DNA of 37,174 nt from Chitinophagaceae bacterium. Lineage in GTDB: Bacteria; Bacteroidota; Bacteroidia; Chitinophagales; Chitinophagaceae. The position numbers and the translations under genes are program-made. Below the pieces are notes generated by a model. The model was not told the origin of the DNA and ran no database searches. It saw only the letters and a list, made by a program, of their open reading frames with translations. The DNA is taken from assembly GCA_021299175.1 (NCBI GenBank), contig JAJTFY010000002.1, positions 1-37,174 of the forward strand. Direction: 5' to 3'. Of this stretch, positions 1 through 37,174 are shown piece by piece. How positions within the stretch are numbered: the stretch's first letter is position 1; each line of letters begins with the position of its first letter.

Positions 1-93
1 ATGCGGAAGACTATCCTCTGCTTTTGACGACGCCAACAAAAGCAGGGAAGAAATGAAAACGATTAATGATTTTTTTCGTTTTGGTTTGTTCAT
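1..93 (-). CDS. N-terminus of an exported protein, cut by the window edge
   Basis: Read on the minus strand from the ATG at 93, the frame stays open for 31 codons to the window edge. It encodes a textbook signal peptide: a basic start (MNKPKRKKS), a hydrophobic core (LIVFISSLLLLASS) and a likely signal peptidase I site after SKA, followed by EDSLPH. A TACCTTTG box lies 6 nt upstream of the ATG at 107-100, inside the 3' end of the neighbouring gene. That promoter supports a real gene with its own transcript. The product cannot be named because only the signal peptide is present. A competing plus-strand reading, a short frame ending in TGA at 54-56, has nothing to support it. Confidence 0.6.
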   Translation of the reverse strand, partial: MNKPKRKKSLIVFISSLLLLASSKAEDSLPH

Positions 94-99
94 AGGTTA

Positions 100-107
100 C
101 AAAGGTA
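100..107 (-). promoter_or_regulatory. TAnnTTTG promoter box (TACCTTTG)
   Basis: TACCTTTG is an exact match to the Bacteroidota -7 box TAnnTTTG on the minus strand. It sits 6 nt before the ATG at 93, so the 5' UTR would be almost absent. No clear TTTG at the usual 17-20 nt spacing was found; a TTTTTG lies 12 nt upstream. Confidence 0.55.
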
Positions 108-573
108 ATCCCCCTGTGTCAAAAATAAGTTCATTGTTACAAAGTGATCTGTTTCCTTGAAGACCGCCACTGTGAATTAACAATACTTTTGAACCTCTCT
201 CGAATGCACCCCCATTCATCAGATGGTAAAAAGCGTAAACCAGTTTTCCTGTGTAGACAAAATCGGTGGGAATATGGTGGTTGCTGAAAAAATCATTCAT
301 TGCCATGAACAGCAACTCATTTTTTTTGGCGTATCCACCCAAATGAAAATCAAATCGTATGTCAAAACGTTTGTTGTTGATCTCATGTTCAAGCAACAAC
401 GCTTTGATTTCATCCTTTACGCTAAAATTATTTTTGAGTACTGAAACCAATGTCAACTGCTGGTGCGGTTGTAAACCAGCGATCAAGCCTGCTGCCATTG
501 TTCCTGTTCCACAGGCTGCTAGGACAGTGTCATATGATTCAACGCCTGGGATTTCCACGATCTCTTGTGTACC

Positions 574-629
574 CAACATTCCCATTCTTCCGTATCCCCC
601 ACAACATTCCCATTCTTCCGTATCCCCCA
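574..629. repeat. Perfect 28-bp tandem duplication
   Basis: The 28 bases at 574-601 are repeated exactly at 602-629. Because 28 is not a multiple of 3, the extra copy shifts the frame of the deaminase-like gene by one base. On the coding strand both copies encode GGYGRMGML-type sequence in different frames. Confidence 0.95.
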
Positions 630-1056
630 TGGGGGATGATTGCATGGTTGGGAAATGCGGTTGAAAATTGGGCAACATCAATTGAATCAAAGGATTCCCT
701 GTTCATGAATTCAAGTTGCATTCCGTAGGAAATACAGTCCATCAAACCATGGGATAGTTTTTTCGGTCTTTCCCCTCTCACAAATCCAATGGATTCCAGG
801 TTGTTCATTTTTGCAGCATAGGCCGCGGCAACCAGATGATTGGAAAACGCACCTCCAAAAGTCAGGATACCTTTTTTAAGGCTTTTCTTTGCAGTAGCAA
901 GGTAGTGCTTGAGTTTAAAAATCTTGTTCCCGGAAACGATTGGATGCAGCAGGTCCAGCCTCAACATAGCAGCGCTGATGCCATGGGATTGAGCTTGTTC
1001 ATCATTGATTGATTGTATGATGTTTTTTTCTAACATGATCCTTACAAAGGTCGTAT

Positions 1057-1087
1057 TTTGGTGCTTTGAAATTTCGGACTAATTTTG
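1057..1087 (+). promoter_or_regulatory. Promoter: TTTG, 19-nt spacer, TAATTTTG
   Basis: TTTG at 1057-1060 and TAATTTTG at 1080-1087 are separated by 19 nt, matching the Bacteroidota -33/-7 arrangement. The ATG of the nucleotidyltransferase follows 18 nt later. The box also shows that the in-frame TTG at 1085 lies inside the promoter and is not the start codon. Confidence 0.75.
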
Positions 1088-1105
1088 CAGCATAAATTTT
1101 CTCAC

Positions 1106-2005
1106 ATGAAACCATCGTTGTTGATATTGGCTGCTGGCATGGCCTCCCGGTACGGAGGTATGAAACAGATTGAAGCATTTGGGCCAGAAGGTGAAACCAT
1201 CATGGATTATTCCATCTATGATGCCATCCGGGCAGGTTTTGGGAAAGTGGTCTTTGTGATCAGGGAAGATTTCGCCGAGCAATTCAAGGCCATATTCGAG
1301 CCTAAATTGAAAGGAAGGATTCAGACCGAATACGTATATCAACATTTGGATGCACACCTTGACGGATACCAAAGAAGGGAGGACCGCGCGAAACCCTGGG
1401 GAACTGCTCATGCCGTATTGTGTGCCGCTGATGTGATCAAAGAGCCTTTTGCAGTAATCAATGCTGATGATTTCTATGGTCAGGATGCATTTGTGAAGGC
1501 CTATGAATTCCTGACAAGTGCCTGCAATGAGAAGCATTACTCCATCATTGGATATCAATTAAAGCAAACGCTGTCTGATTATGGCACTGTCAACAGAGGA
1601 GTTTGTAGTGTTAATGATATGGGTGATCTTATCGGTGTAACCGAGCGCCTTAATATTGCAAGAAAAGATGGTATTGTATGTTGCGATGACGGCCTTGAAC
1701 CCTCCGAGTTGAAAGAAGATACCATTGTATCCATGAATTTCTGGTGCTTCGATCCCTCTGTATTTGACTACTCGTCAAAGTTGTTTCAAGCTTTCCTTGC
1801 AGAGAGGGGGCAGGAGGAAAAATCAGAGTTTTTCATTCCCATTGTTGCAGACCAATTCATCCGAGATGGAGAAGGCAGGGTAGAAGTAATACCAACCAAT
1901 GCCATTTGGTTTGGCGTAACGTATAAAAATGATGCTCCGGCGGTAAAGGAGGGAATTGACAAATTGCTTGCAGCAGGAGAATATCCGGCTGGTCTTTGGC
2001 ATTAA
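1106..2005 (+). CDS. Sugar-phosphate nucleotidyltransferase-like protein
   Basis: This 299-residue protein begins MKPSLLILAAGMASRYGGMK. That is the LAAGxxxRxGxxK nucleotide-binding signature of the sugar-1-phosphate nucleotidyltransferase fold (GT-A-like Rossmann). NADDFYG near residue 120 is the expected metal-binding Asp region, and KPWGTAHAVLCA resembles the nucleotide-proximal GTAxA segment of the family. Family members join a sugar phosphate to an NTP, giving an NDP-sugar and pyrophosphate in the cytoplasm. Substrate and base specificity are not readable here. The ATG at 1106 is chosen over an in-frame TTG at 1085, which lies in the promoter. The gene is monocistronic and runs tail-to-tail into the protease gene with a 10-nt gap. 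Confidence 0.8.
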   Translation: MKPSLLILAAGMASRYGGMKQIEAFGPEGETIMDYSIYDAIRAGFGKVVFVIREDFAEQFKAIFEPKLKGRIQTEYVYQHLDAHLDGYQRREDRAKPWGTAHAVLCAADVIKEPFAVINADDFYGQDAFVKAYEFLTSACNEKHYSIIGYQLKQTLSDYGTVNRGVCSVNDMGDLIGVTERLNIARKDGIVCCDDGLEPSELKEDTIVSMNFWCFDPSVFDYSSKLFQAFLAERGQEEKSEFFIPIVADQFIRDGEGRVEVIPTNAIWFGVTYKNDAPAVKEGIDKLLAAGEYPAGLWH

Positions 2006-2015
2006 CGCTTAAAGC

Positions 2016-3119
2016 TTAACCCAATACTACTTTTACCATGTAAACATGGTCCTGCACTTTTTTAACCTGCTGGGATCTGTTGATTCCTTTGATGGACGAA
2101 GTATTGCGTAACTTGATGTTGATGTCCTTGTCAGCTTCTTTCAATGTTTCAACAAGTTGGAAAATATTCTTTGATTTGGTTGCAAATACAACGCCATTCG
2201 CTGAAGCCTGACGGGCATTCAAAATTCCTATAACTTCCCCGTTCTTATTGAATACCGGGCCTCCGCTGTTTCCAGGATTGGCAGTAATGGTGATTTGGCA
2301 AGACATGGTGTCTCCCTCCAGACCTGTCCGTGCACTCAGGTATCCCTCGTTGTAAACAATTTCATCCTTTGGGAATCCAAGGGTGTAAACCGCTTCGGAT
2401 AAATCGGTTTGAAGACGGGTAAAACCATATGGCAGCTGTTTTGGCGACTCAAAATCCTGGTCGTTGATCTTGATGACGGCAATATCGGAGTTGGCGTCCT
2501 GATGAACAATTTCAGCCAGGAAATCTTCACCCTGGATGCTTTGTACATAAATCTTTTTTGCCCCCTTCAATACATGTGCACTCGTTACAAGATAACCTTT
2601 GGTATCAATCAAGAAACTGGTACCACCAAACTTGACATCTGAGCCCGGCGCAATCTTGGTTTTGAATTTGTTGAATTCAGCACTTTGGTTACTGGACTGC
2701 TTTTCAAGGTTGATTACCTTTCTTCTCAGCTCTTCGATATCCCGGAAGGGTGTTTTAGGGGTAAATAAGGTCATCATGCCGCTGATGAACAAGGCTGTAA
2801 TTCCTGCGATTGAGGCTGCTACTGCTACGACCCTGCGGTATTTGTTCCACATGTTGATGATGCGGGTACCTGTTGTCAGCTGAAGCTCTTTGATTTCACC
2901 AGACTCCTGAAGGGTATGATGAGAATCGTATAAGTTGGACTTGAATTGTCTGATTTCGCCGTAACGCCCCATTTGTTCCAAGAAAAAATGGTATTCTACT
3001 ACTGTTTGATCCAACTCGGGATTGTTTTTCCTCATTTCCTCAAATGCATGCTTTTCTTCAGGCCCCATTTCCCCTGTAAGATATCTTTCAACCACTTCCG
3101 CCAATTCGAATTGTTCCAT
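2016..3119 (-). CDS. Membrane-anchored S1C trypsin-like protease with an anti-sigma-like N-terminus
   Basis: The protein has 367 residues from the ATG at 3119; an upstream in-frame TTG at 3152 would overlap the sigma gene and is disfavoured. Residues 1-95 are cytoplasmic and resemble the N-terminal domain of anti-sigma factors (LAEVVERYLTGEMGPEEKHAF). One membrane helix spans about 97-119, followed by a heptad-like coil (about 127-152). The rest is a chymotrypsin-fold protease of the Deg/HtrA kind with a visible triad: His182 in TSAHV, Asp212 in NSDIAV and Ser285 in GNSGGP. No PDZ domain follows. The gene begins 10 nt after the stop of an ECF sigma gene on the same strand, so the two are almost certainly cotranscribed. 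I infer an envelope-stress module in which the cytoplasmic part binds the sigma factor and the periplasmic part senses or cleaves. The anti-sigma role rests on resemblance and gene order. Confidence 0.8.
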   Translation of the reverse strand: MEQFELAEVVERYLTGEMGPEEKHAFEEMRKNNPELDQTVVEYHFFLEQMGRYGEIRQFKSNLYDSHHTLQESGEIKELQLTTGTRIINMWNKYRRVVAVAASIAGITALFISGMMTLFTPKTPFRDIEELRRKVINLEKQSSNQSAEFNKFKTKIAPGSDVKFGGTSFLIDTKGYLVTSAHVLKGAKKIYVQSIQGEDFLAEIVHQDANSDIAVIKINDQDFESPKQLPYGFTRLQTDLSEAVYTLGFPKDEIVYNEGYLSARTGLEGDTMSCQITITANPGNSGGPVFNKNGEVIGILNARQASANGVVFATKSKNIFQLVETLKEADKDINIKLRNTSSIKGINRSQQVKKVQDHVYMVKVVLG

Positions 3120-3129
3120 TATATTAGGC

Positions 3130-3693
3130 TTAACTGTTTTTATATTGGGCAAAGAAGAGCTTTTTCAGCCTGACCAGGCATTTATATTTCTGGTTCTTTG
3201 CATTGTCTGCGTTGGTATAACCAAAGAAACCTGCTATTTCCAGCATGTTTTTCCGGTGTACGTAAAAGGCCTCAATAAGGCTTTTACATGGTTCTCCGAT
3301 CTTCCCCATGGCTGTTCGCATGGTCTGGTATTGGAGGTTTAGTTTATCGTGTTCCTCAATGTCCTCTTCCACTTGTACGATCCTGTCAAAATTTTCAACC
3401 TGCGTCTCTATCCGTCTTGAATGTTGTAACTTCTTGAGCCACAGTCTTCTACATACAGAATAAAGATAGGTGCGGATCTGACAGGTGAGTTCAAATTCAG
3501 GCAACCTTGATTTCTCATACAACACCATCATGGCTTCCTGAAAGATGTCTCTGGCATCATCCTCGGTACCATTGTTATTGATGACAAAATGTTGAATCAG
3601 GCTGTAATTTTCTTTGTAAACAGCCTCAATCGCAGCCTTGTCATTGTTGCCAATGGCCTTGAATAGCCCCAATTCTTGTTCTGTAATAGCCAC
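3130..3693 (-). CDS. ECF-type RNA polymerase sigma factor
   Basis: This 187-residue protein has the two-domain layout of extracytoplasmic-function sigma-70 factors. Region 2 includes DDARDIFQEAMMVLYEK and the basic promoter-melting stretch YLYSVCRRLWLKKL. Region 4 is a helix-turn-helix (KSLIEAFYVHRKNMLEIAGFFGY) followed by a basic tail. The first start in the open frame is a GTG at 3693; no ATG lies near the N-terminus and an in-frame stop lies five codons upstream. It directs RNA polymerase to a small regulon. The protease gene 10 nt downstream has an anti-sigma-like cytoplasmic domain and is the likely partner. No target promoter can be assigned. Confidence 0.85.
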   Translation of the reverse strand: MAITEQELGLFKAIGNNDKAAIEAVYKENYSLIQHFVINNNGTEDDARDIFQEAMMVLYEKSRLPEFELTCQIRTYLYSVCRRLWLKKLQHSRRIETQVENFDRIVQVEEDIEEHDKLNLQYQTMRTAMGKIGEPCKSLIEAFYVHRKNMLEIAGFFGYTNADNAKNQKYKCLVRLKKLFFAQYKNS

Positions 3694-3835
3694 AATTATC
3701 TGTTTTTAATACCTACAAGGCAATTTTGTAACCCACAAAAGAACAAAAAAAAATCTTTTAAAATTCGGGTTACTTTCTTTTACTTCGTGTATTAATTCAC
3801 AATTATTCAATTTTAACATTCAAAAACCCAAAAGA

Positions 3836-4012
3836 ATGAAAAAGTTTTTCGCAATCTTGGCTATCGTAGCTCTCGCATCATGTGGTGGTTCTTCTGAAGC
3901 TCCAGCTGCTGACACAACTGCTGTTGCTGTTGACACAACTGCTGTAGTTGACACAACTGCTGCTGTTGATACTGCTGCTGCTGCAGTTGACACTACTGCT
4001 GCTGCCAAGTAA
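3836..4012 (+). CDS. Small lipoprotein with VDTTA repeats
   Basis: A 58-codon ORF starts MKKFFAILAIVALASC. It has a basic start, a hydrophobic core and a lipobox (ALAS/C), so Cys16 should be lipidated by Lgt/LspA. After GGSSEAPAA the mature protein is little more than repeats of (V)DTTA, with Asp, Thr, Val and Ala only. The DNA repeats too: GACACAACTGCTG occurs at 3911, 3932 and 3950. No enzymatic domain is possible at this size, and a periplasmic or surface spacer is the most that can be suggested. A strong terminator follows 30 nt after the stop, which supports a discrete, probably abundant transcript. The overlapping antisense frame is a shadow of the repeat. Confidence 0.8.
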   Translation: MKKFFAILAIVALASCGGSSEAPAADTTAVAVDTTAVVDTTAAVDTAAAAVDTTAAAK

Positions 4013-4041
4013 TCTTTTTTTCATATGGCAAGCAATCGTTG

Positions 4042-4076
4042 AAGTCGTCCCGTTTCTACGGGATGACTTTTTTTAT
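4042..4076 (+). terminator. Intrinsic terminator of the small lipoprotein gene
   Basis: AAGTCGTCCCG (4042-4052) pairs with CGGGATGACTT (4059-4069), giving 11 pairs including one G-U, with the loop TTTCTA. A T-rich tract follows (4068-4074 and beyond). Confidence 0.9.
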
Positions 4077-4131
4077 TTTATTGATTATCAGCTCTTTGTC
4101 TTCTTTGCTTCCCTTTCTCGCTGAATAAGTT

Positions 4132-4139
4132 TACCTTCG
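4132..4139 (+). promoter_or_regulatory. Promoter box TACCTTCG for the helicase gene
   Basis: TACCTTCG differs from TAnnTTTG at one base and lies 15 nt upstream of the helicase ATG at 4155. A TTTG occurs at 4104-4107, with a rather long spacer of 24 nt. Confidence 0.5.
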
Positions 4140-4154
4140 CAAAAAGTATTTAAT

Positions 4155-5846
4155 ATGAGTTTTGAAGCGTTAGGCATTGAAGAGTCGTTGTTAAAAGGTA
4201 TTCATGCCCTCGGGTTCACAGAGCCCACCCCCATACAGGAAAAAGCCATTCCCATTTTATTGAGCGGTACAAAAGATTTTGTCGGACTTGCCCAGACAGG
4301 TACTGGAAAGACTGCAGCCTTTGGACTACCCCTTCTGCAGTTGGTTGATAGCGAAGCACGCCACCCTCAGGCTTTGGTGGTATGCCCAACCCGTGAGTTG
4401 TGTATGCAGATCACCAAAGACATTGCCAAGTTCTCCCTTCATAAAAAGTCGATCAAGTCTGTAGCCGTCTATGGCGGTGCATCCATTGGAGAACAAATCC
4501 GGGACCTAAAAAGAGGTGTTCAGATTGTTGTAGCCACCCCAGGAAGGCTGATTGATCTCATTGAGCGAAAAGCCATCAACCTAGAGAACATCAATTATAT
4601 TGTATTGGATGAGGCCGATGAGATGTTGAACATGGGTTTCAGGGAGGATATTGAGTTTATTCTTGGCAACACCCCAAACAGGAACAGCATTTGGCTGTTC
4701 AGTGCCACCATGCCTTCAGAAGTAAAGCAGGTAAGCAAGCGTTTCATGACTACGCCCGCTGAAGTGACCATTGGCAAGGCCAATTCATCCAATGTGAATA
4801 TTGACCATCAATATTATACCACATCAGGTGTTAATCGGTATCATACCCTGAAAAGGATCATCGATTTCAACCCCGGTATCTATGGCATTATTTTTACCCG
4901 TACCAAGGCCGATGCGCAAAGCATTACGGAATCACTGATAAGGGAGGGCTATGATATTGAAGCCCTTCACGGTGATCTTACACAGGCCCAGAGAGATAAG
5001 GTGATGGCCAGGTTCAGGGAAAAAAACCTTCAGCTGTTGATTGCTACCGATGTAGCTGCCCGCGGAATTGACGTTCAGGGCATTACCCACGTCATCAATT
5101 ATGAGCTTCCTGATGATCCGGAAGTCTATACCCATAGAAGTGGTAGAACAGGCCGTGCAGGCAACAGCGGTATCTGTATATCCGTGATCAGCCAGCGGGA
5201 AGCATACCGTTTGCGTCAAATTGAAAAATTATTGAATAATCGCTTCCACAAACTGGACATACCTTCTGGAAAAGACGTTTGCAGAAAGCAGTTTTTCCAT
5301 TTTATCGATAAACTGTTGAAGGCAGACATCAGCCATGGAGAATATGAAACCTATATTCCTTTGCTCCGCGAGAAATTTGTGGACATGGAAAAGGAAGAGA
5401 TCCTCACGAGGGTTGCCGCCCTGGAATTTGACAGGTTCCTTCAATATTATGAAAATGCCGCCGACCTCAACGTAAGAGACGACCGCAGGGCTGAAAGGAC
5501 CAGCGATCGCTTCAATGAGCGTTCTACCGACAGGCGTGAGCCAGGGGGAAGAAGGATGGAGCGTTCCTCCTCCGATCGTGGTGGGGCAGGATACAAGAAA
5601 CTTTTCATCAATCTTGGAACCAAGGATGGTTTTTACAAGGCAAGTTTTCTGCAATTCATTCTTGACCTCAGCGACCTTAAAAAAGAGGTGTTGGGCAAGA
5701 TCGACATGAAGGAAATGAACAGCTGGGTGGAGATTGAGAGTGGTGCTGCCAACCAAATGATCAAAATGATCGATGGTAAGAAATTCAAGGGACGCCAGAT
5801 CAGGATGAACGATGCCGACAGCGGAGGTCCAAGAAAGAGATTTTAA
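4155..5846 (+). CDS. DEAD-box ATP-dependent RNA helicase with a DbpA-type C-terminal domain
   Basis: The 563-residue protein carries the full DEAD-box set: Q motif region (GFTEPTPIQ, 20-28), motif I AQTGTGKT (46-53), PTREL, TPGRL, DEAD (152-155), SAT (183-185), then ATDVAARGID and HRSGRTGRAG in the second RecA domain. A linker rich in Arg, Asp and Ser follows (about 440-480). The last 80 residues (LFINLGTKDGFYKASFLQFI to the end) look like the RRM-fold DbpA RNA-binding domain, which in the family targets helicases to structured rRNA. A role in ribosome assembly or cold-related RNA remodelling is likely. It is a CshA/DeaD/DbpA-like enzyme, and I do not assign a specific symbol. Its stop lies only 8 nt before the -33 element of the aromatic operon. 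Confidence 0.93.
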   Translation: MSFEALGIEESLLKGIHALGFTEPTPIQEKAIPILLSGTKDFVGLAQTGTGKTAAFGLPLLQLVDSEARHPQALVVCPTRELCMQITKDIAKFSLHKKSIKSVAVYGGASIGEQIRDLKRGVQIVVATPGRLIDLIERKAINLENINYIVLDEADEMLNMGFREDIEFILGNTPNRNSIWLFSATMPSEVKQVSKRFMTTPAEVTIGKANSSNVNIDHQYYTTSGVNRYHTLKRIIDFNPGIYGIIFTRTKADAQSITESLIREGYDIEALHGDLTQAQRDKVMARFREKNLQLLIATDVAARGIDVQGITHVINYELPDDPEVYTHRSGRTGRAGNSGICISVISQREAYRLRQIEKLLNNRFHKLDIPSGKDVCRKQFFHFIDKLLKADISHGEYETYIPLLREKFVDMEKEEILTRVAALEFDRFLQYYENAADLNVRDDRRAERTSDRFNERSTDRREPGGRRMERSSSDRGGAGYKKLFINLGTKDGFYKASFLQFILDLSDLKKEVLGKIDMKEMNSWVEIESGAANQMIKMIDGKKFKGRQIRMNDADSGGPRKRF

Positions 5847-5853
5847 TTTGATT

Positions 5854-5883
5854 TTTGAAAATGTTTTAAGTTTCTTATATTTG
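5854..5883 (+). promoter_or_regulatory. Promoter of the Phe/Tyr operon: TTTG, 18-nt spacer, TATATTTG
   Basis: TTTG at 5854-5857 and TATATTTG at 5876-5883 match the Bacteroidota -33/-7 pair exactly with an 18-nt spacer. The leader peptide ATG begins 5 nt after the box, about where transcription should start, so the leader ORF is probably at or next to the 5' end of the mRNA. Confidence 0.85.
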
Positions 5884-5888
5884 CATAG

Positions 5889-5963
5889 ATGATATCGAAC
5901 AGAACCCGTTACTTCTTTTATTTTTATTACTACTTTACCGGTGGTACGGGAACTTTTTGTTGA
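5889..5963 (+). CDS. Aromatic leader peptide (Phe/Tyr-codon attenuator peptide)
   Basis: A 24-residue ORF runs from the ATG at 5889 to the TGA at 5961-5963. Residues 8-16 are YFFYFYYYF, nine consecutive aromatic codons (5910-5936) using both TAC/TAT and TTC/TTT, with one more Phe near the end. There is no Trp. Composition, size, position between a good promoter and pheA, and the RNA structures that follow are those of a ribosome-mediated attenuator leader, analogous to PheL of enterobacteria. Stalling of the ribosome on these codons when charged tRNA-Phe or tRNA-Tyr is scarce would keep the antiterminator arm at 5947-5963 free. Reaching the stop codon would cover it. The mixed Phe and Tyr content fits an operon that makes both amino acids. 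Confidence 0.85.
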   Translation: MISNRTRYFFYFYYYFTGGTGTFC

Positions 5964-6002
5964 AAATCAATTACTAAACAAAACATCAACATAAGGATCC
6001 CG
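5947..6002 (+). promoter_or_regulatory. Antiterminator helix of the Phe/Tyr attenuator
   Basis: Bases 5947-5963 pair with 5986-6002: CGGGA with TCCCG, CTTT with AAGG (one G-U), and TGTTGA with TCAACA. This gives 15 pairs in 17 positions, with single A-A and T-T mismatches. The 5' arm is the end of the leader ORF including its TGA. The 3' arm ends inside the 5' half of the terminator stem (5997-6003), so the two structures exclude each other. A ribosome on the TGA would cover the whole 5' arm, whereas one stalled at 5910-5936 would leave most of it free. Confidence 0.75.
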
Positions 6003-6025
6003 GCTAACCCCCGGGATTTTTTTTT
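5993..6025 (+). terminator. Intrinsic terminator of the Phe/Tyr attenuator
   Basis: ATCCCGG (5997-6003) pairs with CCGGGAT (6011-6017) across the loop CTAACCC, and nine T's follow (6017-6025). The stem can lengthen by weak pairs outward to 5993. It lies 12 nt before pheA, where it can only act on leader transcription. Confidence 0.88.
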
Positions 6026-6037
6026 AAGCAAAAACCA

Positions 6038-6922
6038 ATGATTGAGAAAAAATTGGAAAAGACATCGAAGCAGGGGGCATCCAATAAAGTGCAGCCAAGT
6101 TTGCCTGTAGCCATCCAGGGTTATGAAGGCAGCTTTCACCAGGTTGCTGCCAGGTCGTTCTATGGAAAAAAAGTTCAGATTCTTCCCTGTGCGACATTTA
6201 CTGAGGTGATTCGCCAGGCCTCCGACAAACACGCCACCATGGGAGGCATCATGGCCATTGAAAACTCCATTGCCGGGAGTATTTTACCCAACTACAATCT
6301 TCTCCAAAAGTCAAACCTTTTCGTTGCGGGAGAAGTTTACCTGCAGATTGACCAGCACCTGATGGTGAATCCTGGGGTAAAACTCGCAGACATAAAAGAA
6401 GTGCATTCTCATCCAATGGCACTGCAACAGTGCCTTGGATTCCTGAACCCGCATGGTTGGAAATTGATTGAAACCGAGGATACTGCCCTTAGTGCCAAGC
6501 ATGTTCAGGTGCGGAAGAGCAAGCATGTCGCAGCGATTGCCGGAAAGCTGGCTGCTGAATTGTTTGGTCTGGACATCATTGCACCCAAGATCCATGATGT
6601 CAAAAACAATTATACCCGATTTCTGATCCTCCAGCAAAGTCCTTCCGAGGTGGAGGGAGCCAACAAGGCATCCATCAATTTTCAAACAGATCATGCAAAA
6701 GGAAGGCTGTCTGAAGTGTTGACAGTAATTGCAAAAGAAGGCATCAACCTGAGCAAACTTCAATCCTTTCCAATTGCAGGAAGCAAGTTCAAGTATGGTT
6801 TCCATGCAGATCTTGAATTTGATACTATTGGTCAGTACAAAAAACTCATCGGTAAATTGGAAAAAAAGACAGCATCCCTTAGGATTCTGGGTGTGTACAA
6901 AAAAGGAAAATTCAACAAGTAG
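6038..6922 (+). CDS. pheA: Prephenate dehydratase
   Basis: This 294-residue monofunctional enzyme converts prephenate to phenylpyruvate, the last committed step to phenylalanine. The catalytic domain shows GYEGSFHQVAA (28-38), MAIENSIAGSI and the active-site motif NNYTRFLIL. A C-terminal ACT domain follows (KASINFQTDHAKGRLSEVL onward), the usual site of Phe feedback. Its regulatory motif reads KLQSFP in place of the common ESRP form. There is no N-terminal chorismate mutase; that activity is fused to the DAHP synthase two genes further on. It is the first gene after the attenuator, with its ATG 12 nt past the T-tract, and the aminotransferase gene starts 4 nt after its stop. Confidence 0.95.
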   Translation: MIEKKLEKTSKQGASNKVQPSLPVAIQGYEGSFHQVAARSFYGKKVQILPCATFTEVIRQASDKHATMGGIMAIENSIAGSILPNYNLLQKSNLFVAGEVYLQIDQHLMVNPGVKLADIKEVHSHPMALQQCLGFLNPHGWKLIETEDTALSAKHVQVRKSKHVAAIAGKLAAELFGLDIIAPKIHDVKNNYTRFLILQQSPSEVEGANKASINFQTDHAKGRLSEVLTVIAKEGINLSKLQSFPIAGSKFKYGFHADLEFDTIGQYKKLIGKLEKKTASLRILGVYKKGKFNK

Positions 6923-6926
6923 GATC

Positions 6927-8114
6927 ATGATCAATGTTTCATCGCGATTGAATGGAATTGGTGAATATTATTTTTCATCAAAATTGAGGGAGATCGACGA
7001 ACTCAACAAAGCGGGACATCAGGTTGTCAACCTGGGCATTGGAAGCCCAGACCTGCCACCACACCCCTCTGTAGTAGAGGCATTGCACCAGGAGGCAGCC
7101 AAGCCCAATACGCATGCATACCAGTCTTACAAGGGGTCTCCTGTTCTTCGCAATGCCGTCTCAGCCTGGTACAAGAAATGGTACCAAGTGGAAGTAGATC
7201 CGAATACAGAAGTACTTCCCCTTATCGGAAGCAAAGAAGGCATCATGCACATTTGCATGACTTACCTGGATCAGGGTGATGCAGCGCTTGTACCCAATCC
7301 AGGTTATCCAACCTATACCAGTGCAGTAAAACTGGCGGGTGGAGAACTGTTGTCATACCGGCTAGAGGAAGAGAATGATTGGCATCCTGATATCGAGGCT
7401 TGGAAACAAATGATTGAGCAGTACAGTGCCCAATCCAGCGGAAAGGTGAAATTACTTTTTCTGAACTATCCACACATGCCGACAGGCCAGTTGCCTGACA
7501 AGCAATTGTTACAAGAAATCATTGATTTTGCCAAAGCCCAAAACATTTTGATTGTTCATGACAATCCGTATAGTTTTATCCTCAACGATGAGCCAATCAG
7601 CCTTTTTGAATTCGACAAGAACAAAGAGGTTGTTGTAGAGCTCAATTCACTGAGCAAGTCGCATAATATGGCCGGATGGCGTGTGGGAATGATTGTAGGC
7701 TCATCAACACATATCAATGCAATTTTGAGGTTTAAAAGCAACATGGATTCGGGCATGTTTTTGCCAGTACAGATTGCTGCAGCAAAAGCATTGGAACTGG
7801 ATCAGGATTGGTTTGATAGCGTCAATGAAATATATGCGCAACGCAAGGAGCAGGCTCTGGTATTGCTGGACTTGCTTGGATGCAGCTATTCAAAAGATCA
7901 GGTGGGAATGTTTGTCTGGGCGCGCATTCCCAATGATTATGCATCAGGATTTGAATTGAGCGATGCCGTCCTCGAAAAAGCACGAGTCTTTATTACACCT
8001 GGTGGAATATTTGGCGATGTTGGAAATCAATATGTGCGCGTGAGCCTTTGCAGCAAGAAGGAGATTTTGGAGGAAGCCATTGATCGGGTCAGAAAAACAT
8101 TCACAAAACAATAA
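6927..8114 (+). CDS. Class I/II PLP aminotransferase, probably the aromatic aminotransferase of the operon
   Basis: The frame is open from 6774, but the real start is the ATG at 6927, 4 nt after pheA, giving 395 residues. It is a fold-type I aminotransferase: NLGIGSPDLPPHPSVVEAL at the N-terminus, NYPHMPTGQ at the substrate-binding Asn region, HDNPYSF for the PLP-pyridine Asp region and SLSKSHNMAGWRVG with the Schiff-base lysine. The family includes aspartate, aromatic and LL-diaminopimelate aminotransferases. The place between pheA and tyrA suggests transamination of phenylpyruvate and hydroxyphenylpyruvate, or of prephenate. The NYPHMPTG form departs from the usual NPNNPTG. Substrate is inferred from context only. 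Confidence 0.88.
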   Translation: MINVSSRLNGIGEYYFSSKLREIDELNKAGHQVVNLGIGSPDLPPHPSVVEALHQEAAKPNTHAYQSYKGSPVLRNAVSAWYKKWYQVEVDPNTEVLPLIGSKEGIMHICMTYLDQGDAALVPNPGYPTYTSAVKLAGGELLSYRLEEENDWHPDIEAWKQMIEQYSAQSSGKVKLLFLNYPHMPTGQLPDKQLLQEIIDFAKAQNILIVHDNPYSFILNDEPISLFEFDKNKEVVVELNSLSKSHNMAGWRVGMIVGSSTHINAILRFKSNMDSGMFLPVQIAAAKALELDQDWFDSVNEIYAQRKEQALVLLDLLGCSYSKDQVGMFVWARIPNDYASGFELSDAVLEKARVFITPGGIFGDVGNQYVRVSLCSKKEILEEAIDRVRKTFTKQ

Positions 8115-8135
8115 TTTTCATCATATCAATCAACC

Positions 8136-8981
8136 ATGAAAAAGAATTTTGCCATTGTAGGTGTGGGTTTGATCGGAGGATCACTGGCGCTAAAGTGCAG
8201 AAAAAATGGGTTGGCCAACAGGATTGTTGGAGTTGACAGTAATCAGGGACATGGCTCGAAAGCCATTGAATTGGGGCTTGTTGACGAGATGATGACATTG
8301 GATGAGGCTATCCGTGTCGCTGATGTGATTGTACTTGCTGTTCCGGTTGGTGTATTGTCTGCATTACTTCCTTACGTCTTGGATAGGGTGTCACATCAGG
8401 TTGTCATTGATATGGGATCAACCAAGAGTCAACTTGCTAACCTGGTGAAAGATCATCCTCATCGGGGAAGGTTTGTAGCCTCTCATCCCATGTGGGGTAC
8501 AGAATACAGTGGTCCTGAAGCGGCTGTTGAGAATGCATTTGAGGATAAAGCCGTTATTGTATGCGATAGCATAGACAGCGATCCTGATGCATTGGAGATT
8601 GCAACTGAAATTTTTAAGTCATTGAAGATGCGCATCATCGAAATGGGATCAAATGACCATGATCTTCATGCGGCCTATGTAAGTCATATCTCTCACATCA
8701 CATCCTTTGCCCTGGCCAATACGGTGTTGGAAAAAGAGAAAGAAGATGATGCCATCTTTGAAATGGCCAGTGCAGGTTTTGAAAGCACAGTGCGTTTGGC
8801 AAAAAGCAATCCTGACATGTGGACACCCATCCTGATGCAAAATCGTGAAAATATTCTTGATGTACTCAATGAGCATATTACCCAGTTGAGAAAATTCAAA
8901 TCATGCCTTGAAAAAGAAAATTGGGAGTACCTGAATGAGTTGATGAGCAAAGCAAACCAGATCCGCAGGATCATTCATTAA
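8136..8981 (+). CDS. tyrA: Prephenate dehydrogenase
   Basis: This 281-residue TyrA-family enzyme oxidatively decarboxylates prephenate to 4-hydroxyphenylpyruvate with NAD(P), the Tyr branch of the pathway. The Rossmann loop GVGLIGGS is at residues 8-15. VDSNQGHGSKAIELGLVDEM continues the nucleotide-binding region, and DMGSTKSQL and ASHPMWGTEYSGP carry the substrate-site Ser and His motifs of TyrA. The all-helical dimerisation domain makes up the C-terminal half. No ACT domain is present, so feedback would act elsewhere or by attenuation. It begins 21 nt after the aminotransferase gene. Confidence 0.94.
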   Translation: MKKNFAIVGVGLIGGSLALKCRKNGLANRIVGVDSNQGHGSKAIELGLVDEMMTLDEAIRVADVIVLAVPVGVLSALLPYVLDRVSHQVVIDMGSTKSQLANLVKDHPHRGRFVASHPMWGTEYSGPEAAVENAFEDKAVIVCDSIDSDPDALEIATEIFKSLKMRIIEMGSNDHDLHAAYVSHISHITSFALANTVLEKEKEDDAIFEMASAGFESTVRLAKSNPDMWTPILMQNRENILDVLNEHITQLRKFKSCLEKENWEYLNELMSKANQIRRIIH

Positions 8982-9021
8982 TACACTTAAACCTTCCTTA
9001 TTTAATCCTTAATTTTACAAA

Positions 9022-10110
9022 ATGGAATCAACTGAAACAACCCAAGAATCAACAGTTCAGGCCGCCTGGAACAAAAGACCGCTGATCATTTCAGGTCCCT
9101 GTAGTGCAGAAACAGAAGAGCAAGTCATTGAAACTGCAGAGCGTCTTGCCAAGACTGGAAAAGTAGACATGCTGCGCGCAGGAATCTGGAAGCCACGTAC
9201 CAAGCCTGGAATGTTTGAAGGCATCGGTGCCAAAGGGTTGCCTTGGCTTCAAAAAGCTAAAAATCTTACCGGCCTGCCCACTACAGTGGAAGTGGCTACG
9301 GGTAAGCAAGTTGAAGATGCCCTGACTTTTGATGTCGATGTGTTGTGGATTGGTGCGAGAACTACCGTGAACCCTTTCAGTGTTCAGGAAGTAGCTGATG
9401 CCTTGCGCGGTGTTGATGTGCCTGTATTGATCAAGAATCCCATCAATCCTGATCTTGAACTTTGGCAGGGTGCTGTTGAGCGTGTGGCAAGGGCTGGTAT
9501 CAAACAAATCGGATTGATCCATCGTGGATTTTCTTCCTACGGAAATACAGAATTCAGGAACGCGCCCATGTGGCATTTGGCCATCGAGATGAAGCGCCGT
9601 ATGCCTGGAATGCCCATCATCAATGATCCTTCTCATATCTGTGGACGCAGGGATATTTTGCAGGCAACCGCCCAAAAGGCAATAGACCTCGATTTTGATG
9701 GTTTGATGATTGAAAGCCACATTGATCCGGACAATGCATGGAGTGATGCCAAACAACAAATCACTCCAGAACGTCTTGCAGAAATGCTGTCTGCGATCAG
9801 CTGGAGAAAAGAAGATGTTCCATCTGAATCTTACCACGCGGCATTGGATAAACTCCGTGAGCAAATCAATCATATCGATGATGAATTGATGCAATTGATT
9901 TCACAAAGGATGTCCATCGCAGAGAAAATCGGAGAATACAAGCGCAACAACAATGTTACCATCCTTCAGGCAACGCGTTGGAATGAGGTACTCGAGAAGG
10001 CATTGCAGAAAGCAGGAAAGGTTGGCTTGAGTGATGAATTCATTACCCGTTACATGGATGCCATCCACATGGAAAGCATCAACAGGCAGAATAAAATCAT
10101 GAATGACTGA
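9022..10110 (+). CDS. Bifunctional DAHP synthase/chorismate mutase
   Basis: The 362-residue fusion joins the first step of the shikimate pathway to the first step of the Phe/Tyr branch. Residues about 15-270 form a type I-beta DAHP synthase: ISGPCSAETEEQV, AGIWKPRTKPGMFEG, GARTTVNPF, KNPINPD and NDPSHICGRRD. Residues about 275-360 form an AroQ chorismate mutase helix bundle (LDKLREQINHIDDELMQLI, then QRMSIAEKIGEYKRNN). This order, synthase first and mutase last, is known from Bacteroidota such as Prevotella and Porphyromonas, where prephenate acts as a feedback inhibitor. It explains why pheA and tyrA here lack mutase domains. The ATG follows a 40-nt gap containing TAATTTTA, a weak candidate for an internal promoter. 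Confidence 0.94.
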   Translation: MESTETTQESTVQAAWNKRPLIISGPCSAETEEQVIETAERLAKTGKVDMLRAGIWKPRTKPGMFEGIGAKGLPWLQKAKNLTGLPTTVEVATGKQVEDALTFDVDVLWIGARTTVNPFSVQEVADALRGVDVPVLIKNPINPDLELWQGAVERVARAGIKQIGLIHRGFSSYGNTEFRNAPMWHLAIEMKRRMPGMPIINDPSHICGRRDILQATAQKAIDLDFDGLMIESHIDPDNAWSDAKQQITPERLAEMLSAISWRKEDVPSESYHAALDKLREQINHIDDELMQLISQRMSIAEKIGEYKRNNNVTILQATRWNEVLEKALQKAGKVGLSDEFITRYMDAIHMESINRQNKIMND

Positions 10111-10115
10111 TTTTA

Positions 10116-11159
10116 ATGAACAAGAAGAAGGTTACATTTTCGAGTGCTTCGGTTGATTTTTATTTTGATGCCCTTTTCAGTCGGCTGGATACAGTTGTTG
10201 ACAGGAAAAAAGCAATCATCATCACAGATGCCAATGTTTTTGAAGCCCATCCATCCAAGTTCAGGAATTGGAATGTGATTACATTAAAGCCTGGCGAGGA
10301 GTACAAAGTACAACCCACGGCTGATGCCATCATTGAGCAACTCATTGCTTTTCAGGCTGACAGGAAGTCTATCCTTGTTGGTGTTGGAGGTGGGGTGGTT
10401 ACCGATCTTACTGGATATGTAGCCTCCATCTTCATGCGGGGCATCCAGTTTGGTTTTGTGCCCACATCATTGCTGGCAATGGTGGATGCATCCATCGGGG
10501 GGAAAAATGGAATTGATGTTGGCCAGTATAAAAACATGGTGGGCATCATCAGACAGCCCTCTTTCATTTACTATGATCAATCTTTTTTGAAAACGCTTCC
10601 TGATGCAGAATGGTCAAATGGATTTGCAGAGATCATCAAGCATGCTTGTATCCTGGATGCCAAGACGTTTCAATTGCTGGAGTCTTCCAACCTGGAAAAA
10701 GTAAAGAAGAGTAAAAAAATGATGCAGGAAATCATACTCAGCAATGTTAAGCTAAAGGCCGGTGTTGTTAAAAGGGATGAGTTAGAAGCAGGAGAGCGAA
10801 AAATGCTGAATTTCGGTCATACCCTTGGCCATGCGCTGGAAACCCAATATGAGTTGACCCATGGACAAGCCGTTGCATTGGGAATGGTTTTTGCCAGCTG
10901 GCTTTCTGCAAACCTGCTCGGGTTCAAGGATGCATCCCGTGTGGAACAAACACTGATCAATTTTGGTTTGCCAACAAGGGGTGCTTTCGATATTGAAAAA
11001 GTTTTCAATGTCCTGAAAATGGACAAAAAAAGAATCAGCAAAACCATGAGCTATATTTTGTTGAAAAGAATAGGCAGGGGCGTAATCAATGAAATTGATG
11101 TGGATGCACTCAAAATTCATCTCACGACCTACAACGAAACAAACAAAAAGAAAAAATGA
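10116..11159 (+). CDS. aroB: 3-dehydroquinate synthase
   Basis: This 347-residue protein makes 3-dehydroquinate from DAHP using NAD and a divalent metal. The NAD-binding motif GVGGGVVTDLTGYVAS is followed by FVPTSLLAMVDASIGGKNGID, the family signature. Metal ligands are supplied by Glu in FAEIIKH and the two His regions NFGHTLGHALE and LTHGQAVALGM. It starts 5 nt after the DAHP synthase gene and its last codons overlap aroA by ATGA, so the three genes are translationally close. Confidence 0.96.
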   Translation: MNKKKVTFSSASVDFYFDALFSRLDTVVDRKKAIIITDANVFEAHPSKFRNWNVITLKPGEEYKVQPTADAIIEQLIAFQADRKSILVGVGGGVVTDLTGYVASIFMRGIQFGFVPTSLLAMVDASIGGKNGIDVGQYKNMVGIIRQPSFIYYDQSFLKTLPDAEWSNGFAEIIKHACILDAKTFQLLESSNLEKVKKSKKMMQEIILSNVKLKAGVVKRDELEAGERKMLNFGHTLGHALETQYELTHGQAVALGMVFASWLSANLLGFKDASRVEQTLINFGLPTRGAFDIEKVFNVLKMDKKRISKTMSYILLKRIGRGVINEIDVDALKIHLTTYNETNKKKK

Positions 11160-12436
11160 TAGCAATCGTACATCCATCCAGCATTGCTGGGACCTTGCGT
11201 GCACCTCGATCCAAGAGTGATATGCAAAGGGCCTGTGCAGCAGCGTTGCTTCACGATGGAGTCACCCATATCATCGATCCTGGAAAAAGCAACGATGACC
11301 TGGCCGCATTGGATGTTATTTCAAAATTAGGTGCAGAAGTTACTGAGCAGGACAATGCAGTAATCATCAAAAGCAAAGGCGTTCATCCTTTTTCTGATGT
11401 GATCAACTGTGGAGAAAGTGGTTTAGGCATCAGGATGTTTACTCCCATTGCAGCGCTGAGCGCAAGGGAGTTGAAGATCAGTGGTACTGGTTCACTCTTG
11501 AGCAGACCCATGCATTTTTTTGATGTAATTTTTCCACAGCTTGGCATTTCCATCCAATCGAATGAGGGAAAGCTGCCGCTTTTGATCAAAGGTCCTATGC
11601 TCCCCAGTTCAATTGAGGTGGATGGTAGTTTGAGTTCCCAGTTTCTTACTGGTTTGTTGATGGCATATGCTGCTGCTGGAGCAAGTAATGTTACCATAAC
11701 GGTGAAGGATTTGAAAAGCAAACCCTATATAGATCTTACGCTTGGTGTGTTGAAATCATTTGGCATGAAAGTTCCAGTGGTAGCGGACTACAAGACATTT
11801 ACTTTCAGTGCTGATGAACATGTTCAGCCTTCAGGAGACATCAATTACAGTGTTGAAGGGGATTGGAGTGGGGCTGCATTTTTATTTGTTGCAGGCGCCA
11901 TTGCTGGAGACATCAGTATTCAGGGAATGAAGTCTGATTCGGTTCAAGCAGATATGAAAATTTTAGAAGCCATCAAAGATGCTGGTGCAAAGCTAAGTGT
12001 TGATGACGGTGTATACCATGTAGGTCCTGCTGATTTACATGCATTTCATTTTGATGCTACGGAATGTCCAGACCTGTTTCCTCCTTTGGTCGCCCTGGCA
12101 GCATATTGTACTGGTGATACTGTCATCAAAGGCGCCCTGCGGTTGACACATAAGGAAAGCAACAGGGCATTGACGTTACAGGATGTTTTTGGTAAAATGG
12201 GGGTACAGATTGACCTCGATGGGGATTTGATGATTGTTCATGGAAATCGTCATCTCAACGGTGCAAGGGTACACTCTCACCATGACCACAGGATTGCCAT
12301 GGCTGCAGCTGTTGCCGCATTAGGTGCAAATGGCGAAGTCCTGATTGAAGAGGCGGAGGCCATCAACAAATCCTATCCAGATTTTTATGAACATTTGAAA
12401 GCCTTGGGTACTTCCATTGCATTGCAAACAGTTTAA
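11156..12436 (+). CDS. aroA: 3-phosphoshikimate 1-carboxyvinyltransferase (EPSP synthase)
   Basis: The 426-residue protein transfers enolpyruvyl from PEP to shikimate-3-phosphate. Recognisable elements are APRSKSDMQRACAAALL (the N-terminal KS region), NCGESGLGIRMFTPIAAL (the substrate-contacting NxGtsxR segment in diverged form), SGTGSLLSRPM, DGSLSSQFLTGLLMA and HDHRIAMAAAVAALG. The catalytic Asp region reads ATECPDLFPPLVALAAY. Several motifs differ from the enterobacterial ones but agree in order and spacing. It overlaps aroB by 4 nt. Confidence 0.95.
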   Translation: MIAIVHPSSIAGTLRAPRSKSDMQRACAAALLHDGVTHIIDPGKSNDDLAALDVISKLGAEVTEQDNAVIIKSKGVHPFSDVINCGESGLGIRMFTPIAALSARELKISGTGSLLSRPMHFFDVIFPQLGISIQSNEGKLPLLIKGPMLPSSIEVDGSLSSQFLTGLLMAYAAAGASNVTITVKDLKSKPYIDLTLGVLKSFGMKVPVVADYKTFTFSADEHVQPSGDINYSVEGDWSGAAFLFVAGAIAGDISIQGMKSDSVQADMKILEAIKDAGAKLSVDDGVYHVGPADLHAFHFDATECPDLFPPLVALAAYCTGDTVIKGALRLTHKESNRALTLQDVFGKMGVQIDLDGDLMIVHGNRHLNGARVHSHHDHRIAMAAAVAALGANGEVLIEEAEAINKSYPDFYEHLKALGTSIALQTV

Positions 12437-12445
12437 ACTGATCCA

Positions 12446-13441
12446 ATGAATCATTTCGGTGAATTATTTACAGTCAATATTTTTGGTGAGTCACATGGAG
12501 AAAGTGTAGGTGTAGTCATTGATGGTTGCCCTGCAGGATTGCCACTTGCTGTGGAGGACTTTGTTGTCGATACTGAAAGAAGAAAAGGGGGCACCCAGAA
12601 AGGTACTACGCCCCGTCAGGAAGAAGACCTTCCCTTGTTCAAAAGCGGTGTTTTCAACGGTAAGACAACTGGGGCACCCTTGACTCTTTTGTTTGAAAAC
12701 AAGAACACACGGTCCGGTGATTATGAGAAACAGCGTGCTGTACCAAGGCCTGGTCATGCGGATTTTGTTGCCCATAAAAAATTCAGTGGTTTTGAGGATT
12801 TTCGAGGAGGTGGGCATTTTAGTGGTCGCTTGACGCTCTGTCTGGTTGCCGCTGGTGTTGTGGCCAAAAAAATATTAAAAAACATTACCGTTGTAGCGGA
12901 AATTACTTCCATCGGCGGAGAATCAGATCCTGAAAAAGGATTACAAAAGGCGATTGAAAACAAAGATTCTGTTGGAGGAATTGTAGAATGCAGGGTCAAC
13001 GGTTTACCACTGGGATTGGGGGAGCCTTTTTTTGATTCTGTTGAATCCTTGATTGCTCATGCGGTGTTTGCTATTCCTGCAGTAAGAGGGATTGAATTTG
13101 GCACGGGCTTCAAAGCTGCAGACATGTTTGGCATTGATCACAATGATGCCATCGAGAATGCAGATGGAAAAACGACCACCAACCATGCAGGAGGAATTGT
13201 TGGCGGAATTACCAATGGAAATGAGCTTGTGTTCAGGATTGCCATAAAGCCCACTTCTTCAACCCCCAAAGACCAGTTTACCTATAACTGGGAAACGGAT
13301 CAGATGGAATCATTTGCTGTAAGGGGAAGGCATGACCTATGCATTGCCTTGAGGGTTCCTCCGGTATTAGAGGCTACTGCCGCCATTGTTTTGGTAGACC
13401 TCATGTTGCGGGAGCAAATGATAAAAAGGGTATATTCATAG
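12446..13441 (+). CDS. aroC: Chorismate synthase
   Basis: The 331-residue protein forms chorismate from EPSP and needs reduced FMN. The signature GESHGESVGVVIDGCPAG is at residues 14-31. RPGHADFVAHKKF, RGGGHFSGRLTLCLVAAGVVAKK and NHAGGIVGGITNG follow in the expected order. RGRHDLCIALRVPPVLEA near the C-terminus holds the second signature. It is somewhat shorter than the usual 350-400 residues, with the loss at the C-terminus. It is the last shikimate gene here; aroD/aroQ, aroE and aroK are not in the window. Confidence 0.95.
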   Translation: MNHFGELFTVNIFGESHGESVGVVIDGCPAGLPLAVEDFVVDTERRKGGTQKGTTPRQEEDLPLFKSGVFNGKTTGAPLTLLFENKNTRSGDYEKQRAVPRPGHADFVAHKKFSGFEDFRGGGHFSGRLTLCLVAAGVVAKKILKNITVVAEITSIGGESDPEKGLQKAIENKDSVGGIVECRVNGLPLGLGEPFFDSVESLIAHAVFAIPAVRGIEFGTGFKAADMFGIDHNDAIENADGKTTTNHAGGIVGGITNGNELVFRIAIKPTSSTPKDQFTYNWETDQMESFAVRGRHDLCIALRVPPVLEATAAIVLVDLMLREQMIKRVYS

Positions 13442-13455
13442 AATAATTCAGATCA

Positions 13456-13755
13456 ATGGGCCTTATTTATCATATTACCACAAGCGAAGCATGGACAAAA
13501 GCAAAAGAGACAGGGTCCTATGCAACTCCATCACTCAAGGAAGAGGGTTTCATTCATTGCAGTGAGTTGTCTCAGGTAGAAGACATCCGATCCAGGTTTT
13601 ATACCGGTGTACATGACTTGGTATTGCTGACCATTGATACAGAAAAACTGACCAGTCAATTGATTTTTGAATGGTCTCCTTCAGTCCAAAACACCTTTCC
13701 CCATATTTACGGACCCATCAATGTAGACGCTGTTGTTGATCTGACAGCAGTTTGA
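13456..13755 (+). CDS. DUF952 family protein
   Basis: This small cytoplasmic protein of 99 residues begins MGLIYHITTSEAWTKAKETG and contains EEGFIHCSELSQV. The spaced His-Trp and GFIHCS motifs are those of DUF952, a family with no established biochemical role. It starts 14 nt after aroC with no terminator between, so it is probably transcribed with the aromatic operon. A functional link is not implied. It ends 3 nt before the oppositely oriented dipeptidase gene. Confidence 0.85.
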   Translation: MGLIYHITTSEAWTKAKETGSYATPSLKEEGFIHCSELSQVEDIRSRFYTGVHDLVLLTIDTEKLTSQLIFEWSPSVQNTFPHIYGPINVDAVVDLTAV

Positions 13756-13758
13756 TGA

Positions 13759-14511
13759 TCATTGTATCATTGATCTCAGTGCAGTGAAGGAAAGGTCAAG
13801 TACCTCATAGGCCGATGCACCAGGCCAGGAATAATGCCACCATTCTGTTTCCAACGCAACAAAACCGAATTTTTCCATGGTGGTTCTCAGCAACAACCTG
13901 TTCCTGATCCTCACATCATCAATATTTGTTGCACCATGAAAAGCAGCTGTTGAGAAATCATCATATGGGGTTGGCATTGCCAATTCCTTTCCTGTCCTTA
14001 AATCCACCAAGGTTAGATCAACTGAGGTACCCCGGTTATGCCCACTTCCCTTTGATGGATTGGCCACAAATCGTTCATCATGGATCAACTCCCAAAATCG
14101 AACGGTCGTTCGATAGGGTCGGTAGGCATCCCATATTTTAATGCCGAGCCCTTTTTCTTTCAAATCCTCGGCCACTTTTGCCAAAGCGAGAGCTGGATTT
14201 AGTCTCAGATAAGTGGTGTTGGTATTTCTGGGGTATAATCTCTTTCGGGTAAAATTATGTTTACTTGCATACCTGAGCTCGTATTGTACGTTGTGGATCA
14301 GGCTTTTAAGTTCGACCATGGTCTGCAGTGTATCCAACTTAACCAAGGCATGAAATGAACTTTTTTCTTTGATGGGTTTCAGCTTGACAATCTTTTTTTG
14401 CTGCCCCCATCCCATTGTTGTAAAAAGGATGAAAAAAACCGTTGTAATGATTGTATATTTCACAAAGCGATGATTGAAAGATGCTACTAAGATAATGCGA
14501 ATCAATTGCAT
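13759..14511 (-). CDS. Secreted D-alanyl-D-alanine dipeptidase (VanX/DdpX-like, M15)
   Basis: The 250-residue protein has a long N-terminus with a hydrophobic core (IITTVFFILFTTMGWGQ), so it should be exported. If the GTG at 14463 is the true start, the signal peptide has a more normal length (KYTIITTVF onward). The M15D fold shows the zinc ligands His158 and Asp165 in GSGHNRGTSVDL, the catalytic Glu223 and the ligand His226 in ETEWWHYSW, and DAYRPYR before them. Enzymes of this family cleave D-Ala-D-Ala, in wall turnover or, in VanX, in vancomycin resistance. No van or ddp transporter genes are adjacent, so a murein-recycling role is more likely. The C-terminus runs into DUF952 with no room for a terminator. 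Confidence 0.88.
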   Translation of the reverse strand: MQLIRIILVASFNHRFVKYTIITTVFFILFTTMGWGQQKKIVKLKPIKEKSSFHALVKLDTLQTMVELKSLIHNVQYELRYASKHNFTRKRLYPRNTNTTYLRLNPALALAKVAEDLKEKGLGIKIWDAYRPYRTTVRFWELIHDERFVANPSKGSGHNRGTSVDLTLVDLRTGKELAMPTPYDDFSTAAFHGATNIDDVRIRNRLLLRTTMEKFGFVALETEWWHYSWPGASAYEVLDLSFTALRSMIQ

Positions 14512-14552
14512 TTATTTTTATTGATCAATCGTTTGATATTCAAATAGTTATA

Positions 14553-14560
14553 CAAAAATA
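14553..14560 (-). promoter_or_regulatory. TATTTTTG box for the dipeptidase gene
   Basis: TATTTTTG on the minus strand matches TAnnTTTG and lies 41 nt before the ATG at 14511. The surrounding AAAAATATTTTT is palindromic, so the same bases also resemble a plus-strand element. No clear -33 element was seen. Confidence 0.4.
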
Positions 14561-14562
14561 TT

Positions 14563-14590
14563 TTTGCGGTGCTGGGTTTGACTACCTTTG
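14563..14590 (+). promoter_or_regulatory. Promoter: TTTG, 16-nt spacer, TACCTTTG
   Basis: TTTG at 14563-14566 and TACCTTTG at 14583-14590 precede the RlpA-like gene, whose ATG at 14613 lies 22 nt downstream. Confidence 0.65.
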
Positions 14591-14612
14591 TGTTTCATTG
14601 CTGCTCAATAAA

Positions 14613-15026
14613 ATGACTATATCTTTCAACAAATCCATCATTCTTCATTTCATGACCGTCATGATCATGTTGGGTCCGATTCTATCAGTTGCACAAAAAA
14701 AAGTCAACTACAGGAATGTTCCTCAATTGGACAGTGCAGTGGGTTATGCCAGTTTTTATTCGAATAAATTCATTGGCAAGAAAACCGCCAATGGAGAGGT
14801 TTTTAGCCAGGATAAATTGACCTGCGCCCACAATTCCTTGCCCATGGGAACCATCCTGAAGGTTACAAACCTGAATAATGACAAATCAGTTGTTGTGAGG
14901 GTCAATGACCGGATGCATCATCGGAATTCCCGGCTTGTAGACTTGTCAAGGACGGCTGCCCAAAAATTGGATTTCAAGGGTATCGGAGTCATTAAGGTAA
15001 GGGTAGAGGTGCAAAAAAGAGGCTAA
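14613..15026 (+). CDS. RlpA-like double-psi beta-barrel protein, exported
   Basis: The start is the ATG at 14613 rather than the in-frame TTG at 14598, giving 137 residues. An N-terminal signal peptide (SIILHFMTVMIMLGPILSVAQ region) is followed by one RlpA-like DPBB domain. GYASFYSNKFIGKKTANGE, AHNSLPMGTILKVTNL, VVVRVNDRMHHRNSRLVDLS and LDFKGIGVIKVRVEV are its conserved blocks, including the Asp of VND. RlpA proteins cleave or bind glycan strands lacking stem peptides during cell separation. There is no SPOR domain, so septal targeting would differ from that of E. coli RlpA. Confidence 0.88.
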   Translation: MTISFNKSIILHFMTVMIMLGPILSVAQKKVNYRNVPQLDSAVGYASFYSNKFIGKKTANGEVFSQDKLTCAHNSLPMGTILKVTNLNNDKSVVVRVNDRMHHRNSRLVDLSRTAAQKLDFKGIGVIKVRVEVQKRG

Positions 15027-15082
15027 TTCAGATTAATATCCCCAAAAAATAATAATTATTTTAAGTTTCAACTCTCACCGAC

Positions 15083-15090
15083 TATTTTTG
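15083..15090 (+). promoter_or_regulatory. TATTTTTG box upstream of the beta-barrel gene
   Basis: An exact TAnnTTTG match lies 23 nt before the ATG at 15114. No TTTG at good spacing was found. Confidence 0.55.
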
Positions 15091-15113
15091 TTATACTCAA
15101 AACTCAATTGTTT

Positions 15114-15704
15114 ATGAAAAGAATATTGTTATTTGTATTTGCCTTAGTATTGTTTCAGACAGGATTTGCCCAATCAAAGCCATCCAACAAAAAAAGCAGG
15201 CTACTTGGAATCCAGTTTACTGGACATGATTTCGAGACTCCAGCTGATCTAAATTCAAAAGGGATGTCTTTTGTATTGACAGATAACCAATGGAGCAGTT
15301 TTGACAGGAAAAGGGTAGGTATGGCCATCACTTATACTGAGGGATTGAACGATAAGTTTGATTTTAATGCAAGATTGGGGATGTCTAATGTAGATTATAC
15401 CCTTTCCAATAAGCCCTATGCATCAAGTACAGGGTCGAGTACGTATACCGAATTGGATGCCAATCTCTTTATGAAGTTATTGACCGATGACTATGTTGTA
15501 TCACCTTTCCTTTCAATTGGTGCAGGTGCTTCAGTATGGAAGGGGTATTATGCTAGTTACATGCCTGCAGGTGTTGGTTTACAGTTTAATCTTTTTGATG
15601 AAACATTTTTTACAGTTCAGAGTCAATACAGAATACCAGTGACGGGCAATGCTGCCAATAATTTATTTTTTAGCATCGGTGTTTCTGCAGTACTTGATAA
15701 GTAA
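15114..15704 (+). CDS. Predicted outer-membrane beta-barrel protein
   Basis: The protein has 196 residues from the ATG at 15114. The signal peptide is MKRILLFVFALVLFQTGFAQ. The mature part alternates polar and hydrophobic residues in about eight short strands, with paired Gly and aromatic residues (RVGMAITYTEGL, FNARLGMSNVDYTL, PFLSIGAGASVWKGYYASYM, GVGLQFNLFDETFFTVQSQYRI), and ends FFSIGVSAVLDK. This is the look of small OmpA-like or OmpW-size barrels common in Bacteroidota. No specific function can be read. It is monocistronic, with a strong terminator 24 nt downstream. Confidence 0.75.
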   Translation: MKRILLFVFALVLFQTGFAQSKPSNKKSRLLGIQFTGHDFETPADLNSKGMSFVLTDNQWSSFDRKRVGMAITYTEGLNDKFDFNARLGMSNVDYTLSNKPYASSTGSSTYTELDANLFMKLLTDDYVVSPFLSIGAGASVWKGYYASYMPAGVGLQFNLFDETFFTVQSQYRIPVTGNAANNLFFSIGVSAVLDK

Positions 15705-15727
15705 AAACTAACCAATAAAGTATTTAG

Positions 15728-15757
15728 AAAAGCCTGGATCTTTCCAGGCTTTTTTTA
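15728..15757. terminator. Bidirectional intrinsic terminator between the convergent barrel and PBP1A genes
   Basis: AAAAGCCTGG (15728-15737) pairs with CCAGGCTTTT (15744-15753) across the loop ATCTTT, giving 10 perfect pairs with T-tracts in both directions. It overlaps the stop codon of the PBP1A gene. Confidence 0.9.
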
Positions 15758-18160
15758 TTGTTTTTTCCCAAATACCCTCTTCAGCAGTCCTCCACGTTTT
15801 CTATCAACACTGTCTTTGGCAGGCTGAACATTTTCTTTGACGGGTGGCGGTGTTGGTTTGGGTACTTCTTTCGGAGCAGCGGGGTCTTCAAATTTTTGGG
15901 ATTCTGTGACGACTTTTTCCTTTCCTGTGCTGATGGGAATTTCAATGTACTCCCCAGACTTGCTACCATCTTCACCTTCCACGGGCAGTAATTCTTGAGC
16001 ATCTATTGCCTGGTTGTAGTCAAAGATAATCTCGTTTTGCATGCTTGCCGGAGGTATGAAGGCTGCACCTGGATCTATATTCAGGCTTTTGTCGTTGAAT
16101 ACCTGTTGATAATAATATGCCCATGCCGGCATCGCCATCTGAGAGCCTCCAGAGGTGTAAAGCATCCTGAGAAAAGGATCATCACATCCGACCCATACAC
16201 CAGACAAAAGTTGTGGGCTAAATCCAATGAACCAACCATCAGCATTGTCGTTGGTAGTTCCTGTTTTACCAGCAATTTGTCCGCTGATGCCATAAGCACC
16301 CCTCAATGCCCTTCCTGTACCGAAATTAACTACGCCTTCAAGCATCTTGGTCATGATATAGGCTTCGCTCTCACTGATCACTTCTTTGGATTCAGACCTG
16401 AAAGAAGCCAATACATTGCCATTCCGGTCCTCAATTCGACTGATAAAATAAGGTTTTACATTGAAACCCCTGCCAGGAAACATGCTATAGGCCTGTACCA
16501 TTTCAAATAAAGAAAGATCTGCAGAACCCAGTGCAATAGAAGGGTAGGGAGGGATCTTGCTTTGAATTCCACATTGTTTCGCAAATTCAACTGTCCGCTG
16601 AACGCCCAATTGATTGATCAGATAAACGGCACCAGGGTTTTTTGAAAAGGCAAGGCAGACTGCCATGGGGCCGCCATCTCCCTCAATCATTTTTCCTCCC
16701 ATATTGATCGGTCCGCCGGGGAAAATGGATTCTGGTTTGTATCCGTTCATTACACCCAATGTATAGAGGAGGGGTTTGAATGTTGACCCCACTTGTCTTT
16801 TTGTTTTGATGTTCACATGGTCAAACTTGAATCTTTTGAAATTACTTCCCCCCACCCATGCTTTGACTTCCCCAGTTTGTGGGTCCATTGACAACAGTCC
16901 AATTTGCATGATTTGCTTGTGATAGCGAATGGAATCAATAGGCGACATCATGGTATCTGTCTCCCTTTTTTCATTCCAGGAGAAGATTTTCATCTTGACG
17001 GGCTCCATGAAACTTTTTTTGATCTCTTCCTCGTCCAATCCATCATCTTTGAGGTTCCTCCACCGGTCAGATTGTTTCATGGCATTCGTCATTACGGCTT
17101 TTCCCTCAGGTGTTTGCCAGGTAGATCCATCCTTTATATTGTATTGACTGCTGAAGACCTTTTGCAGGTTCTGCATGTGCCTGTATACCGCTATTTCAGC
17201 ATACTCTTGCATTCTTGGATTAATCGTCGTGAATATTTTCAATCCGTCTTTGTAGATATCATAGGGTTCACCTGTTGCCGGATTTTCATTTTCCTTGCAC
17301 CAATTCTTCAATTCCTCTCTCAGTACTTCTCTGAAATAAGGGGCAATACCTGAATTTTCATCCAGCTTCTGGTACTTTAATTGTATAGGGGCAATTTTCA
17401 TTGCCCTTGCCTCTTCTTTTGTCAATACTTCGTTCCTTACCATCTGTTCAATAACGGTATTGCGCCGGGCCATGGCAGCCTTAGGATTACGCCTTGGATT
17501 GTATCTTGTGCTGCCCTTGAGCAATCCAACCAAAACGGCTGCTTCTTCTACAGCAAGCTGTCCTGGCTCCTTTTGAAAATAGGTTTTGGCAGCATTCCTG
17601 ATGCCATAGGTCTCGTCCCCGTAATTCACCATGTTCAGGTAAAGGGTAATGATTTCTTCTTTTGTCAGGTTGCTTTCAAGGCGAATGGCTACAATCCATT
17701 CCTTGAGTTTTTCAATGATTCTTGTAACACTTTTGCTGCTCTGTTGACCAAGCAATGCTTTGGCGGTTTGCTGGGTTATTGTACTGGCTCCACCTTCACT
17801 CCCAAGAAAGATAATCGCGCGAAGAAGACTTTTGATGTCTATTCCAGAGTGCTCATAGAATCGCTCATCTTCTGTTGAAATCAAGGCCCTGATGACATTG
17901 GGTGAGATATCCTGGTATTTTACATTGATTCTATCCTTTAGGTAAAACTTACCCATCATTGTTCCGTCATCTGCATAAATTTCAGAAGATGACATCATAG
18001 AGGGATTTTCAAGCTCTTCAATAGACGGAAGCTTTCCAAACAGCCCAACATAAATCAAAAGAATCAGCAAGAAAACTGCGCTCCATGCGTACAGGAAAAA
18101 TTTCCAAAAAAACCTGACTGGCTTGGATGTCTCACTGCTCTTTTTCAGATGATCCTTCAT
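15755..18160 (-). CDS. Penicillin-binding protein 1A, bifunctional transglycosylase/transpeptidase
   Basis: The 801-residue class A PBP polymerises lipid II and cross-links peptidoglycan. A cytoplasmic start is followed by one membrane helix (about 22-42). The GT51 domain shows STEDERFYEHSGID with the catalytic Glu97 and GGASTITQQTAKALLG. The transpeptidase shows SxxK at 459-462 (STFK), SKN at 506-508 and KTGT at 632-635. The Pro/Lys-rich tail (PAAPKEVPKPTPPPVKE) is probably disordered in the periplasm. The gene starts 45 nt after the TPR gene on the same strand, so the two probably form an operon. The family is usually named mrcA/ponA. Confidence 0.95.
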   Translation of the reverse strand: MKDHLKKSSETSKPVRFFWKFFLYAWSAVFLLILLIYVGLFGKLPSIEELENPSMMSSSEIYADDGTMMGKFYLKDRINVKYQDISPNVIRALISTEDERFYEHSGIDIKSLLRAIIFLGSEGGASTITQQTAKALLGQQSSKSVTRIIEKLKEWIVAIRLESNLTKEEIITLYLNMVNYGDETYGIRNAAKTYFQKEPGQLAVEEAAVLVGLLKGSTRYNPRRNPKAAMARRNTVIEQMVRNEVLTKEEARAMKIAPIQLKYQKLDENSGIAPYFREVLREELKNWCKENENPATGEPYDIYKDGLKIFTTINPRMQEYAEIAVYRHMQNLQKVFSSQYNIKDGSTWQTPEGKAVMTNAMKQSDRWRNLKDDGLDEEEIKKSFMEPVKMKIFSWNEKRETDTMMSPIDSIRYHKQIMQIGLLSMDPQTGEVKAWVGGSNFKRFKFDHVNIKTKRQVGSTFKPLLYTLGVMNGYKPESIFPGGPINMGGKMIEGDGGPMAVCLAFSKNPGAVYLINQLGVQRTVEFAKQCGIQSKIPPYPSIALGSADLSLFEMVQAYSMFPGRGFNVKPYFISRIEDRNGNVLASFRSESKEVISESEAYIMTKMLEGVVNFGTGRALRGAYGISGQIAGKTGTTNDNADGWFIGFSPQLLSGVWVGCDDPFLRMLYTSGGSQMAMPAWAYYYQQVFNDKSLNIDPGAAFIPPASMQNEIIFDYNQAIDAQELLPVEGEDGSKSGEYIEIPISTGKEKVVTESQKFEDPAAPKEVPKPTPPPVKENVQPAKDSVDRKRGGLLKRVFGKKQ

Positions 18161-18205
18161 GGAGTAAAGCTAAATAAAAGCCCTGTCTTTAAGGAAAAGG
18201 AAACC

Positions 18206-21154
18206 TTAAAATTTTCCGGGAATCTGGGCCCTGATGAACTGAAGATATGGCCCGGTGACTTTTTCCTCCAATACTTTTTTCAGGTTGTTCGGGGAGATGA
18301 TGACAAAGGTATATTTTTCGGCGGGCAGCCATGGGAAGATCTCTTTCGAAGCAATTGGGGCGGTTTTCTCAACATACCCCAATGCTTCTGCTGCATTGGC
18401 AAATACGCTGATGAGAATATAAGGTGATTCTCCAATTTTATCATTGCGCATGGATAACTGACTTCCTGCAAATCTTTCTGCATTGTACCTGGTCAATGCC
18501 CGTTTGGCCTCATTGATATACACAATATCAACATCCTTCAGCAAAAGCAATACACCATATTGCTCTGTTGGATTGTAGACGTAACCATCTGCTTTTTTCT
18601 CTATCACTGGTGCTTTAAATGCAGTGGTGTCAGTTTTTGTTTTGGCCATCACTGGGGCTTGTACTACCTGTCTTTGTATGGGCTCTGTTTTGACCTTGGT
18701 TTCTTTGGTCTTCGGAAGAGGGCTGTCATCAATCCATTTGACGCTATCTTCAATTTGTCTTGATATCGAAATGGAGCGAAGCTCATTTTCGATGATTTCT
18801 CTTCTGTTCAGTGCATCCGCCAGCAGACCTGCTTTCATGGCAACAGGAGAATTTGGGTAGAGGGAAGGGATCTTGTTCAATGCATCCACGGCGAGACTAT
18901 CTTGTTTGTTTTTGATATAATAGACCGCTTCGATGTACAGCAATTGTGGAGACCAATTGTTCTCTCCGTGAAGTGAATCTGCTTTTCTTTTTTCTGCACG
19001 CGCCAAATCAAATTTTCCCGAGAGAAAAAGGTCGTAAATCTTGTCATACTGTTGTGTGACTTTTTTGGACTTTTCATTTTTTGCCTTGCCAATGCTCAAT
19101 GGGTCGCGCAACATTTTATTCATTTCACTGGCTGGAAAATTTTCTGCCAATTGGGATTGATAAAACAAGGCTTTGGAGTTGTTCCCTGTTTGACGGTAGC
19201 AATATGCAAGGTCAAACAAGATTTTTTCAAGTGCTGCAATATTGGTTTTTTGATTGATCAGTTTTTCATTCCAGTCAATCGATTCTTTACAATCTTCCAG
19301 CTTGTCCTTGTAGATGCTCCCTAATTTTTGATAAGCGTCAAATTTCCTTTCATTGGATGCAGCCAGTTTCTCTGCTGTTAAAGGAAGCCTTTCCCTGAGG
19401 GTCTCAAGGGAAAGATCAGCTGCTGCAATGGTGTCAGTAGCTTTTGATTCAGTTCCGGTGGGTTTGGGGAGGTTCGACCGCATGGCCGCATTTAGGGCTG
19501 CTGCCCTTCTCCAGTTGTCTCCATTCGCCCGGTTCCCCCATTTGTTTTTGAAGGAAATGCTTCCCTGAGCTTTGAGTGATGGGTTGTTGAAATACCATTC
19601 TCCTTTTTTTTGTTCTGCAGGGAAAAGGCTTGCTGTATTGTCATCCAGCAACGTATTTCTGGGAGCAGTACCGCCTGTTTGTTTTTCATTGTCTTCAGAC
19701 AATCCTTGTTCCTTTCTTAATTTTTTCAGGACTGTTTTCAATTCGGCCTCTCTTTCTTTTTCGGGCAGAGAGGCAAGGGTCTGTAGGCTGTCTTCGGAAT
19801 GAACAATGTTTAATGCATCATAAAGTGCATTAGCAATGGCTTTTTTCCTGGCGATTTCTTCAGGATCTTTTTGATTGTCAACATTGATGCTGTCGTAATA
19901 TTTTTTGGCCAGTGCATATTGCTTGGTGGTGAATGCCAATGAAGCAATATGCAAATTTGTAGTGTTTCGGAGATCAGTATCAGTAGTATTGAACAGATTG
20001 CTCTTGACCAGCAATCCAATTGCGTTGGGGATATTTTCTCTTTTCAATTCCATCTCCGATGCTGCGGCATAAATGATGGAACGGTAGGCCGTGTATTTTT
20101 CCTTGTTGGCCATGTTGATCAATGCCTTTATGTGCTGATCAATCTTTTGTTCCTGATTGGTTTCGTTCGAAGTTAACCCTATCTGGTAGATGCGTGCGTA
20201 GGCCTCCATGATTGGATCTGTGGTGAGCGATACAGCCTTCTCAAAAAAATCGTCAGCTTTTTTGTTTTGGTTGGCTTTTGCATAAAGTTGTGCAATCAAA
20301 AAAAGTCTTCTCGCCTGCTCTGCATTGTCTTCACAGGCCCCCAATGATTTTTCTAGATAAAAAGCTGCAGAATCAGATTGTTGCTTCCTGTAAAAAAGGT
20401 AGGCTTTTAACTCCGCCAATTTTTCGGTCAATCTTTTGGGGAACAGCTCATCCTGATAAAGGGTTTCAATCATACCACTTGCATCATCTTCATTTCCCAA
20501 TTCCAATTGTGTTCTGATGATCCAAAGCAGCGCATCATTCCTGACCAACCTGTGTGGTGAAAATTTATTTTCTTTTGATGCGATATTGAAAATATTCCCA
20601 TTGGCATTTATATTGGAACCGATGGATTTTTCAAATCCAATTTCATCTTTGCTGCGTGGCTGAAAATTATAATTGATGTATTGAAATACATCGTAAGCCG
20701 AGTCAAACTTCTTTTGGTAGAAATAGGATTGGCCCATCAGTAAATAAAGGTCATCCACCCAATCATTCCTGAGGTCATGCAGCAATATGCCATTATTGAC
20801 CTTGATTACGACAGAGTCCAGGTCTTGTTGTTGTTGAGCTGTTTGATCAAGGCTGTAATTGAAAAATGGAATCAGGGCAGTGAAAGTATCCTTATAGGTT
20901 TGTTTGGCTGATGAAATGACTTTGGATAACTTTAGGTTGGCATTGAAGTGAAAATTGTAGTGGGATACAATATTTTCCTTTAATCTTTTTACGGGATTGA
21001 TTTTCTTGTCCGGTGTCAGTTCAGAGGCCAGCTTTCTGTTTTCATAGGCCTTTGGTTTTATAAGGTCATAGGTAATGTTTCCTTGTGCCATAACGTCCAT
21101 GGTCATCAATATGCAGACCAAAACCAATAATGGCCTCGCTGGCTGAAAAACCAT
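18206..21154 (-). CDS. Large exported TPR protein, SprE/PorW-like
   Basis: Starting at the ATG at 21154 (an in-frame TTG lies 21 nt upstream) the protein has 982 residues. The signal peptide is VFQPARPLLVLVCILMTMDV followed by MAQ. There is no lipobox Cys. The body is helical repeats in TPR style (DDLYLLMGQSYFYQKKFDSA, KALFYQSQLAENFPASE), with a low-complexity segment near 500-600 and a small alpha/beta C-terminal domain (YVYNPTEQYGVLLLLKDV to the end). Overall order and the C-terminal domain recall the type IX secretion protein SprE/PorW. The neighbouring M23-like and atpZ genes also resemble the sprE neighbourhood as I remember it in other Bacteroidota. The known members are lipoproteins, so the missing Cys is notable. 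No other T9SS gene is in the window. Identity is moderately sure and the symbol is withheld. Confidence 0.65.
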   Translation of the reverse strand: MVFQPARPLLVLVCILMTMDVMAQGNITYDLIKPKAYENRKLASELTPDKKINPVKRLKENIVSHYNFHFNANLKLSKVISSAKQTYKDTFTALIPFFNYSLDQTAQQQQDLDSVVIKVNNGILLHDLRNDWVDDLYLLMGQSYFYQKKFDSAYDVFQYINYNFQPRSKDEIGFEKSIGSNINANGNIFNIASKENKFSPHRLVRNDALLWIIRTQLELGNEDDASGMIETLYQDELFPKRLTEKLAELKAYLFYRKQQSDSAAFYLEKSLGACEDNAEQARRLFLIAQLYAKANQNKKADDFFEKAVSLTTDPIMEAYARIYQIGLTSNETNQEQKIDQHIKALINMANKEKYTAYRSIIYAAASEMELKRENIPNAIGLLVKSNLFNTTDTDLRNTTNLHIASLAFTTKQYALAKKYYDSINVDNQKDPEEIARKKAIANALYDALNIVHSEDSLQTLASLPEKEREAELKTVLKKLRKEQGLSEDNEKQTGGTAPRNTLLDDNTASLFPAEQKKGEWYFNNPSLKAQGSISFKNKWGNRANGDNWRRAAALNAAMRSNLPKPTGTESKATDTIAAADLSLETLRERLPLTAEKLAASNERKFDAYQKLGSIYKDKLEDCKESIDWNEKLINQKTNIAALEKILFDLAYCYRQTGNNSKALFYQSQLAENFPASEMNKMLRDPLSIGKAKNEKSKKVTQQYDKIYDLFLSGKFDLARAEKRKADSLHGENNWSPQLLYIEAVYYIKNKQDSLAVDALNKIPSLYPNSPVAMKAGLLADALNRREIIENELRSISISRQIEDSVKWIDDSPLPKTKETKVKTEPIQRQVVQAPVMAKTKTDTTAFKAPVIEKKADGYVYNPTEQYGVLLLLKDVDIVYINEAKRALTRYNAERFAGSQLSMRNDKIGESPYILISVFANAAEALGYVEKTAPIASKEIFPWLPAEKYTFVIISPNNLKKVLEEKVTGPYLQFIRAQIPGKF

Positions 21155-21267
21155 ATGATCTAGCGCATGTTTCAAGGAATGTAAAAATACATTTAATCCT
21201 GCTATTTTTAAAGGCCCTGTTTTGCCAATTAACAGTAACTTTACACCCTGATTTCATCAATTTTTCC

Positions 21268-21666
21268 ATGGCAGAGCAGACCACAAAACAGAGCAGGTTC
21301 AAAAGATTGACCAACAGGTATAGGCTTGTGGTAATGAATGACCATACATATGAGGAAGTTGTTACGTTCAAACTGACGCGGTTGAGTGTTTATATTGCAT
21401 CGTGCTTTGTTTTTGTGATGTTGGTTGCTCTTACCACTGCATTGATCAGTTTTACTCCTTTGAAATATTATGTGCCTGGATATGGCAGCCAATCAGAAAG
21501 ACGAGAGCTGACAAAACTCAAGTTGCGAGCTGACTCACTGGAGAAACAGATGCTTTACCGGGAAGCTTATTGGGAAAATGTCAGGAATGTACTCTCCGGG
21601 AAAGCAGAGTTGATTTTGGACACTGCAGTCATCTCCATCCCCGAATTGGACGAGATAAAGGATTGA
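21268..21666 (+). CDS. M23-peptidase-like membrane stub lacking the peptidase domain
   Basis: The ATG at 21268 gives 132 residues; the frame is open further upstream but that overlaps the divergent TPR gene. The sequence has a basic cytoplasmic start, RYRLVVMNDHTYEEVVTFKL, one membrane helix (VYIASCFVFVMLVALTTALI) and a short coiled segment (ELTKLKLRADSLEKQML), then an unrelated-looking acidic end. This matches the N-terminal third of a Bacteroidota M23 (lysostaphin-type) endopeptidase family, but the peptidase domain with its His/Asp zinc motifs is absent. The stop is followed 1 nt later by atpZ. It may be a genuine scaffold-only paralogue or a truncated gene. Confidence 0.7.
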   Translation: MAEQTTKQSRFKRLTNRYRLVVMNDHTYEEVVTFKLTRLSVYIASCFVFVMLVALTTALISFTPLKYYVPGYGSQSERRELTKLKLRADSLEKQMLYREAYWENVRNVLSGKAELILDTAVISIPELDEIKD

Positions 21667-21667
21667 T

Positions 21668-21895
21668 ATGACATTCCATCCCCCCACAAAGAAATCTCCT
21701 GATGGATCCTGGATGAAGTACATGGGTCTTGGTGCCCAGTTTTTTGGATCCATCCTCATTTCACTTGGAATAGGTTGGAAGCTTGACCCGCTAGCAGGAT
21801 TTAGTTCTCCGGTATTGATTTGGATCCTTCCCCTTTTGGCGGTAGTTTTCAATCTGGTGAGGATCATTATCGATACAAATAAAAAAGACAAATGA
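21668..21895 (+). CDS. atpZ: AtpZ/AtpI family protein
   Basis: This small protein of 75 residues has two membrane helices (YMGLGAQFFGSILISLGIGW and PVLIWILPLLAVVFNLVRII). The YMGLGAQF and GWKLD pattern is that of AtpZ, which lies at the head of many F-type ATP synthase operons and is thought to act with AtpI in c-ring assembly or Mg handling. The ATG follows 1 nt after the M23-like gene, and its stop overlaps the next gene by ATGA. The usual downstream genes (atpB, atpE, atpF) do not follow. Confidence 0.85.
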   Translation: MTFHPPTKKSPDGSWMKYMGLGAQFFGSILISLGIGWKLDPLAGFSSPVLIWILPLLAVVFNLVRIIIDTNKKDK

Positions 21896-22278
21896 AACTG
21901 AGAAAAGCCCTAAGACCCATCATCATCTTTTTTGCGGTAGTGAATATTCTAACGGCCTCCCTGTATTCAACCCTTAACAAAATAGGGCTTGATGCAGATG
22001 TTTTTTTGGTTGGTAATCTTTTCATTTGCATGCTTACACTGGTATCATTTTGGATGATGCACAATGGGCTTCAATCAAAGTCTACAGCAGGGTTCATGTC
22101 ATCAGTGTACGGTTCATTCATCATCAAGTTGGTCCTTGCTGCCTTGGTCGTGGTAGCCTATGCACAATGGAAAGGCAATGCCATGAATACTCCAGCCTTG
22201 CTTTCCTCTATGTTCACATACCTGGTATATACCTATTTGGAAGTGAAGGGGCTGCTGGCATTGGTCAAAAAAGATTGA
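21892..22278 (+). CDS. AtpI-like membrane protein
   Basis: The 128-residue protein has four predicted membrane helices: IIIFFAVVNILTAS, VFLVGNLFICMLTLVSF, GSFIIKLVLAALVVVAYA and LSSMFTYLVYTYLEV. It is short and basic at both ends and overlaps atpZ by 4 nt. Size, topology and position agree with the AtpI-type protein encoded between atpZ and atpB in other Bacteroidota, but the sequence itself is poorly conserved. Assignment rests mostly on position. Confidence 0.65.
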   Translation: MKLRKALRPIIIFFAVVNILTASLYSTLNKIGLDADVFLVGNLFICMLTLVSFWMMHNGLQSKSTAGFMSSVYGSFIIKLVLAALVVVAYAQWKGNAMNTPALLSSMFTYLVYTYLEVKGLLALVKKD

Positions 22279-22280
22279 TT

Positions 22281-22901
22281 ATGTCAAAGAATGAAGCACC
22301 ATTGGATTCTTTGGCAAATTTTCTTCCTCCGGGTTCATTTCCGCTGGTGGAACCTTTCTTGTTGCATTATAAGGTACACCTGACGATTACACGATCCCGC
22401 CAATCAGTATTGGGGGATTATCGAAATGCCCACGCAGACAAGGCACACAGGATCACTGTCAACGGCAATCTCAATCCCTATGCATTTTTAATTACCCTTT
22501 TGCATGAGTTGGCACACCTCATTACTTTTATGCGGTTTGGCCATAAAGTGGCTTCACATGGCCATGAGTGGAAAGCTCAATTTGCTGATTTACTGAAGCA
22601 GTTTTTGCAGTCCAGGCTTTTCCCTGAGGATATTGCACATCAATTGTTCGTCTCATCAAGAAATCCTGCAGCAAGTTCCTGTGCAGATGATGCATTGATG
22701 AGGATTCTGAGAAAATATGATCCAGTGAAAGAGGGGCATTGTCTTGTTGAGGAACTACCTGTTGGTTCATTGTTTGAGATCAAGAACAACAGGATTTTCA
22801 GGAGAGAAGAGAAAGTAAGAAAGCGTATCAAGGCTGTGGAACTGACAACTGGTAAAGTTTATTTGTTCAGTCCGGTCTATGAAGTGAAGCTGCATGCCTG
22901 A
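22281..22901 (+). CDS. SprT-like zinc metalloprotease-fold protein
   Basis: The frame is open from 22026, but the ATG at 22281, directly after the AtpI-like gene, gives 206 residues and fits the operon. HELAHLITFMRFGHKVASHGHEWK (75-98) carries the HExxH zinc site and the third His pattern of SprT-like domains. The preceding VHLTITRSRQSVLGDYR and RITVNGNLN match the SprT beta region. The C-terminal zinc-ribbon cysteines of SPRTN/SprT are not obvious. Function in bacteria is not established, although eukaryotic SPRTN repairs DNA-protein cross-links. It abuts the GNAT gene tail-to-tail with no gap. Confidence 0.8.
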   Translation: MSKNEAPLDSLANFLPPGSFPLVEPFLLHYKVHLTITRSRQSVLGDYRNAHADKAHRITVNGNLNPYAFLITLLHELAHLITFMRFGHKVASHGHEWKAQFADLLKQFLQSRLFPEDIAHQLFVSSRNPAASSCADDALMRILRKYDPVKEGHCLVEELPVGSLFEIKNNRIFRREEKVRKRIKAVELTTGKVYLFSPVYEVKLHA

Positions 22902-23390
22902 TCAGAGGGATTTCAGCATCCATACTGAACAGCCAAAATGTCCTGTATCTCCCAAAGGCTTGTCAAGATAGTTGAAGCCGAATTTTTCATACACCGATAT
23001 TGCTATTTTAAGCTCAGGAAGGGTTTCAATGTACATAGCATCAAATCCCATTTCCTTTGCTGTGATCATGCACTTGTTCAAGAGTAGGGCCCCTGTGCCC
23101 TTTGCCCTGGCTTCAGGGAGGAGGTACATTTTTACGAGTTCACAGATGCCTGCAGGTAAACCAGGGCTGGGGAAAATTCCACCACCACCCAATATATGGC
23201 CTTCCTGCTCTGCGATAAAGTATGCTGCTCCTTTTTCTTGAAAAAGTTCAAAGAGATGATCGGTGGTTTTGTCGTAATAAACGGTCCCAGGCTTGTTGGC
23301 CCCGAATTCTGTAAGACAGGACCGTATGATGGTAGCAATCAGCGGGTTATCTGCTAAGCTGATGGACCGAATGTTGATTGGATTGGACAT
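22902..23390 (-). CDS. GNAT family N-acetyltransferase
   Basis: The start is the ATG at 23390 (MSNPINIRS), giving 162 residues; the longer frame begins at a TTG upstream of a promoter box. The acetyl-CoA site is in CELVKMYLLPEARAKGTGALLLNKC, with the R/Q-x-x-G-x-G/A loop read as ARAKGTG. The GNAT C-terminal strand-helix YIETLPELKIAISVYEKFGFNY follows. The substrate is unknown. The gene stands alone on the minus strand, with a TATCTTTG box 4 nt upstream of the ATG. Confidence 0.87.
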   Translation of the reverse strand: MSNPINIRSISLADNPLIATIIRSCLTEFGANKPGTVYYDKTTDHLFELFQEKGAAYFIAEQEGHILGGGGIFPSPGLPAGICELVKMYLLPEARAKGTGALLLNKCMITAKEMGFDAMYIETLPELKIAISVYEKFGFNYLDKPLGDTGHFGCSVWMLKSL

Positions 23391-23394
23391 GCTG

Positions 23395-23402
23395 CAAAGA
23401 TA
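23395..23402 (-). promoter_or_regulatory. TATCTTTG promoter box of the GNAT gene
   Basis: An exact TAnnTTTG match on the minus strand lies 4 nt before the ATG at 23390. The predicted transcription start falls at or beside the start codon, suggesting a leaderless mRNA. Confidence 0.65.
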
Positions 23403-23427
23403 GTTGTATTCAAAATTCAAGCGAGGA

Positions 23428-24372
23428 TCATCCTTTCGATTGGCGGTTGATCAACTTGTCCATCACATCAAGGTGTGGCAGTGTGATGATGGACAGAAAA
23501 ATAAAGACGGCTGGAAGCGGATCCATTTTCATTCCTGTGCCATTCCAGATAAAGGCCATGAAAATAAAGCCGAAGGCAGCTAGAAAGGTCATGGGGAGTG
23601 CATTCTTCCACAATGTCAAAGGTTTGGTTGCCATTTCTTCTTTTGCGTCATGTAAATACCTGAAAATGATTTCAAAGGATTTGATCGCATGCCATCCCCC
23701 AAAGTACAAAGCAAATGCAGGCAGCAAGGGAAGCTGTGAGCAGAGCATTAGAATTGCAAAGAGGTTGATGATGTATGGGTATGAAATGCTAATCTTATTT
23801 TTTTTATAGGCGATGGCTGCAATTGAGAAGAAAAGACATACCACTCCGCTAAAATAATAGATACCATTGCGCTTTAAATGCTCCATGGTTGTTTGAGCAA
23901 TCTCGGAACCTTGGGTAATGCGTAGAACAACAGAAGCTGTTTCTTCGAAATGAGACAACAGGATGATCATGAGCACAAGACTTCCCCATAGCATGCGGCT
24001 GAGGTTCCACGCCCTTGTATCAACGGCATTCGAGAGATCAGTTTCTCCAAAATGCCAGGCTGAAATGAGCAGAAAAATGATCAGGCTGATACCTGGAAAA
24101 AATATCCAGGAGGCTGAGTAAAGGAGGATGGCAAGTACGTATTTCCCAAGGAATTGCTGAATGCTAAAACTTTGTCCACTGCTGATGGCACTTGTTTTTG
24201 CAATGATATGGTCCAAGGCACCATGTGGAATGCCAGTGGCCCCAATCATGATGGCAAAATACATCAGCTGTATTTTTGCTGGGATTTCACCATTGTATTG
24301 TTGCCATGCAAAAAGGATCAATCCAATCAGAGCGTTGATCCAGGTAATTCGACTAAAGTTGCTTTTGTTCAT
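23428..24372 (-). CDS. blh: Beta-carotene 15,15'-dioxygenase, Brp/Blh family
   Basis: The 314-residue membrane protein has about eight hydrophobic helices. It carries the family's histidine motifs GIPHGALDH (48-56) and SAWHFGETD, and GGWHAIKSFE later. Blh enzymes cleave beta-carotene into two retinal molecules, the chromophore of proteorhodopsin. It follows the proteorhodopsin gene on the same strand, separated by 78 nt containing a strong hairpin. Carotenoid synthesis genes (crtE, crtB, crtI, crtY) are not in the window. The 37 nt to the GNAT start contain that gene's promoter. Confidence 0.92.
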   Translation of the reverse strand: MNKSNFSRITWINALIGLILFAWQQYNGEIPAKIQLMYFAIMIGATGIPHGALDHIIAKTSAISSGQSFSIQQFLGKYVLAILLYSASWIFFPGISLIIFLLISAWHFGETDLSNAVDTRAWNLSRMLWGSLVLMIILLSHFEETASVVLRITQGSEIAQTTMEHLKRNGIYYFSGVVCLFFSIAAIAYKKNKISISYPYIINLFAILMLCSQLPLLPAFALYFGGWHAIKSFEIIFRYLHDAKEEMATKPLTLWKNALPMTFLAAFGFIFMAFIWNGTGMKMDPLPAVFIFLSIITLPHLDVMDKLINRQSKG

Positions 24373-24396
24373 CTTGATTTTATGAACCGGGTTTAA

Positions 24397-24435
24397 ATAG
24401 AGAAAGGCCCAAGTAGAACAAGGGCCTTTCTCTAT
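24397..24435. terminator. Strong hairpin between the proteorhodopsin and blh genes
   Basis: ATAGAGAAAGGCCC (24397-24410) pairs perfectly with GGGCCTTTCTCTAT (24422-24435), giving 14 pairs with an 11-nt loop. No long T-tract follows in either direction; on the minus strand the run is TATTTAAAC. It may act as a partial terminator or as a 3' stabiliser of the rhodopsin mRNA. Confidence 0.6.
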
Positions 24436-24450
24436 ATTGTACAGTTCTTT

Positions 24451-25176
24451 TTATTTGGATTCAGAACGGCTAAGCAAGTAGATCACAAGACCAAAGCCAA
24501 TTTTGTTTACAGCATCACCGATGTTGTAAATGATATCCATGTTAAGACCACCAATGCCCAGAGCATCAGCAGTTACTCCGAACAATCCGCCTGGAGTACC
24601 AACGATGTATCCCAAAGGATAAATAGCCCATCCTACAAGAACGAACCATCCAAGGGTTTTGTTGGCTTTTGCAACTGCAGGAGATGCAGCAGTAGCGAGT
24701 TTGGAAACTTCTCCAAACCATACAAGGTAAACGATGTAGAAATAAGCTGCACCGCTGATTACACCCCAAAGAACAGACTGGTCTCTGTAGATGGTTTCGC
24801 CGAAATAGCCAGTTACAAGCATTACTACTGAAGCGAAGATTAATTTCCAAAGAAGGCCTGTTGTGCCACCAGATTTTTTGGTAATCAGGTAAAACTCAAC
24901 GCACATCAAAGGAACAGTCAACAACCAGTCAACATAACGGAAAAAGGTTGGTGAATCTCCAGTTTCGAGGTTGTAACCCCTCATGTAGTAATAGTGAACA
25001 GCTGCAATGAAGGTGATTAAACCTGACACAAGTACGGAAGTTCTCCACGCTTTGTCAGTGTTGCTCAACTCAAGAAAAAAGAAAACAGAGGCTGCCATCA
25101 TGGCCATTGTGCCAATAAAAAACGTAAAGGCAACATAATTGTCGGCCGCAACGGCCTCGAGGAAAAATGGACTCAT
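24451..25176 (-). CDS. Proteorhodopsin, predicted green-absorbing proton pump
   Basis: The 241-residue seven-helix rhodopsin has the helix C motif RYVDWLLTVPLMCVEFYLI. Asp83 is the Schiff-base proton acceptor, Thr87 the middle residue and Glu94 the donor, the DTE pattern of outward proton pumps. His61 matches the conserved helix B His (HYYYMRGY) and Arg80 the helix C Arg. The retinal lysine is Lys225 in DAVNKIGFGLVIY. Met91 stands at the tuning position (105 in the reference protein), where Met or Leu gives green and Gln blue absorption. The protein resides in the inner membrane and would use retinal made by Blh. The 160-nt AT-rich upstream region shows no exact TAnnTTTG box. Confidence 0.95.
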   Translation of the reverse strand: MSPFFLEAVAADNYVAFTFFIGTMAMMAASVFFFLELSNTDKAWRTSVLVSGLITFIAAVHYYYMRGYNLETGDSPTFFRYVDWLLTVPLMCVEFYLITKKSGGTTGLLWKLIFASVVMLVTGYFGETIYRDQSVLWGVISGAAYFYIVYLVWFGEVSKLATAASPAVAKANKTLGWFVLVGWAIYPLGYIVGTPGGLFGVTADALGIGGLNMDIIYNIGDAVNKIGFGLVIYLLSRSESK

Positions 25177-25336
25177 TGTGTATTGTTTTGGTTAAGAAAT
25201 GACAATCGTTGATAAAACCACACAATTCGTTATACACTCTTTACTAAAACCAGTTTTCCAAAAAAAAGTTCAATTTTTTTTTAATTTTTTTTGTTTAATG
25301 AATATAGTTAAATATTTTGATTAATTCAACAAAAAA
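25177..25336. other. AT-rich intergenic region between thrC and proteorhodopsin
   Basis: 160 nt with long A and T runs, especially 25258-25350. I see no ORF, no exact TAnnTTTG box on the minus strand and no convincing hairpin. The proteorhodopsin promoter must lie here, if the gene has its own. Confidence 0.5.
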
Positions 25337-26644
25337 TTAAATATTTTTTAAAATATCCATCACAGTGGCCTTAAAACTGGCGTATTCAGGCGGCGTCAAT
25401 CGGGCAGATTTGTTTTTTTTCATGAGGAGACCAAGGTTTTCAGGCACTGAAGGTCTATGGCCGATGGCTTCCTGCACAACAGATGGAAATTTTACAGGGT
25501 GTGCTGTCCCCAGAATGATGCCTTTTTGCCCAGCATGGTCCTTCAAATGATCCTTGAGGGCATTATAGGCCACTGCTGCATGTGGGTCTAGCGTGTATTG
25601 AAATTCAGCATAAACTTCCTTTATTGTGCTTAATGTGTCCACATCACTGACGGAAATGCTGCTGATGGCTTCACATAGCCTTTGATGATCATGTTGAAAA
25701 AGGGCCAAGATCCTTGAAAAATTGCTGGGATTCCCAACGTCCATGGCATTGGAAAGAGTAGGGACGGCTGACCGCGGATGGTAATTTCCAGATTGGGTAT
25801 ATGCTGTGAAAACATCGTTGGCATTACAGGCTGCAATGAAATGATCAATGGGCAATCCCGACTGCTTCGCAACTAGACCGGCACTTAGGTTACCGAAGTT
25901 GCCACTCGGTACAGCAATGACCGGATCATGATGTTCTTCCCACTGTGTCAAGGCAAGTGCATAGTATATTTGTTGGGGAAGCCATCTGGCAACATTGATT
26001 GAGTTGGAAGAGGTCAGCATTACTCTTTTTCGAAGCTCCTCATCTAGAAAGGCCATTTTTACCAGTTTCTGGCAGTCGTCAAAATCACCTTCAATTTCAA
26101 GCGCATGGATGTTTCCGCCAAGAGCTGTCAATTGTTTTTCCTGCACAGGACTTACTTTGCCTGAGGGATAAAGGATGATGACTTCAGTGCCAGAAATGTT
26201 GTGGAAAGCGTCTGCTACGGCTCCACCGGTATCGCCACTTGTTGCAACCAATACGACAATTTTCTTTGCCAGTTTTCCTGCAAAAAACCCCATGCAGCGG
26301 CTGAGAAATCTTGCGCCAACATCCTTGAATGCAAGGGTGGGGCCATGAAAGAGTTCCAGGCTGTATATATTTTCGCTGATTGGTTGCAAGGGAAAGTCAA
26401 AGTCGAGTGTTTCTGCAATGATCCTGTGTAACTCGTTTTCAGGAATGGTATTCCCAACATACGGAGCCATGATTTCAAAACCAATTTCCGATTTTGATTT
26501 TCTTTTAAGGTTGCCGATAAAATTATCATTCCAAACCGGAATATTTTCCGGGTAATAAAGACCACCGTCGGGCGCCTGTCCCTGCAAGGTCGCCTCTCTG
26601 AAGTCAACAACATTATTGGTATTATTAAGGCTGAAATATCTCAT
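25337..26644 (-). CDS. thrC: Threonine synthase
   Basis: The 435-residue PLP enzyme converts O-phosphohomoserine to threonine. The start MRYFSLNNTNNVVDFREA and PDGGLYYPENIP are typical of ThrC. HGPTLAFKDVGARFLSRCMG holds the PLP lysine. ATSGDTGGAVADAF is the phosphate-binding loop, and SSNSINVARWLPQQIYYALA and VPSGNFGNLSAG follow in order. It starts 9 nt after thrB and closes the thrABC operon. No clear terminator was seen in the AT-rich 160 nt between it and the proteorhodopsin gene, so some read-through is possible. Confidence 0.96.
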   Translation of the reverse strand: MRYFSLNNTNNVVDFREATLQGQAPDGGLYYPENIPVWNDNFIGNLKRKSKSEIGFEIMAPYVGNTIPENELHRIIAETLDFDFPLQPISENIYSLELFHGPTLAFKDVGARFLSRCMGFFAGKLAKKIVVLVATSGDTGGAVADAFHNISGTEVIILYPSGKVSPVQEKQLTALGGNIHALEIEGDFDDCQKLVKMAFLDEELRKRVMLTSSNSINVARWLPQQIYYALALTQWEEHHDPVIAVPSGNFGNLSAGLVAKQSGLPIDHFIAACNANDVFTAYTQSGNYHPRSAVPTLSNAMDVGNPSNFSRILALFQHDHQRLCEAISSISVSDVDTLSTIKEVYAEFQYTLDPHAAVAYNALKDHLKDHAGQKGIILGTAHPVKFPSVVQEAIGHRPSVPENLGLLMKKNKSARLTPPEYASFKATVMDILKNI

Positions 26645-26653
26645 GGTATCTGT

Positions 26654-27577
26654 TTAAAAAGTAGTGATGCCTTTCATGTTCAACTTCGTCAGGTAGGTTT
26701 TGAAATCAATGCCGATGGCTGCATAAACCTGTTTCATCTCTTGTTCCACAGCAGCTGCTGTTTTTTCTTCTTTGCTCAGCATGAAAATAGAAGGGCCGCT
26801 GCCGGAAATGCCACCTCCAAGTGCTCCTGCTTCAAGGCTCCTGCGTTTGGTTTCTTCAAATCCTGGAATCAGGATGCTCCTTACAGGTTCAATGATGACA
26901 TCTTCGAGTGACCTTCCAATCAATGCATGGTCTCCTTGCATCAGGCCCGCAACCAATCCTGCAATATTTCCCCATTGCTTGATGGCCTGCTTCAGGGGTA
27001 CTTCTTTTTTGAGTATTTGTCTTGCATCTGCTGTGCGTACTTCGATTTGTGGATGAACCACGGTAATGAAAAGCTCAGGCGCAGAAAGACTGATTATGTC
27101 CAAGGGGTGGATGGATCGTATCAGTGTCACACCACCCAAGAGACAGGGTGTAATGTTGTCGGCATGTTTTACGCCACTGGCCACCTTCTCGCCGAACATC
27201 GCAAACCGAATAAGGTCATCATTGCTGAATGGGCTACCCAATAATTTGTTGGCCGCAAATACCGCACCGGCAGCACTCGCAGCACTGGATCCCAGTCCGC
27301 TGCCAGGTTTGATTCTCTTTTCTATGGTCAGTTTCCATTTTGGTACCTCATTCAATTCTTCCATCATGGCCAGTAAGGCCGCACCGGATACATTTTTCGC
27401 TGGTTCGGTGGGCAATCCATGGTCATCGAGGTGTATAATTTCTAATCCTGGATGATCTGTATTTTCCAAGGTCATGATGTCGTATGGTTCTTCCAGCGCG
27501 AGGCCCAGTATGTCAAATCCGCAAACGAGATTGGCAATGGTTGCCGGTGATTTGATGCTGATTTTATTGGTATTCAT
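26654..27577 (-). CDS. thrB: Homoserine kinase
   Basis: The 307-residue GHMP kinase phosphorylates homoserine for threonine synthase. SPATIANLVCGFDILGLAL at the N-terminus and the ATP loop PGSGLGSSAASAAGAV are the family signatures, and GALGGGISGSGPSIFML is the third GHMP motif. It begins 3 nt after thrA and ends 9 nt before thrC, so translation is probably coupled. Confidence 0.96.
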   Translation of the reverse strand: MNTNKISIKSPATIANLVCGFDILGLALEEPYDIMTLENTDHPGLEIIHLDDHGLPTEPAKNVSGAALLAMMEELNEVPKWKLTIEKRIKPGSGLGSSAASAAGAVFAANKLLGSPFSNDDLIRFAMFGEKVASGVKHADNITPCLLGGVTLIRSIHPLDIISLSAPELFITVVHPQIEVRTADARQILKKEVPLKQAIKQWGNIAGLVAGLMQGDHALIGRSLEDVIIEPVRSILIPGFEETKRRSLEAGALGGGISGSGPSIFMLSKEEKTAAAVEQEMKQVYAAIGIDFKTYLTKLNMKGITTF

Positions 27578-27580
27578 AAG

Positions 27581-30022
27581 TTAGTTGTTGATGGTTCTGA
27601 GTGTGTCCGCAAATACTCCGCTGGCAGTCACTTCTGCTCCGGCACCTGCCCCCTTGACGACCAGTGGTTGTTGATCATATCTCTCGGTATAGAAAAGAAC
27701 AATATTGTCTTTTCCATACAAGTGGAACATATCGCTTTCTGGTTTGATCTGCTGTAGACCTACCATGGCCTTCCCGTTTTCAAAACTTGCTACAAACTTG
27801 AGTTTGGCATTGTTTGCGTTGGCATGATCCAGCAGGGATTTGAAATGAGCTTCATGCTTGATCATCTCTTCGTAAAAATCGTCTACAGATCCATGCAGAC
27901 AACTTTCAGGAAGAAATCCATTGCATTGGATATCTTTCATTTCCATCGCCACACCAGCCTCTCTGGACAAGATCATGATTTTACGCATGACATCTTTCCC
28001 GCTGAGGTCCAGCCTGGGATCGGGTTCTGTAAATCCCTGCGCCTGTGCCTCTTTGACTACTGATGAAAATGATTTGGTTCCATCATAATTATTGAACACA
28101 AAATTGAGGGTCCCACTCAATACAGCCTCCATCCTGTTTATTTTGTCTCCACTTTTGATGATATCATTCAAGGTGCTGATGATGGGTAGTGCTGCACCAA
28201 CATTGGTTTCAAAAAGAAATTTGCAGTTGTAGGCAATCGCAAGCTCTTTGAGCTCTTTGTATCGTGCATAATTGTCTGAGGCTGCAATTTTATTGCAGGC
28301 CACGATAGACATGGATTTTCTCAAAAGGCTTGTATAAAGCCCTGGAATGATTTCATTGGCAGTGATGTCTACCAGCACACTGTTTCTGAGATTCAGCACA
28401 GTCATTTGTTGGGCAAATCCTGATGGATCTGAATCATCTCCTCTGTCCAGTAATTGCTCCCATTCTTCGAGATCTATTCCTTGCTGTTGAACAATCATTT
28501 TTCTGCTGTTGCAGAGTCCAACCACATTCATCTTGATCTTGTGCAGTTCTCCGATTTTTTCCGCTTGTTTTCTTATCTGTTGAATCAATTTTTTTCCAAC
28601 ATTTCCAGTGCCTACAATGAAGAGATTGAGTTCTTTTTTTGCGTCCTCAAAAAAAGATTCATGCAACACATTGATGGCCTTTTTTCTGTCGGCAGAATGA
28701 ATGACAGCAGAAATATTTCTTTCGTTTGATCCTTGTGCAATGGCCAAAACATTGACCCCGTTTCTGCCAAGGCTGCCAAACATCCTGCCGCTGATGCCTG
28801 GATGATTTCTCATGTTCTCTCCAACCAATCCGATAATACTGACATCTCCCGAAGCACTGATGGGTTGAATGATGCCATTGCTGATTTCTTTTTCAAAGGT
28901 ATGCTCAAGCATCTGAATGGCCTGATGTTTGGCGTCATTGCGAACTGCAACGCATATTGAATGTTCAGAGGATCCCTGTGAAATGAGAATGACATTGATG
29001 GATCCATCATTTAGTCCAGCGAAGACCCGCTTTGCAAAGCCAGGAACACCGATCATTCCGCTGCCTTCAATACTGATCAGTGCAATATTTTCCAACGAGG
29101 AGATACCCCTAATCATTTCAGCTTTTGGGGCCACATGTTGCTTTATGAGCGTCACTGGGCCGGACATGTTTTCAAACGCACGGATTGTGATGGGAATTCT
29201 TTTTTTAATCGCATTGTTCAATGCAGCCGGAGCTACAAGGTTGTTCTCAAAATGGCTCAACTCTATGGCCTCTTCATAAGTAATTTCTGAAAGTGTTTTT
29301 GCATTTTTCACCAGCATGGGATCCGCCGTAGTGTATGTATTTTGGGAAGACCAGATTTCAATTTCATGCGCATTGAGCAGTCCTGCGAAGAATGAAGCAG
29401 AGAGGTCTCCGCCACCTTTTCCAAATCCCAGGGTGTTGCCTTTGGGATCTCTAGCGGTGCTACCCGAAATGATGTGTATCCCTGGTTCGGGTTTGTTCCA
29501 TTTGTGCTGGATTTTTATTTTCGAGGCCTCTTCATTGTAGACGATTGCTCCATTGACCCTTTCTGCCACAAGGATCTCTGTTCCATCTGTCCAGTGGACA
29601 TTCTTGTAATTAGCATTGGCTGCAGCTGCAAATAAATATGATGAGAGGATGTGGGCATGGTTGATGATCTCATGAACTGTTTTTTCTGGAAGTTCTCCCA
29701 ACAATTGTACGCCTTTACAAAGTTCTTCCAATGTATTGAACCGTTGTTTTACAAAACTCAGGCTGGCACTTTGGTCTGTTACCGGAAGAATGGCCCTTGT
29801 CAGGGAAAGGTAGGAAATTTCGATGCTGGAAAGTTGGTCTGCATATCCGTGTGATTGGTCACGGGCAGACTGCACAATATCAAGCAAAGCTGTTTCAGTT
29901 TTTGAAGATCCGGTAACAACAACTGTTGTATCAGTATTTTTTAAATCTTCAAGATGGCCAATGGCCCTTAAAAACATTGCTGGATGTGAAAGCAAATTGC
30001 CTTCTATTTTGATCAATTTCAT
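27581..30022 (-). CDS. thrA: ThrA-type aspartokinase/homoserine dehydrogenase with a degenerate kinase domain
   Basis: The 813-residue protein has the ThrA layout: kinase domain (about 1-295), two ACT domains (about 310-460, with ISQGSSEHSI and IAQGSNERNI) and homoserine dehydrogenase (about 465-813). The dehydrogenase looks intact: FIVGTGNVGKK (468-478), FETNVGAALPIISTL, EAVLSGTLNFVFNNY and PRLDLSGKDVMRK. The kinase domain does not: KFGGTS is replaced by KIEGNL (5-10), the GERxS segment by HAHILSS (122-128), and DVDGVYTADP by SQNTYTTADP (226-235), with only TADP kept. Kinase activity is therefore doubtful, while threonine sensing and homoserine formation are plausible. It is the first gene of thrABC and lies downstream of a Thr-rich leader peptide. 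Confidence 0.9.
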   Translation of the reverse strand: MKLIKIEGNLLSHPAMFLRAIGHLEDLKNTDTTVVVTGSSKTETALLDIVQSARDQSHGYADQLSSIEISYLSLTRAILPVTDQSASLSFVKQRFNTLEELCKGVQLLGELPEKTVHEIINHAHILSSYLFAAAANANYKNVHWTDGTEILVAERVNGAIVYNEEASKIKIQHKWNKPEPGIHIISGSTARDPKGNTLGFGKGGGDLSASFFAGLLNAHEIEIWSSQNTYTTADPMLVKNAKTLSEITYEEAIELSHFENNLVAPAALNNAIKKRIPITIRAFENMSGPVTLIKQHVAPKAEMIRGISSLENIALISIEGSGMIGVPGFAKRVFAGLNDGSINVILISQGSSEHSICVAVRNDAKHQAIQMLEHTFEKEISNGIIQPISASGDVSIIGLVGENMRNHPGISGRMFGSLGRNGVNVLAIAQGSNERNISAVIHSADRKKAINVLHESFFEDAKKELNLFIVGTGNVGKKLIQQIRKQAEKIGELHKIKMNVVGLCNSRKMIVQQQGIDLEEWEQLLDRGDDSDPSGFAQQMTVLNLRNSVLVDITANEIIPGLYTSLLRKSMSIVACNKIAASDNYARYKELKELAIAYNCKFLFETNVGAALPIISTLNDIIKSGDKINRMEAVLSGTLNFVFNNYDGTKSFSSVVKEAQAQGFTEPDPRLDLSGKDVMRKIMILSREAGVAMEMKDIQCNGFLPESCLHGSVDDFYEEMIKHEAHFKSLLDHANANNAKLKFVASFENGKAMVGLQQIKPESDMFHLYGKDNIVLFYTERYDQQPLVVKGAGAGAEVTASGVFADTLRTINN

Positions 30023-30025
30023 GTT

Positions 30026-30118
30026 GGTTGTATTGCAAAGTAAAAGTGGAACGGATATTATCCGAGAATCAGCAGCTGCCCAATGGTGATATGGAATGAT
30101 ACAACCCTAGCGGGTTGT
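30026..30118 (-). promoter_or_regulatory. Switchable RNA structure between the Thr leader and thrA
   Basis: On the minus strand the last Thr codons (ACAACCC, 30118-30112) pair with GGGTTGT (30107-30101) around the leader stop, giving 7 pairs with a 4-nt loop. The same segment extended, GGTTGTAT (30106-30099), can instead pair with ATACAACC (30033-30026), 8 pairs, which lies 3 nt before the thrA ATG. The two are mutually exclusive, and the second would hide the thrA start region. A smaller hairpin, CGGAT/ATCCG (30064-30052), followed by a poor T-rich stretch, could be a weak terminator. No strong intrinsic terminator is present. Confidence 0.5.
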
Positions 30119-30202
30119 TGTAGTGTATGTTGTTGTGAAAGCAGCAAACATGGCTGTGGAAGCCTTGTTCAATTGAATAGTATATGTTTTTGTTGCTACC
30201 AT
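30107..30202 (-). CDS. Threonine-rich leader peptide of the thr operon
   Basis: A 31-residue ORF runs on the minus strand from the ATG at 30202 to the TAG at 30109-30107. It has 11 Thr, seven of them in the last nine residues, TTTYTTTTR (30136-30110), and starts MVATKTYTIQ. A TAGTTTTG promoter lies 18 nt upstream and thrA begins 84 nt downstream. The analogy to ThrL of enterobacteria is direct, although this peptide has one Ile and no Ile run, so it would respond to Thr alone. An internal ATG at 30151 would give a 14-residue version, MFAAFTTTYTTTTR. Stalling on uncharged tRNA-Thr would change which RNA helix forms downstream. Confidence 0.8.
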   Translation of the reverse strand: MVATKTYTIQLNKASTAMFAAFTTTYTTTTR

Positions 30203-30220
30203 TTCACTTTTTAGACAATA

Positions 30221-30252
30221 CAAAACTAAGCATTTTCTGTTATTTGTTGAAA
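30221..30252 (-). promoter_or_regulatory. Promoter of the thr operon: TTTC, 20-nt spacer, TAGTTTTG
   Basis: On the minus strand TAGTTTTG (30228-30221) matches TAnnTTTG exactly. TTTC at 30252-30249 is a one-mismatch -33 element at 20-nt spacing. The leader ATG at 30202 follows 18 nt later. Confidence 0.7.
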
Positions 30253-30304
30253 TTTATTTATTTTTACGGCTAGATTGCCCCAGTTTCCCCAATAAAATAA
30301 TCAA

Positions 30305-32878
30305 ATGAACAGCAATTCATCTACTGAACTCGCGAAGTTCAATAATGAGGTGGGCATAAGATACCAACTCTACAACAGCCTTTTTACTTCCCTGCCATTT
30401 CACAGGATAGAGAAAACAGGTATCATGCTTTCTTTACTTCAATCCAACTGTGAGGAAGGATTCAAGAAAAAAATGAGCCCGGAACAGATCCTGAAAGATT
30501 TTTTCGAAAGACATACCACCTATACTTCTGAGCAGCAGCAGCTTGATTTGTTGTTTCGATTTGTGCAATATGTGGAACGTCAGGTAGTGCTTTTTGATGC
30601 CTTAGAAGATGCTGCCTTTTCTCGGTTAAATGACATGAAAGGATTGGGGACCTTAAAACATCTGGAAACTGACGTTGAGCAAAACAGCAAACAATCACAA
30701 CTCCAGAAAAAATTAAAAGATTTTTGCGTTCGCCTGGTGTTGACTGCACATCCTACACAATTTTACCCAGGTTCTGTTTTGGGAATCATCAATGATCTTT
30801 CTAAGGCAATTGCCGAGAACAACCTGAACCAAATCAATATTTACTTGCAGCAGCTCGGGAAAACGCCATTTTTCAAAAAACAAAAGCCGACGCCTTATGA
30901 TGAGGCGGTGAGTTTGATATGGTATCTCGAGAATGTTTTTTATCCTGCAAGTGGAAGAATTGCAGCGACAATGCGGTCGCAGTTTTCAGATGCCTATGAC
31001 CAGGAAAATCCTGTCATTCGCATGGGTTTTTGGCCGGGGGGAGACCGTGACGGCAATCCATTTGTTACCAGCGATATTACCTTGAAAGTGGCAGATGCCC
31101 TGAGGGGTAGCATCATCAAATGTTATTATTTGGATGTAAGAAAACTCAGGAGGAGACTGACTTTTGAAGGGGTAGAGGGTAAGCTGCAGGAGCTCGAAAA
31201 AAAGCTCTACAACAATATTTTTATTCCCGGATACAAGGCAGATCTCAAAAAGTCAGAAGTGCTTGATACATTGTATGAAATCAGGGAGCTGATTGTATTC
31301 AACCACAATGGTCTCTTCTTAAACATGGTAGATGGTCTTATCAATAGGGTCCATCTTTTTGGATTGCATTTTGCAACATTGGACATCCGTCAAGACAGTT
31401 CTGTGCATGCCCGTGTGATTACTGAGATTTGCGCGAATTCAGGAAACGGAGATTACAATGCGATGGACGATGCTACGAAAATAGAGTGGCTTTCAAGTCT
31501 TTCTTCCGCAATTACACTTGATGATGCTGTAACACCGATAACCATAGATACCATTGACTCTGTGAAAGCTGTCAAGGTTATCCAAGAGCAAAATGGCAAG
31601 CCAGGTTCAGATCGTTATATCATCAGCCAGTGCAACAGTGCGGTTGATATATTGGAAGTATTTGCACTTTTTGTTTTTGGTGGATGGAAGCGGGATGCTA
31701 TTTCCGTTGATATCATACCCCTGTTCGAAACCATTGAAGATTTGAAAAATGCTGCAGAGGTAATGCAGCTATTGTATACTTTCCCTCTATACCGTGATCA
31801 CCTGAAACGCAGGGGGAATAGGCAAACCGTGATGCTTGGATTCAGCGATGGAACGAAAGACGGCGGATACTTGATGGCCAATTTTAGCATATTCAAGGCC
31901 AAGCAGGAACTTTCTGCGATATCGGCCAAGTATGGTATTGATGTGGTCTTTTTCGATGGAAGAGGCGGTCCTCCTGCAAGGGGAGGTGGGAAGACCCATA
32001 AATTTTATGCATCCATGGGCAGTGATATCTCCAACAAGGAAATTGAATTGACTGTTCAGGGACAAACCGTCAGTTCTAATTTTGGTACCATCGATGCGGC
32101 GCAGTTCAATATTGAACAGTTGCTCCATGCAGGAATCGGCAATGAATTGTTTTCAACCGGGGCCAGCACTTTCAGCCAGAATGAGATGGTCTTGATTGAA
32201 CAATTGGCCGAAGAAAGTTTTCAGTCTTATGCTGCATTGAAAAATCATCCTTTTTTCCTTGATTACCTCTCCCATGCAAGCCCATTGCGGTTTTATGCTG
32301 AAACCAATATTGGCAGCAGACCTGCAAAAAGAGGTGCAAGCGGGCAGCTTTCCTTGCAAGATTTACGGGCCATTCCTTTTGTAGGTGCATGGAGTCAGAT
32401 GAAGCAAAATGTCACTGGATATTATGGCGTAGGAACAGCATTGAAGCGCATGGAAGAAAAGGGATTGATGCCCGAGTTAAAGGCACTATACCAGCGTTCT
32501 GCTTTTTTCAGGACCTTGATCGACAACTGTGAGATGGCAATGAAAAAATGTTTCTTTCCATTGACGGCATTTTTGGCAAATCATCCCAAGTATGGAGAAT
32601 TGTGGAGGAGTATTGAAGGTGAATTTGAGCTGACGAAAAAATACATCCTCATGCTTTCAGGCAACACGGAACTCATGGCCAATTATCCGATTGAGCAGCT
32701 TTCGATTCAAACCCGTGAAAGGATTGTTTTGCCCATCACCACCATCCAGCAATTTGCCATCACCAAAGTAAGAGAAATGGAGGAGAGCAACCTGCAGTCT
32801 GATTTGAGGAAGAGTTATGAAAAGCTGGTCATGCGCTGCTCTTTCGGCATCATCAATGCAGGAAGAAACTCAGCCTAA
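30305..32878 (+). CDS. ppc: Phosphoenolpyruvate carboxylase
   Basis: The 857-residue enzyme carboxylates PEP to oxaloacetate, replenishing the citrate cycle and supplying aspartate and threonine. LTAHPTQFYPG holds the essential His149, and MGFWPGGDRDGNPFVT is the second PEPC signature. The mobile loop reads FFDGRGGPPARGGGKTH, in which the His before GRGG of the E. coli enzyme (position 579) is Asp551, while both arginines are kept. The C-terminus is RNSA instead of the usual NTG. Such changes may be typical of this lineage. The ATG at 30305 lies head-to-head with the thr operon, and the stop overlaps the convergent transporter gene by 4 nt. Confidence 0.94.
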   Translation: MNSNSSTELAKFNNEVGIRYQLYNSLFTSLPFHRIEKTGIMLSLLQSNCEEGFKKKMSPEQILKDFFERHTTYTSEQQQLDLLFRFVQYVERQVVLFDALEDAAFSRLNDMKGLGTLKHLETDVEQNSKQSQLQKKLKDFCVRLVLTAHPTQFYPGSVLGIINDLSKAIAENNLNQINIYLQQLGKTPFFKKQKPTPYDEAVSLIWYLENVFYPASGRIAATMRSQFSDAYDQENPVIRMGFWPGGDRDGNPFVTSDITLKVADALRGSIIKCYYLDVRKLRRRLTFEGVEGKLQELEKKLYNNIFIPGYKADLKKSEVLDTLYEIRELIVFNHNGLFLNMVDGLINRVHLFGLHFATLDIRQDSSVHARVITEICANSGNGDYNAMDDATKIEWLSSLSSAITLDDAVTPITIDTIDSVKAVKVIQEQNGKPGSDRYIISQCNSAVDILEVFALFVFGGWKRDAISVDIIPLFETIEDLKNAAEVMQLLYTFPLYRDHLKRRGNRQTVMLGFSDGTKDGGYLMANFSIFKAKQELSAISAKYGIDVVFFDGRGGPPARGGGKTHKFYASMGSDISNKEIELTVQGQTVSSNFGTIDAAQFNIEQLLHAGIGNELFSTGASTFSQNEMVLIEQLAEESFQSYAALKNHPFFLDYLSHASPLRFYAETNIGSRPAKRGASGQLSLQDLRAIPFVGAWSQMKQNVTGYYGVGTALKRMEEKGLMPELKALYQRSAFFRTLIDNCEMAMKKCFFPLTAFLANHPKYGELWRSIEGEFELTKKYILMLSGNTELMANYPIEQLSIQTRERIVLPITTIQQFAITKVREMEESNLQSDLRKSYEKLVMRCSFGIINAGRNSA

Positions 32879-33651
32879 GACTTTTCTAAGGCTGAACGCT
32901 TCATTTCTGCTGCCTTGGTTTTCCCAAGATATTCCTCAATGAGGTTGTGGATGAGGTAAATCAGTGGCGTGCAAAGAACGGCAACAACAAACTTGTAGAT
33001 ATAGCCGGTGAGTCCGATGGCTGTTACCCTTGGAAAGGAAAATCCAAGAGAAAAATATAAATAAATATAGGCCACACAGAAAGTGTCGATCAATTGTGAA
33101 ATCAGCGTTGAAAGGGTTGCCCTCATCCAGATGCCTTTTTCTCCAGTGATGATCTTGATTTTTTTGAAAACGGAAGCATCGGCCATTTGCCCTACCAAAA
33201 ATGCTGTGAGAGAAGCGAAAATTATGCTCATTCCTTGTCCCAACACTTGTGCATAACCAGCCTGCATGTCAGGTACCCCATTGTCTTTCTGAGATCCAAT
33301 CCAATAGTTGTCTGGAGCAAGATGAATGGCACAATAAAAAACCAGGAATGCGAAGCAGATGATAGTTGCAGTAAGAATTGACAAGAACCGGACACCCCGA
33401 AAACCATAGTACTCATTGATGATGTCTGTCATGATAAATACAACAGGCCAAGTCAGGGTTCCTGCTGAAAGGGTAAATCCAAGTCCGGATTCTCCCAGCA
33501 AGGTCAGGTTGGCAGGAGCCATGCCCAGGGTTTGTTCCAATGAAAAAAGCTTGACGCCTACCACTTCAGCAATCAGCGCGTTGGCAACGAAAAAGCCGCC
33601 GAGGATCAGAAAAAGTCGGGTTGGTTTGTCTTTTATGATTGAGTGAATCAT
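32875..33651 (-). CDS. Queuosine precursor transporter, YhhQ/DUF165 family
   Basis: The 258-residue inner-membrane protein has about six helices. The family pattern is clear: FVANALIAEVVGVKLFS, TLTWPVVFIMTDIINEYYGF (with the conserved Asp-Asn-Glu-like DIINEYYG), FLVGQMADASVFKKIK and STLISQLIDTFCVAYIYLY. YhhQ of E. coli imports preQ0/preQ1 for queuosine in tRNA. No que genes are adjacent. It lies 12 nt after the MgtC-like gene on the same strand, so the two may be cotranscribed. Confidence 0.9.
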   Translation of the reverse strand: MIHSIIKDKPTRLFLILGGFFVANALIAEVVGVKLFSLEQTLGMAPANLTLLGESGLGFTLSAGTLTWPVVFIMTDIINEYYGFRGVRFLSILTATIICFAFLVFYCAIHLAPDNYWIGSQKDNGVPDMQAGYAQVLGQGMSIIFASLTAFLVGQMADASVFKKIKIITGEKGIWMRATLSTLISQLIDTFCVAYIYLYFSLGFSFPRVTAIGLTGYIYKFVVAVLCTPLIYLIHNLIEEYLGKTKAAEMKRSALEKS

Positions 33652-33663
33652 GTTAGTTGTGGT

Positions 33664-34122
33664 TTATTCGTTGATGTGTTCGCGATGAACTCTTTTTTCA
33701 AATTTTTCAAATAGCCAGGTAATCAATACCAGGATGATGGTAATGGAAATGGGAATCAAATAAAAATTACAACCAATCAGGATGCTGATGCCACTGTTGG
33801 CCCAAATAAAAGCGGCAGTAGTAACACCACTGACTTTCTGGTCTGATTTCACAATCGCTCCGGCACCAAGGAATCCAATGCCCGTGGCAATTTGTCCGAT
33901 GATCCTTGATGGATCTACTGTTGGGTGTATTTCAGCCAAATAAAAACCGATGGATGCATAAATAGTGCACCCTACACTGATGAGGATATTGGTCCTGATG
34001 CCTGCTGGCCTGTGTTTGATTTCTCTCCCATAACCAACGATGAATCCGCAAAGCGTTGCTGTCAATACCTGTGGGAGCAGTCTTTCCAGCAGAAATGCAT
34101 GTTCGGATGAAAAAAATTGCAT
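33664..34122 (-). CDS. MgtC/SapB family membrane protein
   Basis: The 152-residue protein shows the MgtC/SapB fold in its short form: LPQVLTATLCGFIVGYGREI, HRPAGIRTNILISVGCTIYA and the signature IATGIGFLGAGAIVKSDQKV followed by GVTTAAFIWANSGIS. A fourth helix (IPISITIILVLITWLF) and a basic tail end it. MgtC modulates the F-type ATP synthase and Mg-limited growth in Salmonella; in other bacteria the role is unproven. The long C-terminal ACT-like domain of pathogen MgtC is absent. Confidence 0.9.
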   Translation of the reverse strand: MQFFSSEHAFLLERLLPQVLTATLCGFIVGYGREIKHRPAGIRTNILISVGCTIYASIGFYLAEIHPTVDPSRIIGQIATGIGFLGAGAIVKSDQKVSGVTTAAFIWANSGISILIGCNFYLIPISITIILVLITWLFEKFEKRVHREHINE

Positions 34123-34202
34123 AATTATTGATTTTGGCAGGGAAACTATAGTAGTTTGAAGGTAATGAAATACTTGGTTCAGTCTGAATACCGATTTCTC
34201 TT

Positions 34203-34210
34203 TACCTTTG
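34203..34210 (+). promoter_or_regulatory. TACCTTTG promoter box of the RRM gene
   Basis: An exact TAnnTTTG match lies 13 nt before the ATG at 34224. No TTTG at the right spacing was seen; TTGG near 34174 is the closest. Confidence 0.65.
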
Positions 34211-34223
34211 TAAAAATTCTTTT

Positions 34224-34568
34224 ATGAACATTTTTGTAGCCGGACTTCCTTACGATCTTGACGATGCCGAATTGATGGAGATCTTTGAAAAGTTTGGAGA
34301 GGTGAAATCAGCAAAGGTTGCCATGGACAGGGAAACCGGCAAAAGCCGTGGATTTGCATTTGTTGACATGCCGGTAAAAGAAGAAGCCATGGATGCCATT
34401 GAAAATCTCAATGATATTTCCTTGGGTAAAAAACCCCTGGTGGTAAAAGCAGCTGAAGACAGGCCTTCTGGCGGAGGTGGCGCCAATCGAAGACCAAGTG
34501 GTGGTGGCGGAGGATATGACCGTGGTGGATCTGGCGGTGGTTACGATCGTGGCCCCAAAAGGTATTAG
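34224..34568 (+). CDS. RRM-type RNA-binding protein with a glycine-rich tail
   Basis: The 114-residue protein has one RNA-recognition motif: RNP2 IFVAGL at residues 3-8 and RNP1 KSRGFAFV at about 47-54, with the aromatic residues in place. The tail (about 80-114) is Gly, Arg and Tyr rich (SGGGGGYDRGGSGGGYDRGP), like cold-inducible Gly-rich RNA-binding proteins of cyanobacteria and plants. In bacteria such proteins act as RNA chaperones, often after cold shock. It is monocistronic. Confidence 0.93.
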   Translation: MNIFVAGLPYDLDDAELMEIFEKFGEVKSAKVAMDRETGKSRGFAFVDMPVKEEAMDAIENLNDISLGKKPLVVKAAEDRPSGGGGANRRPSGGGGGYDRGGSGGGYDRGPKRY

Positions 34569-34609
34569 TTTTCTGTTTCTCAATCTGCAGTATTCTGTTA
34601 TATTGCAGG

Positions 34610-36982
34610 ATGAATACAATACAAAAATCATTGGCAATAGCATTACTGGCTGTTGCCTCTTTTTTTTCTGCTATAGCCCAAGATGTTCAGCTTATTCCAT
34701 ATCCTGAAAAAGTGGTCAAAGGCAAGGGTGATTTTATCATCAACCCTCAGACGGTTTTAGTCATATCTGATGCCTCTGCTCCAGTACTGTCAGCCCTGTC
34801 ACCGCTGAATGAGAAATTTGCAAAAGCGGCAGGTTTTCAATTGAGCGTTACCAAGCTTGCACCCAAATCCAATTTTATTGCTTTCGCTTTTGATCCAGTG
34901 TTCGTCAAGCCAGGAGCGTATTCCATCAATGTCCATTCGGATAAAGTATTGGTCCGCGCAAAAGATCCTTCCGGGCTTTTCTATGCTGTACAATCCTTAT
35001 TGCAGTTGCTCCCTCCTGCTATTGAAAGCGATCGACTGGTGGGCCTTCAGCAATGGGCTATGCCGGTTGTGGACATACAGGACGCGCCAGCATTTGAGTA
35101 CAGGGGGCTGATGATTGATGTAGCCAGGCATTTTCAGCCCATGTCATTCCTAAAAAAGTTGGTAGACCTGATGGCCATGCAGAAAATGAACAGGTTGCAT
35201 CTGCACTTGGTGGATGACCAAGGCTGGAGAATTGAGATCAAAAAATATCCTAAGTTGACTGAAGTGGGAGGAAGAAGAAATGGTACCCTTGTGGACAAGT
35301 ATCCTGGCAAAGGCAATGACAACAAGCCGTATGAAGGATTCTACACCCAGGCACAGATCAAAGAACTGGTGGCCTATGCTTCAAAAAAATTCATCACCAT
35401 CATCCCTGAAATAGAATTGCCTGGCCATAGCAGTGCGGCCATAGCAGCCTATCCTGCCCTGAGTTGTTTTCCTGGCGAGACTACTGTGGTCAGTGATAAC
35501 ATGGTTGCGGCAAAGACCAAGCAACAATTGAAAACACCAGGAAGAAAAGTCGTGCAGGAAACCTGGGGAGTATTCACAGATGTCCTTAGCCCCACGGATT
35601 ATACTTTTCAATTCATGAACGATGTGCTGGACGAGGTCATGGATCTCTTTCCATCAAAATACATTCATATCGGTGGTGATGAATGTCCCAAAGATGCCTG
35701 GAAACGTTCCGCATTTTGCCAGGAGATGATTAAAAAATACAACCTGAAGGATGAGCATGGACTGCAGAGTTATTTTATACAACGCATAGAAAAGCATATC
35801 AATAGCAAGGGACGAAGCATCATTGGTTGGGATGAGATCTTGGAGGGTGGCCTGGCCCCCAATGCCGCAGTCATGAGCTGGCGGGGAACCCAGGGTGGCA
35901 TTGAATCTGCCAAACAAGGGCATGATGTGGTCATGACCCCAGACAGCCATTGTTACCTTAATTTTTATCAATCGGAAGACCAGACAGATTCCATCGCCTG
36001 GGGAGGATTTCTGCCCCTAAAAAAGGTATATGGCTATGAGCCCATTCCTGCTGAATTGAATGCCGACCAAGCAAAATACATCAAAGGGGTACAAGGAAAT
36101 CTTTGGACAGAGTACATCAAATCATCGGCTCTGGCAGAATACATGTTGTTTCCAAGGGCTGTTGCTTTGGCAGAGGTGGGCTGGAGCAAGCAAAAGCCAG
36201 GATTCGATCATTTTACAAACCGTCTGATTCCCTATTTGAAGCGCCTTGAAAGCCATGGCGTCAATTACTCAAGACACATGTATGATATTGGTTTGAAAAG
36301 TGAGTATGATCCTCGAAGCAATACCGTGAAAGTGTTTGTTGATGGGGTGTCCGACAAGAAAAATCTTTATTATTCAGTGACTGCTCCGCAAGGGAAGGCT
36401 GTGAAAAAAACATATGATCAACCCATTACGATTACCGCTGCTTCCACATTGGAAATTGCTGCCATGGTGGAAGGGGAGGTAGTAGACAAGCGCACAGCAT
36501 TTTTCAACATTAACAAGGCCACAGGAAGAAAATTGAGTTTATCCATTGATCCTGCACCTCAGTATGGAAAGGCTGGCCCATCTGCTCTAATCAATGGTAT
36601 CATGGGAAGCCTGACCCGGTTCAATGATGATGAGTGGTTGGGATGGAATGGTAAAGATTTTGAAGGCATATTGGATCTTGGCAGGGAAGAAGAAATTAAA
36701 AAAATCAACCTCCGTTTTTACAAGGCTCCTTCCAGCTGGATTTATATGCCATCGTCGATAAAAATATTAGTTTCTGCTGATGGAGTTGTCTACAGGGAAA
36801 TAGCGGTCAAAAACAATCCGGATACAGGCCAGATGGGGGTTCAGACCCATGGCTTTTCCTTTGATGCGATCAAAGCCAGGTATGTCAAAATAAATGCAGA
36901 CAACAACGGCATCATCAAGCCAGGTTTTCCTGGTCAAGGTTATCCTGCATGGTTGTTCGTGGATGAGGTGGTTGTTGAATAA
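34610..36982 (+). CDS. Beta-N-acetylhexosaminidase, GH20, with a C-terminal discoidin-like domain
   Basis: The 790-residue exported enzyme begins with the signal peptide MNTIQKSLAIALLAVASFFS and AIAQ. A GH20b domain (about 25-160) is followed by the catalytic barrel: EYRGLMIDVARHFQPMSFLK, HLHLVDDQGWRIEIKKYP and HIGGDECPKDAW with the catalytic Asp357-Glu358 pair. NLWTEYI and GWDEILEGG complete the substrate site. The last 150 residues (from about 640) form an F5/8 type C or CBM32-like domain (GLDLGREEEI-like DLGREEEIKKINLRFYKAP). It would remove terminal GlcNAc or GalNAc from chitin fragments or host glycans in the periplasm or outside. It stands 41 nt after the RRM gene, with TATATTGC as a weak promoter candidate. 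Confidence 0.93.
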   Translation: MNTIQKSLAIALLAVASFFSAIAQDVQLIPYPEKVVKGKGDFIINPQTVLVISDASAPVLSALSPLNEKFAKAAGFQLSVTKLAPKSNFIAFAFDPVFVKPGAYSINVHSDKVLVRAKDPSGLFYAVQSLLQLLPPAIESDRLVGLQQWAMPVVDIQDAPAFEYRGLMIDVARHFQPMSFLKKLVDLMAMQKMNRLHLHLVDDQGWRIEIKKYPKLTEVGGRRNGTLVDKYPGKGNDNKPYEGFYTQAQIKELVAYASKKFITIIPEIELPGHSSAAIAAYPALSCFPGETTVVSDNMVAAKTKQQLKTPGRKVVQETWGVFTDVLSPTDYTFQFMNDVLDEVMDLFPSKYIHIGGDECPKDAWKRSAFCQEMIKKYNLKDEHGLQSYFIQRIEKHINSKGRSIIGWDEILEGGLAPNAAVMSWRGTQGGIESAKQGHDVVMTPDSHCYLNFYQSEDQTDSIAWGGFLPLKKVYGYEPIPAELNADQAKYIKGVQGNLWTEYIKSSALAEYMLFPRAVALAEVGWSKQKPGFDHFTNRLIPYLKRLESHGVNYSRHMYDIGLKSEYDPRSNTVKVFVDGVSDKKNLYYSVTAPQGKAVKKTYDQPITITAASTLEIAAMVEGEVVDKRTAFFNINKATGRKLSLSIDPAPQYGKAGPSALINGIMGSLTRFNDDEWLGWNGKDFEGILDLGREEEIKKINLRFYKAPSSWIYMPSSIKILVSADGVVYREIAVKNNPDTGQMGVQTHGFSFDAIKARYVKINADNNGIIKPGFPGQGYPAWLFVDEVVVE

Positions 36983-37008
36983 GCTTTTTGTATATATTTG
37001 CACCTCTC

Positions 37009-37081
<73 letters not shown>

Positions 37082-37087
37082 CTACCT

Positions 37088-37122
37088 AACAGCTTCATTT
37101 TCAGTGAAGCTGTTTCTTTTTT
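37088..37122 (+). terminator. Intrinsic terminator after tRNA-Ala
   Basis: AACAGCTTCA (37088-37097) pairs with TGAAGCTGTT (37105-37114), 10 perfect pairs with the loop TTTTCAG, followed by TCTTTTTT. Confidence 0.92.
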
Positions 37123-37141
37123 CTACCTACACGTGAAACCC

Positions 37142-37174
37142 TTTTGGGTATCCAATACAAACATTTTGGGTATC
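37142..37174. repeat. Direct repeat TTTTGGGTATC at the window edge
   Basis: TTTTGGGTATC occurs at 37142-37152 and again at 37164-37174, with a 22-bp period, and the window ends on the last base of the second copy. The series may continue. Position just downstream of a tRNA gene recalls integrase-proximal repeats, but nothing else supports a mobile element here. Confidence 0.6.

Follow-up and report, generated by a model that had tools for sequence, protein, structure and literature searches.

The thrABC operon of a Chitinophagaceae bacterium is preceded by a short open reading frame rich in Thr codons, the end of which folds into a hairpin (H1); downstream of it, at a nearly constant spacing, come the conserved motif CATATYAYC and a second, small hairpin (H2), and this arrangement recurs upstream of thrA in relatives without a U-tract terminator. 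In the reading we favor, which seems to us about as probable as its negation, the element is a Thr- and Ile-sensing, ribosome-mediated attenuator of thrABC, the OFF structure of which would be H1 and not a downstream terminator. Its components and the genes that they precede were located in the window (the whole stretch of 37,174 nucleotides analyzed here) as follows:

30221..30228, minus strand: -7 promoter box TAGTTTTG, of the Bacteroidota type TAnnTTTG, from the sequence.
30107..30202, minus strand: Thr-rich leader ORF of 31 codons (ATG 30202, TAG 30109-30107), from the sequence and relatives.
30101..30118, minus strand: hairpin H1, ACAACCC-GCTA-GGGTTGT, spanning the final Thr codons and the stop, from the sequence and predicted folds.
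30085..30093, minus strand: conserved motif CATATCACC, consensus YATATYAYC, between H1 and H2, from its spacing in relatives.
30071..30080, minus strand: small hairpin H2, GGC-AGCT-GCT, from covariation in relatives.
27581..30022, minus strand: thrA, fused aspartokinase-homoserine dehydrogenase (Pfam AA_kinase, ACT, NAD_binding_3 and Homoserine_dh).
26654..27577, minus strand: thrB, homoserine kinase of the GHMP kinase type (Pfam GHMP_kinases_N and GHMP_kinases_C), between thrA and thrC.
25337..26644, minus strand: thrC, threonine synthase (Pfam Thr_synth_N and PALP).

The three thr genes thus share the minus strand and each matches its Pfam domains, and thrA is presumed to be the gene under control of the leader element. 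Downstream of thrC, at 23428-25176 on the same strand, a bacteriorhodopsin-like gene adjoins a beta-carotene 15,15'-dioxygenase gene, and two genomes of the same genus carry a second thrA-like gene (G018:C4:23884-26322 and G029:C260:851-3235). The sequence TAnnTTTG has been described as a promoter consensus (PMC9723704). In 79 of 135 leaders of the relatives, the pattern TAnnTT[TCA]G occurs 85-165 nt upstream of the stop codon, versus 18.8 expected and versus 7 of 132 in a control window, a finding that argues against transcription starting downstream of 30136.

Among the matches listed, 158 of the 170 thrA loci from the genus and family that could be read carry the full leader element, and 12 lack it. 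In a first set of 56 loci, three of which were excluded because their sequence ends before the leader (L019, L027 and L029), it is present in 51 of 53 readable loci and absent in L020 and L023. In a further 118 upstream stretches, one of which ends early and was excluded (L162), it is present in 107 of 117 readable cases (101 by script, 6 by eye) and absent in ten (L190, L199, L209, L221, L229, L232, L237, L238, L239 and L246), two of which (L232 and L239) still have a hairpin and a leader that contains Thr, but not CATAT. The family loci G192 and G245 lie outside the sample. A script scoring H1, the Thr run and the motif detects the element in 101 of the 118 thrA upstream stretches, versus 26 of 1180 shuffles, one of 118 reverse strands and one of 30 hisG upstream stretches; the element is conserved beyond chance. 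Fifty of the 51 first-set loci were aligned (L031, a copy of the L014 stretch, was left out), and 157 sequences were anchored, ten of them by hand (four plus six). After dropping 22 redundant sequences, 135 were retained as non-redundant at 85%, and the set of 131 leaders used below comprises these minus four without a thrA start within 150 nt.

The leader peptide, MVATKTYTIQLNKASTAMFAAFTTTYTTTTR, contains 11 Thr residues, seven of them among the final nine codons. The initial annotation of this region had proposed a 31-codon leader of Thr codons ahead of thrABC, and the relatives bear it out, since both the ORF and its Thr run are kept apart from a minority of losses; a short ORF with a cognate codon run upstream of a biosynthetic operon is what would be expected of an attenuator. 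At residues -16 to -2 of the 135 leaders, Thr accounts for 42.7% and Ile for 17.8%, and a Thr codon falls within the final four leader codons in 125 of them. The same annotation had set the leader apart from E. coli ThrL by its lack of Ile codons, which holds in the window and fails in the relatives: the Ile shortage is local to the window, and Ile codons are found in the leaders of the relatives just as in E. coli ThrL. No ATG is present in 39 of the 135 leader frames, the start codons of which are hence uncertain. The leader stop precedes CATATYAYC in every one of the 135, with 16-21 nt between the start of the stop codon and CATAT in 124 and 3-10 nt in the other 11. In these 11 (L053, L054, L056, L154, L166, L212, L215, L231, L245, L247 and L248) the stop lies beyond H1, and the ribosome must therefore read through the hairpin.

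The arms of H1, at 30118-30112 and 30107-30101 with loop GCTA, are present in predicted folds and correspond to a 7-bp pairing (ACAACCC/GGGTTGT) of the segment after the stop with the last Thr codons, which had already been noted in the window and which is conserved in relatives as H1. A stem of at least 5 bp is found in all 135 anchored relatives, largely by construction of the search, as the anchor scripts required a hairpin of at least 5 bp and a nearby [AG]TA[TC], fixing the presence of H1 and part of the letters of CATAT; the shuffled, reverse-strand and hisG counts given above serve as the control on this point. The two arms change together (CAACCC/GGGTTG, AATCCGC/GCGGATT, TTACCCT/AGGGTAA, ACCCTC/GAGGGT, AACCCC/GGGGTT), the mean MFE of H1 is -10.6 versus -3.9 for shuffled sequences, and 92.4% (A2) and 89.9% (A3) of its cells are paired in the MAFFT alignments. 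Cells changed on both sides beat all 500 shuffles (9 versus 2.0 in A2; 25 versus 12.9 in A3 for the two hairpins combined), but in the same alignments neither the number of pairs changed on both sides nor that of further pair types exceeds the shuffled level (97 and 422 of 500 in A2; 296 and 366 of 500 in A3). Given that the hairpin overlaps the codon run and the stop codon, the position of the ribosome could govern its folding, as an attenuator would demand.

The conserved element downstream of the leader, that is, CATATYAYC at a nearly fixed distance from H1 followed by the covarying H2, had been missed by the initial annotation. From the first base of the H1 3' arm to CATAT there are 14, 15 or 16 nt in 129 of 135 leaders, and the spacer before CATAT is T-rich at -4 to -2 (83, 97 and 71 of 135). 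The joint between the hairpins is conserved by its letters, and H2 mainly by complementarity. Its GGC..GCY is present in 120 of 135 leaders, versus 19.6 expected with the tails shuffled; the next inner pair is complementary in 61 of 88 (34.8 expected) and Watson-Crick in 58 (24.7 expected, with none of 5000 shuffles as high), and the third-level inner pair, at 15 of 28 versus 12.4, is not significant. Most of the 15 leaders without GGC..GCY show, by eye, other complementary arms (AGGA/TCCT, GGGGA/TCTCC, ACCAC/GTGGT). The folding energy of H2 is not separable from that of shuffles (-3.82 versus -3.59), a failure that would count against the strength of H2 and not against its existence, for which covariation is the basis, and H2 is just 65.2% paired on the MAFFT alignment because its columns are split there. 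A second copy of the motif sits 69-120 nt before CATAT, in or near the leader start, in a frame that mostly reads HII or HIT (L049 and L193 are examples).

According to the attenuator that we favor, when Thr and Ile are plentiful the ribosome would reach the stop codon in H1 and depart, H1 would then fold behind RNA polymerase and, with CATATYAYC at its nearly fixed distance, the polymerase would pause and give up before thrA, probably with the help of Rho, NusG or some other factor. Under shortage of Thr or Ile, the ribosome would stall on the codons that form the H1 5' arm, H1 would be blocked and transcription would enter thrA. We infer this direction of control because, among the conserved structures found, H1 alone is ribosome-governable and it is the sensing codons that form its 5' arm: a folded H1 should mean OFF and a blocked H1 should mean ON. 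That both the letters of CATATYAYC and its distance are conserved suggests that the paused polymerase reads it as a signal. Candidates for the OFF step, all unproven, are Rho, NusG, weak intrinsic release and a protein acting on CATATYAYC-H2. Several observations count against this attenuator: it has no need of H2, whose folding would come only after the pause; in 11 of 135 leaders the ribosome reaches the stop codon only past H1; and the full element is missing in 12 of 170 readable thrA loci. Nor is the E. coli pause consensus followed, as the base after the conserved Y is A in 135 of 135 leaders, under a search pattern that admitted A or G.

Another way to read H1-CATATYAYC-H2 is as the binding or cleavage site of a putative protein, either an RNA-binding regulator or an RNase, with leader translation merely deciding whether the site is folded and free. 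Conservation of the joint by letters and of H2 mainly by complementarity would suit such a site, as would the second YATATYAYC copy, which is found in the leader in 74 of 135 cases versus 16.7 expected, 58 of the 74 being in one reading frame. This frame bias, however, could reflect selection on the peptide (HII or HIT), and the fixed distance to H1 would fit polymerase geometry at least as well, so that we regard a protein site as rather unlikely.

The annotated absence of a strong intrinsic terminator between the leader and thrA is confirmed, the nearest structure being a 5-bp hairpin at 30064-30052 followed by TTCCACTTTTACTTT. In equal 175-nt windows, only 5 of the 135 thr leaders contain a site that passes a strict terminator scan, and that site is always H1 or H2 itself; among his leaders of the family the scan succeeds in 28 of 28 (30 loci, with two excluded for having no His leader by script), and among shuffled his windows in 5 of 280. 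An earlier strict scan, in which the his windows were longer than the thr windows, had given 5 of 131 and 29 of 30, respectively. The his leaders combine His codon runs with GGCTTACC..GGTAAGCC-like hairpins and T-runs, and the thr leaders, by contrast, do not present the classical U-tract intrinsic terminator. The further proposal that control here is other than by the classical ThrL terminator is supported by this strict scan. H1 could also be a weak intrinsic terminator with a poor U-tract, in which case the system would be a classical attenuator with its terminator moved onto the leader stop codon. Under lax criteria, 42 of 131 thr leaders do yield terminator-like sites, which mostly coincide with H1, and the T-rich spacer at -4 to -2 is congruent with this idea, but the low strict counts in both leader sets, and conserved letters that start about 8 nt past the stem, where they would lie at or beyond the expected place of RNA release, argue that it is unlikely.

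Rho loading sites are C-rich and G-poor. The Thr/Ile run has such a composition at -75 to -22 (30.0% C, 11.4% G), and the element might therefore provide pause timing alone, with termination at an unrecognised Rho site; the C-rich composition, however, follows from Thr and Ile codons alone, and C is not enriched between +30 and +65 (19.0%), which makes this alternative quite improbable.

The search for competing structures was equally negative. Seven pairings, namely that of the H1 3' arm with the downstream region and six that seek competing partners for the H1 arms, CATATYAYC and H2, are none of them above the shuffled level, and no mutually exclusive antiterminator helix is found in this set, to which the pairing of the H1 5' arm with the downstream region does not belong; nor is there a third hairpin at +37 to +64 (-0.77 versus -0.79 shuffled). 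The initial annotation had postulated a switch in which RNA just past the leader stop would control translation by pairing with the bases immediately upstream of the thrA ATG, but this is very improbable and not supported as a general mechanism: although the 8-bp helix (GGTTGTAT/ATACAACC, 30106-30099 with 30033-30026) is present in the window, where 30 shuffles of the downstream region never reach its score, it is not conserved, the pairing of the H1 3' arm with the region before thrA being at the shuffled level in 131 leaders (11.74 versus 11.74), and a Thr-stalled ribosome would free the segment that blocks thrA, which is the wrong direction. For the last 18 nt before the thrA ATG the values in the 131 leaders are 10.10 versus 9.70 shuffled, and CAACC within 25 nt of the ATG is confined in the non-redundant set to L001 and L007; two close relatives outside that set, L004 and L006, have CAACC near the ATG too. 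Covariation in the alternative helix, on which the switch had been made to depend, is thus lacking insofar as the pairing shows no conservation in these 131 leaders, and what stands of the original interpretation is a Thr leader with control of a non-ThrL kind, whereas the start-codon switch is not supported.

With regard to the spread of the element, a search of the own genome with model R1 gives five matches at E up to 10, the thr site at 6.4e-10 and the next at 4.4 (E-values of R1 and R2 are rough), and none besides the thr site stands out before other operons. Across the phylum, R1 matches 12 of 395 genomes: ten of the same family (own genome included), G365 from the same class and G460 from another class, the last two with the element directly before a thrA-like ORF and with a Thr leader. 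Model R2 matches 17 of 395 genomes of the class, comprising eight of its own seeds, two further family members (G069 and G074), five new matches outside the family and two false ones. The matches in G371, G361 and G345 precede a thrA-like ORF (about the first 100 residues), and in G868 and G889 the leader and the element are seen by eye. The two false matches (L261 and L264, in genomes G861 and G902) look like repeat-rich stretches by eye and were dropped. Inspection by eye of thrA loci of the class reveals leader, hairpin and CATAT or TATAT in L075, L077, L078, L080, L081 and L086, a hairpin with CATAT 4 nt after it in L096, and leader and hairpin with no CATAT after in L085, L089 and L094; such a leader is not seen in L076, L079, L082, L084, L088, L090 and L091, nor in L092, L095, L097, L098, L099 and L100. 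All three loci of family f3 of the class (L083, L087 and L093) carry, by eye, a Thr/Ile-rich leader and a strong U-tract terminator before thrA, the classical form instead of CATATYAYC, and element and terminator hence appear to be interchangeable. Taken together, these searches place the element ahead of thrA in several further families of the class, and in a single genome of another class. With confidence a little short of even, we tentatively postulate a Bacteroidota-wide class of attenuators devoid of terminator and antiterminator, in which a ribosome-gated hairpin would keep a fixed spacing to a sequence-specific polymerase signal (CATATYAYC), with a second hairpin after it, and would stop transcription by a hitherto undescribed mechanism.

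Attenuation by leader peptides is well known; the H1-CATATYAYC-H2 form without a terminator appears to be new. Strong clues for leader-peptide attenuation before amino-acid operons have been reported in Flavobacterium psychrophilum (PMC9723704), in a paper whose main text, supplement aside, contains neither "threonine" nor "thrA", and leader-like sORFs have been noted in Bacteroides (PMC7366714). The element was not found described in the portions covered of these two sources, PMC9291695 and PMC2864571, nor was a report of it found in the open-access literature, subscription papers, preprints and supplements being outside that search. At the Rfam gathering threshold the window gives one tRNA alone and eight relatives give nothing, and Thr_leader, T-box and Bacteroid-trp are absent from the five weak Rfam matches around the leader. 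The thr element offers a clear and testable example of attenuation for which, besides the leader and one hairpin, no classical parts were found, with a contrast at hand in the classical his leaders of the same family and in a Phe/Tyr attenuator of the same window. To our knowledge, pausing and factor-dependent termination are little mapped in Bacteroidota, and CATATYAYC, if it is a polymerase signal, would provide an entry to both.

A known system that invites comparison is the thrL attenuator of E. coli (Rfam family Thr_leader, accession RF00506). As in the element presented here, a leader peptide tied to Thr and Ile precedes thrABC in E. coli and the leader forms hairpins, and thrL has leader pauses, of which thrL1 is prolonged by NusA, in keeping with the attenuator that we favor; breaking the thrL hairpins hardly shortened the pauses, which counts against it (PMC9291695). 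Unlike thrL, the element has no U-tract terminator and no terminator/antiterminator pair, and it has CATATYAYC and H2. The hairpin of the E. coli hisL pause forms where the leader ORF ends and includes its stop codon. It is placed about 10 nt behind the RNA 3' end (PMC9291695), in likeness to the 8 nt that here commonly separate a 6-bp stem from the C of CATAT, and the spacing of a hisL-type pause (about 10-11 nt) would fit if the predicted 3' end is at the CAT of CATAT. On the other hand, the E. coli pause consensus G-10 Y-1 G+1 is not followed, with Y in 133 of 135 leaders and then invariably A, and no his-type terminator comes after the thr element. Bacteroid-trp RNA (RF01692), linked to trp genes and Trp codons, is likewise a cis-regulatory RNA of Bacteroidetes, without a gathering-score match in the window or in the eight relatives. 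The window itself harbors a further leader, identified by eye:

5889-5963, plus strand: Phe/Tyr-rich leader peptide MISNRTRYFFYFYYYFTGGTGTFC, behind TATATTTG.
5997-6017, plus strand: hairpin of the terminator of the Phe/Tyr leader, with a T-run to 6025.

This leader precedes a pheA-like ORF at 6038 that opens an apparent aromatic amino-acid cluster. It shares with the thr leader a run of cognate codons but has a classical terminator, and is by eye a classical attenuator; in a similar vein, the his leaders of the same family have their cognate codon run, as here, and yet keep the classical terminator in every one of the 28 leaders scanned.
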